This document shows, one piece after another, positions 1-64,000 of a DNA stretch of 64,000 nt (position 1 is the first letter of the stretch; every line of letters starts with the position of its first letter). The position numbers and the translations under genes are program-made. The notes under the pieces are model-generated. The model was not told the DNA's origin and searched no databases. It saw only the letters and a program-made list of their open reading frames with translations. This stretch comes from Solen grandis (lineage: Eukaryota > Mollusca > Bivalvia > Adapedonta > Solenidae), in NCBI GenBank assembly GCA_021229015.1, contig CM037780.1, forward strand, positions 69,945,656 through 70,009,655, written 5' to 3'.

Positions 1-1480
1 AAGGTTGTATGGGGTTAAAAAAATTTTTCATATTCGGGGGGGCCCCAAATGAATTTGATAGTTCCGTTCTTGTAACTGTGCGTAGGCAAAATTTCCCTTT
101 TTTAAAAACCCCCCGATGGTTTTGGGCCGGGTGGGAAAAAAAATTGGGGTTTTTTAAAAAAAAAAGTTTTTTTAAAAAATTTTTTTTTTTCCGAACCCTT
201 TTGGGGGGGGATGAAAAAAATTTCTAGGATGTTGAAAAAAATAATTACTTTCCATGATGGCCCCAAAAAAAAAAACCCCCCCTTGACATGAAAATTTTAT
301 TTTATACCTAGCAAAAAAACCTTTTTCAAAAAACAGTCAAAAAAAAAAAATATACACACATCATGAAACAGTCTTTCTTTATACATCAACCTTCCGGCAA
401 TAACTGGTAATCCCAAAAAAATTTTAAAAAAATGCAACTTCGTCAAAAAGTTCCTCCCCCTTTTTTAACGCCCCCTTTTGATGAAAATTTCCCCGTACAA
501 ACAAGCCCCAAAAAAAACCTACGCCCCGGTTTAAAATTTGGGGGTTTTTGGGGTTTTTTTTTCCTTTTTTTAAAAAAATTTCCCCCCTTTTGACTTTTTA
601 TTCGTTTGCCCCAAATCTCTGCGTATATCTTATTTTGTAGGGGTCCCCCGGGATTCGTTCCAACTCCAAAAACCCTTTTTAAAAAGTTGAAACGGGGGGG
701 GTTTTTGAAAGAACTGTTAAGGGGTTTTTGGCCCCGTTTGTTTTAATATTGCGCTTTCACTGTTTTTCCCAAAAAAAATTTAAAAAATTGTCACAAGGAA
801 AGGTTTGGATCAGTAAAATGGCAAAAAAAATTTTCCCCCGGTTTTGTCCCCCCCGGGGGTTAATGAAAATTTGATAATACCTCATCAAAAAGGGTTTAGT
901 TTCTCCCCTTTTTTCAATGGTTTTTGGGGGTTAATGGGGTTAAAATTCCCCAAAAATTTTTAAATCAGGGGTAGAGGTTTAAATGTAAAAATCGGGTTTT
1001 TTTAAAAAAATTTTTTTGGATTGGGGGAAAAATTTCCCCTGTAAATGAAACTTTTAAAAACTTTTTGGGTTTAAAAAAAAAGGGAAACCCCTTTAAAGTT
1101 TTGGGGGAAATTTTTTGTTTTCCAAAAAGTGTTGGGGGCCCCCCCCAAAAAATTTTAAAAAGTTGCCCCAAAAACAGAGGTTTCTTATTAGCTTCAAGAG
1201 ATTCTGGAGATATCTTTGTATTTTACTGGTAAGGTTCACGTAAAAATTCCCCCTGTTTCCCCCCCCTTCAGGTTGCAAACGAATAAAAGCCCCCCCTTTA
1301 CGGCGGAAACCCCCGGCACTGTCTTATATTTTTCCCACCCAAAAAGTTTTATACACTGAGGGAACGTTGGTCTGTGTCCAATGACATTTTTTATTTTTAA
1401 AAATTTTTATTTTTGGGTTCATATTCGGGGAAAAATTTGTAATGTTTTTTTATTTTTGTACACAGTTGACCATAGTCTTA
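1..1480. other. Corrupted, homopolymer-inflated sequence
   Basis: Runs of 4-10 identical bases of all four kinds follow one another throughout, a texture found nowhere else in the window and not that of a natural simple repeat. Short islands look normal, for example 358-412, which is open on the minus strand and protein-like, and 1190-1250. Text at about 1330-1410 on the minus strand still resembles a polymerase C-terminus. The stretch is best read as unpolished or mis-called sequence that hides the left continuation of the virus-like element. No ORF here should be trusted. Confidence 0.75.
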
Positions 1481-1499
1481 AAATTGACTTTTGACTAGC

Positions 1500-2477
1500 A
1501 TTGTAATCCAAAGTGATACCTTTTACTTTGCATTTCTGATGTCGATTTCCTTTTTCATCGATATATTCATACCATAGTTTTTTGGCCCTAATGCCACGAA
1601 TTTGACAATGCGTCCATGTGGTACTTCATCTGTCCACTTTCCCAACTGGCTCTCTTCAATTGGAATGTTGTACTGGTCAGGGTCATAGATGTACATACAA
1701 CTGTCTGTGTCAAAATACAGTACCCGATCTCCAATTTTTTTCCAACTGGGTTTGTAAAGTTCAAGTCGAGCATAGGACGTAACGAAGGCAGCTACCACTG
1801 GATTTGAAGATGAATGGGGCTGTGTTGCGTCTGTTTTATCCGAGTAATTCACCCAACATGAAGTTGTCATGATCGAAAATCTCGGCAAACTGCACAGTGA
1901 CATGACGGTCGGAGAGTAGGTCATACAACCGGTTCACCTTAGTCACATACTCGGTTTGGTTTGAACATTGTTTTGTGCATTCTTAACCCACAAACAGTTC
2001 AACATGGTTTTGGCAAACGCTCTTTTTCCTTTGTTCTTTTTCACGTTGTCGAGCCAGATACCCTCTATCTGAAAGTAATTCTGTTTAAAGCGGGCTTCAT
2101 CATCTTCTGTTTTTACCCAATTAGGGTAACCACTTGCTTCTTGTTTCAATTTCAAGTATTTGTTAATATACTGTTTATACACATCTTTACTCCATGTGTC
2201 CCAGTGCCAGATGTGAAGACGTCTACCAATTGGTATCCTAACTCAAGAGCTTTGGCTATTTCCACATGGGTCCAGGTACCTGTCAACATGCGTTTGTACA
2301 GAGTGTGATTGCATTTTTCACACTCTTCCTCAGCACAGGTACGGCACAGTGTAAAGATCATTTTCTTGTTACAGTGAATAGGTAGGACTGGTAGCCACAG
2401 GTCTTGGGTGGTAATACACGACATTTGATGAGTCCCTTGTACATTCCAATGTTGTTTATATCAATCATCTCTTGACT
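1500..2477 (-). pseudogene. Type B DNA polymerase, broken C-terminal (palm/thumb) part
   Basis: This continues the polymerase encoded at 2478-5099. After the stop at 2478-2480 the same frame stays open for about 25 codons, then the reading shifts near 2405, near 2185 and near 1985, giving minus-strand pieces at about 2152-2424, 1943-2182 and 1523-1924. Polymerase landmarks survive: a Cys-rich stretch (CRTCAEEECEKC) in the first piece, a motif-B-like KTMLNCLW in the second, and the catalytic YFDTDS motif C at about 1698-1712 in the third. Below 1523 the text continues in a shifted frame toward the corrupted region. The lesions are single-base shifts plus one stop, dense here and absent in the adjoining 2.6 kb, so sequencing or assembly error is at least as likely as decay. 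Confidence 0.75.
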
Positions 2478-5099
2478 TTAGATGTTGGTATGTCCCACGG
2501 GGTATGTTTTGTACTTGTTCACGAATGGATACAGTGAGCAAATGTCAGCATACTTAATTTCTTCCTTGGTGGTTGTATCCACTTCATGGTATAATTGAAT
2601 GGCATTGGTTCGTCCACCAAACAAAGTATCCCGAGGTAAAATAGGTTCTTGGAAGGGAAAGAAACGGTTCACAGCATCTCTGTATTCTGGTTCAATCTTA
2701 CATTTCTGATCAAAGTCACATTCCCACATTACAACTGTGTTGTAACCTTGTTGAGACAAGTCTTTCAACCGAAAAGTTGTGGCATTGTATAACTGCTCCA
2801 TAGTTTGAAGTGTGTAACCGTTCACACTGTCTCTCCTTGGGTAACAATTTGGACATCCGTGTGTCCAGCACCCCATGAATTCGTATACGGTGTTCGTCTC
2901 TTTGTGGAATCCGTCAACGTAATAGGGTCCAATTTGTACTTCACCTCCATTTAATGCATGGCGAATGTGCTTATTCTCAATGGAAGCAGTTGTTTCTATC
3001 CAACGAATCCCTTTGATTGAGTATCGAGTTTTGTTTGGATACCCGGCATCAGAGATTACAGCCAAGGTCTTTGGAGGCATTGAATTTTTACGCCAAGCTT
3101 TGTTGCACACTTGAGCTAGAGTGGTCGCTTCCAGGAACGGATCAATTTGGTCACTGACCAACAGTTCTTTCCTAAACTCTCCACAACCTCGTCTCAAGAT
3201 GTCCACATCTGATTTGCAGTACTTTTGCATTTCTAACTGAAAGTGAAACACAGCCTTTTGTGCCACTTTTGCATTGTACCATTTCAGAAACGCTTCTCTC
3301 TTGTCAGGTTTCATGCTGTCGGGTCTGTAAAAATGTACGGGGAGATAGTCTCCAATGTAGTCTTGGTATTCATCCGTGTTGGCATAAAATGGAAACCATC
3401 CTTTTGCCATCTCAGTCAATCCAAACGTGTCGGGGAAATCGGACAAAGGCATGTTGAGAAAACTCAGTGAGTCGATGAATCTCACTTGATGGGCTTTCAT
3501 CATTAGAATTTTGCTTCCATTCATGATCAATTTTGGTTTGGCTGTATCATGTGTCAGTAAGTGCCTCAAAATAAACTGTGCATCATATCCTTGTGAGTTG
3601 TGAGCAATCACTGTGGTACCTTTGTGACTGGGTTGAAACAGCCATGTACAAAATTCTGACAAAGTGTTGTTACCACGAAATATTTTTTCTCTAGGCTCAT
3701 CCACAGCTTCGCATTTCTGACACGGGTTTTTCATGGATTGACACATACAGTCTCCACAAGCACGTTGAGCAACACAAAAGTTTGGTATATGTTCACCCGA
3801 ATCAAATCGACACTCAAAGTCAAAGAAGATGAAAGGTACAGTCGGTGACTTCATGTTCTCTGGTTCTTTGTACGTGGGGATATAACACTGATGTTCTGCA
3901 TCCACAACTTTCTTGCAATACTTGCATTTTTTAGTGCCAGGACAGAGATGGTTCTTCTTTGTACCCACAACCATTTGACCACAGGTCTTGCATTGCCATA
4001 CACTTTCACAGATGTTTTTTGTAGATTTTCCTGGTTTCGCTTTGTGCTGATCAAAACATTTCTGACTATGAAATGTTCTACCACAGTGACCACATGGAAA
4101 GAATCCTTCTTTTGGGCATAGTGTCAAGGCGTAACACCGACAAATATTCTTACACCAGTGAGCTTCTCTGTTGTTATAACCGTAGTTACAGTGTTCACAG
4201 AAGTAGCTGCATCCCAGGAAACCAGTGATTGATGTAATGCAATCATAATGTTTATCATGATGATAAATGTGAATCACTTTGCTTTTGTCTGTCAGAGGTG
4301 GGTGATTGAACAACACGTCCATTTTCTCAAATTGTGGCCACACTTTGATCACATAGTCTGGATAAAGGTGGGCTTGAATCTTCTTGTATTCTTCTATACC
4401 ACAAGGCTGATTTGGACTAATGCCCACACTATCTAACAATGTCTTGGCTTCTTGGCTTTGAAGAAATTTTGCAGATTGTCTCATCAAATTCCATCGCTTC
4501 TTCCAGGCTGTATCGTCCGTTTTATTGAGTTTACATATCCCTACCACAATTGATCGTGCCAAACACATACTGTCGTGAACATTGTCTATCTTTATCATAC
4601 TTCGTTTGACTTTGGACATGTTCTCAATGCTTAGGTGCGATCCAAACGTTCTTTTTGTTCTTCCACCTCCCTCGGGCATAATGACATGTGTCATTTCTAA
4701 CTGGAGATCCCCGTCATGAATCTCAAACTTGTGGTTGCTTTGTGATACTTTCTCTATTTCGTTCAACAGCGTATCTCCTGAAATGTGTGTTGCATTCCCG
4801 AATGGAATGTGGATACCAAATGCTAGGTCAGGATGATTTATGGAGATACGAATTTGATCGTTGTCATTGACCCGTGCTTCTCTGTATAACTGTTTCACCA
4901 TGTCATTGAAAAGTTGATGTGTAAATTCAAACGGTTTTTTATATCTTTCAAATGTAACATCGTACACGTGGCCCTTCGTTTTAAACTTTCTTGAAGTTCT
5001 CTGTGACCGTGGCTGTATGGAATAATATTCCCGTATATCACTCTTGGTCTTTTTTGCAGGTGGCTCATCATCATCGCTGCTTTCTTCACTACTCGACAT
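2478..5099 (-). CDS. polB: Protein-primed type B DNA polymerase (Polinton/adintovirus-like), N-terminal 873 residues
   Basis: Replicates the DNA of a Polinton/Maverick- or adintovirus-type element. The protein starts at a true ATG with an acidic Ser/Glu/Asp stretch and a basic PPAKKTK segment, probably a nuclear localisation signal. Residues ~290-415 carry several Cys/His clusters (CEHC, CGHCGRTFHSQKCFDQH, CKYCKK) that look like zinc fingers. The 3'-5' exonuclease follows: FFDFE at ~425, AHNSQGYDAQF at ~496, YCKSDVD at ~625. Polymerase motif A (DICSLYP) is at ~850, just before the stop. Motifs B and C lie downstream in broken frames, so this is a truncated reading of a longer enzyme of probably 1,200 or more residues. 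It diverges from the zinc-knuckle gene across a 135-bp promoter region. Family assignment rests on the motif order; the exact lineage is uncertain. Confidence 0.85.
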   Translation of the reverse strand: MSSSEESSDDDEPPAKKTKSDIREYYSIQPRSQRTSRKFKTKGHVYDVTFERYKKPFEFTHQLFNDMVKQLYREARVNDNDQIRISINHPDLAFGIHIPFGNATHISGDTLLNEIEKVSQSNHKFEIHDGDLQLEMTHVIMPEGGGRTKRTFGSHLSIENMSKVKRSMIKIDNVHDSMCLARSIVVGICKLNKTDDTAWKKRWNLMRQSAKFLQSQEAKTLLDSVGISPNQPCGIEEYKKIQAHLYPDYVIKVWPQFEKMDVLFNHPPLTDKSKVIHIYHHDKHYDCITSITGFLGCSYFCEHCNYGYNNREAHWCKNICRCYALTLCPKEGFFPCGHCGRTFHSQKCFDQHKAKPGKSTKNICESVWQCKTCGQMVVGTKKNHLCPGTKKCKYCKKVVDAEHQCYIPTYKEPENMKSPTVPFIFFDFECRFDSGEHIPNFCVAQRACGDCMCQSMKNPCQKCEAVDEPREKIFRGNNTLSEFCTWLFQPSHKGTTVIAHNSQGYDAQFILRHLLTHDTAKPKLIMNGSKILMMKAHQVRFIDSLSFLNMPLSDFPDTFGLTEMAKGWFPFYANTDEYQDYIGDYLPVHFYRPDSMKPDKREAFLKWYNAKVAQKAVFHFQLEMQKYCKSDVDILRRGCGEFRKELLVSDQIDPFLEATTLAQVCNKAWRKNSMPPKTLAVISDAGYPNKTRYSIKGIRWIETTASIENKHIRHALNGGEVQIGPYYVDGFHKETNTVYEFMGCWTHGCPNCYPRRDSVNGYTLQTMEQLYNATTFRLKDLSQQGYNTVVMWECDFDQKCKIEPEYRDAVNRFFPFQEPILPRDTLFGGRTNAIQLYHEVDTTTKEEIKYADICSLYPFVNKYKTYPVGHTNI

Positions 5100-5234
5100 C
5101 GTTGTGATTATAAGTAAGTGAGCAAAGCTTTTTTATACATCTAAGCTCCGCCCACCTGATCTCAGGCCTATAAAGTGCGGTGTGACCCGTCCACTTCATC
5201 ACTCTCAAACCTGATTCAGACTGCTCTGTTCAGA
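5100..5234. promoter_or_regulatory. Divergent promoter between polymerase and zinc-knuckle genes
   Basis: A minus-strand TATAAAA (plus 5131-5137) lies about 32 bp upstream of the polymerase ATG, which implies a leader of only a few bases. A plus-strand TATAAA at 5169-5174 lies about 60 bp upstream of the zinc-knuckle ATG at 5235. Between them is a GC-box-like CTCCGCCC near 5145. The compact head-to-head layout resembles viral or histone-type promoters. Confidence 0.65.
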
Positions 5235-5777
5235 ATGACCTGCAATACATTTGAGTTCTGGGTGAAAGGACAACTACAAGCTATCAGTGACAAGCTGATC
5301 AGACTAGAAACAGAAAGACAAGTGACATGCTACCGCTGTCAGGAAAAGGGGCATTATGCATCGGCATGTACGAAGAAAGCTTCAACACCTCAAACAGTAC
5401 GGGTGTGCTACCGTTGTCATGAACCGGGACATTTTGTTTCTAATTGCCCAAAACCTACAGTGTGCTACAGTTGTCACGAACTAGGCCACTTTGCATCCGC
5501 TTGTCCTAAGAAAGGGATGAATAGTACTGTACCTACAGTAAACGCACAGGTGGACAGTGAAATGCAGAAAATGGACGTAGTTGAGACAGTGCCACAGACG
5601 GACAGTGATGTTGAGCTACTAGAGACTGTCTCTGAGTTGGAGAAACCTACCGTAAAACCCAAGAAACGCAAGAGAAGCGTCAACACATGCATCGTGTGTC
5701 CTGAGGCTCACCCATCAACAAGCAATACAGAGTGTAACCGATCAGCTAAGAAGCGAAAAATGACATTTGAACACTAG
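5235..5777 (+). CDS. Small protein with three CCHC zinc knuckles
   Basis: The 180-residue protein starts at the ATG at 5235, placed by the TATA box at 5169. After a ~30-residue helical N-terminus it has three CCHC knuckles of the CX2CX4HX4C type (CYRCQEKGHYASAC, CYRCHEPGHFVSNC, CYSCHELGHFASAC) at roughly residues 33-100. A Glu/Asp/Val-rich linker and a basic PKKRKRS-type nuclear localisation signal follow, and the last part has a further Cys pair. CCHC knuckles bind single-stranded nucleic acid, so a replication or packaging cofactor of the neighbouring polymerase is a fair inference, not shown. Knuckles also occur in retroviral Gag and CNBP-like proteins, but there is no other Gag feature here. 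Confidence 0.75.
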   Translation: MTCNTFEFWVKGQLQAISDKLIRLETERQVTCYRCQEKGHYASACTKKASTPQTVRVCYRCHEPGHFVSNCPKPTVCYSCHELGHFASACPKKGMNSTVPTVNAQVDSEMQKMDVVETVPQTDSDVELLETVSELEKPTVKPKKRKRSVNTCIVCPEAHPSTSNTECNRSAKKRKMTFEH

Positions 5778-5869
5778 ACTTGAAAAAAACAAAGTTGTGT
5801 TATGTTCATTATTTGCTGTATGACGCACGTTTAATTCATTGTTACTGACACATGTTTGTTGTTAAACAC

Positions 5870-5875
5870 AATAAA
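5870..5875 (+). terminator. Polyadenylation signal of the zinc-knuckle gene
   Basis: AATAAA lies 93 bp after the stop codon and runs into an A tract. It contrasts with the histone-type 3' ends of the two small genes next door. Confidence 0.6.
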
Positions 5876-5904
5876 AAAAAATCATATGACAATTGTATTA
5901 GTTA

Positions 5905-5941
5905 TCCTTTCTACATCATTGTAATGGTCCTGAAAAGGACC
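5905..5941 (-). terminator. Histone-type 3' stem-loop and downstream element (minus strand)
   Basis: Read on the minus strand, GGTCCTTTTCAGGACC (5941-5926) is a perfect 6-bp stem with a TTTC loop, preceded by AAC and followed by ATTAC. GAAAGGA (5911-5905) follows after exactly 14 nt and resembles the purine-rich histone downstream element that pairs with U7 snRNA. The stem begins 20 nt after the stop codon of the gene at 5961-6176. Stem size, loop, flanks and downstream element all match replication-dependent histone mRNA 3' ends. Confidence 0.75.
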
Positions 5942-5960
5942 GTTATTTATTGAGAAGTGT

Positions 5961-6176
5961 CTAGCACTCACTCAAATACAAATACCGCCAGTAATGCCTG
6001 CTGGCTTCTGGATATGCCAGGTAAAACCCTGACAAATCCGGGTACAATGGCAAAGGGGGTAAACTCGGGTATAAGTTGACACCCTCTTCCTTTATACCCT
6101 CTTCCTTGACTTCTACTTTCTTCTCCTTTCGTAACACCTTCCTTGCACGTCGGAATAACTTACGAAGGAAATTCAT
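5961..6176 (-). CDS. Small basic protein with a YPxL-like motif, virus-like element
   Basis: 71 residues from the ATG at 6176, chosen because a minus-strand TATAAA (plus 6211-6216) would start transcription near 6185, just upstream of it. The N-terminal ~20 residues are strongly basic and amphipathic (FLRKLFRRARKVLRKEKK); an acidic KEEG repeat, a proline/leucine stretch with PLYPDL, and a Tyr-rich C-terminus follow. PLYPDL fits the YPxL late-domain pattern that recruits ALIX, and a basic amphipathic start suits a membrane- or DNA-binding minor virion protein. Both roles are speculative. The mRNA would end at the histone-type stem-loop 20 nt downstream. I do not recognise a family. Confidence 0.6.
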   Translation of the reverse strand: MNFLRKLFRRARKVLRKEKKVEVKEEGIKEEGVNLYPSLPPLPLYPDLSGFYLAYPEASRHYWRYLYLSEC

Positions 6177-6424
6177 GGTGAAGAATGAATACATACACAG
6201 CATTACACAATTTATAGTCAAGAAAAAAGTAGGTTAGTAGGTCAATCCACCCCAAAATGTCAAGGCCGAAGACAATGCTATCTAACTCAGGTCAAGGTCG
6301 AACTTGATTTATTGGATGAAAAAATAACGTTCTCTGATTGGTGTGCGCCAACACAAGAAAGTAGGTCAATCCGGTACTATAAAACAGTGCACATACTCTA
6401 TACTTTATTATTCATGATTGAAAC
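6177..6424. promoter_or_regulatory. Divergent promoter with a 13-bp direct repeat
   Basis: A minus TATAAA at 6211-6216 serves 5961-6176 and a plus TATAAAA at 6378-6384 serves 6425-6763. AGTAGGTCAATCC occurs twice in the same orientation, at 6236-6248 and 6360-6372, each within ~25 bp of a TATA box and therefore a candidate shared regulator site. An inverted CCAAT box (CTGATTGG) lies near 6335. Confidence 0.6.
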
Positions 6425-6763
6425 ATGAGACCGTACACACGTAGCTCCACCCCAGACTTGCTAAAATTGTTCCTCGACAGTCCCAGCTATGAGGAACGAG
6501 AGAGCGACCCAGACAGCTATCACGACCAAGTTGATGTGTATGATCTATATGTCACTCTTACAAAAAGGGGAGATCTCCCTAATTACCTGTCAGTTACCTT
6601 TGAAGATGTACCATCTACCCTACTACAGGGATCGGGAGACAGCCTGAACTTCATAGGTGACAAGGATCTAACCCGTTGTCATTTGCATCTCCTTGCAGGA
6701 TGGATGAAGAGATATGTCATGGGATGGGACTGTCAAACGTGTGGTATAGACCACAATATGTGA
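6425..6763 (+). CDS. Small acidic protein with C-terminal CxxC repeat, virus-like element
   Basis: 112 residues from an ATG 41 bp after a TATA box. The N-terminal two thirds is rich in Asp, Ser and Tyr (residues ~8-45), followed by a hydrophobic LHLLAGWMKR segment. The C-terminus WDCQTCGIDHN holds a CxxC pair. The frame stops at TGA 6761-6763 but then stays open for 11 codons that repeat the same CxxC peptide before a TAA at 6797-6799. The gene is divergent from 5961-6176 and ends in the same kind of histone-type 3' stem-loop. No family is recognised; association with the polymerase element is inferred from position and shared promoter and terminator design. Confidence 0.6.
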   Translation: MRPYTRSSTPDLLKLFLDSPSYEERESDPDSYHDQVDVYDLYVTLTKRGDLPNYLSVTFEDVPSTLLQGSGDSLNFIGDKDLTRCHLHLLAGWMKRYVMGWDCQTCGIDHNM

Positions 6764-6799
6764 TGGGACTGTACAACATGTGGTATGGACCACAATTAA
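6716..6799 (+). repeat. Tandem ~39-bp coding duplication across the TGA stop
   Basis: Two units each encode W-D-C-x-T-C-G-x-D-H-N. The second follows the TGA stop directly and ends at TAA 6797-6799. Where the first unit has GGA before the Trp codon, the second has TGA. Each unit also contains a GTGGTAT..ACCAC palindrome. Confidence 0.7.
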
Positions 6800-6812
6800 T
6801 AAGAAACAAAAC

Positions 6813-6849
6813 GGCCCTTTTCAGGGCCAACCCCAATGTCTCGAAAGGA
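6813..6849 (+). terminator. Histone-type 3' stem-loop and downstream element (plus strand)
   Basis: GGCCCTTTTCAGGGCC at 6813-6828 forms a 6-bp stem with a TTTC loop, preceded by AAAAC and followed by AACCCC. GAAAGGA at 6843-6849 follows after 14 nt, the same spacing and sequence as in the copy at 5905-5941. It begins 50 nt after the TGA stop, or 14 nt after the downstream TAA. Confidence 0.78.
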
Positions 6850-6886
6850 CATTTTTACAATTGTCATTTTTACAATTTTACATAAA

Positions 6887-6997
6887 TCTGTTTTCATATA
6901 GAGTACCATTCGGTACTATAGATTCTGTTTTCATATAGAGTACCATTCGGTACTATAGATTCTGTTTTCATATAGAGTACCATTCGGTACTATAGAT
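6887..6997. repeat. Perfect 37-bp triplicate with internal hairpin
   Basis: Three identical 37-bp units start at 6887, 6924 and 6961. Each contains AGTACC-ATTC-GGTACT, a short inverted repeat. The array sits where a terminal repeat of the virus-like element would be expected. Confidence 0.85.
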
Positions 6998-7090
6998 TTG
7001 GTACCATAAGTACCAAAAAAAAAAAAAAAATTATGGTACCACGGTACCATAAAAAAAAAAATTTATGGTACCTTGGTACCATAGTGCCAC
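6998..7090. repeat. GGTACC palindromes separated by A tracts
   Basis: TTATGGTACC-AC-GGTACCATAA at 7031-7052 and TATGGTACC-TT-GGTACCATA at 7064-7083 are near-perfect palindromes separated by A runs, with a degenerate copy at about 7000-7014. With the triplicate just before, this may be the terminus or an origin-like region of the element. Confidence 0.6.
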
Positions 7091-8163
7091 CCTATACTAC
7101 TAATAGCGCAATAAAGGTGACGTAATTGAAAGCACATATAACGCCAATTAGACACAATACTAAGTCTTCTTGATACGCATTACCAAGCACCGCATTTTTT
7201 TGGATAAAATAAATATGCTTACAAATTTAAAGTACTGAAATGATAATCTTGTGTTTTTTTTCCTCATATTATTAAGTTAATTGTTGCTAACTTATGAAAA
7301 TTTTTATTGTGTGTGGCAAATAAAGCGTTTTATAACGTACAGTAGGATTGTTTTTCCTTCACTAGAAGACAATTTGCATCATTGTTATTTTTTTCTTTCG
7401 TTAAAGCAGTTATTAAAAAAAATTCTATAACGAGGGCATGCGTAGGTTGCAAATAAGTGAAGATGTATTCAGTAGCTGAAGTTCTATATACGTCATACTT
7501 TGATTTCGGACTCGATTTGACTGACCAATCATTGACCGACGGACTGGACAAATTCAAAATTACACAAACAAAAAACTTGATCCGTTCTAAGGGTAATACT
7601 TTGTTTGCCTTGAGGTAACCATCTTTATTTTTTCTTTTATGTGTTTATCTTCACCTTTTGTAACATTAATGGTGTAAATTACTTGTTCTTAATATTAGAA
7701 ACACAATCCGATGTATAATTACATTATTAAACTGTGTAATGTAATCATCAGCGTTATTCAGACCCAAACTAAATATATTTAATATTTCATATACTGACAT
7801 GTTAATTTTTAAACTGATTATATGCGATCTTTTATTTATATTTATATATTTATACACATTTTGGCTATGTGATGATCGTCTTCACAACCATATGCTATGG
7901 ACTTGTCATACCCAGATTTTGTTTGTTATGATGCATTTAGCCCACTAAAGGCCTTCATCTCATTTATCTCTTCATGGAGCGGACCACTTCCAAAGGATGT
8001 CCTGTGAATGTTTATTTAGTTTTGGAATGAACTTTAAGGACATGTACCGGTATATGTATCTATTTCCTTTTTTAGCAAATTAAAATCCGATTTACCTATT
8101 TCCAAAAATAACCCAATAAACTGATATTCTGTTTTTTGAGAGATAGAGAGTGAAGTAGACTGC

Positions 8164-8204
<41 letters not shown>

Positions 8205-9125
8205 TGAGGGAAATCTTTATAAAGAGCAACAACTAGAAGAAACAAAACGAAAGGAATGGGAGTTTCAGGCAAGGATATTGGCAGCATTTCAAATGACTTT
8301 ACAATTTAATCAATCTTATCCATAAAATGAAAAATAAGTACTACTTTTAATAACATTGATCGAATTCCATTTGTGACATATAAAATATTTTACCTGCGTT
8401 AAGCGATATAATTAATCAATGATTCATAAACCTTCGTTAAGATTATATGTACAGCTGCGTATCGACTAGCAACTATTTCAGGTAATGCACATTAGGTTTG
8501 GGACGATTCGTATAATGTGATTAAGTAGAGTTATTCAATTTCAGTAAACATAACTCAAATCCAGGGTGGTCTTTGTCATTGGTCTCGTGTAGGTGGAAAA
8601 CAGCAAGTCACACGAGAGCAGTTTGTATTTGCCTTTCGCGGACAGCCACCTGCTTACTTCTAGAGACTGAATCGACAATTTGGTGTGATTTGAACCGTTA
8701 ACAATTCAATCGGAGCTGTGGACTCCGACAGAATACACTGATACAACCTTTCGGTAGTGAAATGCTGAAGAAAGATCTGAGGTCGTCGGACTACTATAAT
8801 ATATGATTATAGGACCGATTTCCCGTGCCTGTTTAAACTGTCGAACACATTTAAGTAAAGGTTACTTTTGCTCTCGTATCGTATTCAAGCACGCCGTAGA
8901 CTGGTATAAACGTACATCTGGAACCGAGGGGTGCTAGTAAGAACCCCCAAATGGGAACGTATTTCTTTGGCTTCCCAGACACAACAGTAATGTTGCAACT
9001 AAGGAACCGCCAAGGATAATTTTAAGTTGCAAGAGATTGTTTCCCAGTCGGCGTAAAGCAAAGTTTAAACTGTTACACAACTGTTTATGAAAAAAATCTT
9101 AACTAAATGAAATACATGAATATCA
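7091..9125. other. Non-coding stretch
   Basis: AT-rich sequence without a convincing ORF. The only distinct feature is the CA microsatellite listed separately. Confidence 0.6.
8167..8202. repeat. CA microsatellite
   Basis: Uninterrupted CA dinucleotides over about 35 bp. Confidence 0.95.
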
Positions 9126-9129
9126 TAAA

Positions 9130-9855
9130 GACGTAATATAGTAGCGTGCAATGTATACTACTCAGTTCATCATGAAGAGTTAATATTGAAACGTCAAGCA
9201 CTGTATACCGCTAAGTTCATTATGAACACGTCATATTGTAGCGTCATGAACTGTATACCACTCAGTTCATCATAAAGACGTCATATTGTAGCGCCATGCA
9301 CTGTATACCGCTCAGTTCATTATGAACACGTCATATTGTAGCGTCATGAACTGTATACCACTCAGTTCATCATAAAGACGTCATATTGTAGCGTCATGAA
9401 CTGTATACCACTCAGTTCATCATAAAGACGTCATATTGTAGCGCCATGCACTGTATATCACTCAGATCATTACGAAGACGTCATATTGTAGCGTCATGCA
9501 CTGTCTACCACTCAGTGAACCATGAAGACGTCATATTGAAGCTTCATGCACTGGGTGCTATTCAATTCATCATAAAGACGTCATATTGTAGCGTCATGCA
9601 CTGTTTACCACTTAGTTCACCATAAAGACGTCATATTGTAGCGTCATGCACTGTATATTACTCAGTTCATCACAAAGACGTCATGTTGTAGCGCCATGCA
9701 CTGTATACCACTCAGTTCACCTTGAAGACGTCATATTGTAGCGTCATGCACTGCATAACACTCAGTTCACTATGAAGAGGCAATATGGAAGCGTCATGCA
9801 CTGTATACCACTCAGTTCATCATGAAAACGTCATATTGTAGCGTTATGCACTAAA
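9130..9855. repeat. 50-bp tandem repeat, about 14 copies
   Basis: The consensus contains ...GACGTCATATTGTAGCG followed by ...CTGTATACCACTCAGTTCATC and repeats every 50 bp with point differences. The central units are closest to each other and the edges degenerate, which is typical of a minisatellite. The AGACGTCAT in most units resembles half of a CRE site. Confidence 0.9.
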
Positions 9856-9885
9856 TACACCACCGTACCTGTTTCTTAGGTCAGC

Positions 9886-10075
9886 ATATGAGGGTAGTTG
9901 CAGACTGGTTTGCCCGGTGTAAGGATAATGTGACTGGGTGTGGTATCATGCCACATGTCTACGGCGTGATACTGCAGCGTGGCAGCACTATATCTGTCTC
10001 AAGTAGACATCGTCTCCAAATGACTGAATTACTGTCGCTGGGACGTTAAACCCAACAAATAAACAAACTGTTTCT
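9886..10075 (+). mobile_element. SINE body, head-less copy
   Basis: Matches the body of the SINE at 25826-26110 (GTGTGGTATCATGCCACATG, then ATACTGCAG..GGCAGCACTATATCTG). It ends in GGGACGTTAAACCCAACAAATAAAC, an A-rich tail typical of bivalve SINEs. The tRNA-like head is absent. Confidence 0.7.
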
Positions 10076-11214
10076 TAGGTACGGATTATTTATTTCCCTT
10101 ATTAAAAATAAACACTTCAGAATTATGAACATTTATTATCGTCTTCGCAAACAACAGCAACAGCAAAATAACACGTTTATAATTTATTTTCATATTTCTA
10201 ATGATCCTGCATCTGCTAATGGGCACACATTTGATGTTAATGTCGGTTTCCATATAAAAGATTACTTGGTATTATTTTTAATCCGTAATGTTTTACAATC
10301 AAACGAATACTTCGAAACTTTTTGACAAAGTAATCTGAACGCATTAACAAAACAATTTCAAACATGAAAACACATCATTTTCTCATTAACGAGAAACCCG
10401 AATTTATAAATGTGGGCTGGAGAAAGTTTAAGAATCTTAATTCATGTTTCTCTATTAAATATTCTGAATCACTAGAAGTTAATTAAATACAAATACACCT
10501 GGAGAAGAACAAAAATATATATATACTGTGCAGATGTTTAGACCACCCTGCCCGGGTACTCATAGTAGAACGTATTTATCAAAATAAACTTTTCAACTTT
10601 CAAAAATAATAACAGTAGAATTCGGCATTGTACCTTTAGTGACCCCATGAGCCTAGTGGTACATAGTAAACTTGTTAAAATATAGATACAAATTGGCTAT
10701 GCTAAATGTTTTAAACGAAACAATGCATTTATTGCGCGCTTGTATGCTGAACATAGCACACTAGTTTAACATGCGTCCGTCAATTTTCCTTATTTTGGTT
10801 ATGAATAACACAATGGTATATATCAAATTCAGTATTGATTATTTTTATAAAACAATTCATTCCAGTGAATAAAAGACAATTAAACAGGCGCGCAAGTCAT
10901 TCAAATATGTATAATACCTGTAGATATGTTTATAACTTTATTTAAGAAATAAAAGAAAACTGAACATGCTATGACAAAACTTCGATGACAAACTAAGGTT
11001 GGATGTTAAAACTTCGAACCTATTTCTTTCCACATAAAAAAACTTGTGCTACTATTTAACACAGACCACGAAAGCCCAACGAACTGATATTTTCGTAGTC
11101 GAATCGTTATCAGTTCGTGAAGTTCGTAACTGATTCGTATATATTAGTAGTCAGTTCTTGCAATTTTTGAGAATTCGGGAATTCGTGGTTAAAGTTTGGA
11201 GCTGTTCAAAATTT
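10076..11214. other. Non-coding stretch
   Basis: AT-rich. I see no gene or clear repeat. Confidence 0.5.
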
Positions 11215-11468
11215 TTACTTGACTTGACTATTTCAGTTTACCGTCGCCTCGACAGTATTTCAGTTATATAGCGACGTCCAGCTAATTACAGGTGGAGGAA
11301 GACCCCGAATGCACGGAGACATCCAGGTAGAACCACCGACCTACCGCAAGCCAGCTGGAAGGCTTCCTCACATGAAAATCCGAATGACCCTGTCGGGATT
11401 CGAACAATGCGGTGAGGGGCCGAGTGAGTGTTCAAGCAGCGACTTTACCCTCTCGGCCATTGGGACAT
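11215..11468 (-). mobile_element. tRNA-derived SINE
   Basis: Read on the minus strand it begins with a tRNA-like head: an A-box-like TGGCCGAGAGGGT near 11460 and a B-box GTTCGAATCC near 11400. A body and a tail toward 11215 follow. The body matches 27752-27915 on the opposite strand. Confidence 0.75.
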
Positions 11469-12734
11469 TTATTTACTACGAAAACTTCTATAGTTCCATT
11501 TGTATGGCTATTAAATAAATCTAAGTTACCAAATTTGAAAATAAGGAGACTTAAATAATATGGCAGTAGAAACTTACAAAATTAAAAGTAAAATAATCGC
11601 TGGCCTAATTATATGACTTTATTAAAATAAGGAAAAGCTTTTACTTTCTTAGATTCACATCCGAAGTTCAAGAGGTAAGAAGCACAAAATACTCTTTCAA
11701 CTCTGCGATCCGCGGCTTCCAGCCTCTGGAAGTCATCAACCCAACATTAAAGGGAAGTTCAAGGTCTAAACCAATTCAGGAGCCTAGTTACCTTGTGGGA
11801 CGGAAATAGTTGCGGTTTTTCTTGTTGCTCAAAATTACAGTTGCTAAGCTTTTAGAATTTGAATAGAAAGGGATTTTTTTGTGTAACAACCTTTCAAGTT
11901 TTGCTCTGGATAGCTCTAGTTCTTTTCGATATTACCATCAATCTTATTTGTCTTAATTTCAGCTTGGTCTATTTACTAGCTTCTTTTGCTCTGTAATTAC
12001 AAACATCTGAATAGCTGAACATAGAAAAAATAAAGTTCAAACAAATACTGTTGGTTTTTACTCTCTTTTTTTTTCAAATAAAGGTTTGTTTTACCTATAT
12101 GTAAGGGTATTTAATAATAGATGGATACTTATGAAACCTTAAATTCAGTATGTTTAATTTAATTCAATGTTTCACCAATATTATGACATTTGATTTACTG
12201 ATAATTGTAATTCATTTCCCGAAAAAAAGGAGGGACATTTTTCAAATGTGAACTTTCATCCTATACTGCGGCTATATATTAAGTTATATTTATAAAAATA
12301 CTCATTAATTTCTAAGGCTGGTGGCCCTTGTTTTTATTTCATATTTTAATAGATCAGATAATATACATACTATCAATTTGCATATAATCAGAAAACTCTG
12401 GATTTTTGAGGAAAAAAAATGATGAAACTGTAGCGATTGTCTTTAAAACGAAGTGCATTCTTAGGAATCTCATTGATTCATAATCGCTTCGTTTCGGACA
12501 TCTACGGCTGATCTCATGTGATTCAAAGGTGTCGTTTGAAGCTTCATTACGGGTGAACAGATTTAAACGCTTGTGCAGTATTTGTGATATGTTTTTTGCA
12601 AATCTAGTGAATTCATGACTAAATTTGTGCATTTCAACCGTATCCAGCCATTTCACAAATATTCATAACACTATCGTACCTGTATCGCAAAAGATCGCAG
12701 ATCGTTGCTAAATTTCACGAATCTTCAAATTTTA

Positions 12735-13665
12735 AACTATCAATTCATGTATGGGAGGGGATATTCGCCAGTTCATTTCTGTTTCTAATTGAGGTTCCAC
12801 AATGCTTATTACATTTTACAATGTTTTAAATAATATTCTCAAAATGCGAATTACAATTTTGGAATCGTTACTTGAAAATTACAGCTATAACGATCGAGTT
12901 TGTTTGCCATATTTACATTAAAAAAGTTTAAGTTTGGACTTATCTTTGGTATGTTACAAATTCTGAACTGTAGATTCTATAAAGTAATTTTCACGGACTT
13001 ACTTTTTCCTTTTGGTTTTCACGATGATCGAACCCACGACCTCACGATTCGGGACGGACGGCCACCGGTACCTATCCATGTACCTGTGATATAATGAATA
13101 TACAACATGTTAGACATCTGAACACGGATCGAACACTCAGACCACTTATAGACGGTCTTTTGAATATTGCAAATGCGCAATGTGGCTCTTGGAAACTTCA
13201 GCACAATCCTGACACATCAGCTAAGTTGTTTAAAAATAGACCTGACACCTGTTCTGTAGTAGCGCCCTCTATCGGTAAATATGATGTGTGGAATATCTTG
13301 TTTGCATTATGACATTTCTTTTTTTTTATCTTTCGTTGATGGTTTGTAGAATTGTTTCCTGTGTTTAATTTTCGAATTTAGTTAATACTTTCCGATTAAA
13401 AACGAACGCTTTTAATCTTAAATGAAAATCACAAGTAAAAATACGCCCATGAAAACTACAATTATGAATTTGTAACATACGAACACAAACTTTTAAAGTG
13501 GAAACTCGATCGTTAAAAGTGTATTTTTAGAGTTACAATTGTATCAAACATTTTATAATTGTAATAAAAATTTGTAACTGTAATTAGACTTTTAAAAGTG
13601 TAATAAGTATTTTTGTGATGACCTCAATGAAAAATAGAAATGAACTGGCGGATACCCCCTTCCAT
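12735..13665. mobile_element. Inverted-repeat (foldback) element
   Basis: Arms at about 12735-12905 and 13495-13665 are diverged inverted copies of each other, sharing AGAAATGAACTGGCG and AACGATCGAGTTT in opposite orientations. The ~590-bp centre has a tRNA-like B-box (GGGTTCGATC on the minus strand near 13030) and no transposase, so the element is non-autonomous. Confidence 0.65.
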
Positions 13666-14570
13666 ATTCGGGAGTTCTAGTGGGAGATGTGGTATTTGTG
13701 ATATGGTAGCATAAAGGAATTTATAGCATTGGGCCATTTTTTCCCAGTCCACCTTTTGCTTGCAGGATATTTGATTAACGTACGTGGGATAGTGTCAGAC
13801 ATGCAGGCTCGAGTGAAGGTATCGCGTGATATGTTATGATATAATTTGATAATAATGTGAATCGGGAAACATTATATTTAGAAGGCAGATGTAAACATAC
13901 ATTGTAAACATACATTGTATATTGAAATGGCTAACAATATATCAAAACAAGAGCACCGTGCAAAGAGACGCATAAGAAATTTAAATTATGTATTTTTATT
14001 TATGGTGTTTATTGCATAGTTTTGCTCATGAAATTTAAAGTATGATAGTTTATGGAGGCCAAAAAAACATAACCAAAGGATATTTTGTCGAGTAATTAAT
14101 TAACTATGCACATGGTTTAATGAAAATAACATTCTGACGCAGTTTCATTTTTTATCGTAAAATAAAGATATAATTGCATATAGATGCAGAGGCAAATTTC
14201 AAATTATATAAAACTTGAAATGAAGGCACCCTGATGTTGCAATTTTAATACAAAATAAGAGCATGAAACCGAAAGAAAATCATAAGATACATCTAATTGC
14301 TGTTTTTCCTTAAAGGAACTGCTAACCAGATTCTAAAATGTCAACAAATAAAACAACAACAACAACAACAAACAAACTTCTAATTTCAAGAAAATCAATG
14401 TTCTAATTGTATGCGAGGCATTGAAATTTGATCACTGATAGCTTACATTGCTTAAGAAATCCCGAGCTATTGCCGTTTTCGCATTTTTTTTTTTCAACGC
14501 AAATTAAAATGTGTTACAAACGCATAAAAGTTTTGAAAAATAGATCTGAAAAATTTTGACTTGCGAAGAC
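13666..14570. other. Non-coding stretch
   Basis: AT-rich, with a short ACA trinucleotide run near 14350. No gene seen. Confidence 0.5.
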
Positions 14571-14574
14571 ATGT

Positions 14575-14647
14575 GGCTTGATAGCTCAGTTGGTAGAGCG
14601 CAGGAACGGTATTCCTTAGGCCCTGGGTTCGAGTTCCAGTCGTGCCA
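14575..14647 (+). tRNA. tRNA-like sequence, probable pseudogene or SINE head
   Basis: 73 nt that fold into a cloverleaf with A-box TAGCTCAGTTGGTAGAG and B-box GGGTTCGAGTTCC. The acceptor stem pairs except for one T-T mismatch. By position the anticodon would be GGT, but position 33 is C instead of the invariant U and the anticodon stem has a mismatch, so a functional tRNA is unlikely. A promoter-competent pseudogene or SINE head is more probable. Confidence 0.4.
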
Positions 14648-15245
14648 TGATTTTTTTCACCACCTTCTACAGTATTATAACGATGAAATAGCATATCTAC
14701 TTACCTCTTCCATAGTTAACGCTGAGGACTCCGACATTTTGTTTACATCGCATTATCGATCACGTGATCTATGTGAAGTGCCCGAATGACGAATTCCAAG
14801 TTCTATTAATAAACGGGAAACTCCCTAATTGGGTAAGATCGGAAAAGTTTTATTTGCTAATATTTAGAAAATAAGTACATTTCTGTCTTTAAGTCACCAT
14901 TTATATCAACACTTAAGGAAACACGATTTGTTAAATAGCAACAACAGAATGGCCATACCACCTGGAATAAGACGTCATTTTAAGTTAACGCGTAAAGAAT
15001 ATTTTGCATCGATTCGGAAAAGTAGATTGCTGTAAGTATTTTATTCCTCCACCAATTTTAATGGGATACAGCGCATGCGAAGCAGAAAATTGTGCACTAC
15101 ATAAGGGACCTAATGATTCTTTTGTCAGATGTTTAGTATTTTCAAACATTCGGGAAAACATTATTAGTGATGTACTTAACGTGTTAGCATACACAATATT
15201 ACGAACTCGGAAGGTTTTCCCGAATGTTAGGAAAATCTGTGCATC

Positions 15246-15636
15246 TGTCGCGAAGAACGCGAAGATACGTTTATTATGTTATACTCCGTCATTATTTTAT
15301 TATTTACTTTTTACTCCGTTTTTCATTATGTCATTAAATTGTATTTGTTAATGCTCTGTTCACCATATTTCACATGAAACATGAGATGTTAAAACATATC
15401 GTGGCATATCATTTTGCACGTGCTTCACGTTTTATGTTTTATATATAAACGGCCATCACGGCTAGTGGCGAGGCTATCATTCTTGGATATGGTATGTTAA
15501 AGATATAAAGTAAAGTGCAGTAAATGTTACGATTAGCAGTTGTCATTTTCACCCTTGAGAAAAAAAAAGTGTTAAAAACCAACATTTCGGTGTGTACGGA
15601 GTTTGGGGGCAAAATTAAAGTTAAAACTCCACCACA
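15246..15636 (+). repeat. 5' LTR of the BEL/Pao element
   Basis: 391 bp, starting TGTCGCGAAG and ending CTCCACCACA. It contains a TATATATAAA promoter-like motif near 15440. It differs from the 3' LTR by one T/C and by lacking 6 bp in the TATATA region. Confidence 0.92.
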
Positions 15637-15641
15637 TTGAA

Positions 15642-15659
15642 TGGTGCCGGAACCCGGGA
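15642..15659 (+). other. Primer-binding site, tRNA-Phe-like
   Basis: TGGTGCCGGAACCCGGGA begins 6 nt after the LTR. It is complementary to the 3' end of animal tRNA-Phe except for one position that would still form a G-U pair. The tRNA match is from general knowledge of tRNA-Phe. Confidence 0.65.
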
Positions 15660-15798
15660 AAGCAAAGTTAAATCTCCAAGTGGACATGCTTAAAGTAAAT
15701 TTTTGTGCAAAGTTCGGATTTGAAGAAAAGGAAAAGGATTGTGATTGTGATTTTTTAAAAAAAGGTTTTTGAAAAGCTGGGTTTTTTATTCACTCAAG

Positions 15799-16335
15799 AT
15801 GTCGGTTACCAACCTGCAGTATTTGAAAGGTGTGCGGACGCGGTTTTACAACGTTTTGGATAAAGAAACGAAAAATGGAATCGCAATATTGAAAGAGGAT
15901 GTCTCGCTCATGTCTCCGGAGGAGTATACTGCAACAAGTAATGAAGCCGGTGAGTGCAAACTTAAAATTGATACTTACTGCGTTAAGCTAAGCACACAGT
16001 CTGATAAGTTGGCAGAAGCTTTAGGGGAGACGGACTCTGAGCTTCTACAGACAATTATCGATGAAGATAATACACTATTTGAAATAGCATGGTCAGTCGG
16101 TTATAAGCTCCAAATGTTTCAAGAGATGATAAAGAAAAAAGAAGAAGGTGAAATTAAGAATGAAACAGATGAAGTTGTTACATCATCGGTAGGTGAAAAC
16201 TTTCAGAAGATGTTTGATCATCAGATAGAGCTTCAACGTAACATCATGTCACAACAGGAAGAATATCATTCGATTCACATGAAATTACAACAGGATTTCC
16301 TCGACAAACAAAAGGATAGAAACACAATCATTTGA
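15799..16335 (+). CDS. gag: BEL/Pao Gag, N-terminal part
   Basis: 178 residues from the ATG at 15799, the first good start after the leader. The sequence is charged and helical, with a Gln/Glu-rich coiled coil in the last 60 residues. It stops at TGA 16333-16335, and the rest of Gag continues at once in the -1 frame (16332-17050), so this is one protein split by a single-base shift. It forms the particle in which reverse transcription occurs. Confidence 0.8.
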   Translation: MSVTNLQYLKGVRTRFYNVLDKETKNGIAILKEDVSLMSPEEYTATSNEAGECKLKIDTYCVKLSTQSDKLAEALGETDSELLQTIIDEDNTLFEIAWSVGYKLQMFQEMIKKKEEGEIKNETDEVVTSSVGENFQKMFDHQIELQRNIMSQQEEYHSIHMKLQQDFLDKQKDRNTII

Positions 16336-17050
16336 AACTACCAAAGATAGACACGATGCAATTCAATGGAAATAAGATATTGTGGCATGAATTTTGGGAT
16401 TCGTTTGAAACGGCGATCCACAATAACAGCACTTTGTCGAACGTTGATAAATTTAATTATTTGAGAGGAAAATTGACTGGAGAAGCAAGGGAAGCCATTG
16501 CCGGTCTCTCGCTGTCAAATGCGAATTATTCCGTGGCAGTGAAGTTATTAAAGGAGAGATTTGGAGATAAACAAGAAATCATAGATCTTCATTACAATAA
16601 GTTAATCAACATTGCTCCGCCAAGAAACTCAATGGATAGCTTAAGATTCTTTTTAGACAAAGTGGAAAAGCACTTAAGGAGTCTTGAAGTTCTTGGAGAG
16701 AGTGTCAATCAAAGTGTGTTCGTTTCTATGATCCAAAGGAAACTTCCAAGTGATGTACGGCTTCAGTTGGAAATGCTTAAAGAAGCTAACACGGAGTGGA
16801 CCGTGGTAAAACTGCGTGATTTATTACTGAGATACATAATTGCGAAGGAAAAAGCCGGGAAAACACAAGTGACGGAGCAATCAAGACAATCAATATGGAA
16901 TAAACACGAAATACAGAAACCATTTCAAAATAGGCCTTTCAGCAATGTAAGGAGTTTCGATAGTGCTAGAAGACCTGCTGAAACATTGATTGCATCTGAG
17001 AAAGGAAGAACACCTCAGCAAGTTGTAAAGAAATGTAGGTACTGTGACAT
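16336..17050 (+). CDS. gag: BEL/Pao Gag, central part (DUF1759-type)
   Basis: The KLPKIDTMQFNGNK start, the W-HEFWDSFETAIHNN and FNYLRGKLTGEA stretches and the MIQRKLPSDVRLQLEM segment are characteristic of the Gag domain of BEL/Pao elements (DUF1759 in Pfam). The piece lacks an ATG of its own and depends on the preceding frame. Near its end a first Cys pair (CRYC) and HWS begin a zinc-knuckle region that continues in the next frame from about 17060, which marks a second single-base shift. The last ~65 residues of the nominal ORF (to 17249) are out-of-frame noise. Confidence 0.8.
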
Positions 17051-17056
17051 GGCTCA

Positions 17057-20000
17057 TTGGAGTACGAATGTACAAAATACAAGACAATTGAACAAAGGAA
17101 GCAAAGACTCAAGGGATGTTGTTTTAGATGCCTTAAAGACAACCACTTTGCAAATTCGTGCAAGACGTCCAAGACATGTGTTTATTGTGGACAGAAGGAT
17201 GTTCACCACAGAAGTTTGTGTGGAAAGAAATTCAAAGGGGTTAGCGTAAAAGAAAGTGCATATCTATCGGAAGAACCTCCATGTGATGACAATGAGAAAA
17301 TAAGAGAAGAAACTGGCCTACTTACATATGATGAAACAGTCCTTATGCAAACAGCCACAACAGAGGTGAAAAAGAATGTGATGACAGGAGGGGAAAAAGT
17401 GCGTCTGCTACTAGACTCAGGTTCTCACAGGACGTACGTTACACAGGACTTGGCTTATCGTCTTGGTCTCAAAGAACAAGCGGAGCAAACCATTTATGTA
17501 ACAACATTCGGTAGTGACAAGGCGAAAGTGTTGAAAACAAAGACAACAGAAATTAGTTTAAAGCTTAAAGATGGACAGTTCATGACGATAACGGCAAGTA
17601 TCGTCCCAAAGATCAGCGGCACTATTCACAGATATCCAGTGGGAACCATACATGAAAAGTTCTCCAATCTCACTTCAAATTTGCAATTAGCAGATTCAAC
17701 TCCAACGGAGAAGGAGTCTCACATGCTGGAGTTACTGATTGGCAATGACTATTACTTAGACATAATAGAATCAGATAAGATAGAGGTAGACACAGGACTG
17801 TATCTTTTGTCTTCAAAACTTGGCTGGATTTTGTCAGGACGAGTAAGAACATGTGATCAACGGAGAAATGATAATGACATGAACATGTTAATTTTTACCC
17901 ACGGAGACGGTGTTGAGAACAGTTACCATCAGACATGTATTGATGACGTCGCTCCAATGAAACCAGATTTGGAGAGTTTTTGGGAAATAGAGTCCATTGG
18001 GATTACAGACAAATGTGATCAAACAGACAACGAAAAGGTGATGGGTGATTTCAGATATACTCTTAGAAGAGAGGAAGGTAGATACCAGGTTAAATGGCCT
18101 TGGAGATATGAAGTTCCAGATCTCCCGGAAAATAGAGGTTTGGCAGTTGGTCGGCTTAGGTCTCTAGCGAACAAGCTTGATAAACATCCAGACATCATGA
18201 AAAAGTATAATGATACAATAAAGGAGCAATTTGAAAGAGGAATCGTTGAAAAGGTAGAAAAAATTTCCAGTGATGGGATCAAGCACTATTTACCGCATCA
18301 TGCGGTGATTAGACCAGACAAGTCAACTACAAAGTTGAGGGTAGTCTACGATGCGTCCGCAAAAACCAAAACAACGAATAAAAGTCTTAATGAATGCCTT
18401 CTGAAAGGTCCAGTGTTACTACGAGATTTGTGTGGAATTCTATTACGTTTCCGGCTGCCATTAATTGGTATGGTGTCGGACATAGAGAAAGCGTTTCTTC
18501 AAGTTGGCCTACAACCTTCTCAAAGGGATATAACGCGATTTCTATGGTTCAAAGACTATCAAGAACCTACAGTAACGGAGAGCAATATTCAAGAGTACAG
18601 GTTTTGCCGAGTTCCGTTCGGAGCAATTTCAAGCCCTTTTCTTCTCGGTGCTACGATCGAAACACATTTAGACATGTATGCGACACCATTGTCTTCAAAA
18701 TTAAAGGACAACACATATATGGACAATGTAATAACAGGAACAGACTCAGTGAATGAAGCACTTGATATGTATACAAAATCAAAATCAATGTTCAACGACG
18801 CTAAAATGAATTTGAGAGAATGGATGACGAACAGTGAAGAGGTGAGAAAAGAAATACCTACCCACGACAGAGCATCAGAAAGCACTCCAAAGATACTAGG
18901 ACATGCCTGGAATATTCAAAATGACACACTCTCTCTGAAAAAGGTCGCTCTGGTTGATAAAGACCATGCCGTGACAAAAAGGAATGTGTTACGTCAGATA
19001 GCGTCGGTGTTTGATCCACTTGGATTATTTGCTCCGGTGATATTGCGAGGGAAAGTGTTGTTACAGAATCTATGGAAGAAACGGCTAGAATGGGACGACA
19101 CACTTGACATCAGTGACAAAAATGAATGGACAAATGTCAAAGACGATTTGAAAATCATCGATAGCATTAGCATTCAGAGATGTATATCCCTACCATGTGA
19201 CAAACAATGTATTCAATATACATTGGCTTGTTTTTGTGATGCCTCAAACAAAGCATACGCTGCATCAGTATACTTGCTACAAACCGTAAAAGAAACATCA
19301 AGGTGCGATCTGATTTTTTCCAAGTGTCGTCTTGCTCCGGTGAAAACCATCACAGTTCCAAGACTTGAACTTATGGCCGTTCTCATTGGTGTTCGATGTT
19401 TAAAGTATGTGAAGTCTCAGATGAAATTGCCGTTTGTGAAAATTGTGTTATTCAGTGATTCACAATGTGTTCTTCAGTGGATTTTTTCAAAGAATGTTCA
19501 ACCTGTTTTTGTAGAAAACAGATTGAAGGAGATCAGAAGCCAAAGTGATGTTCTATTCGGTTATGTGAATACAAATGAAAATCCAGCAGATGTAGCAAGT
19601 CGTGGTTGTTGCTTGAAGACACTGAACGAACTTGCCCTGTGGTGGCATGGTCCTAACTGGATATTGTTACCATATGAAAAATGGCCAAACGCATGTAAAC
19701 GTGGCAACTCCGTTGAGAAACCAGAGCTTGATACAGATGTTGAAAGTGAAAAGGTTGATAACGTGCAACAAACAAGCAAGATTATGACTTGTGAATCAGT
19801 CATGTCTGTTGGCGCGAAAAGTCCACAAACGAAAACAGCACATCCGCCGTTTGAGATCAATGTTGAACACTATTCTTCAATGAAAAGGTTATTAAGAGTG
19901 ACCGCGTGGTGCCAGCGCTTCATTAACCATCTGAAAGGAGATAAAGTTGAAGCAAATTACCTAACCAGTTCGGAGCTAATTGAAGCTGAAAACAAGTGGC

Positions 20001-20563
20001 TTGTGTATGTTCAAAGGAAACACTTTACTGACGTATTTGAGTCTGTTGCTTCGAAAATGTCTCACAATTTGATCAGACAATTAGACTTATCCATCGATGA
20101 TAAAGGATTACTAAGATGCGGCGGGAGACTCACAAACGCGATAATAACTGAAGCGACTAGACATCCAATTTTACTGCCAAAGCAAGAACCTCTTACACAC
20201 CTACTGATATACAGGATTCACGAGAAAATGCTTCATAGCGGGGTGTCGCAAACTTTAAGTGAATTAAGACAAAAATTCTGGATACCTCATGGAAGAGCCA
20301 CGATCAGAAGAGTATTGAAATGTTGTAAGGTCTGTCTGAAAGCAGAGGGAGGGCCGTATGAACTTCCAAAAATGACCCCATTACCTACTTCTCGCGTCTC
20401 GATATCCATACCTTTCGCCAGAACAGGTTTGGACTATCTTGGACCTCTAAGTGTAAAGGTAACAGGGGAATTACAGAAAATCTGGGTGTGCCTTTTCACG
20501 TGTCTGGTAACGAGAGCAGTTCATCTTGAACTAGTGCAAGACATGTCGCAAGTACATTTTTAA
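17057..20563 (+). CDS. pol: BEL/Pao Pol: zinc knuckles, protease, RT, RNase H, integrase N-terminus
   Basis: 1,168 residues. Zinc-knuckle text (CCFRCLKDNHFANSC, CVYC..HHRSLC) opens the frame. The aspartic protease has LLLDSGSH at ~118. RT includes RVVYDAS, SDIEKAFLQV and TYMDN at ~552; the YxDN in place of YxDD is usual in BEL/Pao. RNase H has CDAS at ~726, ELMAV and SDSQCVLQW. The integrase begins with a zinc-binding H..H..C..C region (HEKMLHSG, CCKVC) and the first catalytic Asp in GLDYLGPL at ~1124. The frame ends at 20561-20563, and the remaining integrase follows in the -1 frame. There is no real ATG at the start; it was presumably fused to Gag. Confidence 0.9.
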   Translation: MEYECTKYKTIEQRKQRLKGCCFRCLKDNHFANSCKTSKTCVYCGQKDVHHRSLCGKKFKGVSVKESAYLSEEPPCDDNEKIREETGLLTYDETVLMQTATTEVKKNVMTGGEKVRLLLDSGSHRTYVTQDLAYRLGLKEQAEQTIYVTTFGSDKAKVLKTKTTEISLKLKDGQFMTITASIVPKISGTIHRYPVGTIHEKFSNLTSNLQLADSTPTEKESHMLELLIGNDYYLDIIESDKIEVDTGLYLLSSKLGWILSGRVRTCDQRRNDNDMNMLIFTHGDGVENSYHQTCIDDVAPMKPDLESFWEIESIGITDKCDQTDNEKVMGDFRYTLRREEGRYQVKWPWRYEVPDLPENRGLAVGRLRSLANKLDKHPDIMKKYNDTIKEQFERGIVEKVEKISSDGIKHYLPHHAVIRPDKSTTKLRVVYDASAKTKTTNKSLNECLLKGPVLLRDLCGILLRFRLPLIGMVSDIEKAFLQVGLQPSQRDITRFLWFKDYQEPTVTESNIQEYRFCRVPFGAISSPFLLGATIETHLDMYATPLSSKLKDNTYMDNVITGTDSVNEALDMYTKSKSMFNDAKMNLREWMTNSEEVRKEIPTHDRASESTPKILGHAWNIQNDTLSLKKVALVDKDHAVTKRNVLRQIASVFDPLGLFAPVILRGKVLLQNLWKKRLEWDDTLDISDKNEWTNVKDDLKIIDSISIQRCISLPCDKQCIQYTLACFCDASNKAYAASVYLLQTVKETSRCDLIFSKCRLAPVKTITVPRLELMAVLIGVRCLKYVKSQMKLPFVKIVLFSDSQCVLQWIFSKNVQPVFVENRLKEIRSQSDVLFGYVNTNENPADVASRGCCLKTLNELALWWHGPNWILLPYEKWPNACKRGNSVEKPELDTDVESEKVDNVQQTSKIMTCESVMSVGAKSPQTKTAHPPFEINVEHYSSMKRLLRVTAWCQRFINHLKGDKVEANYLTSSELIEAENKWLVYVQRKHFTDVFESVASKMSHNLIRQLDLSIDDKGLLRCGGRLTNAIITEATRHPILLPKQEPLTHLLIYRIHEKMLHSGVSQTLSELRQKFWIPHGRATIRRVLKCCKVCLKAEGGPYELPKMTPLPTSRVSISIPFARTGLDYLGPLSVKVTGELQKIWVCLFTCLVTRAVHLELVQDMSQVHF

Positions 20564-21504
20564 ATTGTTTCAGAAGATTTATAGCTACCAAAGGAACACC
20601 TGTCCAAATCATAAGTGATAACGCAAAGCAGTTCAAGTTATCAAACGATACTATACAACTTGTATGGCAAGATACAATCAACAGCAAGGATGTTCAAAAT
20701 TACGTAGCTTGCGAGGGCATAAAATGGACATTCATCATAGAACGTGCACCGTGGATGGGCGGATTTTATGAACGCTTAGTAGGGTTAATCAAACGGGCTT
20801 TACGGAAATCAATTGGGAGGAAAATATTGACTCTCGACCAAATATCTACAGTGTTAAAGGAAGCAGAGTCAGTGGTGAATTCTAGACCTCTTGTGTACGT
20901 AGGAGATGATCTTAAATCTTCTCTTGCAATTACTCCTCGTCATTTCACGTGTTTAAATCCATATACGGGCATACCTGAAAACGTAGTAGAAAATGAAGAC
21001 GAAGACACAGACTATACACCATATGAAAGTTCATCAAAACAACTGTTACGTGTTTGGAAGAAGGGAGAACATTTGTTGAGTACCTTTTGGCAGATATGGC
21101 AAAATGAATATCTTTTGAGTTTAAGAGAGCGATCTCAAAAGAACATGAATTCGAAAAGGGTTATTTCTCGCAGTTTTCCTAGTGTAGGAGACGTCGTTCT
21201 TATCAAGGACGATATTCCACGTGGCCAGTGGAAACTGGGGCGATTGGTTAAATTAATTAAAAGTCAGGATGGACAAGTGCGATCTGCTGAGGTTCAAAAC
21301 TCTACAGGAGTGTTGATGCGAAGGCCATTGAATTTGTTATTTCCCATCGAAACATCCGTTCCGGATGCGGCTGAAAAATGTAAATCTTTAGATAAAGAAA
21401 ATGACGATAGCAAAGTTACCGATAAAACTATGGGTCAAAGCAGAAGACCTAAAAGACATGCAGCGGAAAAGGCTAAATTGCGACTGAAAACCATGTTGAT
21501 TTAA
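20564..21504 (+). CDS. pol: BEL/Pao integrase, C-terminal part
   Basis: The open frame runs from just before the Pol stop to 21504; the ATG at 20755 is incidental. It supplies the second and third catalytic residues, ISDNAKQF and GGFYERLVGLIKRALR. A C-terminal domain with PSVGDVVLIKDD and RGQWKLGRLVKL follows, typical of BEL integrases (DUF5641 region), and the end is basic. It is separated from Pol by one single-base shift near 20545. Confidence 0.85.
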
Positions 21505-21866
21505 TATCTTTACTCTTGGCGGCGGGAGGGTCGCAATGTGCGAATTTTTATATGCTTTCTTAACGGTGATTAATGGATTTATACGTGCTGAGTTCAATAC
21601 AGTGTTAACCGTTTTACGAAACGGAGCAGACCGTTCTTATGGGCTCGTGCGATCTTGATTTGCACGGGATTTCGCATTTTAAGGATTTAACCGGAGCAAA
21701 TAAAAATGACAGCCCTTTATACGGAGCAAAGGCAATATGTATCTCGTAATGCACGGGATTCTTGTGTTTGTTGCCCTGTCTCGGAGACTATAACCTTGTA
21801 TAATTTCATTTCATTTCTAGTTTGATACTCGAAGACTTCACATCGTTTCTTAGATTACTTAAAATC
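21505..21866 (+). other. Intervening region with PPT-like tract and 3' splice-site-like sequence
   Basis: GGCGGCGGGAGGG at about 21518-21530, just after Pol, looks like the polypurine tract that normally precedes a BEL 3' LTR. The next ~250 bp hold three copies of CGGAGCA and two of TGCACGGGATT. TTTCATTTCATTTCTAG ending at 21820 is a good 3' splice acceptor, 46 nt before the C2H2 ATG, and would allow a spliced subgenomic mRNA. Confidence 0.5.
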
Positions 21867-22688
21867 ATGTACACGTGCGACCAGTGTGGAAAAAGTTACA
21901 AATACCGCAGAAACTTGAAGCGTCATGTTATGGAAAGACACAAACTTAAGGAACACTGGTTATGTGTTGTTTCAGGGTGTACATCGAAATTTATTCGCCG
22001 AAGTTATCTTATGGTCCACCTGGAGAGAAAACACAATTTTTCTAGACCAGATGCTAGAAGACAGGCAATTGAGGCCCATCGAGGTCCAAAGATTCAACAT
22101 GAGTTTTATTATGAAGATATTTCATCGTCCGATGATGATATTCTGGACCTACTAGATGAAGAGGTGAACAATGAAAATGGTGATATGTTTATTGCAATGT
22201 TCGATGTGGACAACTTTGGATATGATAGTGAAAAGAGAGTAGTTAGCGACAAGAGTGATGGAGATGAGATTATTGATGAAATTAAAGGTAAAGACAGAAG
22301 TGTTAGTGTGACAATATATGAAGCGAGTGAAATGCATATAGAGAAAGACAAAGAGGAACATGAGGAGTTATTGAGTTTGGTGGAGAGCGTGGTCGACGAT
22401 GAGGAAAGTGACTGTTCGAAGGAGAGTGTTGGTGAGGAGTTATTGAGTTTGGATGAAGAAGACAGTGATATCTATGGTGAGAGTGACAGTGATTCAGGGA
22501 GTGTCTGTATAAGTATTTCTAGTGAAAATGATGAAAATTCAATGGAACAGCGCACTCTTAGGACGGAGGTTGCAATCCTCAACAGAACACTCTATTTGTA
22601 CCAAACCTTCGACGGAGATACCTTGTTATGGAGCAGTATTTCCGAGGAACAAGATTACCATACTTATACTTTAAAAAATAAGAATTAG
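21867..22688 (+). CDS. Accessory C2H2 zinc-finger protein with long acidic tail in a BEL/Pao element
   Basis: 273 residues from the ATG at 21867 (AAAATCATGT). Two C2H2 fingers occupy residues ~1-60: the first is CDQCGKSYKYRRNLKRHVMERH, written in parts as CDQC and HVMERH; the second is the C-x4-C type, CVVSGC...HLERKH. The remaining ~200 residues are very rich in Asp, Glu and Ser, like a transcriptional activation or histone-interacting tail. It lies between integrase and the 3' LTR, the position used for env in other LTR elements, in the sense orientation and with no frame damage. It is not an envelope: I see no signal peptide or membrane segment. It may be a captured host gene that acts on transcription or targeting of the element. 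Confidence 0.75.
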   Translation: MYTCDQCGKSYKYRRNLKRHVMERHKLKEHWLCVVSGCTSKFIRRSYLMVHLERKHNFSRPDARRQAIEAHRGPKIQHEFYYEDISSSDDDILDLLDEEVNNENGDMFIAMFDVDNFGYDSEKRVVSDKSDGDEIIDEIKGKDRSVSVTIYEASEMHIEKDKEEHEELLSLVESVVDDEESDCSKESVGEELLSLDEEDSDIYGESDSDSGSVCISISSENDENSMEQRTLRTEVAILNRTLYLYQTFDGDTLLWSSISEEQDYHTYTLKNKN

Positions 22689-22762
22689 TCTGAATATTGA
22701 TATATCATCTGTTTTTTTGTTAAGATTTATTTTTAATAAATCCACAAATTGCTCGTGGGGAA

Positions 22763-23159
22763 TGTCGCGAAGAACGCGAAGATACGTTTATTATGTTATA
22801 CTCCGTCATTATTTTATTATTTACTTTTTACTCCGTTTTTCATTATGTCATTAAATTGTATTTGTTAATGCTCCGTTCACCATATTTCACATGAAACATG
22901 AGATGTTAAAACATATCGTGGCATATCATTTTGCACGTGCTTCACGTTTTATGTTTTATATACATGTATAAACGGCCATCACGGCTAGTGGCGAGGCTAT
23001 CATTCTTGGATATGGTATGTTAAAGATATAAAGTAAAGTGCAGTAAATGTTACGATTAGCAGTTGTCATTTTCACCCTTGAGAAAAAAAAAGTGTTAAAA
23101 ACCAACATTTCGGTGTGTACGGAGTTTGGGGGCAAAATTAAAGTTAAAACTCCACCACA
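22763..23159 (+). repeat. 3' LTR of the BEL/Pao element
   Basis: 397 bp, preceded by CTCGTGGGGAA as a short purine tract and followed by the target duplication GCATC. Confidence 0.92.
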
Positions 23160-23322
23160 GCATCTGACTGACAAAAAATCATTGGAACCTCTGTTTAGGG
23201 CACAACTGTCCGCTTCGCATGAGATGTATACCATTTAACTGATAAAGAAATATTTACAACAGTCTTTCCTTCTGAATCGATGCAAAATATGCTTTACACT
23301 TAAAATGACGTCGTATACCACG

Positions 23323-24847
23323 GATATTCGGTCAAAACATCCCTCAGTAAAATCGTCCCTGATTTGGTCAAAACGTCCCACACGCGACATAAATAATGGT
23401 CAAAACGTCCCCACGCGACATAAATAATGGTCAAAACGTCCCCCTGAAACGTCCCCCTTCCAAATGCATATATGTGTTTGTTTTTACGTGTTTATATTAA
23501 TGATTTGCATTTGAAGTCCTTAATTTCGGTCATTTAAAAGGATTTGACAAAGAGTGTAAATTGTCTGACTAACTTTAAATATTAAAATTTAAGTCATTTT
23601 GATATTTTTTAAGATGTTGATGACGAATAAAAATAATGTAGATGGTAATGTAAGACATGAAAACTCATCTCGCTCTCTCTCTCTTTCCTTCCTTCAAATC
23701 GTTATGTGTTAATATTTCAGCTGAAAATTAAAGAAAGCAACACACAAACACAAAATGATAAATATATATTTATTATTTAAAGGCACATTATGTTTCAACG
23801 ATTCAGTTGGTATTGAAACACACACAAAAAAAAAAAATTTAAAATTCCAATTAATTTTACAACAATCCAATGAACAAAAATTGACCAATTGACAGCTTCA
23901 CTGGTCGGTGTCAACAACTGTGCGATGGCGGTAGATGACCGATACCTTATTCAGCAGACCAGTTGTAGACAGTGAACCGTCTCGGTAACTGTCAACAGGA
24001 AATGAAAGGATTAAGAACAAATGAAAATATCAATTATTTGACTTAAATGGATATCTACGAATTGTGAAAAAAATCACCCACTTTATAGACCGTATTCTTG
24101 GAGTTTTTAACACAATCATAAATGTTCTTCTTAAGATTAAAGGAAGCCTGTATGTAATGTTTTCTTTGATAAATCATTAATAAAATAAAACAATGTTAAA
24201 AAGAAACAGTTTTATCGCTCTTACCAGCTTTATTTTATTTTATCGGCAATATTACTTGTACGGTCGATATTTATATTCTTAACTTACACATTACAACAAT
24301 GTAAACAAAGACATTGTTTCAACACTCCCATCCGTCAATTTGCTTTTCTCATCATCATTACGGTAATGGAAAAGATATACAAGATTCTTTAATCGGACTG
24401 TGAACATAAGTTTTATCACTTTAACTGCTTCTATTTTCATTCTTTTTTTGACTGATCATCTCCTTGTATTAACATTTGCTAACTGTCTAATACGCTTTTC
24501 AATTATCAACCCAAAAGGAATTTAATAAACAACAACTACCACAAATTATTTTTATTATTTTATTAAACAAAAATTATTTGAAACATCTTAAATACAAACA
24601 AGCGAGAAGCAAGATGTTATGAAATAACGTGATTTTAATAATATGCAATTTATTTCAATACTAACTTAGGTTCTACTTAATAAATAAACTTCATTTGATA
24701 AAAATAATAACATAACTCACAATTATATAAGTGTGGATTTTATCAATTGAACAGGGGGGCGTTTTGACTTTTTCTGGTGGCTTGGGGGACAATTTGACCG
24801 ATTTGACTGAAGGACGTTTTGACTAGGGGACGTTTTGAAAGTAAACC
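23323..24847. mobile_element. Non-autonomous inverted-repeat element with 9-bp target duplication
   Basis: Both ends carry repeated TCAAAACGTCCC-like motifs in opposite orientations (23330-23455 and 24755-24845). TATACCACG flanks it at 23314-23322 and 24848-24856. A 9-bp duplication suggests a Mutator-like (MULE) mobilising transposase. The ~1.3-kb centre is AT-rich with no ORF. It inserted into the right arm of the older element at 14951-24866. Confidence 0.7.
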
Positions 24848-24866
24848 TATACCACGTGGTATAGCC

Positions 24867-25825
24867 ACACTGAACAATGATCGACTACATGTACAGAGAC
24901 AAAAGACATGATCCAAACGGATATAGAATAAAATAATTTACGGTGCTATAGAAATTTGCTTGTATGCGACAAATGCTGTCTTCTTGAATATTTGAAATGA
25001 TTTAAAGCAAAGGTGTATTATATTTGAACAGATGGGTCATAAGTATTCCATTCATTAGAACGTGCAAAAGCGATAAATCAAATTACTTTCGGGGCGACAC
25101 AGCTCTGTTTGTCTTATGGCTATGAGGTACGGCATACAACTTCAGCCAAGAATGCCTATAGCGAGAAAAACAAATTATTCAAACCCACCAGTAGACAACC
25201 CTGCTTTGTTTTTAGTTGTGTGTGACGTTAGTCACACCAACTATAGTACCTACATTTCTGGAACCCCGTTTTCTACATTTAAAACCGAATAACTCCTCAG
25301 TTTGATTAATATGATTGAACGATTGTATGTAACTCTACCAAATATTTATGCTAAGATAGAGCAAAAATGTTTAAAAATTGTGGATTACAAAGTAAGGTAG
25401 ACCTATCTCTTCATATTCATGTATGCATAAATTTATTTTTCTTTGATGAAATTGACTGTTTATTTACTTTTATTTGTTTACATTGATTTTTTTTAACATG
25501 CAGATCAAGTAGACATCCGATGGATGTTCTATTTAAACAAGACCTAGTCAACATGAACACGTATATAAACTAACTGCTCACTTTATCAGCCTTTTAAAAT
25601 TGAAGAAAGTGAAAATGATATACTTTTGTACAAAATATGTCAATTATTGAAGATTTTTTATTTATCTCCTCAGAGGTAGTTTGGCATATTCACCCTGTGC
25701 TGACGGCGCTGGGAAAACCTGCGACAGGTAATATCCTTGGTGTGAATTTGTACAACGGGCTATTCATAAGGCAAGTAATGGTGTTCAGTATTGTTTATTC
25801 TTATGATATAAAATATGTAAAACTC
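24867..25825. other. Non-coding stretch
   Basis: AT-rich. I see no gene or clear repeat. Confidence 0.5.
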
Positions 25826-26110
25826 TCCTCGGTGGTTAGAGTCTCTGCCTCATGAGCAGGAGGTTGTGGGTTCGATCCCTGGCAGTGACATACCAAATTC
25901 ATAAAAAATAGTACTGATATAGCTCTCTGGTATAGCTCAGCATATTAGAGTAGATTTAAGACTGGTCGGCCCAGTGTCATGATATTCAGTGAAACTGGGT
26001 GTGGTATCATGCCACATGTATACGGCTTGATACTGCAGTATGGCAGCACTATATCTGTCTCAAGTAGACATGACGTCTCCAAATGACTTAAATAATATCA
26101 GTGGAACATT
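25826..26110 (+). mobile_element. tRNA-derived SINE with head
   Basis: The head reads CTCGGTGGTTAGAG (A box) and GTGGGTTCGATCCC (B box), with CAT at the anticodon position. The body GTGTGGTATCATGCCACATG..ATACTGCAG is shared with the head-less copies at 9886 and 54915, which shows that those are the same family. Confidence 0.78.
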
Positions 26111-26429
26111 ATTCTCATCAAACATGTAAAAAAGTGTTATATCTGCCAAAAGTCATCAGGTCTGGTCAGAGTCTTCCATTGCAGACAGTTTACAATTAAG
26201 CATCTAAATCTGACTGCTTGGAATGTAGGGTGAGCAAATTTTGGGATGATATGTTCAATGAAAAAAATCATTGTCATTTTTAATAAGCATGAACATAATT
26301 TGGATAAGTCTAATTCATCAGTATACTTTTTATGAATTTTGGGCTCAAGGTGAGGTTTTGTGATTATGAAATGTCAGTCATTTTGTTTTAAATGTTATGT
26401 AGACAAGTATTTCTGTTACGTGATTGGCA

Positions 26430-26640
26430 CGTGCCAAGATTTTCTTGTGTCCCCATCATTTCATGATATTGCATGTGATGAGAAAGGAGAATGTGCAGTT
26501 GAAAAAAATGGACTCGAACCCTGGACATCTCACTCATAGAAGAAATGCGGAGCTACCAGATCACTTACTCAAAATTTCTCACTGAAATGGGTTACTTATA
26601 GCCTGTAGCATACTATCCTGCCAATTCTGAATTCATCTTG
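26430..26640 (-). mobile_element. tRNA-derived SINE copy
   Basis: The minus strand has GTGATCTGGTAGCTC and CCAGGGTTCGAGTCC, a tRNA-like A and B box. The flanking text ATCACTTACT..TTACTTATAGCCTGT recurs in the copy at 27060-27300. Confidence 0.6.
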
Positions 26641-27059
26641 GTTTTATAATACAGAAAACAAGTTTCTGTGTTCCTGAACAACCCAAAGGCCAGACATTCC
26701 AAAAAGTGTCTGCCTGTCTGGCCTGATTGGTAATTTCTATTTTAGTCCTTTGAATATTTTAATATATTCTCTCTGAATGTCCAGTAAAATTTCTAACAGC
26801 ATTGTTTATCTACTCGACATATTGTTGAAAATTCATTTCATTAAATCAAATCTCTCTTCAGATATCATAGTAATAAAGTGTTTAAACTTAATAAATTTGA
26901 TGAAATGAAAGAAAAACAATAATGAAATCTAGTTGTTTGAGTTCGGTCCTTTGAACTTAATTTTGGTCCTGAGAATCTTGTGAAATTACAGGACCAAATG
27001 TCCTGTAGTTTTTACATGTATCTGAAAGGCAGTACATACTAGAGAACTATACTGTCATG

Positions 27060-27300
27060 ATCCCACATTGGTTGCCAAATGTAACCAGATGAGATTTTCT
27101 CTGCTCCTATTATATAATGTCATTGCAAGTGTTATGTGTAACCAGATGAGGAAAATGAGCAGTCAGATTGGGACTCAAACCCAGGACCCTACCTTGCTGA
27201 CATGACAAGTGCTCTACAGTCCTAGCTACCTGATCACTTACATAAATCTCTTACTGAAAGGTTACTTATAGGCTGTTACAGATAATGCAAAATAGACTTG
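27060..27300 (-). mobile_element. tRNA-derived SINE copy
   Basis: Same family and orientation as 26430-26640, with GTGATCAGGTAGCTAG and CCTGGGTTTGAGTCCC on the minus strand. Confidence 0.6.
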
Positions 27301-27751
27301 ATGCATTTTCTTCAAATTCATTGTTCTTTTTATATATTATATATTTCAGTGGGATTACTACTGGATGATACCACAGGTGAATGAAGAATAAATGCCTAAC
27401 TTCATGTGCCCCGTGAAACTCCAGTTAACCCCACCAAGGTTTTAATGATTTGTGGCAGAATCTTCTTGACATCCTCTGCTCAACAGATGACAATTGGTAT
27501 TATAAAAGTCCCAAGGAAGTTACTTATTGAATGAAATGATGAATAATATTTCAGTGACTGCTGCCTTGTCAAAGAGCTATATTAATCACTGTGTGAGAGA
27601 TACTTTGATATCTTATGGGCTAGTGCTAGTTTTGAAGCAAAACAGATCATATCCAAGGAATTATCATCTCTGCCAAATAAGAAAGTATCTCTAAGCGATG
27701 CATCATCAACAATACTGGAACTATAGTGTTGATCAACCTCTAAAGTGTAGA

Positions 27752-27915
27752 CGGCAGGGTCATTCGGATTTTCATGTGAGGAAGCCTTCCAGCTGGTTTG
27801 CGATAGGTCGGTGGTTCTACCCGGATGCCTCCGTGCATCCTGTAATTGACTGGACGTCGCTATATAACTGAAATACTGTCGACGCGACGGTAAACTCAAA
27901 TAGTCAAGTCTTAAG
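27752..27915 (+). mobile_element. SINE body, opposite-strand copy of the 11215-11468 family
   Basis: GGGTCATTCGGATTTTCATG, CCTTCCAGCTGG and ACTGTCGACGCGACGGTAAAC match the reverse complement of 11215-11400. The tRNA-like head is missing, so the copy is truncated. Confidence 0.75.
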
Positions 27916-28559
27916 TGTACAATTGAAGTGATATTGTTCATACTTTGACTTGTGCACAATAATATTTTTGCAAAAAAACAAACTTCACAAATAGAATAGT
28001 GTTGCACCAGAGTAACTTGTTTTCAAATCATCATTACTATTTCCAAATATTTTTTTTATTATGTTTGGACAAGAATTGTCTGAGATATACAAGTCTTTGA
28101 TGCATTTTCTCACTAATTTTGCTCATTAGTTTGTCAGGATCTATATTTGTGCTCCCCGAAGAAGAAAAAAAAAGGGGGGGGGGAATAAAAATGATTTTTC
28201 TGTCTGTTCATCTGTCTATATATCTGGTTTGTGCAAAATTCGAAATTTGTTTTGAACTTCATGAAATGATGGAGGGCATTGACAGAAAGTGCAGAGCAAT
28301 AGAACTATAACTCTTTAGACCAGTTATTTTGTTATATCTCCCCTTGGTACTGTTGCTTGCACAGGTCCTATATCCCTAAACTGTAAATGTTTTTTTTTTG
28401 TTATTATTATACCCATTGATAAAGGGGAATAAGTGGCAACTGCAGTGTCTAAAACTTATACTAGTAACTCTTCTGAAACCTCTTTGTAGAGACTGATGAA
28501 ACATGAATAACCTGGGTAGCTATCCACAAAAGCTGCTTAAACAAACTTGTTCCATGCAG

Positions 28560-29090
28560 ATCTCTGGTTGCCTTTGCAACCAACAAAATTTTATATATAT
28601 ATATAAAAAAACTCTTATAAATCTCCACCTCTGACACCAATAGTCAAAAATCCATTTCATTTAGCACAAATGGTCAACTCATTGCACTCTACCATAGTTG
28701 CTGAAATCAAGTTGATCCCTTGAAAAATGAGACCCCTTTGGGTTCAGATAGTTTTCTTATATACTTCTTACAGAAAAGTTCAAAATTCTTCTCCTTTGAA
28801 ACCAATGATCAGAATTTATTTTCATTTAGCACAACAGTCATCATCATATAGTCCTGTAGCATAACTGCTAAAACTAAGTTGAATCCTTGAAAAATGAGAC
28901 CATAGGAGGCTGGTCTCCTACAATACTCTATTTAGAAATGTTCAAGATTATTCTTTGTGAAACCAATGGTTAGAGTATAATTTCCTTTTGCACTAATGGT
29001 CACAGCATAGCTGTCTACTATAATTGCTAAAATATTGTTGATATCTGGAACACTAGACCCCCAGAGGGGTATGCTTGTTTTCTTATAAAC
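28560..29090. repeat. ~160-bp monomer array
   Basis: The phrase GTTGATCCCTTGAAAAATGAGACC recurs in degenerate form near 28716, 28872 and 29037. It is the same family as 30560-31700. Confidence 0.65.
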
Positions 29091-29269
29091 AAGGCAGTCC
29101 AAAGGACAGCTATATCCCCCGCCGCTGCCTTAATAAAAACCTTTTCAGCACTACTGTTGTAGTGGGGTTTAAAACTGCATTTTGTGTAATAAAGACAACA
29201 CAAGACAAGATAGTATTTAGTTTTACAGTGTGTAATAATACTTTACTTAACCTTTACCAGCAATGATAT

Positions 29270-29975
29270 CACTGTGGTAGCACAATCCAGGTCAAGAAAT
29301 GGTCTGTGTAAGGCAGGGGGAACACTCCAGACTTGGCATCAAAGTAATGGAGCGGACACAAAATTGCAAATTGAAATTGAAGGTTCAAACACTTGACCTT
29401 CAAGTGTGACATTGACCTTGAGCCGAAAGGGCTGCAACATGTGTTCTGCACATCATCTCAATTATATTTATATTTGATGCAAGTTTCAATAAAATCCGTC
29501 AAGGGGTATAGGAGATATGGAGCGGACATGAAATTGTAAGGAAATAGAAGGTTCAAACACATGACCCTCAAGTGTGACCTTGACCTTGAGCCGACATGAC
29601 TGCAACCTATGTTCTGCACATCGTCTCAATTAGATATATATTTAAGGCAAGATTCATGAAAAAACTAAAATGGGTATAGGAAATATGGAGCGGACACGAC
29701 ATTGAAGTGGAAATTGAAGGTTCAAACACATAACCTTCTAGTGTGACCGTGACCTTTTGCCTACATGGCTGCCACCTGTGTTCTGCACATCGTCTCAACT
29801 AGGGTTACATTTGAGGCAAGTTTCACGAAAATCCTTCAAGCGGTATAGGCGATATGGAGCGGACACGAAAACGTTACAGACAGACAGACAGACAGACAGA
29901 CGAAGGCCATTCCTATTACCCCCCCCCCCTCCCGTTTCGCGGTGGGGGATTAAAAAGTTTAAAATTATTCTCAAA
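29270..29975. repeat. ~168-bp monomer array ending in a GACA tract and a C-run hairpin
   Basis: ATGGAGCGGACAC-type motifs recur near 29348, 29518, 29685 and 29853, with TGACCTTGACCTTGAGCC and TGTTCTGCACATCGTCTCAA between them. The array ends with GACA repeats (about 29877-29902) and CCCCCCC..GGGGGATTAA, and appears to be one interspersed repeat. Confidence 0.75.
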
Positions 29976-30559
29976 AACTTCTTGCTTGTATCGGATGAAA
30001 CTTTACAGAATTGATCAGTATCAAATGAAGTCAGCATATTGTCAGCAAGTTTGGGTTGGATGAATTATCACAGAGTTATGACCCTTTGTATTTTTATGTA
30101 ATCTTGCCCGCATTTCATTTCTAAACATCCCAGCTAGAATAAGATGAAAATTCACTGGATTTGATCAGTATCCAGTTAAGATGTTCATATTATCAGCATT
30201 TTTGTAGGTCTGGAATGATTATTATAGAGTTATTCTTCTTTGTATTTTAAGCAATATGTCTATATAATGTGCATACAATCAGATTCTTGTCTGCATTTTA
30301 TCTCAAAACCCCTCACTTGGACTTGATGACACTTTTCAAGATTGATCAAAACCAAGTCATGTTTCAATGGAATATATTATCACAGAGATATGACCTTTCA
30401 TAGCAACATAGAGTACCTACAGATTCTTGTCTACACATCTCCAAAACCCCTCTTGAATTGAACAAAACTTTACTGGATTGATCCGTTCCATGTCATATCA
30501 GTATGTTTAATTTTGATGAATTATCAACAGTGTTATGGCCCTTCATTTATTTAGGATCA

Positions 30560-31700
30560 CCCTATGTCCGTTGATCCATAAAGAACACTGGTTGCCATGG
30601 TAGCCAACAGAATTTTACCTTAAAACTTCAGAAATATCCTCCTCTGAAATTGATGGTCAAATTTTAATTTCCTTTAGCATCAATACTCACCTCATAACTC
30701 TTTTTCATAATTTACAAGGGGTGTTCCAAAAGTATCTGGACAACTGCCATAATTTATTCATTGATATGGTTATTAGAAAGAAGACTCATAAAGTGATACT
30801 TAATATAATTTGAACTTAATCTCAAAGAAAAAATTAAACAATTTTATTTTCTTTTTGATCAAATGGTCATCTTATGGCTGCCTACCATAATGGTTTGAAT
30901 AAAGCTGATCCCTTAAGAAATGGGGCCCCGAGGGGATCGGTTAATTTCCTTATATCCTCTGAATAGAAAATTTCAAAATTATTCTTCCATGAAGTCAATT
31001 GGATTTTTTTATTTTTGTACAAATGGTCATCTTAAGGAAACAAGCCAATCCCTGTGGGCTCATTTTCATGGAATCAGCTTTATCTTAGTAATTATGGTAT
31101 ATGGCCATGATCTGACCATTTGTTTCTAATGAAATTTAATTCTAGACATTGGCTTCATTGAAGAATAATTTTGAAGTTTTATATAGAAAGCTATATAAGG
31201 AAACTACCAGAACCCTGAGGGTTATTTTTTTTCAAACGATTAATTTATTTTGCAATTATGGTTTACAGAAGAAGAATTTGATTTTTTCATGAAGAGTATA
31301 GAAAGGAAACTACCCGATCCCTAGGGCCCCGTTTTCCAAGGGATCAACTTTATTCCAACCATTATGTTAGACAGTCATAAATACTCAATATAGAAGATTG
31401 CAAACATCTTTTTATACGAAACCAATGGTTGGAATATAATTTCTTTTTTGACATGTATAGTCAACTCATGGCTGTCTGCAATAAATGCTAAAATAAAGTT
31501 GATCTCATGAAAAATGAGGCCCCAAGCGGATTGTAGTTTCCTTATAAAGCTTTATACAGAAAAAAAAAATTCTTCTCCTATGAACCATATGGGCAGAATT
31601 TGATTCCTTTTCACACAAATGGCCACCTCACGGCTGCCTACTATTATTCCTGAGATAAAGTTGATCCCATGAGAAATGAGGCCCCAAGATGATTGTCTAA
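30560..31700. repeat. ~160-bp monomer array with an internal inverted block
   Basis: GATCCC..AAATGAGGCCCC motifs occur near 30908, 31498 and 31660. Between about 31040 and 31370 the monomers run in the opposite orientation (GGCTCATTTTCATGGAATCA, GGCCCCGTTTTCCAAGGGATC). Short ORFs within it are not genes. Confidence 0.6.
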
Positions 31701-34055
31701 TTTAAAAATTCTTTGTATCTGAAACTTAAATCTGGTTGCTGCTGGAAGTAGTGATATGAAGTGATTTGAATGGATTTGAATAAACTTATGTACTCTGGTC
31801 AGAGATCTTAGGCCATCACAGCTCTTTAGTTTGGGGTGCAGGTGCAAATCCCAGCAGATATTTTTTACGCATTTTTGTCACACTAAGTTGCAAGTATAAA
31901 AAGCTTATAATTGTAAAACGTTTAGAAAATTCAAGTTACTTAATACACATTTTGGAGTTTTTTTCCCCCTGTGGCAGTTTTAGGATATGATATTTCTATT
32001 ATCTCCCCCTTTTTTAAATGTCTTTGCATGCAATGATTCTTTGATGATATGGTAAATATGCTTCTTTTCTCTGACAATGCAATATGATGGGGTATTCCAT
32101 CACTTTTTGTGATTGTTCTGGTTTTTTGAGATACTTGTTCAGAGCTTCTTTGAATTTTCCTTTAGAAATTGAACCTAAGTATAAATGATAAATCATACTC
32201 AGGATTGAGTACAAGCATAGATAATTTGAAGAGTTTCATTAAGCAGCAGATTCAAACCCTCAATCATTTGAGACACACTCAAATTCAGTGCCTTCAGCGC
32301 TTTGATTCTTTATTTAGATAGAGCATATGTTTTAAACAGCGATATTACGGACTCCATGATTGGTTATGGTAAAACTCATTGTAAATATGTGACTTAAACA
32401 TATCAAAGTCTGTAAAACAAATAATAATCATGTCTAGCTTACTTAAACAACGAGCTATTTTTGTGTGTGTCTTTCTGATTTAACACCGTATAAAACAACA
32501 ATGTGTATAAAGAAAGTAACCAGTCAGTAGTTGCCATATTTGTGTTTATAAATAAATTAATAAATAAAATTGAACAGCTTGCGAGAAGTTATGGTAAATC
32601 CATCGAAATTTGATAAATCTAAAAATAGTAACATTTCTTGGGAACACCGTATGATGAGGCCCTACGTATTCACCCCGACTAGTATCGCAGCCAGTTTTAG
32701 ACTAAGATAAATTCATAAAAAATATCCGAGTGCGCACATCTTGTTTCCCCCCCTTGGATCCTATATACCTTATTATAGAAGTAAACATTTAACTAATTAA
32801 AAGGGATACAGGTTCAGGACGATTTTTCACTTAGTAATGTATTTCTTCAAACGACATTTTCTTGTCTTGAGGCAGTCAGCCTCGATTTCGAAAGTATAAA
32901 AAATGAATTAGAAAAATCGGATTTATTCGTTTAAATCACAACTTCTACCAAATGTAATAAAGCTGAACTATCATAACATAAACCAGTCTATATTTCCGAT
33001 ATTTTAAGATTAGTGTACATGTAGTCATATACCTTTATCTATAGTCAAATCTAGAATATAGAAGAAGGAATTAAAATAATTAAATTAATTGTAGAAAAAT
33101 TAAATTAAAAAAAATGGATAAAAAAAAGGAAAAAAAATAATTTTACTACCATCAGTTCGTTCAAGAGAAAAACCGGCAGCGGATTTCACGGTCCAAGTTT
33201 AATCTCGCAGTTTTGTTATTTGACAGAAAAGTTTCATTTGTGATCTGATTTCTTTTTTTATTCGTTTGTCATCCCTGTAGATTTTGTTTTATTTCCTTAT
33301 GCAGGTTGCGATAAAACTATCATTGTTCGCGGCCGCCATTAAAAAATTTCATTTATTTTCCATTCTGCATTATTTTCATTGCCGCAACAATTATTTTCTT
33401 TTTTGAAATTAAATTTAAAAAAACCCCGTTACTTTCAACATATTGGTTAACATTGTTTCCTACATTTTCACCATTTTTTGTGTATCAAATTGGACAACAC
33501 TTATTTTTTTAATTTCATTTAATTCGTTTAACGTCAGTTATGCAAACAAATGACAACCAGCTAGTAAATTAATTAACAACTCTTTCGTGGGACATTAATT
33601 AAAGGCTAGCCAGTACTTTAGCATCTACGCAGTGAACTAACAACCTTCACATCGGCATAATAACCAAGCGCCCGCACCTCTCGGCCGCGTAAGCCGGTAT
33701 AATTATGGAAATCCATTTCCCTATAATTCTTAGGTTAGGTTATGTGAAACATCATGCATATAAATTGTATATATAAATTGAAGATCAAGTCACGTACACA
33801 CACCATACAAATAAATTAAGAAAAAATAATAAAAGTGAAAACTAAAAAAATATATGAATAATAAATAAACAATATCTCGACTGATAGTGAGGATGTGCTA
33901 TAATGAATATTTCCTAATCAACAATCAATGAATTCTTATAAATCAAAGATTCTCTAAGATATTTTGCTAAATTATACAATACTTTTACACTTTTTTTCTT
34001 TTGCAAAAGTTGAGTAAATTTGAACATGCTTGGTTAATTTTAATAATAATATAAT
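31701..34055. other. Non-coding stretch
   Basis: AT-rich with many short homopolymers. I see no gene. Confidence 0.5.
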
Positions 34056-34059
34056 TTAA

Positions 34060-34745
34060 TATACTTTTTTTCTTATGTTACTATAACAAGGACATAGAAC
34101 AAAATGATATTCATCTTCCAAATCATTTGAGTTACAAAAAACACAACGCCTTTCATTTCTTGGTAAAGAATTTGCTCCATATATTTCAGTATGTATTTTA
34201 ATTGAATAAGCTGAAATTCTTGATATATAAAATCGTCGGTTATATTGAAGTACATCTTAATAATCATCATACTGTACATTTAATTTTATAGCATTATACA
34301 GATTCAAAACACCATTTATTACCTTGTCAAGTGCGCAACCCTGTTTAAAATTATCAATAAGTCTGTTTTTTGAAGACAAAACCACTCATATCAGAACTGA
34401 ATGGATTTTCAAATACAAAACTAAAACCATTTATATCCAAAATTTCTTTAACATTACTAATCCAGTTTCTTTTCCCATTAAAAATCAGTGTATGGCATTT
34501 CATAAACTTCTTTCATAATTATATTATCTGTGTTTATTACATTAAACATGTATTCTAAAATTTTTACGTAACGAGTAATATGAAGAGGATAACGCCCCAA
34601 TTCACCATATATAGCAACATTTGAAGTAGATTGTCTTACATTTAAAATAGTCTTACAAAACTGTAAATGAATACGTTCTATTGCTTTAGATTTACTATAA
34701 CCCCATATCTGAGCATTGAATTTTTTAATAAAAACATCATAAATT
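34060..34745 (-). mobile_element. Non-LTR retrotransposon 3' fragment
   Basis: Minus-strand translation with frame changes gives the C-terminal part of a LINE ORF2: an IYGELGRYPL motif near 34600 and a zinc-like CVFCNSNDLEDEYHFVLCPCY stretch (in parts CVFC and HFVLCPC) near 34100. Only the last third or so of the protein is present, and it is degenerate. Confidence 0.7.
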
Positions 34746-34771
34746 TATAAAACAACAACAACACTAAAAAT

Positions 34772-34810
<39 letters not shown>

Positions 34811-35029
34811 ACGCTATCCTTTCCTTACGACAATCAAAGTGAAATTTGGTACAAATGAGTTGAACTAAAACTCACATTTACTATTTATTATTTTGGATCG
34901 TTTAATTGCGAATTATGACAGCCTTATAAACAAATTTTGACAATCGTTGATTACTGATATATTAGCACTGGAAGTAGTCAACACACTTGAAAACACGTCT
35001 TTAGTAATAAGAATTAATATACTTTTTTG

Positions 35030-35815
35030 TTTGGGGGGGGGGGGGGGATATTTTATACATTGGACAGACAAGCAAAAAGTGGGATTCTTCTTCTACATGT
35101 GTATATCTGTATCGTGACAAAGATTACATACACGGTTTTGGGCATATCTACCGTTACTATACGCAAACTATGTCCTGAAAGTCTAAATCTAAATTAAGCA
35201 GACCTAAAATTCTTAGGCAAAATACAATTCTTCATTAATTTATTAAATTAAAGTTAATCCAAAAAATATGTACAAAGTATATGTAGTACTATTTTCAAGA
35301 TCACTTTTTCCATTGTTGTTTAAAAACATCGAAACCTCCTCTTTAAAATATATATGGAATGTGGTTAAGTTAACAGAATAGGGACTCATCCATGAATAAG
35401 ATAATTGTCAAACAGCTGATTCACATTACTAGCCCAATTAACTTAACCAGCACGACAATAGTCTAATAAAAGCTTCTAAAATGTTTTATTAAAATATTAT
35501 CTTAAGACACCACTTTGCACCGATATTTAACAATACGGACACATTTTAAAACATACAAAGGATATCTACCAAGCTCTCCATACACACCGACACTCTTAAT
35601 ATATTTTCTAACGTTCAATAAAAGTTTACAAAATTTCAAATGTACCTGTTTAATTGGTTTTGCTTTCCCAAACCCCCATATCTCACTTGAATAACTTAGA
35701 ATAGATCCTACAAAAGCATCACACCGTTGACACAATACCTTAGGGGATATACTATACTTACTAGTTTTATATAATAACGCGTTCAATGATTTCAGGCTTT
35801 TACCTATAAGTGCTT
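35030..35815 (-). mobile_element. Second non-LTR retrotransposon 3' fragment
   Basis: 35502-35786 reads YGELGRYPL and SYSSEIWGFGKA, homologous to the same part of the neighbouring elements. 35060-35160 has a degenerate CNLCHDTDI..HFLLVCP zinc-like end. The complete LINE at 35816-40600 ends directly inside or beside it, which suggests insertion into an older copy. Confidence 0.68.
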
Positions 35816-36053
35816 GCTGATTACAGTTTACAGTTTATTTATTCACTCAGCACAAAGTACATGTGACATGAGGTATAAACAATAAATAATAAATATATGT
35901 TGACCAAGCTGTGTGTTTTACATAGACAATGAATTTCTTCAAAAGAAAAAAATAATAATAATACAATGTACTATTACAGAGAGAAGAAAACAAGTATTTT
36001 ATGAAATATGTTATGAACATAGTTAGTTGCCAGGTGGGTTAATTTACAAAGTT

Positions 36054-36749
36054 TTAAAATTTTTTTTTAATATTTTTCTGGAAAAGTTTCTTTCTAGTTT
36101 GGTTAAAATATGTGCATTTAAATAAATAGTGAAATTCGTCCCCTATTTCTCTAGAATTACAAATATTACATATTCGCTCATTTTGAGGTATATCGGTCCA
36201 CCTAAGTTTTTCTATAGGAAAATGATGATTACACATTCTAAATTTAATAAAGCAATTCAGGTAATATGGTGGGAGTAAATCCAAGTAATTTTCAAGTTTG
36301 TGTTCTGTTTTGTATATACGGTAGTTAATACATTTTGAACAGTCAAATATGCTGCTATGCCAGTTTTGCATAAATTGATCTTTTAAGCATTCTTCTATTT
36401 TGCTCAGTAGTATTTCCCTAGATCCATCGAAATTCTGATCATCCCAAATAAAACTTAATCCACATTCATCAAAAATAGATTTTACAAAGTTTAACCAATC
36501 ATATGTTTTATCATTATAAACTGAATCCCTAAAATTGAATTTGTATAGTAAATGTGATAATTTATTTGTGTTTGTTATAATATTTAACCAAAATCCAATA
36601 ATTCTTTTTTTAATCGCAATCTGTAAAGGAAATCTACCGAGTTCTCCATAAATCATTATATGTGGTGTACTACGTTTAACATTCAAAATCGTTTTTAAAA
36701 AATCAGTATGTACTTTCTCAATAACGCCTAGATCAGAAATACCCCACAC
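36054..36749 (-). CDS. LINE ORF2, C-terminal domain
   Basis: 231 residues downstream of the RT. MIYGELGRFPLQIAIKKRI is a conserved C-terminal block of this LINE group. The end, ICNICNSREIGDEFHYLFKC, is a Cys/His zinc-like motif that probably helps bind RNA or target DNA. The reading frame also extends upstream toward 36933, interrupted by one stop near 36797, so the nominal start Met is not a real start. Confidence 0.75.
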   Translation of the reverse strand: MWGISDLGVIEKVHTDFLKTILNVKRSTPHIMIYGELGRFPLQIAIKKRIIGFWLNIITNTNKLSHLLYKFNFRDSVYNDKTYDWLNFVKSIFDECGLSFIWDDQNFDGSREILLSKIEECLKDQFMQNWHSSIFDCSKCINYRIYKTEHKLENYLDLLPPYYLNCFIKFRMCNHHFPIEKLRWTDIPQNERICNICNSREIGDEFHYLFKCTYFNQTRKKLFQKNIKKKF

Positions 36750-36933
36750 CTCGCACCCGTATGTTAATATTGGTGATATAGTAGCATCAAAAAGTTAAAG
36801 TTGACAGTCTATTGATAAATCAAGGTTTCTAATTTTTCTATAAAGACCAAATAGTGCTTTCCTAGCCTGTTCTATTATATGTTTCTTAGCTGAAGTAAAT
36901 TTTCTATTTTTTGAAAATAATATACCTAGATAT

Positions 36934-38439
36934 TTAAATGTTTAAAGTGTCCACAACTTGAATTTCCTGACCGGCAATAGTAACCTTTCTATTTCTACGA
37001 AATTTATCTCCAAAAACTAAAACTTTACTTTTTTCAAAATTTATATTTAATTTCCAAACATTGCAATATTCATTAAAAGAGTTAAGCATAGAGATAAAAT
37101 CAGCTTCATTGTTTGCAAGAACTACAGTATCATCTGCATATAGAATAATGGCTATTTTCAGGTACATTTCAATAAATTCATCTGTAATATTTACTCCTTC
37201 ATGATTATTTTTTGAGAGATAATTTTCGAGATCATTTAAGAAGAGAGAAAATAAAATCGCAGAAAGACACTCCCCTTGCCTTAAGCCTCTTGAGCAAAGA
37301 AAAAAATCTGACATCTTATTATTGACCAAAATACATGATTTTATACCACTATACATATTCTTTATAATATTTAACAGTTTTCCATCTATGTTATATTGCA
37401 TCAATTTACTCCAAAGACCTGCCCTCCAAACCGAGTCAAATGCCTTCTGAAAGTCAATGAAACAGCAAAAAAGTTTTTTATTTCTACGTTTACATATTTC
37501 GGCTAAGCTATATAAAACATAAATGTGGTCTACCGTAGAGTGATTTTTTCTAAAACCTGCCTGATTCATATTAATCAAATCGTTAGTTTCCAAAAAATCG
37601 TTAAGCCTTTTATTAAGTATACTGGTAAATAATTTTCCAATACAACTCAAAATAGTTATAGGTCTATAATTCTGCGGGTCTGTAGTGTCTCCTTTATTCT
37701 TGTAAATGGGTACGATGCAACCAACAAGCCAAGATTCTGGTATACAGCCAGTATTAAAAACTTTGTTAAATAATTTATGATACAGTGGCATAAATAAATC
37801 ACTTGTTGCTTCTATATACTCGTTAGATACCTTGTCTATACCAGTGGCTTTTCCTATTTTGAGATTTTTTATTGCTTTTTTAATTTCTTCTACTGTTATA
37901 CTATCATTTAGATTATGTTCATTCGTAAAATTTGGGAAATCAGCTTGCACAGGTTCATGCTCATCTTCGGTATCCGCATTCAAGTTATCAATATCTACAT
38001 CTAAACTTTTATTGCGACAATTTAAACTATTTAGATAATTCCAATATTCTTTTGGAGATTTATTCCTCATATTCTTAATTTTTTTCTTAACGTCTCTTTT
38101 ATATTTAACTATTGATTTTTTCATTTCTTTTTTATATTTCTTAGCCGATGATACAAGATTTGCCTTATTTTCAATATTTTTAACTTGACTGTAATTGCGT
38201 TTATGCCTATGAAAATCGTTTCTTGCTGATCTACATTCATTATTAAACCATGGCTTATTTTTCTTATTTTTTTCGGTCTTAAGACTATCTTTATTTTGGC
38301 ATGTGTATACACCAAATGTGTTTTTTGCAGAATTGACTAACACAGATTCTATACTGCTTACAATTTGGTTGATAGAAATTTGGTTACATATTGCATCATC
38401 TTCAGATAAAGATTGAATTAAATTATCAATAGTTGACAT
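36934..38439 (-). CDS. LINE ORF2, reverse transcriptase domain
   Basis: 501 residues. Visible RT landmarks in order: NLKIGKATGIDKVSNEYI, NYRPITILSCIGKLF, NQAGFRKNHSTVDHI, CCFIDFQKAFDSV with the first catalytic Asp, GLRQGECLSAILFSLFLND, and ILYADDTVVLA with the YADD catalytic site at about residues 404-407. It reverse-transcribes the element RNA at a nicked target site. The frame ends at 36934 through a shift, with homologous text continuing at once. Confidence 0.88.
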   Translation of the reverse strand: MSTIDNLIQSLSEDDAICNQISINQIVSSIESVLVNSAKNTFGVYTCQNKDSLKTEKNKKNKPWFNNECRSARNDFHRHKRNYSQVKNIENKANLVSSAKKYKKEMKKSIVKYKRDVKKKIKNMRNKSPKEYWNYLNSLNCRNKSLDVDIDNLNADTEDEHEPVQADFPNFTNEHNLNDSITVEEIKKAIKNLKIGKATGIDKVSNEYIEATSDLFMPLYHKLFNKVFNTGCIPESWLVGCIVPIYKNKGDTTDPQNYRPITILSCIGKLFTSILNKRLNDFLETNDLINMNQAGFRKNHSTVDHIYVLYSLAEICKRRNKKLFCCFIDFQKAFDSVWRAGLWSKLMQYNIDGKLLNIIKNMYSGIKSCILVNNKMSDFFLCSRGLRQGECLSAILFSLFLNDLENYLSKNNHEGVNITDEFIEMYLKIAIILYADDTVVLANNEADFISMLNSFNEYCNVWKLNINFEKSKVLVFGDKFRRNRKVTIAGQEIQVVDTLNI

Positions 38440-38441
38440 AT

Positions 38442-39377
38442 CTATATTATTAATAAATTCTTGCTTTTTATCTTTATTCCATTTACAAATTTTTCCTCAT
38501 AAATAACATCTTGATTGTAAACAAAAACTTCTGGGAACATTCTAAAACTAATACTACAGTGTACATCTGACAATAAAGGGCAATAATCATTAACTTTAAA
38601 TTCATTAAAAAGACAGACAGCGTTACTTGACGATATAACATAGTCTACAACAGATGTATCATTACATGTATAGCGACCTGTTTTATCTGTAAATGATCTT
38701 CCATTCATAATAATGAACTCATTCGACCGGCAAAATTCAATAAGTATTTTACCTAGACGATTTACAACAATATCTTGTGAAGAACGTGTATATGACATAT
38801 TTTTACTTCGAAGTGTTTCATGTATATTTATATCAGATGTATCATTAGCATCAACATTTACATAATCAAAAATAAACTGATCATGCTCAACGATATCTGA
38901 AACATTCGAAGTTCTGGCATTAAAGTCGCCTAGCAGAACCACATATTTATTATTTTTATTAAAATACTCAATTTCAGAATAAAATATATCAAGAAATGAC
39001 TGATTAAAGTATTTGGAATTTTCTGGTGGAATATAAATAGCACCATAAACTACATCCTCATCAATATTAAACAGATCTTTCGAAAGTTTAAACCATTGTA
39101 CATATTCACTTTCAGTGTCTATAAGTATAAAATATTTTTCAAATTTGCTTTTAACGAACGTGGCTATGCCGCCGGACTTTTTTGCCATTTTTTGTTTACG
39201 ATTTTTTAAAAAACAATTATAATTTTGTATGTTAACAACATCATATTCATCACAGTGGGTTTCAAAACATGAGAAAATGTCAACAGACTCAACTTGTCTC
39301 ACAAATTCAGGGGTGTTTAGTTTTGAGACTAAGCCACACACATTAAGGCTAGAGAATGAAAGTCCACCACGGCTATC
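38442..39377 (-). CDS. LINE ORF2, AP-like endonuclease domain
   Basis: Open from the codon after the ORF1 stop (39378-39380) to 38442. SSLNVCGLVSKL starts the domain and LGDFNARTS is the catalytic signature of APE-type LINE endonucleases; FSCFETHCDEYD fits the E-containing motif and LSDVHCSISF the C-terminal H motif. It nicks target DNA to prime reverse transcription. No ATG lies between the TAG and the domain start. It joins the RT through one frameshift near 38470. Confidence 0.83.
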   Translation of the reverse strand, partial: DSRGGLSFSSLNVCGLVSKLNTPEFVRQVESVDIFSCFETHCDEYDVVNIQNYNCFLKNRKQKMAKKSGGIATFVKSKFEKYFILIDTESEYVQWFKLSKDLFNIDEDVVYGAIYIPPENSKYFNQSFLDIFYSEIEYFNKNNKYVVLLGDFNARTSNVSDIVEHDQFIFDYVNVDANDTSDINIHETLRSKNMSYTRSSQDIVVNRLGKILIEFCRSNEFIIMNGRSFTDKTGRYTCNDTSVVDYVISSSNAVCLFNEFKVNDYCPLLSDVHCSISFRMFPEVFVYNQDVIYEEKFVNGIKIKSKNLLII

Positions 39378-40580
39378 CTATAGTCGGATAGACTCAGACG
39401 CAGTACTTGGGCCAGCCTGGTTGCCGCGGGTGAATGGCTGGTGATAATAGGTAGAGCTATGTGCCTGGCGTCTATCGCTGGCGATACTATGGCTGCTGCG
39501 TATGTTGTCATTTCCGGTTTGTTGTCCCCTGTTCCTATGGTCCAGCGGAATACTGACATCCCCGGCTCTTACTTCCCTACCATCGACAAACAACCTATCG
39601 CGAACAAGCACCGTGCGCTTATTCTGGCTCCGGAAGTGACGTACTAAAGGGTACAGTTCTCGTCTCTTTTTCTCTATTTCATCCGGAAATTGTTCATTTA
39701 TTCCGTACCTCGTTCCTTTCAGAAGATATCCCGATCTCCGGACTGTCTCTCTATCCTTGAAATAAGAAAATTTGGCGACTATTGGCCTGGGAGCATTTCT
39801 TGTAGAGTCAGGGCGTGTTGGAACACGGTGAACGCGCTCAAATTTTATATCATGCAGATACAATTTTAAAGAAAGGAAGTCATTAAGCACTTTCTCTGTA
39901 TCTTCATATGAATTTCCATTCCTGCCTATTTTCAATACCTCCTCTATATTAGTAAATACCAAGTTGTCCCTCATTTCTCTGCATTTACTGTCTAGTAATT
40001 GGGTTTTTAATTCGCTGTGAAGTTCACGAATTTCTTCAAGGGATTTCTTCAAACAGACATTTTCTGTTTCCAAGCTTTTCATGTTTTCAGAGTGTCTAGA
40101 GATAGTTTGTTCTTGGTTTCGCTGTGTGCTATTAATGGAATCATATTCGTTTCCCAAAAATATACTTGACTGCTGCAGTTCCTTAGTTTCAGCCTCGGCT
40201 ACACGCAGCCGCTGATCCATATCTTGCAACTTCATGTTCATAACACTAACACTTTTCTCTATGGCATCAAGTTTGTCAAGTTTGTCCAGCTTACTTAGAC
40301 GTTCATCCATTTTATCAAATTTGTCAAAGTTATTCTGCATTTTGTCAATTTTCTCTATCAAAGTATCAAAGTCTGACTGGGATATTGTCAATCTATCTTC
40401 CTCACGGGCCGCTGACAATATTTTACCTGTGTCTAGGTCTAGGTACGATAGATCACCATCGACGGAGGATTCAGAGCCGGGGTTTCGAGTCTTCGACCTC
40501 TTGACTCCACGCTGTGCAGAGCTGGCTGCTGGTGTAGATGTGGCTGCCTTGGGTGTAGAGGGCTTGCCTTTTTTGCTCAT
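39378..40580 (-). CDS. LINE ORF1, coiled-coil RNA-binding protein
   Basis: 400 residues from a true ATG. Residues 1-45 are basic and Ser/Thr/Pro-rich. About 75-215 form a long coiled coil that contains a short FDKFDKMDERLSKLDKLDKLDAI heptad-like run. About 220-340 resemble the RNA-binding and C-terminal parts of L1-type ORF1 (REMRDNLVFTNIEEV, RVHRVPTRPDSTRNAPRPIVAKF, FKDRETV). It probably trimerises and coats the element RNA. The ORF ends in TAG, followed in frame by the endonuclease. Confidence 0.83.
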   Translation of the reverse strand: MSKKGKPSTPKAATSTPAASSAQRGVKRSKTRNPGSESSVDGDLSYLDLDTGKILSAAREEDRLTISQSDFDTLIEKIDKMQNNFDKFDKMDERLSKLDKLDKLDAIEKSVSVMNMKLQDMDQRLRVAEAETKELQQSSIFLGNEYDSINSTQRNQEQTISRHSENMKSLETENVCLKKSLEEIRELHSELKTQLLDSKCREMRDNLVFTNIEEVLKIGRNGNSYEDTEKVLNDFLSLKLYLHDIKFERVHRVPTRPDSTRNAPRPIVAKFSYFKDRETVRRSGYLLKGTRYGINEQFPDEIEKKRRELYPLVRHFRSQNKRTVLVRDRLFVDGREVRAGDVSIPLDHRNRGQQTGNDNIRSSHSIASDRRQAHSSTYYHQPFTRGNQAGPSTASESIRL

Positions 40581-40611
40581 TGTTACTTCACCTGGAATTA
40601 TATCTTAGCAA

Positions 40612-40690
40612 ACCGGAGAGAGAGAGGGAGAGAGAGAGAGAGAGAGAGAGAGGAAGAGAGAGAGACAGAGACAGAGGAAGAGACAGATGA
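40612..40690. repeat. GA-rich microsatellite
   Basis: GAGAGAG runs with scattered C and GG interruptions, immediately beyond the 5' end of the LINE. Confidence 0.9.
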
Positions 40691-41084
40691 CAGTAAGAAA
40701 ATGAATGAATAAATCATCCCATAGGGAAACAATGCATTTAATTAAGTCAAGCCAAAATTACGGTGTCTATAGCATATATATTTATTTATAAATGACGTTT
40801 TCTTGGCTCTTTCTTTAAGACTGCTTTTTTATTGTTTCTATATATATTTATTTTAACGTTCTTGTATTTTTTTTTTTTTTTATACATATGTATGGATATT
40901 GCGCCAGCTGCTGAGTTCTATAGGACTTATTAAATTTCAAACGTTAACTCAGTTTTAACACAATTTTTCAATGTTGACAAAATGTAGAATTAAGAACAGA
41001 CGATCCTGAATAATAAAAACAGTACCTAAATGATTAAAGTCGTTTACTGTTTCTAAAATACCATCATTATATATCCATGATTAA

Positions 41085-41365
41085 TATGCTTTAGAGTTCC
41101 GCGCTTTTTAAACACCATTACTTTTATTTTGCTAATATTCACCACCAATTTCCATTTATTACAATAATCTAACAATAAATGTAGACTTGTTTGTAAATCT
41201 TCAGTACTTTTTCCAATATATTACCATATCATCAGCATTAATATAAAAGTTAAATGTTCAAGAGTTAATTCACACTCATTACTATCCTGTAAGAATAGCT
41301 CTAAATCCTCCAAAAATAAGTAAAAAAAAATTTTGGCGAAATTACCTCCCCCTGTTTCAAACTGA
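41085..41365 (-). mobile_element. LINE reverse-transcriptase fragment
   Basis: Minus-strand translation with frame changes gives FYLFLEDLELFLQ, an ADDMV-like catalytic remnant near 41235, and YCNKWKLVVNISK, which aligns with the RT of the element at 36934-38439. Only this internal piece is left. Confidence 0.65.
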
Positions 41366-41648
41366 CAGCAGATTTAAAAAAATCCAAATACGATTTACAT
41401 CCCATAAATAACATTCCCGCGATTTCGCGGAGCATTTTCAAGTATCTACACGAAAATGTCTTATGATGTTATCACTTTGAAAACAATTTCATGATAAATT
41501 TAACATATATACTTCTAGTAATACAAAAAAAAGTATTTCTGTGTAAAGCAAATGGCTAAATCCTCAAATTATTGTAAACATATCAACAAACCAGATCCTC
41601 AACTTCATTAAACCTTTCCCTCATAGAGGAAACCATGAAAAGACCTAT

Positions 41649-41715
41649 GCGAACAACATAAAACCAGATCAGCCTGCGAGTAACTCGCAGGCTGATCAGG
41701 TTTTATGCTGTTCGC
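41649..41715. repeat. 67-nt near-perfect hairpin
   Basis: Two 32-nt arms (GCGAACAACATAAAACCAGA.. and its complement) flank TAA, with two mismatches. It sits in a ~200-bp repeat of the 'cagcctgcgagtaactcgcaggctg' type; I suspect an interspersed foldback element rather than a microRNA. Confidence 0.75.
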
Positions 41716-41829
41716 TGCTCCTCAGTGGTCTGGAAATGAGGATTTTGTAATTAAATTTGGTAAGGTTTAACTGTGGTTTTCCGCAGATCAGGCTTTATAT
41801 GGTACCTATTGAGTGCGTCAAAATGAGTC

Positions 41830-44800
41830 TACATAAGGGAAAGGGTTAAACATGAGTCTCCCCGATACATTATACAGTTTAGTTTATCTGTATATAAACA
41901 GTCCTATAAATGTGAAATGTAGAACATACACAGCCGAACATCAACCTTATCCTTAACTTACATCATTTAATCAATAGATCTCATGACCATGTTTAGGATA
42001 GTCTTTTAAGCCATTTCTACAGACAGTAGAAGACCGAAGCGAGCGCAGGCATCTATTGTCTGCAGAAATGACTTTTTAATTAAATTCAATGATTCTATCC
42101 GACTTAAAATTCGCCTTATACTTGTGCGAAACACTTAATTTTGTAAAAAGGATCGATCTAAATTAGAAAAAAGAAGTGTGTTCTATTGAAAGAAATTCGA
42201 ATTTTCAGAGCCTCTGGATGGTCGCAAATACAGGGTAACTTCTAACAATTGCTACTGCTATAAAGGTATTTAGAGGCGTCTTTATCAAGTGGAATAGTTT
42301 ATTGACTAAGTGTTTGATCCTAGGGGAATACTCGGGAAAGATTTTCCAAGACCTTTAAGGACGCAAGGTACTATACGTCATGGACCTTTACTTGTATATA
42401 TTGTAAACACTTGTTTTCAATCGACGCAAAAGAAACGAAATCCAGTTTGGGACTGACAATCCCTGATAAAATCATCAGTAATCAGCTCATCAAGGGCTTA
42501 ATAAAGTTTAAGGTGTATTTAGGATCATATATCACGCTTTCAATAGTGATCTTGAGTTTGTAATCTTCGTTGTTTATTTCATTACTTTGCGTAACTGATG
42601 CTTTTCATAAGGTCAAAACGTGCGTAACTAAAACATCACATTATCTGCAAGAGCTTCAGTCACATTTCCGGAAATGAGAATTGAATAAATGTCCTTTTCG
42701 TGCGGCAAAATAATACATTACTATTATACTTTATCGCTATGTACTACGTTAACGACCGGCAAGTGATGCACTATTATCATTATTTACCAGTGAATTATAT
42801 GCTTGTACCTTTTTAATTTACATGCACATGCCTGTATTTCCTAGCGTGGAAATGTCAAGCGTCGTATTGGTTATAAAAACATCTTTTGCTGTTGTTTTTT
42901 TCGCTCACACATTTCTCTTTTAAACGATTAAAAAGATAAATAGATTTTGGATTTAAGGATTGTCGTTTGTACGTCGAGTTGCTTAATAGAAAACTGTCCT
43001 ACAAAATAAAGTATAGCATCTACATAAATAGGGTTGTTCTAGAATATTTACCACATTGATTGACTGGTTTCCTACTTTATGGGTTTAACTTAAAAAACTT
43101 GATGGTTGTTAAACAATATATGTAGCCTACGTTAATACGAATGCCCATTTGAAATGAAAGAACTCTTCATCATGTTAAATAGACTTTGTAGATAGAGCGC
43201 TGTACATTTGACTGAACCATGAGAATAACAAAAGACCCACTTTGAACAATGGCGTTCTCACATACTGTATGGACGTTAACGACGTTATGTGACGTGTATA
43301 CAGTAGCAACAATTAGTGTCTCTGTAATTAGAGTATTTGCTTAAAACGTTCAATTAAATACCGTTGGCATTATCAACTGCCTTGTTTGAATTATACAACG
43401 AATAAAATGGTGTCTGGCTATCCTGCAAAATGTGTCGGACAAGCTGAACACCATGAACCTTCCGTTTGTGTTTAATGCTTCCCGCAATGACGTCAACGCC
43501 GCATTAATAATTTTGAGTTTTATCCCCAGACTTCCAATTTCTCTCTGTAATTATTGGCCATCTGAAAATTGCTTGTACCAAAACTGGATTACAGTACCGT
43601 GATTTTGCCTCCTCTGCATTAATTAATGCGTTTTAGAGTATTTTCCTTAGTTCGACATGACTTAATCATTGTGCGGTTGTCTATACAATACATGTACCTA
43701 TGACAACTGGACTAGCACCATCACCAACGACACTTACCAAATATTAGTTAGTATGCTTGCTTGGTGTTAATGATCTACCAACAAAATTCAAGTAATTAAG
43801 GGACTTAACTCTACATAAGACGGATATAGTGTTGCATCACTACATGAACACGCCGTAGACAAGTGGTCTAAAACAACCAACTGTACCATGATATTTGGCA
43901 AACCAGTCCTAGATTTTCCCTCATGCGATGAGCCACCTTAACCGGTTCACATTGTATGTATAGTTTTTCTTTTCCTTTTTACTGTCAATGGCATCAATAT
44001 CATGGCTGATATGCCTCTGTATAAGAATAGAAGAATAGCTAGAGTGATGATAGCACTTATTTGTTTCAATAGCCAGAATATTTGAATCCAAAATTTTGAT
44101 AATAAATCTGACTTAATGTAAGTAGCGGCATTTAACCTTAATCAATTTAGGGAAACGCTCTATTAGTTCTACAACATGTGCTAGGAAGTTTGTTTTAATT
44201 TTGGAGACACTCGAACTAAGTAATACCAGTTTTTATGGGGAAAACAAAACATGCATATATGCAATATATACTCCATATTGCGTCACATTTTACATCATTA
44301 TTTTGCTGACAAAGACATACCTAAGCATTTAAATCTTTTAAAAACAGAAACATCGATTTACATGGTACCAGTAATCGTCCTAAGGTGAAACTAGGACATT
44401 TACACAAAGAAGAGAGAAAATTAGGAAACACGGGATCAAAACAAAGTTTCGTATTTCATTTTACTATATGCCATTCGTCACTAGAATGAATATGTTTTGC
44501 TAAACACCCTTTTCTATCATTTACGTCAGATCTTTTTTGTGCAGGCACCTATCCTTGGTACAGGGACATATTGGATTTAACAGATTGATTTGAAGTTTAA
44601 GATTACATGTGGAATACTTTAACACGCCTGGTCATGAGGTGTCTTGCTGATACGATTTGACATTTATCATCGCTTAAAAGTTTTGAATGACATGAACGAT
44701 CCGTCTTCCAGCATACTCGCATAGTGAAATCAATGTTTTATGACGATGCTGGTATGGCAGACGCCCCGGGATCTTGACTGATGTTATCAGTATCCGTACT

Positions 44801-45830
44801 TAAGATTGGGGTTTTAAGGTAAACCGTCCACCATTAGATCGAGTAATATCGACACATATCGGAAATATCTGTAAAAAGTTATGTAACTAAACTTAGCCAT
44901 TGTGATATTTTTACGCCCCCCCACCCCCTCTCTTTCTCTTCCCCCTCCCAATGAAAAAAAAAATGAATTTTTGAGTCAATTTTGCGTGGCTTAAAAATTC
45001 ATGTTTTTTTTTGTTTTTTGAGAAAAGGTTTTCCAAAATATAAGAGTGAATTAGCCTTTTTTAAGTTTTTCTTCCTTGTAATTTAAGTACAGAATTGATA
45101 TTTCGTTATTGAGTATAGGTTTCATATTTTATTACCTGTTATTTTAAGTGGCTAATGAAATCAATATAATATTATGTCTGTACAATGTGTGTATATATCT
45201 TTTCCTAAACTTGACACTACAATGCTATTTTCTATCCATTAAATTAAACGGAAACACATAAAAGCCAGGTTCCAGATGTTTATCAAAACTTTGGTAGAAA
45301 CAAAGGTCTTGCTGACTGTTCAATTTAATGATTCTTCTAAAACAGTGAGTCAAGCAGCAACATAGTAAAACATGTATCTCAAAAACTACAAAATAAACAT
45401 TCTTCTAATCTTTGGGATAAACCAAGAATATGATGTTATATATCTATAATTTATAAAAATGATTTATTTCACAGTGTGCTGAATTTTGTCAATGGTGCAT
45501 GGCTTATCTGAAGTCTTTGTAAATAGCTTGTAACTTTGTACAGTTTTGCCTGTTGACTGTACATATCGATTGGACGAGAACATTACTAGATTAAAAAGTC
45601 TTGTTGATATTAATTTACAACAATATTTAAGATTGAAGAGATATCGCTGACATTTTGTTGCTGATGAAGATTTTGAGGAATCTTACGAATAGTTTTTTTT
45701 TTTTTTTTTTTTTTTATATATAAAAATATACCACGCTAGTATAGAAATTTTTTAAATACAAACAGTCACGATATATAGAATTTTGACTTCCTTAACAATT
45801 AATTACTGCAAAAAATAAAATGCCCGAAAG
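41830..45830. other. Non-coding stretch
   Basis: No gene recognised. A small hairpin (CATTTCTACAGACAGTAGA ... TCTATTGTCTGCAGAAATG) lies at about 42014-42072 and a T run at 45691-45714. Confidence 0.5.
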
Positions 45831-45832
45831 TC

Positions 45833-46345
45833 ATTTATGAAAAACAATTGGGGTCACCGCTTTACTTTTTGAGTTAATGCCCATGAAAGTGCGTTTTTTC
45901 CTTTGCTCTTTTATGTCTTTTTCAAGGGCAGATAACACAATATTTTAGGCTAGAACACTTCATTTAATTTCAACTCGATGTTATGTGCTGTATTTTCTGT
46001 CAATGTGTAAAAGTTTCAGAAATTATATGCAGCAGATTTAATACAATAGTCGCATACACGAACATATAGGTTGTTGTTTTTTTTCAAGAAAAACGCAGAA
46101 TGTTACTTTGCTGAAGTATAGTGAAAAATCTATTAAACAGGATTGTTTTAAACTTTGCATAATGAATGGAAATGAAACAACAAACAAATATGTGAAATAA
46201 AATAAGGTATCGGTGGGCTTGATTTAAGTTATCTGCCCCTGAAAATGACATAAAATAGCAAAAACAAAAACAAAACAAAAAACTCACTTTTAGGGGCAGA
46301 TAACTCAAAGAGTAGAGCGGTGACCCCATTTTTCCTCATAAATTA
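45833..46345. mobile_element. Inverted-repeat element
   Basis: Arms at about 45833-45942 and 46231-46345 are inverted copies, sharing GGGGTCACCGCT, TTTGAGTTA and GGGCAGATAAC. The centre is non-coding. Confidence 0.68.
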
Positions 46346-46536
46346 GTTTCTAATGTTATTTTCTGTAATCATGCAAAGCTTTAGAAAATTCTCATGGTCA
46401 GTTTTAATTTTCCTTCTTTGTCTTTTTAGAAAATAACTACGTAGTGCACATATGCACGTATGCCTGTTATAAAGGGTAAACTGATGATATTTAATTTTAC
46501 AAAAATATATATACAATATATAAATATATAAATATA

Positions 46537-46546
46537 TGTGTGTGTG

Positions 46547-46581
<35 letters not shown>
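46537..46581. repeat. TG microsatellite
   Basis: TG dinucleotides with one TTT interruption, following an AT-rich tract. Confidence 0.92.
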
Positions 46582-48200
46582 AATATTGAAAAAAATGGAT
46601 TCAAATTGAGAAATGTATCCAAAACCCTCGCTCACACCGTCTGTTTGCCGAAAATCTTACACACAAGACCATTTGGCTAGCAGTTTTAACAGAGAGATTT
46701 TTTATTATATATGTATTAAGTTTTAAGTTTTCATTTCCACATTTCACTGATGTCTCCTACCAAAGACCTAAATAATCTTGAACAGTAACAGATATAGTCG
46801 CCGGTGACTAATAAACGCATGTAACCAATCTGCGTTTGAGAGCGGTAGTAGTAGGAGTTGATCCTTTACTTCCTTATATAACAGCACATGAGTTTGAAGT
46901 TCTATTAATAAATAAGTAATATATAGCAAACGATAAGCCCCGTACATAATAATAATAATGATAATAATAATAAAACACACACACAAGGAATGCAACGCCT
47001 TTTCGAAGACCCAACCCACGTTTGGGTGAATTATACGATCGGAATAATGAAATGTAGCAATCTACTACTCGAAAGAGTATACTAAAATGCACCCAAAACA
47101 ACCGATGGTATTTTAAATCACGCCATCCTACAGGCATAATTCAACAATTTTTTGCTCATTTCCTGAGTTGACATTTTGTCGTCTGAGCCATTCGCTGACG
47201 TTTGCTCACTAATATCTATACATATTACTAAAAGAACGAGCTGATTTTTGTGTCGGATTTGGCGTCGTTACGAAACATCGTTATGTTTGTCCCACTTAAT
47301 CGTCAAATGAAATGTTTGCATTTCGTTCAACATTTGAACAAATATATTGCATGTAATGAACCGTTATATCTTGATATGAACAAGATATTAGTTTTATGGG
47401 GACTACGCGACCAACGCGAATTACGGGCGGAGCTAGTTGCGGGGGTTACTGCTTTACATCATGTTTTGTTAGCTCAAAATAAATTAAAAAAAATGTACTC
47501 AGCGACACTGACTCTAAACCGTACTTAGCACATCTTGTGAAACTGTCAATCAAACGGGAGGCGGTTCCATAATGCCATGTCAAAGGCAATGCTGTATGGC
47601 GTACGTGACAAACTGTAAATATGTTTTCGTTTCTATTTTAATTTTATGGATTTATCGCAGCGCTCCGTTTCGCGTCGTTTACGATAAATACCATAAAATT
47701 TAAAATATAAACTATAACTAATACATACGAATACGTACACACATTTGTTCTGAACACTCTTAATTAATTAATTTGTCTGTTTTTATGTCAGATATATTGA
47801 TTCATTTATTACTTGTGAAGACAAAATTTATGATATGAGCAGAACATTTAGTTTTTTCACAAGATATATCTGTCAGAACGTTACATAGTCAAGTGAAAAA
47901 AATGGTTTTACGTACAAAACATAGATATCAAATATTGTGTAACATGTAAGTCTAGTTTATTTTACCGAACAAAATATAACAAATTATTCAATGCTACACA
48001 AAGACTTCACAAAATTAGTTAGGATAGATACTTAATCATATCTACGCAAGGGAAGTAACCGTGGGATATTGCGCGAGAGGGATAGTTATGACAAGACCTA
48101 CGAAACGTAATTTCAGGGTTGTTACTCTCTGATGTCACAATAAGTTATATAGTAACCAAGTGTTAAATATAAATATAAAATATTGTTTTACATGTAATTG
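46582..48200. other. Non-coding stretch with a short inverted repeat
   Basis: ATTTTATGGATTTATCG at about 47640-47657 is mirrored by CGATAAATACCATAAAAT at 47682-47699, around a GC-rich loop. A 92-codon ORF at 47250-47528 has no recognisable features. Upstream exons of sorbitol dehydrogenase were looked for and not found. Confidence 0.5.
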
Positions 48201-48300
48201 NNNNNNNNNNNNNNNNNNNNNNNNNNNNNNNNNNNNNNNNNNNNNNNNNNNNNNNNNNNNNNNNNNNNNNNNNNNNNNNNNNNNNNNNNNNNNNNNNNNN
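48201..48300. other. Assembly gap
   Basis: 100 consecutive N, a conventional placeholder length, so the true size is unknown. Upstream exons of the sorbitol dehydrogenase gene may be affected. Confidence 0.99.
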
Positions 48301-49074
48301 CCGAGTTGAAACTAATAAACGAGAATATGATGAACAATAATGGTTGATTTACATAATTATGAAGTTGTTGATATTTTCTTCCACTTTTATTCACATAGTT
48401 TATTTACACCTTTTAAACCATTTAGATCGTGTGGTGAAAATGAATATAATGAGAAGTTTTAAAAAATCGTGTTCGCGGCATCCGCAAATTGTTGAGCAAA
48501 ATTGAAACTAGTTTCAAAATCCACTTTAACATAATGAAAATGCCGAAATTGTTTATGAATATTGTAGTGTGTGTTTATTTTGAACGCATTACTGCGCTTT
48601 TATGAATGGTCTGTTTACACGATATAATTATGTTCTTGGATACCTTTATAACTTTGAAGATTTGGTATGTCGCGGTTCAAGGTCGATCCCCCGAACTCCC
48701 ACTCCCGAGACTGACGGACTTACCCTTCGGTCATATAGAGGACGGTCAATTTATAACTGTACCAGGGACTCTATATATCCCTGACTGTACTGATTAATAT
48801 TGGACCATTTTACACGGATAAAAAAAATCAGTGTTCAAATTTGACAGCTTCGTGTGAACGATATTTTGTATATTGCACACGATATACTAAATGCACAAAC
48901 ACTACATTTTGTTGACATTGGATTACGTTGAATCAGTAGTTAAGTCAATTTCGTGGGTAGACCTACACCAATTCACTGATATGAGGGTTGTATAAAATGA
49001 TCTGTTTTTATATTTAAATATGTATAAAAAAATACCGCGAAAATTATCTTCCATTGATACTTATTATTTAACAG
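48301..49074. other. Non-coding stretch upstream of the dehydrogenase exons
   Basis: No exon recognised. Probably intron of the gene beginning further left. Confidence 0.45.
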
Positions 49075-49269
49075 CATATAAACGTATTCACAGATGTCGA
49101 TCAAAAACGATTAGACATTGCTAGGCAACTTGGAGCAGACATTGCCCTCAATTTGGCGACCATTGACCCAAAAGATGTGACGAAACGGATTGTTGATGCC
49201 ATGGGAGATAACCCATCGATATCCCTCGAGTGTTCAGGGGTACCGGACAGTGTACAGGCCGCCATATTT
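49075..49269 (+). CDS. SORD: Sorbitol dehydrogenase, third-last exon
   Basis: 195 bp, phase 0 at both ends, between TTTAACAG and GTAAGT. It encodes the second half of the NAD-binding fold: FTDVDQKRLDIARQLGADIAL, where the acidic Asp at the end of the second beta strand selects NAD over NADP, and SLECSGVPDSVQAAIF, matching the E-C-(S/T)-G motif of sorbitol dehydrogenase (zinc MDR family). The enzyme oxidises sorbitol to fructose in the cytosol. The preceding Rossmann GxGxxG exon and the zinc-binding exons are not visible in the window. Confidence 0.85.
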
Positions 49270-50987
49270 GTAAGTCTTAAACCCCTGTACTATGGTATTA
49301 ATAGACATATATAAACACCAATGTAACTGGCAACGTCCATAGTTTTGAGCATGAAGCGTCTTACTGTTAAGACATTCAGATCTACTCATGAAAAGTTAAA
49401 TTTTATTTACTGTAGACAAAACCGGGTGTTACACATTCTCTATCAATTCCTTAAACTTTCTCTAAAGATTGCTAAAATCATACAGGACACGATTTTATAA
49501 GGTGAAAAAACAACAACAACAAAAAAAAAAAACTACAAACAAGAGGGCCATGATGGCCCTGGTCGCTCACCTGAGTATAGAGTTACCCAAGGAACATCTG
49601 TCTGTATTAAAACATTTTGAAATCTGGCCAGTAGTTTTGAAGGAGTTGGTCCTGCAAAGTTTTATCAAATTCTGTCCAGCAGTTTCAGAGGAAAGGTCAT
49701 TTTGAGTTTCAATATATACATATAAGGCAAATTAGTCCTGCCCCTTGCAGCCATATTTTTTATAGATCGGAATAATTTTAGCAACTTTTGTGAAGCTTCA
49801 CCAAAGGATCCTCCCTGCCAAATTAAATCAAATTCTGTCCAGAGATTTTAGAGGAGATGCCGTTTTAAGATTTCACTATATACATATAAAGCAAATTAGC
49901 CCCGCCCCTGGCAGCCATCTTTTTTACGGATCGGAATAATTTTATAATTTTTTATGAAGCTTTACACAAGGATCATCCCTGCCAAATATAATCAAATTCA
50001 GTCAAGCGGTTTCAGAGGAAATGTCGTGTAAAGATTTCACTTTATACATATAAAGCAAATTATCCCCGCCCATGGCCGCCATGTTTTTCTTAGGATTGGA
50101 ATAATTTTAGCAACTTACGTGAAACTTCACCCAATGATCATCCCTTCCAAATTCTGTCCAACGGTTTCAAAGGAGATGTCATGTAGAGATTTCACAATAC
50201 ACACATTTGGGAAATTAGCCCCGCCCATGGCGGCCATGTTTTTTTTACGGGTCGGAAATATTTTAGCAACTTTTGAGAAGCTTCACCCAATGATAATCCC
50301 TGCCAAATTTAATCAAATTCTGTCGAGAGCGGTTTCAGAGATGTCGTTTAAAGATTTCACTATATACATATAAGGCAAATTAGCCCCGCCCCTGGCGGCC
50401 ATGTTTTCTTTCCCGATCGGAATAATTTTAGCGATCTTGGTAGAGAGTTACCCAAGAAACATCTGTACCAAAACATTTTGAGATATGGCCAAAAGTTTTG
50501 AAGAAGATGTTTTCTAAAGTTTTCTTTTTTCTTTCCGTTGCCATGGTAATCAGAGTTCCACATGGATCAAGTTTATTTTAACAAAATTTGTGAAGGTTCA
50601 CCCAAGGAACATCCCTGCCAAATTTAATCAAATTCTGCCCCGCGGTTTCAGAGGAGATGTCGTTTAAAGTAAATTGTTGATGACGGACTGACGCAGGGCG
50701 ATCACAAAAGCTCACTTTGAGCACTTCGTGCTCAGGGGAGCTAAAAAGGCTAAATACTTATATCTATTTGAATCTGGACTATTTTTTTCTATACAGTTTA
50801 AATGGAAATGTGATTTTTCAAAATTGCGTCCCTTCCCAGAAGTGTGGTTTCCCTTCCACCATACTAACTCGATGAAACATACTATAAATATTATATACAC
50901 TTTTCTTAAAATAGGAAGTATAAACCATGGTTTCATTATACTGAAAAAGATACTATATGAAAATATAAGAAGTCCATTTAATTCTAG
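49270..50987 (+). other. Sorbitol dehydrogenase intron containing a monomer array
   Basis: Bounded by GTAAGT and TTCTAG. It contains the repeat at 49538-50746. Confidence 0.8.
49538..50746. mobile_element. ~170-bp monomer array element within an intron
   Basis: It starts with the hairpin GGGCCATGATGGCCC and CGCTCACCTGAG, and contains ~6 degenerate units with GATTTCACTATATACATAT, TTAGCCCCGCCC and GGCGGCCATGTTTTT. It ends with CGATCACAAAAGCTCACTTTGAGCACTTCGTGCTC in parts, a terminal hairpin. The same terminal sequence begins the array at 63048 in reverse orientation. Confidence 0.8.
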
Positions 50988-51141
50988 AGCACCATGTCCG
51001 GGGGATGTGTAGTCATGGTGGGAATCGGCCCAGCTGACGCGAACCTGCCTGTACAAGAGGCCATCCTGAGGGAGGTCGACATCCGGGGATCTCATTGTTA
51101 TATCGACTGTTTCCCGGCAGCAATTGCTCTCGTTGCAGCAG
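50988..51141 (+). CDS. SORD: Sorbitol dehydrogenase, penultimate exon
   Basis: 154 bp between ATTCTAG and GTACAG, starting in phase 0 and ending with one base of a Gly codon. It encodes STMSGGCVVMVGIG and ILREVDIRGSHCYIDCFPAAIALVA, matching the (R/M)SGG..V.VG and E(V/I)D(I/L).G blocks of sorbitol dehydrogenase that follow the nucleotide-binding fold. Confidence 0.87.
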
Positions 51142-51785
51142 GTACAGGTTCTTGTTTCATTTACTTTCAGTATACTAATATTGTCACTGTGCCCATGTTT
51201 CTTTTGTGTATGGACATAAACGTGAACTATTCTCTTTATTACATATCCATTTGTTGGAATTTACGTCAACCAGATAATTTTAGTCTTTTTTTTTGGACTA
51301 TGTCTTTAAAGCTTTAAAGGTGCCGACAAGAAGTATTATTCCATATCAAGTTGTATTATCGTGACATGCCAAATTATCATCGAACCACATTATACCAAGA
51401 AGGGAGCTACATGTGCTATTACAATTTTTTCCGGATCTCACCCATTTGTCTCAACCCTATTGACGATTATATGAATAAGTCTGCCTTTACGCAAAGTATA
51501 ACGATTAGAACGTCGGTCTGTATTTCTTTTTCATGTAAGCTGGCGTTTGTTATTTTGACTATTTGACTATTTTCTAAAATAAGTAAAACGTGTATACAAC
51601 GGAACTATTTTCTTTATGTGGAATGATATTAAGAGTGAATCGTTTCCGATACTGGTTTGAATTGGTGAATTCAAGATAGAGTAGGAATGTTTACTGAAGC
51701 GGGCTCTCTTTAGTTCCTTAGCATTACCGGATAAACTTGGCATAAACCATATATTCATTATACATGTAGCTCTAAAATGTTTCAG

Positions 51786-51910
51786 GCAAAGTGAACGTGA
51801 AACCATTGATCACACACAAGTATGACTTGGAGGATTCTGACAAAGCATTCGACGCCGCCTTAAACAGAGAAGGGGTTAAAGTACAGATCAAATGTGGTCA
51901 AGAATATTAA
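51786..51910 (+). CDS. SORD: Sorbitol dehydrogenase, last exon
   Basis: 125 bp after TTTCAG, completing the Gly codon and ending at TAA 51908-51910. KVNVKPLITHKYDLEDSDKAF in parts (NVKPLITH and DKAFDAAL) is the conserved C-terminal segment of the family, and IKCGQEY ends the protein. A 643-bp intron separates it from the previous exon. Confidence 0.88.
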
Positions 51911-52139
51911 ACTATTGAACTGAAATTGAATATAAAAGAAGCGCTGCTAGGGGAGATCACTTCGTAGAACATTGGATAACATTAGTGACTTCCGAGTTTG
52001 TCCGGGATTGCCGAGAAGATGCGATTAAGTTGTCTGTAGACATACTAAGTGACTTGCATAATAATATAAAATCATTTAAGTGAAACAAGATCGCTGGTTA
52101 ATTGCAAAATACCCCCGTTTTACCATTCTATCAATTCAA

Positions 52140-52760
52140 GGGTCATAACTCTAAAGTGGGATATTTCAAACTCAATTGAGATACTGGGCCAAAACACATT
52201 GTGACTAAGTTTGATAAAGATTTGTCTTTCATGTTTGTTAGAGTTAGAGAGCGGACACTGTAAATTCAATAATTTTTCATCAATTAAAGGGCCACAACTC
52301 TAGAGTGTTCTAGATATCTTGGCTGATTACCAAACCTGGATATAATATTGTGCCCATTCAAATTGTGACAAAGTTTGGACAATATCGGTTCATGATTGTT
52401 ACAGTAAGAGAGCGGACACTGTTCATTTAGTAATTTTTCATCAATAAAAGGGTAATACCTCCGAAGTGTCTAGGACAACCTAGCCAGTTACTAAACTTGG
52501 CTGAGATATTGTGCCCATATATATTGTGACCAAGTATGGTAAAGATCGGTTTACGTTTGTTTGAAGTAGAGAGCGGACACTGTTTATTTGACCTTTTTTT
52601 CATCAATTCAAGAGCCATAGCTCACTAAAACAATATGGCTGGTCATCGAAAGGAACCAAATTAGTGTGCCCATATACAATGTGACCAAGTTTGGTCAGGT
52701 TAGAGAACCGACACTGATAATTTGACCATTTTTTATAAATTCAAGGGCCATAACTCTGAA
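52140..52760. repeat. ~155-bp monomer array
   Basis: AGAGAGCGGACACTG recurs near 52248, 52408 and 52567, and in altered form near 52702, with CAAGGGCCATAACTC and TGTGACCAAGTTTGGT between. The GAGCGGACAC core is shared with the array at 29270-29975. Confidence 0.72.
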
Positions 52761-52869
52761 GTGCCCGGGGCAATCTTGCTGGTTATCTAAAAGAACCGAT
52801 TGGAACTAGTTCGGGTGCTGATGATCATTCAGAGAGTGACAATGAGAATTGTAATCAATATTCATAATA

Positions 52870-53450
52870 TATTTAGTACTTGAAGAAGGGAACAACTTTA
52901 GCCTTAATGACCTCTCCATTACCCGCACCGGCTTCCGAGATGGGAACTGCCCCTAATACCGAGTCAATATGCCCCTCTATCACTGGCTCTCGCACTCGAA
53001 CGCAAGCCCGAGGTTGCCTGTCTGTCCTTGCCGCTGCATGCATCACGCTGCCCAAAAGTAGTTATCTCTGATCAAACGTCCCAGAACGCGCCATTTGGAG
53101 TGGGACATGCCCGCAACAATGACACTGATTGTCTCTCTGGCACGGGCTCCCGGGATAGGAACTGTCCCTAGCACCGAGGTCGTCTGCCTCTTTGATGCCA
53201 GCTTTGGATGCGGAGAGGGGAGCTTCTCCTAATACCGAGTCTGCCTGACTCTCCTTCAAGGATACGTGCCCATGAAAGGGGAACTGCCAGCCTCACTAAG
53301 GCAGCCTGCCTCTCTGCTAGTGTTATGTTCTCCCGAAAGAAGAACTGGACCTAACCTCAATGGTACGGGCTCCCGAGAGGGAGATACCAATTACAACAAG
53401 ACTACCTGTCATTCTGTCACTGGCAGAGGTTTCAGTATAGGGATCTGACA
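52870..53450. repeat. Degenerate ~75-bp tandem repeat
   Basis: Phrases such as CTGCCTCTCT, GGGCTCCCGAGA, GGAACTG and CCTAATACCGAGTC recur in the same order every 70-80 bp. Similar text occurs at 55940-56075 and perhaps at 63800-64000. The long open frames are a by-product of the GC-rich repeat. Confidence 0.65.
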
Positions 53451-53600
53451 CGAGTTGCTTACATCTACATAACCAGCATATGTCCCTTCTAAGACTAAGA
53501 GTTTTCTGTGTTAACTTATTAAGCATTGTGTCTTCTTAATAACTATAAACAGACAAACAGGAAAACACCATAGTATGTTTTATGATTCCTTCTACAAAAT

Positions 53601-53604
<4 letters not shown>

Positions 53605-53634
<30 letters not shown>
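53605..53634. repeat. CA microsatellite
   Basis: About 15 CA units, followed by A-rich sequence and a second short ACAC run near 53670. Confidence 0.92.
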
Positions 53635-53639
<5 letters not shown>

Positions 53640-53739
53640 AGCAAAAAAAATAAATAAATAAAAAAATAACACACACACATACGTGCGTGGAGAGAGCTTG
53701 AGAGAGTAGAACAAATAAAGAAAATTAATACACCATAAA

Positions 53740-54075
53740 TATAATATTCGCGAGAATTAGCGAAATCATTGTGTTATAAAGCGAAAATAACTAGTTAATT
53801 CACGTTTATTTGCAAAAGTTAGGCATCATAACGCGTTATAGCACGGAAATAACATGTTAATTCACGAAAGTATCGCGTTAAAGCGCGAAAATAACACATT
53901 AATTTGCAAAAATATTGCGTTAATTTGTGAAAGTATCGTGTTATAACGCAAAACTTACACGATTAATAGAGAAAGTATCACGTAAGTTTCATGTATATTC
54001 AATGCAAAACTAACGCATTAATTCGCGAAAGTATTGCGTTTATTCGCGTAAGTTTCGCATTTTAACGACCAAAAA
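53740..54075. repeat. Degenerate short tandem repeat (GCGAAAGTATCGCGTTA type)
   Basis: GCGAAAGTATCGCGTTAAAG-like phrases recur with heavy divergence, alternating GCGAAA and CGCGTTA words. Confidence 0.6.
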
Positions 54076-54109
54076 ACGTTTTGTTTACCAACGAAAATGA
54101 GCACTATGG

Positions 54110-54330
54110 GCTTTCGTATATTTTGTATAGGTTAATATTTGTTATCGAGGGTTTAACTTGTTAAACCATCGATAAAAAACATTAACCTACTTAATGTATG
54201 GAATTATGTTTTGACGATACTGCCTTAGTCCCAGCCCATAAATTCCCGCCTTCGACGAACCAACCAATCAAATATGCTTCTAGATTGCTCATGCAAATTT
54301 AATTTCAAATGTGGCTCGTGTCTAAAAATA
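54110..54330. repeat. Dispersed repeat, inverted relative to 55140 and 55555
   Basis: GGTTTAACTTGTTAAACC is a palindrome, and TTAATGTATGGAATTATGTTTTGAC is the reverse complement of text at the end of the 55140 and 55555 copies. Confidence 0.6.
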
Positions 54331-54589
54331 GACATGATGCAAGCTCATAACGACATGGAAGCGACAATTGCTATATGTTAACGCAACTTTTGGTCTCTTA
54401 GAGGGATATTGAATTATGTCAAAAACCTAAAACTGAAGTAGCGCCTGCTACCGAGATAAAGACACCAACCACAAGTGACGAAAATGCAAGATGCTTAAAT
54501 TCCAAACTAAAGAAAATGTGATAGTCATAAATCTAAACTTCATTTTTTACATCGATTAAATTTATATTAATCATTCTCGATGGCTCTGG

Positions 54590-54770
54590 TGGCGGCGTAT
54601 GCGGTTATTATTGTGGGAGGAAACCGAAGAACTCGGACAAAACCCTCGTGCCTGGACGGACCACAACTGTACCTCTTCACGTGCGTGACCAGGAATCGAA
54701 CCCGGGACGCATTGGTGAGAAGCGAAGTGCGTAACCACTACGTTATTCTGGCACCCTGGCACTGTGATAG
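54590..54770 (-). mobile_element. tRNA-derived SINE
   Basis: The minus strand carries ACGTAGTGGTTACGC (A box) and CCCGGGTTCGATTCC (B box), then a body with GTCCAGGCACGAGGGTTTTG. Confidence 0.65.
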
Positions 54771-54914
54771 TCAGATCGGGCGGGAAAAATAAGCACTGAT
54801 TGAGCTAGTGAATACTTCATGCTATTCACTTACATTTGCGATTTGTTGTTGATGATGTTTTACGAGTCACAAGATTGTCACTACTATGATTTCTGTAAAA
54901 GGTCGTAATAATGG

Positions 54915-55060
54915 TACTGGTATGACTAAGTTGGTCCGGTGTCAGGATAATGTGACAGGGTGTTGTATCATGCCACATGTCTACGGTGTGATACTGCAGT
55001 GTGGCAGTACTATATCTGTCTCAAGTACACATTTTCTCCAAATGACTGAAATACTATTCC
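54915..55060 (+). mobile_element. SINE body, head-less copy
   Basis: Third copy of the 25826-26110 family, with GTATCATGCCACATGTCTAC and ATACTGCAGTGTGGCAG. Confidence 0.72.
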
Positions 55061-55139
55061 CAATAAATAATATTTTCTATATTCGTATCAGTTCTCGTTG
55101 CTTCATTTTACTGCATTTAATCAAAGTCGGAATATTGAT

Positions 55140-55330
55140 CTTATAGCCACGCCACTAATCCCACCTTTAAACGCATGCGCACAAAGGTTGATCACATGTG
55201 CAGTTAATTCAAAACGTATGCTAGGTTATCACTTATACCTAGCGCTTTAAGAAGTTAAACCGAACGAAAATTTTGAAAATACTGCAATCCCATCTGTCAA
55301 AATATAATTCCATACATTAATGACGTATAA
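55140..55330. repeat. Dispersed repeat, copy 1
   Basis: Shares with 55555-55745 the order ATGCGCA, GTGCAGTTAATTCA, CTAGGTTAT, AGTTAAACCGA and CAAAATATAATTCCATACAT. Confidence 0.7.
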
Positions 55331-55554
55331 GCTTTAGTGTGTTGGGGAATACTTGACACTAGTCACTTGTATTTGCTTTTTTCCTTTCCTTTTTTTACGA
55401 CTTCATCATATTGGGTATGATATTATGATTACTATGTAATTATTATTTGAGTTCTCATTGTTTATAAAAAGTTCATTCAAAATAAAAAAGTAGAACTTCT
55501 ACGCTGTTCTCATTGCATTTCATCATAGTTGGAACATTGCCAATATAGGCCACA

Positions 55555-55745
55555 CCTCTTATCCCGCCTCTTCACACATGCGCAGAAAGGTTTTCCACAG
55601 GTGCAGTTAATTCAGCGCGTATACTAGGTTATGCGTTAAACCTAACGGTTTAACAAGTTAAACCGATGGAAAATTTTGAAAAATACTGCAATCTCATTGG
55701 TCAAAATATAATTCCATACATTAAAAACTGATGAATGAAATGGAT
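55555..55745. repeat. Dispersed repeat, copy 2
   Basis: Direct repeat of 55140-55330, lying about 415 bp downstream of it. Confidence 0.7.
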
Positions 55746-55939
55746 AGACTGAATAGCACTGTGCATCATTACGATTGAAATCTTGTGCTGGGAGACAAAA
55801 AGCGTGAATCACGTGAGATTCAAAATTCAACAACATTTTAAATGACGTCACAGTCTCTATTTATAGATTGCGTGAACCTGAAACTACTTTTGTACTTTCT
55901 ACTTTTTGAGCCCACCAAGAGGTGAAAAGCCGATGTGTA

Positions 55940-56075
55940 AGGGAATGCAAGACAGCCTGCCTGTCTGTTACCGGTACGGATTCCCGAGAGAGAAACTGTC
56001 GCTAACATAAAGGCGGCCACTTGCCTCTCCATTACCGCATGGGCTCCCGAGGAGGAACTGCATCTAACAACCACC
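55940..56075. repeat. Degenerate tandem repeat of the 52870 type
   Basis: GCCTGCCTGTCTGTTACCGG, ATTCCCGAGAGAGAAACTGT and GGGCTCCCGAGGAGGAACTG recur as in 52870-53450. Confidence 0.6.
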
Positions 56076-56345
56076 CAGCAAGCATGGGTATATCGTGCCG
56101 ATATCAGTACACTGATATCAGTTTGCGACATCGGGCCGATATACAGCCGATATCCCAACCTGCAGATCCAGTAGCAAAGAGTAAATTGTATCATGAATCC
56201 AAATGTAAATATCAACAGCACATAAACATATCTTGTTGTGCAAGTGTAAATAAACAAGGATTTGTCTATATAAAATTCAGATCGTTCCACGTATCGGTCC
56301 TATATCGGGCTGATATCAAAAATTACTTTCACAAAGGATGTAACT
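56076..56345. mobile_element. Inverted-repeat-rich element with ATATCGG words
   Basis: It begins CCCAGCAAGCAT and is built from CGATATCAG/CTGATATCG and GGGCCGATAT words in both orientations. 63620-63755 belongs to the same family and ends in ATGCTTGCTGGG, the complement of this start, which defines the family terminus. Confidence 0.6.
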
Positions 56346-58122
56346 CTCCTTGGAGTGTAGGTTCAAAAAGTAAATAGGAAACAATTTTATATTAATAAGT
56401 AGGGAAGATAAATGTGCTAAATCTTTCTAATATTTTTATTTGATTTAATATCGCTAAACATTTAAATTAAAAAAAAAATGTTAAAAAAATCAAATATTAG
56501 CCTCGTTTTGATTTTGACTGCATTCCCATGCCACCATGCTCTTTGAGTTTGAATTTTCTTCAGATGTTTGGTCATTTTAAACCGGGTAAGTCCATTTAAC
56601 GTATAAACACAAATGACCATTTAAACCTGACCTTAAATACCATTTGATTTTAATATTTTATTCTTGCATATGTTAGCATAAGGCAGTTTTTTTTTGTTAT
56701 GTCATGTGGTTTCGCGACAGTCACTTCGTAAAATTTGATTGCATCCTAACTTAAAAAAATAAAGAAATAAAACTTGTTGTGTATGAGATATCGTACTACA
56801 TGTTCATATACTGATACACAATTTTGTATTGTTTTTTTCATAAACACTGTTGAGTTTTATTTTGTATACACATTCTTATCCAATTTGACATATATTCAGG
56901 GGCCAATTGAGGAAGTTGTTTACCTCGTCTCCATAGTACATGAATATACAATGGCGTGCCTGGACCCAATATCGGTATACGCACCATGGCTAGGGTGGGT
57001 CTTTGGGCATGCTTCCCCGTGGGAAAATGCCCCTGGAACGCCGTAGGAGCATTTTAAAGGGTGATAAGTACATACAAAAACTGTAAAATCATAATGAAAT
57101 ATGATAAAAACGCGCAGTATTTTTAACTAATGCATTAGGATAACACTACCTCGGTATATGGACTGAAAGTACCAAAAAAGTATTCATTGAAAAAAATCAG
57201 AAAAAAATCAATGTTTTTACATCAGAAAGAATAAAGATTAAAACAATTACTGTTTGTTTGTACTTTTTGTTTCAAAATAACGGTGTCATGAAACTCTAAA
57301 CGTTTGGGGAAAAAAGAAAAATGAAACTGTCGCGATCGTCTTTAAGCGTTCTTATACTGACATTGTGATAACTTATTATCCAAAAAATTTGGGGTACCCG
57401 AAATATGTTTACATGTCCGAAACATTGCGATTATAAACTATAGTATACGCCCCGGGATTGAAACTGAACCTTTCTAGCGTTTGCTTCAATACTGAATCAT
57501 TTAGTTAACAAAACAACTTTGACTGAGATATGAATCTTGAATAATAGCTCAATAGATTAACTGTAGGTCGTTTTCAAAACGATAAAAATAGAAGCCAATA
57601 ATTCAAATGCAGAAATGATTATGGTATTAAGTTTTAAAGTCAATAAATTTAATAGTCTGGTATTATAATCTAGCACTAAATTTTTCACCTCCGAGCTACG
57701 AACCCACGTGGAGTGATACTGAGAGGAGTTGTAGACAGAGTCGTTACCACTGGGCCAACTTTGGAGCCTTATTGTAAACCGATTTAAAACACCTATAACA
57801 CTGTCCTTTGTCTAGTTAATAAAACGACTCCCTTTCTTTAGAAAAAATATAAATACTAAAATAAGCTCTGTTTTGAAAACACTGAGTTAGTTATTTGTAT
57901 TTTGTTGAGCTTCTGGAAGGTAAAATAACTTAGTATGTAACATATTTCAGTGAAATAATTAATGTTCAAAGAAATACAGTCATTTTCAGAAAAGACTAAT
58001 AAATCTAAATATAGAACCAATTTAAAACCCGTTCGAAAGATATTACAAGTAGGGTATAAAAAGTGTGGATTATGTGAGACGGCTGTCAGACCCAAGTATG
58101 TTTCTGCACAAAGCATACATAC
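56346..58122. other. Non-coding stretch with a tRNA-like SINE remnant
   Basis: No gene recognised. At 57665-57775 the minus strand carries TTGGCCCAGTGGTAACG and GTGGGTTCGTAGC, a decayed tRNA-derived SINE head. Confidence 0.5.
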
Positions 58123-58577
58123 GGTGTGACCCCGGTATCGAAATACTACCAGGTCGTTGTACCCTAGGAAGTAGTTCTTTTAAATATTAAAGTTTTGTCT
58201 TTCTAGACTGGTTAAAGTTCAACTGTTTTTATTAGAACATTATTGTTTCTGTGTCATTTCTGGTAAATTTAACAATGATTTCTTCTGTTTTTATTGGGAC
58301 TATATGCCTGAGTGGATGAATAACAGAAATGATGTAACAGGTGCACTGTGAGATTTGTGTGTTGAAAATATTGACAGTGTTTGTAAACATTCAGTGCTAG
58401 CAGAAAAGTTCATCGGTGATGAGGTAACTTTTTTGGCCTCCATTTGCTGGGACAGGATTAAAGAAGAGAAATATAGACCACTTATTATCAGGAAAATGTT
58501 CTGGAGTCCACAGTGCATGTTCAAATGTTCTGGATTTACTATAGAATAAAGAAGGGAAAAAAACACCGGGCCAACAC
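58123..58577 (+). repeat. Left terminal direct repeat with possible exon
   Basis: 455 bp. The plus strand has an open frame from about 58337 to TAA 58547-58549, preceded by TGTAACAG (acceptor-like) and ending in AATAAA that overlaps the stop. The ~70-residue peptide (AEKFIGDEVTFLASICWDRI) looks protein-like but is unrecognised. The minus-strand ORF over the same DNA is less likely. Confidence 0.6.
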
Positions 58578-58892
58578 TTATATGCCAAAAAGTTAAAATT
58601 TAATATCTCAAAAAGTATGCATTGGAAAGTGTTGAAATTTCACATGCTATTTAGTATTGACAATAGAAATCAGGAGATAAAAGGAATTTGTTCAGGTTTG
58701 TGTAATTTTAATTTTATTTAAAATTCAAAATTTAAAACTTTGAAATTTCTGTATAAGGGCACCAGAGTCCCCTCCCTTTGACTGTTTACTTCCATTTCAG
58801 TCGTCTGATTTTGTGCAAAGCTGCTAGAGAAACATAACAGACTATTTTTGCATTTTGCTTAAAATTCAAGCAAAATTTTGAATTAAGAAATT

Positions 58893-58931
<39 letters not shown>

Positions 58932-59291
58932 TTGTTTCCAGCTTATATTTTTCTTTTGCCAGTTTTGCTTAAAGTTTATGTAGACTTATGGATTTTTGTG
59001 GCTAATATATGTGTTTTCTTTAATTTACAGGGATAGATGCATCTTTGATGGTCATGGGATTGTGTTCTTGAATTTAATTCAGAGTGTAAATATTGTTTTA
59101 TACTTTGATATGTCATATTTTTGTATAAATTTTTAGTGTTATACTTTGCAGCTTGAAGCTTTCCGTTTCGGCCGGCATCAGGCCATCATCAGACATTCTG
59201 CCATGAATGTCACGGAGCTTTTCCCTTTTTTTTTATTCTTTAGATTGGTCTTGTAGGCTCCTTTAAATTTAATTTTGCATTTTAATAATGT
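58578..59291. other. Interior of the transposase element, non-coding
   Basis: AT-rich, with an A run at 58899-58927 and a TCCGTTTCGGCCGGCATCAG segment near 59160. No gene seen. Confidence 0.5.
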
Positions 59292-60335
59292 TTATTTGCT
59301 GGGACCGGCTTCATCCACCTGACCTTTCACATACTCTTCTTTGTACTGTCCTTTACTTCTGGCCTGGTGGTATATAAATTCCAGTTTTGCTCTGTTTGAT
59401 CTTCTTTGTAGTTTAAATTTGTTTGTTTTTTGGTACTTTTTATATCTTTGAGCTCGATTTGATGTATAGTTCAAATATCTTCTAGCACGAGGCGAAAGAG
59501 GTTTTCCAGTAATGCTGCTTACTTTCTTGGTGACTGACTCTTGTAAAGAATTATTTAATTGTAGGGTTTTTGATGCCAGATTTCCTGCAAAATTTCTTGA
59601 CAAGTTGATTTCTTTGGGAAGTGTTGACAGTACCGCCCTATTGAAACCCTCGCATTTCTGTGTTGATGTATTGCTGGAGACGCTAAGCACGGCATACTCA
59701 CTGAGTCGTATTTCCAGGATGGTTGAAAGTAACTCACGATCGTTTCTTGTCATTTTCAGGTGATGTATGCCGTGAGTCGGTAGATACGTAGATGTGTACC
59801 ACCAGCTACCAACCCCACCAACACCGGAGCAAACAAGGGAGTCATGTGGGCAGAAACTGCAGTTCCTCCCGTAGCATTCCAGAGTTGCAGCTTTGATGGC
59901 AGGTAAACAATTCAATAATTTTGAAAGATCACCGTCTGCCTCGGCCCGAAGTTTTTCAATTATGGCATGGCATCTTGATTTGATATCCTTGGCTAGTGCT
60001 GTTGTTGCTTGTTGTCTGGCTTCATGTGACAGCTTTTTTCCACTGAACATAGTCAGGCTCCAGTTAGACTGCCTCGTCTTTCTTACTTGTTTGCTTCCCA
60101 AGTGATAGGGGTCTGCTTGGCGATTGACAGTCCAGGCATTTCCAAGCTTGTCATAAAAATCAGACATGCCCAGGTGAGCCTTGGTGTCCCCATCTGTTGT
60201 TAGGCTGCGAACAAGTATATCTTCCTTAGAAAGTTGCTCGGCAATACTGAAAGCCATGGATCTTTCTGAATGGGGCGCCATATATGGAATGTTTGCTGTA
60301 CATGCCGCATGGCCCCCCAGGACATGTGATGTCAA
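59292..60335 (-). CDS. Mutator-like transposase domain, C-terminal part
   Basis: About 340 residues. It opens with GHAACTANIPYMAPHSERSMAF; a catalytic-type SLTTDGDTKAHLGM and DPYHLGSKQVRK follow, then a Cys cluster (CYGRNCSFCPHDSLVC), a second conserved CEGFNRAVLSTLPKEINLSRNF in parts (CEGFNRA), and a basic C-terminal tail. The layout matches the Mutator-like transposase domain proteins common in molluscan and other invertebrate genomes. The nominal start is not an ATG; the frame continues 60226-61107 through a shift at the G run at 60313-60318 on the minus strand. AATAAA overlaps the stop codon. Confidence 0.72.
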   Translation of the reverse strand: MTSHVLGGHAACTANIPYMAPHSERSMAFSIAEQLSKEDILVRSLTTDGDTKAHLGMSDFYDKLGNAWTVNRQADPYHLGSKQVRKTRQSNWSLTMFSGKKLSHEARQQATTALAKDIKSRCHAIIEKLRAEADGDLSKLLNCLPAIKAATLECYGRNCSFCPHDSLVCSGVGGVGSWWYTSTYLPTHGIHHLKMTRNDRELLSTILEIRLSEYAVLSVSSNTSTQKCEGFNRAVLSTLPKEINLSRNFAGNLASKTLQLNNSLQESVTKKVSSITGKPLSPRARRYLNYTSNRAQRYKKYQKTNKFKLQRRSNRAKLEFIYHQARSKGQYKEEYVKGQVDEAGPSK

Positions 60336-61107
60336 ATCCCTTGTTCCTTAAATATGCTCCAGTCCAGCAAAGCTTATTCTGGACAGCTAGGGCAACAATG
60401 TAATTGTAACTGGTGTTGTTCTCTATGGCTACACCATAAGCCTGTGATGCAGCCTGCCCAGGTTTGTACGATGAAATCATTCTGTTAGCATTGTAACGGC
60501 CATCAAAAGACAGGTCCAGGTGGTTCGGGTTCTTTCGTCCTTGCTCCTGGTTGTGTTTAATAACAAGCTGCCTCTTGACGGCCATGTCATCCTCATTAAT
60601 TTTTATAGTGTTGACGGAGGCTTGGTTCATCAAGGTTTGCATGTGGGACCTGGAAGGTGGAGGTATGTCCATAGATGCAAGTAGCAGGTTCCCCTTCTCT
60701 AATCCTATGGCAGTGTCCTGCAAAGCTGAAGCAAATAGCATATTTACAGCTACTGCCTTTGAGCTTTGGCATCTATTGTAACTGTCCATCTTAGAAGAAA
60801 GAAAACCACATGAAGAGCACCTGAACTCCAGTTTTGATCCAAGTCCCACTTTTAATTCACTGTTAAGGACAATATTTAAATGTTCACAGTCTAGAAGACT
60901 GTGTTCCCTGTACACATCATTCATGATGCTTATCAGCTTATTCATGTTTATGATGCGGTTTCCATGCGCATCATAGTTATGTTGTTCTTCTCTTTGCAGA
61001 TCCCGTCCCGAGCGCAGTGTCGGCTTCTTGGGAGTTGCATCAGCTGCATGATCTGCATCATCAGATGTGTCCAAGGAGGTGTCGGCAAGGCGTCGAGCTG
61101 GTGACAT
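60226..61107 (-). CDS. Mutator-like transposase domain, N-terminal part
   Basis: From a true ATG at 61107. Residues 1-45 are disordered, charged and nuclear-localisation-like. A zinc-binding FRCSSCGFLSSK lies at ~95-105. The first catalytic Asp is probably in NHLDLSFDGRYN at ~197-208, and the following text (YGVAIENNTSYNYIVALAVQNK) resembles the RNase H fold core. The last ~30 residues after the G run near 60315 are out of frame. With the downstream part, the protein would be about 600 residues. Confidence 0.72.
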   Translation of the reverse strand: MSPARRLADTSLDTSDDADHAADATPKKPTLRSGRDLQREEQHNYDAHGNRIINMNKLISIMNDVYREHSLLDCEHLNIVLNSELKVGLGSKLEFRCSSCGFLSSKMDSYNRCQSSKAVAVNMLFASALQDTAIGLEKGNLLLASMDIPPPSRSHMQTLMNQASVNTIKINEDDMAVKRQLVIKHNQEQGRKNPNHLDLSFDGRYNANRMISSYKPGQAASQAYGVAIENNTSYNYIVALAVQNKLCWTGAYLRNKGFDITCPGGPCGMYSKHSIYGAPFRKIHGFQYCRATF

Positions 61108-61898
61108 CTTATTTCCTGGTAGGAATTGACCCCCACTCGGCGTCTCTTTATTTTACCTTTCGGCATCTTGATGTAAAAGTTGTGTTTACTGTGTGAGCAG
61201 TTGTTATAGAATGAACTGAAAAAAATCTCCATGCAGGTGCTCAGCATTCTTATCAGAATGACCAGTGTCATTTTCAGCATTCTTATCAAAGAAATAGTTC
61301 ACTAATTAGAGTTTTGGGGAGAGGGACGCTCCTGCAAGAAAAATAAGGTCATTATCCAGGGTAAACCCTATTGTTCTTATCAGACAGGAGAAGATGGGCT
61401 TCTTTTCTGATACAACTGTACTAATTGCTGTCAGTTATTGCAGGAACTCAAGTCTGGTTATTTTAATAGGGTAAAGTCTGTTTTTCTTCATTTCAAACCT
61501 TTTTGGAGAGGTTTTTGTGGTGCAGATTCTGATTTTTTTATTGAAAAATGCATGAATTTTGGTACATAAAGTTAAAAAAACACACCATTCTCTTGGGGTT
61601 AAAGCTTTATTTTCACATAATCAATTAATATAGCATTAGCCGGTTACATAGCTGCTTAAATTTTGAAAATCCATCAGAAACTTTTGAAGCTACAGTACTT
61701 TTAAAATATTGCCTCCTTGCAAAAACTTTCAAGTTGCCGTGTGAGAAAGTCCGCAGATTGGGCCACTTTCTTAAACGGTCCCTGTCAGACTGTATCTGGT
61801 AAAAATTGAAAATGCTTTGCATTATGCTTCTTGAAATAGATGTAAAAACTGAGAAAAGTGTGAAAAATTTTGCTCAGGAAAAATTTTGGTAAGATTTA
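61108..61898. other. Interior of the transposase element, non-coding
   Basis: Probably promoter and 5' region of the minus-strand transposase. No further ORF is supported. Confidence 0.45.
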
Positions 61899-62367
61899 GG
61901 TGTGACCCCGGTATCGAAATACTTCCGGGTCGTTGTACCCTAGGAAGTAGTTCTTTTAAATATTAAAGTCTTGAAATTGATGCTTTGCCTTTCTAGACTG
62001 GTTAAAGTTCAACTGTTTTTATTAGAACATTATTGTTTCTGTGTCATTTCTGGTAAATTTAACAATGATTTCTTCTGTTTTTATTGGGACTATATGCCTG
62101 AGTGGATGAATAACAGAAATGATGTAACAGGTGCACTGTGAGATTTGTGTGTTGAAAATATTGACAGTGTTTGTAAACATTCAGTGCTAGCAGAAAAGTT
62201 CATCGGTGATGAGGTAACTTTTTTGGCCTCCATTTGCTGGGACAGGATTAAAGAAGAGAAATATAGACCACTTATTATCAGGAAAATGTTCTGGAGTCCA
62301 CAGTGCATGTTCAAATGTTCTGGATTTACTATAGAATAAAGAAGGGAAAAAAACACCGGGCCAACAC
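61899..62367 (+). repeat. Right terminal direct repeat
   Basis: 469 bp. Same as 58123-58577 apart from a 14-bp insertion near 61970 and CTTCCGGG in place of CTACCAGG near the start. Confidence 0.92.
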
Positions 62368-62436
62368 CATACCCTAACGTTCGCCGGGTGCGAACTCGAT
62401 CGGCCTTTACCGTTGTACGGTTTAGGTCTCAATTAG

Positions 62437-62948
62437 AGCATGATCCTGGTCGTGGGCTCTCATGCACAGATTTTACCTTTCTTCTTTCTTTTTACTATTC
62501 CATCTTAAATACCCATGCTCTGTGGTCTCCTCTTTCCCATCACCGGCTATCTCTATCTCTTCAACTAAAAGCTACATTCACTGTATCCAGCTCTTAAGCT
62601 ACACCCCTTTTCAAAGTCTCTTCCTCTTTATAGCTCTTGCATTTCTTTACTAGTAAAACCTTCATTTTTTTCTTTCACTATGGTCTTCCTTTATTCGTGT
62701 GTCGAAAAAAAACGTGTAATGAGAGAAGACAATGGACAAAAATGTCGCTAGTTACTTTGAAAGCGGGAAAGGAATCGCGGATGAGATAGAGGAACTGAGA
62801 TAAGAAAAGGAGAAAGATTTGGAGACAGAAATATTTATAAAAGAGACACTATATAAAAAGAAAAATAAGAATACTGGAGACAAAAAAAAAAGGAAAAAAA
62901 AAGAAGGTGAAACCTTGATACATGAGAGCCCACGACCAGGATCATGCT
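62437..62948. mobile_element. Short element with 28-bp perfect terminal inverted repeats
   Basis: AGCATGATCCTGGTCGTGGG... at 62437-62464 is exactly mirrored at 62921-62948. The interior is pyrimidine-rich on the left and purine-rich on the right, so the inverted homology extends imperfectly inward. There is no transposase. Confidence 0.85.
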
Positions 62949-63047
62949 TTAATTTGAGACACACACAACTCCAGTGCCTTCAGCGTTATGATTTGTTGGA
63001 ACCAATGGATGAGCCAAATTTGAAAAATTGGAGCCATGTTTTTTTAG

Positions 63048-63600
63048 CTCACCTGAGCACAAAGTGCTCAAGGTGAGCTTTTGTGATCGCCCGTTGTCCG
63101 TCGTCCATCGTCCGTGCGTCAGTGCGTCCGTGCGTGCGTCCGTCGTCAACTTTTCGTTCAAACGACTTCTCCTCCTAAACCACTGGATGGATTTTGACCA
63201 AACTTCACAGGAATCATCCTTATCATGACCTCTATCAAAGATGTTCAAATTATTTTGATTGGGTGAATAAGTAGGTCACAGGAGCTAAAGGGGTCATTTT
63301 ATTTTTTCATAGGTTTATATAGTGAAACACTTTAAAAATCTTCTTCTATGAAACAATAAGGCCTAGAGCTAAGATATTTGGCATGTAGCATTGTCTAATG
63401 AATCTCTACAAAAGTTGTTCAAATTATGACCCTGGGGTTAGAATTGGCCCTGCCCCGGGGGTCACTTGTTTTACATAGACTTATATAGGAAAAACTTTTA
63501 AAATCTTCTCCTATGAAACCATAAGGCCTAGAGCTAAGATATTTGGTATGTAGCATCATCTTATGGTTCATTACCAAGATTGTACAAATCATGACCATGT
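63048..63600. mobile_element. Bivalve-type monomer array with terminal hairpin
   Basis: It begins with the hairpin AGCTCACCTGAGCAC..GTGCTCAAGGTGAGCT, then CGTCCGTGCG-type repeats. Units of ~170 bp follow, with AATCTTCTCCTATGAAAC and AAGGCCTAGAGCTAAGATAT near 63360 and 63520. The hairpin matches the end of the intronic element at 49538-50746. Confidence 0.78.
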
Positions 63601-63619
63601 ATGTAGCTCCAATCAAGGC

Positions 63620-63755
63620 ACACCTATATCGGTCAGATATAGGTATATTGATATCCACCCAATATAGGCAAACTGATATTGGTCTTATATCGGTCCAATG
63701 TCGGATTGATATTCAAAAAGATATCGGTCCGATATTCGATGCTTGCTGGGCAGTT
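63620..63755. mobile_element. ATATCGG-word element, right end
   Basis: CTATATCGGTCAGATATAGG, ATATCGGTCC and ATATCGGTCCGATAT words end in ATGCTTGCTGGG, the complement of the start of 56076-56345. Confidence 0.62.
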
Positions 63756-64000
63756 AAGTTAGCATGCCTCTGAACACAAAGGCTGCCATGTCGTCTCTGA
63801 TTCAAGCATTGGAATCTGTTCGTAACATCAAGGTAACCTGCATCTCTTTTACCATGATGGAGTTCCCTAGTGGGAAACCGCCCACTACACTGAGTCAGCC
63901 CATCTTTGCGTTATCAGAAGGTTACCTGATTTTACTTACAGTCAGGGGAACGGAAACCCCGTGTTACCAGGTGTGATGGGGAACTGCACACTTCACAGAG
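63756..64000. repeat. Possible degenerate tandem repeat running out of the window
   Basis: GGGAAACCGCCCACTACACTGAGTCAGCCC in parts and GGGGAACTGCACACTTCAC recall the 52870-type repeat but are strongly diverged. Confidence 0.35.

Follow-up and report, generated by a model that had tools for sequence, protein, structure and literature searches.

The Element in the Window

The window, by which we mean the whole stretch of 64,000 nucleotides of Solen grandis DNA analysed here, contains the right-hand portion of an element like those of adintoviruses and Polintons (Table 1). This copy is truncated at an assembly gap and crosses poor sequence, namely about 1.8 kb to the left of the window and bases 1 to about 1450 of the window itself. 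Its type B DNA polymerase (PolB) matches its Pfam family with an E-value of 3.1e-22, has relatives among the proteins of Mercenaria mercenaria (54–67% identity) and Crassostrea virginica (38%), and is of the viral, protein-primed kind. Two accessory genes, here called A and B, diverge from a common region of 248 bp with a TATA box on each side. Both are small, uninterrupted ORFs, and the region between them differs from the divergent promoter region of PolB and the zinc-knuckle gene. No homologue of either was found in a search of 5.8 billion proteins by a method that needs shared five-residue words. The predicted structure of protein A is poor (pLDDT 43).

Table 1. Features of the element copy in the window, in window coordinates.
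Feature	Position	Strand	Remarks
Type B DNA polymerase	1327..5099	minus	PF03175; frame broken below ~2478, last part in poor sequence
CCHC zinc-knuckle gene	5175..5777	plus	AATAAA at ~5870, without stem-loop; divergent promoter region in common with PolB
Gene B CAATTGTC box	5888..5895	minus	30 nt past stem-loop; common to host histone 3' ends
Gene B purine element GAAAGGA	5905..5911	minus	14 nt past stem-loop; position of histone downstream element
Gene B histone-type stem-loop	5926..5941	minus	GGTCCTTTTCAGGACC; same bases as stem-loop of host histone H1 gene
Gene B	5961..6176	minus	71 aa, accessory; stop 19 nt before stem-loop
A/B divergent promoter region	6177..6424	.	two AGGTCAATCC sites, from 6239 and 6363
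A/B promoter GTCAAGGTCGAA	6291-6302
A/B promoter ATTGG boxes	6311, 6337
A/B promoter TATA boxes	6378-6383; 6216-6211	plus; minus
Gene A	6425..6763	plus	112 aa, accessory; stop 49 nt before stem-loop
Terminal-inverted-repeat-like region	6798..7103	.	matches terminal inverted repeat of the L036/L039 copy; contains gene A stem-loop and 37-bp tandem repeats
Gene A histone-type stem-loop	6813..6828	plus	GGCCCTTTTCAGGGCC; stem is that of host core histone genes
Gene A purine element GAAAGGA	6843..6849	plus	14 nt past stem-loop
Gene A CAATTGTC box	6858..6865	plus	29 nt past stem-loop

The first-pass annotation had placed histone-type hairpins downstream of two small divergent ORFs, with an AAC flank before them and a GAAAGGA element at a fixed distance behind. 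The sequence bears this out at every position claimed: the hairpins start 19 nt (B) and 49 nt (A) after the stop codons, AAC precedes both, and GAAAGGA follows after exactly 14 nt. When the window is scanned with the consensus GGYYYTTTTHARRRCC, allowing at most one mismatch, these two hairpins are the only matches, against 0.5 expected; 8 of 100 shuffles reach two matches, a figure that understates the case, since both matches in the window are exact and carry the flanks. A search with the Rfam model of the histone 3' stem-loop (Histone3, RF00032), proposed in the same annotation, likewise finds both, with 30.7 and 29.9 bits and E-values of 8.2e-5 and 1.7e-4 (computed for the whole window and all families; the Histone3 gathering score is 34), and they are the only Histone3 matches among the 18 Rfam matches of the window at E ≤ 10. 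Judged by sequence and model score, the window hairpins are genuine Histone3-like signals. The contrast originally drawn between the hairpin genes and a zinc-knuckle gene that uses AATAAA holds in part: the latter has its AATAAA near 5870 and no stem-loop, but another AATAAA (minus strand, 5951–5946) stands immediately upstream of the gene B hairpin.

Six Histone-Type Ends per Element

A fuller copy of the element, of 19.3 kb, lies at C1:2860300-2879600 and was read as four separate stretches. Its terminal inverted repeats are 270 bp long and 99% identical (L036 versus L039). This copy, which lies outside the window, encodes an integrase with a chromodomain (rve, 2.8e-13 in Pfam) and an ATPase (Pox_A32, 26.9 bits; cut-off 22.8), both in L037, an adenain-like protease in L036 whose match is weak (Peptidase_C5, 17.1 bits, below the cut-off of 21.3), and a capsid-like ORF of 431 aa that is 28% identical over nearly its full length to an ORF of L005, a distant relative described below. 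No Pfam family matches the capsid-like ORF, and its profile gave only chance-level matches against the PDB. The CCHC gene is present too, the PolB frame is broken, and no RNA polymerase was noticed among the listed ORFs, of which a subset was searched. By these sequence matches the gene set is of the adintovirus/Polinton type. Searches of IMG/VR with PolB, integrase, capsid and gene A found no relative.

The accessory genes of this copy stand in the order E, F, D, C at its left end and B, A at its right end. Gene C is RING-like, with 21.8 bits at best, which is below the Pfam cut-offs, and gene E contains a sequence that presumably resembles a SUMO-interacting motif. Among copies, pN/pS is 0.28 for C and 0.73–1.42 for the other five genes, values as for mostly inactive copies. 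The possibility that A–F are degenerate histones was rejected, as none of the six has a histone match in Pfam.

In the fuller copy, cmscan gives exactly six Histone3 matches at E ≤ 1 (28.8–34.8 bits; E 7.3e-7 to 1.2e-4), one after each of A–F, and zero in the block of protease, capsid, integrase, ATPase and PolB. Gene C passes the gathering score, at 34.8 bits, and A, B, D, E and F lie below it, at 28.8–30.7. The hairpins had initially been ascribed to late or structural genes; this ascription finds no support in this one copy, where all six follow accessory ORFs near the two ends.

Hairpins were counted in positions 1–8000 of the window and in 24 stretches, which are the four of the fuller copy and 20 more that were chosen through matches to the A–E hairpin. 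Within 400 nt after one of A–F, on the same strand, lie 61 of 63 hairpins (A 12, B 11, C 10, D 8, E 11, F 9), the A–E counts being biased towards intact hairpins because the stretches were selected by that hairpin. The F hairpin is outside the search pattern, yet 9 exact F hairpins are present in 11 left-end stretches. Where the ORF is full-length, the hairpin starts 13–49 nt past the stop; in the fuller copy the E ORF is shortened and its hairpin lies about 104 nt past the stop. A GARAG-type purine element follows 60 of the 61 gene-assigned hairpins and one of the two hairpins that have no assigned gene. It reads GAAAGG(A) in A (12/12), B (11/11), D (8/8) and E (10/11), GAGAGGG in C (10/10) and GAAAGAG in F (9/9), and it stands at 13–15 nt with three exceptions, where the distance is 16 nt (A), 10 nt (C) and 5 nt (D).

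Signals of another type also occur near some of these ends. AATAAA or ATTAAA is found 84 nt (D) and 114 nt (F) after the stops, and C and E have neither within 250 nt downstream. With such motifs beside the ends of B, D and F, polyadenylated alternatives, or dual use, are possible for these three genes.

Copies across the Genome

In the 1.32-Gb assembly, exact matches to the pattern GGYCCTTTTCAGGRCC number 858 in the forward and 888 in the reverse direction, 1,746 in all, where about 2.5 are expected at equal base use; the reversed pattern has 0. Estimated from this count, the element is probably present in hundreds of copies. The loci that we examined were drawn from the first 100 of the 1,746 matches listed, all of which are on contig C1. 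The element type accounts for 28 of the first 30 loci and another repeat for the other 2; a GARAGG-type element lies at 13–15 nt in 27 of the 30.

Among 18 isolated places picked by eye from the first 100 matches, eight are linked to A, B, C or F and six fall in two other repeats; the rest are one element 3' end without a matched gene, one host histone H1 gene and two places with an ORF of another kind. Four of the eight gene-linked places have only 42–71% protein identity to A or F; the hairpin is present there by construction, the purine element is at 14 nt in all four and the box in two. L066 and L072 (42% and 56% protein identity to A) were considered as diverged subfamilies and rejected as such. 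With DNA identities to gene A of 88% (124/141) and 93% (142/152) over the parts compared, they are copies in decay whose reading frames have been disrupted. Since the decayed copies were found through the hairpin, its retention in them is no test of selection. L083 held no hairpin.

The two other repeats that contain the same 16 bases are one of about 290 bp (L024, L025, L068, L070, L071) and another represented by L065, L069 and L077. The one copy of each that was tested (L043, L065) is without the purine element and without the box.

Host Histone Genes as the Standard of Comparison

The host H1 gene found at one of the isolated places, identified by eye, lies beside a stretch (L084) with genes labelled H3, H4, H2B and H2A on the basis of characteristic motif words. 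The H1 hairpin is GGTCCTTTTCAGGACC, 35 nt after the stop, and has the same 16 bases as that of gene B. The hairpin of the four core genes is GGCCCTTTTTAGGGCC, 26–33 nt after the stop; its stem is the stem of A, C, D, E and F, and its loop differs. The purine elements of the five host genes (GAAAGG, GAAAAG, GAAAGAG, GAAAAG, GAAGGG) start 12–13 nt past the hairpin, and an AATTGT-type box stands at 29–32 nt in all five (H1 CAGTTGTC, H2A AAATTGTC, the others CAATTGTC/T). All six ends of the element have the purine element at 14–15 nt and CAATTGTC/T at 29–32 nt, and a box of this type occurs in about 4.5% of equivalent stretches taken from the local sequence. L085, the stretch that follows, contains four further hairpins of this kind; one of them, after an H2B gene, has an altered tail without the purine element. 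The central assertion of the first-pass annotation, that an adintovirus/Polinton-like element carries histone-type 3' ends, is strengthened by the finding of the same three-part end in host H1, H3, H4, H2B and H2A, and this match, together with that of the promoter words described below, is better evidence than that annotation had at its disposal.

In Rfam, the five host genes of the L084 region score 31.1–36.8 bits, and because host H1 (31.1) and H2A (32.5) also fall below the gathering score, the element's scores look like those of slightly less typical but ordinary Histone3 members. Across 11 distinct host, element and L005 sequences, all 66 cells of the stem alignment are paired. The compensatory T-A/C-G change between the two window stems, which had been read as a sign of selection on structure, is real, but it concerns a single pair, in B and host H1, and it also sets host H1 apart from the core histones; shuffles lend it little weight, since of 500 shuffles 12 reach the covariation score and 176 have as many changed pairs. 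In the bivalve Lucina pectinata, all histone mRNAs are reported to have stem-loops, with purine-rich elements near only some of them (PMC6210712).

Promoters

The A/B and C/D promoter regions are homologous, with about 89% identity over 162 bp, and the region upstream of E has the same core. These three regions share exact words of 11–14 bases, of the AGGTCAATCC and GTCAAGGTCGAA types, with the promoters of host H2A, H2B and H4. Words are shared in 8 of 15 promoter pairs, as compared with a mean of 0.74 and a maximum of 4 in 300 first-order Markov resamplings; as the three element regions are related, 8/15 overstates their independence, and the result is nearer one observation than three. The A/B region alone has words in common with three of the five host promoters. 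Of the three control regions, the PolB/CCHC region and the one preceding the capsid ORF have no word in common with the host promoters, and a single 11-base word is shared by the third, which precedes the integrase (1/15 pairs); at 136 and 106 bases, two of the controls are shorter than the element regions (246–250 bases).

Host histone promoter words are thereby found for A–E, the five of the six genes that the comparison covered; between F and the D hairpin no separate promoter was noticed. An E2F-like site in the A/B region was dropped from consideration, being absent from the C/D region. The 3' ends of A, D, E and F also resemble one another. Given the likeness among the 3' ends and among the promoters, the six ends and the three promoter regions are not independent events.

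A Distant Relative

An alignment scan of bacterial genome assemblies with PolB yielded three eukaryotic-virus-like contigs (L003, L004 and L005). L005 (8.9 kb, binned as Bacteroidia) encodes PolB, an integrase, a TBP-like gene and a C2H2 zinc-finger gene. Its only Histone3 match at E ≤ 5, with 35.8 bits (E 3.3e-7), is above the gathering score; its hairpin begins at position 8340, 28 nt past the stop of the C2H2 gene. L005 is without the AATTGT box, which is what one would predict if this box is a feature of the present bivalve lineage, and the purine pattern is unmatched, the sequence there being AAAAAAGAGA. The CRE sites of L005 are absent from the element regions scanned. L003 (3.6 kb) and L004 (7.9 kb), both incomplete contigs, have no Histone3 match. 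Two matches of the hairpin pattern in IMG/VR (L001, L002) were set aside as chance, having phage-type ORFs by eye and no Histone3 match at E ≤ 0.1, and a longer hairpin pattern found no matches in that database.

Interpretation

In histone pre-mRNA, SLBP binds the hairpin, U7 pairs with the purine element and cleavage takes place between the two, with no poly(A) added; the translation and stability of the mRNA are tied to S phase. The element has the sequence signals of this system, which are attached to genes, repeated, and like those of host histone genes. On this basis we think it quite probable that the element expresses A–F as mimics of replication-dependent histone genes, with respect to their 3' ends and, for A–E, their promoters; the proposed purpose is expression in S phase. 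The mRNAs of A–F would then end in an SLBP-bound stem-loop after U7-guided cleavage a few nucleotides beyond it, without a poly(A) tail. They would be made alongside histones in S phase, when the DNA-copying machinery that the element needs is at hand, and would be switched off when replication stops, with the PolB, capsid, protease, integrase and ATPase genes using other signals. We infer the SLBP/U7 processing, the lack of poly(A), the S-phase timing and an early regulatory role from the signals themselves; as the histone-type ends are carried by accessory and not by capsid genes, their distribution suggests that A–F are early regulators tied to host DNA replication.

A wider reading, which we find plausible without quite favouring it, is that a lineage of animal DNA viruses or virus-like elements puts an accessory gene set under the host histone programme, promoter and 3' end together, so that the genes would be expressed in S phase only and without poly(A), perhaps at histone locus bodies. 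In adintoviruses the strategy would then have an early origin or have been taken up more than once, and it would follow the histone signals of the host in each case, as L005, a distant relative, has the same type of end on an unrelated zinc-finger gene with another downstream signature. An element that uses histone-type processing on six non-histone genes, with signals spelled like those of its host's histones, would represent a new means by which a DNA virus links its expression to S phase and escapes control based on poly(A). The natural sequence variants of the element would also help to define the requirements of SLBP and U7, and its sequence signature could be used to seek the same strategy in other animal viruses.

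The foremost alternative is that the element acquired its 3' ends and promoters by capture from the histone genes of the host and that they were then duplicated inside it, where they may today be passive relics. The match of both to histone genes of the same genome would follow naturally from such a capture, as would the identity of the B and host H1 hairpins and the arrangement of A/B and C/D as divergent pairs with homologous promoter regions, and the decayed copies, found as they were through the hairpin, do not speak against relics. However, the proteins of the element have no histone match; B, C and the A/D/E/F group differ in their spacers, each of them keeping hairpin, purine element and box; and L005, which comes from a different source, has a version with another spelling. 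We regard capture with passive survival as unlikely, and prefer the reading of A–F as active histone-gene mimics.

The second alternative takes the hairpins for viral termination or poly(A) hairpins as in mimiviruses, with a mere resemblance to histone stem-loops. Polinton-like viruses are related to viruses that use such a hairpin rule, but a histone stem, loop and AAC, a near-fixed purine element and an AATTGT box common to host histone genes, together with the restriction of the hairpins to accessory genes in the copy examined and the failure to notice an RNA polymerase among the ORFs searched, make this highly improbable. Just as hard to credit is a dispersed repeat or DNA-level element without an RNA role (part of a terminal repeat, for example), a case that the first-pass annotation had raised against itself: the 16 bases do recur in two other repeats, and the terminal inverted repeat includes the hairpins of A and E, but the tested copies of those two other repeats lack purine element and box, the four remaining hairpins (B, C, D and F) stand outside the terminal repeats, and 61 of 63 hairpins are on the sense strand after a gene.

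Comparison with Known Systems

The element has in common with adintoviruses and Polintons (Mavericks) the PolB, the rve-chromo integrase, the A32-type ATPase and the terminal inverted repeats; the weakly matched adenain-like protease and the capsid-like ORF shared with L005 are candidates for further points of likeness. The literature examined, whose coverage is incomplete, contains no report of histone-type 3' ends in adintoviruses or Polintons, or in any virus or mobile element.

The hairpin poly(A) signals of mimiviruses and virophages are similar in that a hairpin stands at the 3' end of the gene in a DNA virus lineage. They differ in having no fixed histone-like sequence and in that poly(A) is added there. 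Hairpin polyadenylation in mimivirus is described in PMC4402537. The dual-mode H2A.X gene, whose mRNA ends in a stem-loop or in poly(A), is like B, D and F in the possible combination of hairpin and poly(A) signal, and differs in being a histone and a host gene (PMC7807067).

The comparison with replication-dependent histone 3' ends (RF00032; SLBP, U7 snRNP) involves both differences and likenesses. The genes of the element encode no histones, and their Rfam scores are slightly lower. The element has the loop TTTC (TATC in F), host H1 likewise has TTTC, and the host core histones have TTTT; the hairpin is followed by AAC, AAA, ATT or ATC in the element, by ATT in host H1 and by ACA or ACT in the host core genes. 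Processing of this kind is regarded as nearly exclusive to histone genes. The element has the same stem, loop type, AAC flank and short distance from the stop codon, the same purine element 12–15 nt downstream, the AATTGT-type box of its host, and, like the histone genes, short uninterrupted ORFs.

Histone-type ends outside the main element

A second, different non-histone gene bearing a histone-type end is found in L076, one of the places in the genome of Solen grandis where the hairpin occurs. Here the hairpin (36.9 bits with the Rfam Histone3 model, RF00032, whose gathering score is 34 bits) terminates an ORF of 130 amino acids, and is followed by GAAGG 12 nt beyond it and by CAATTGTC 32 nt beyond it. 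Judged by eye, the product of this ORF may be SGNH-hydrolase-like. L076 and the near-identical stretch L075 lie about 13 kb apart on the same contig, C1, at approximately 45.18 and 45.17 Mb, respectively.

The hairpin is also carried by repeats. One of these, dispersed, about 290 bp long and perhaps a MITE, has L024, L025, L068, L070 and L071 among its members; in the one copy examined, L043, the hairpin scores 24.1 bits, and the purine element and the box are absent. A separate repeat, represented by L065, L069 and L077, has GGTCCTTTTCAGGACC followed by ACAAATTCAC or similar, and the purine element is absent from the copy examined (L065).

Other features of the window

The frames of PolB, the type B DNA polymerase of the element, are disrupted within very poor sequence that is probably an assembly fault. 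The inverted repeat is probably a palindromic repeat.

Additional features of the window and of L041, the stretch to its left
Feature	Position	Remarks
Very poor sequence	window 1-1450; L041 3856-5700	many stretched homopolymers; adjoins 100-N gap
37-bp tandem repeat	window 6887-6998	three exact copies; inside terminal repeat region of element
Tandem array, 50-bp period	window 9034-9983	right of element
tRNA gene or tRNA-derived repeat	window 14575-14647	50.6 bits
Near-perfect inverted repeat	window 41638-41724	weak mir-1253 match (Rfam), both strands

A distant relative of the element

In L005, an 8.9-kb adintovirus-like contig, positions 7189-7725 code for a homologue of the TATA-binding protein (Pfam TBP, E = 1.5e-27), and the stretch at 7726-8041, ahead of the C2H2 gene that bears the hairpin, contains TGACGTCA at three sites together with a single CCAAT box.
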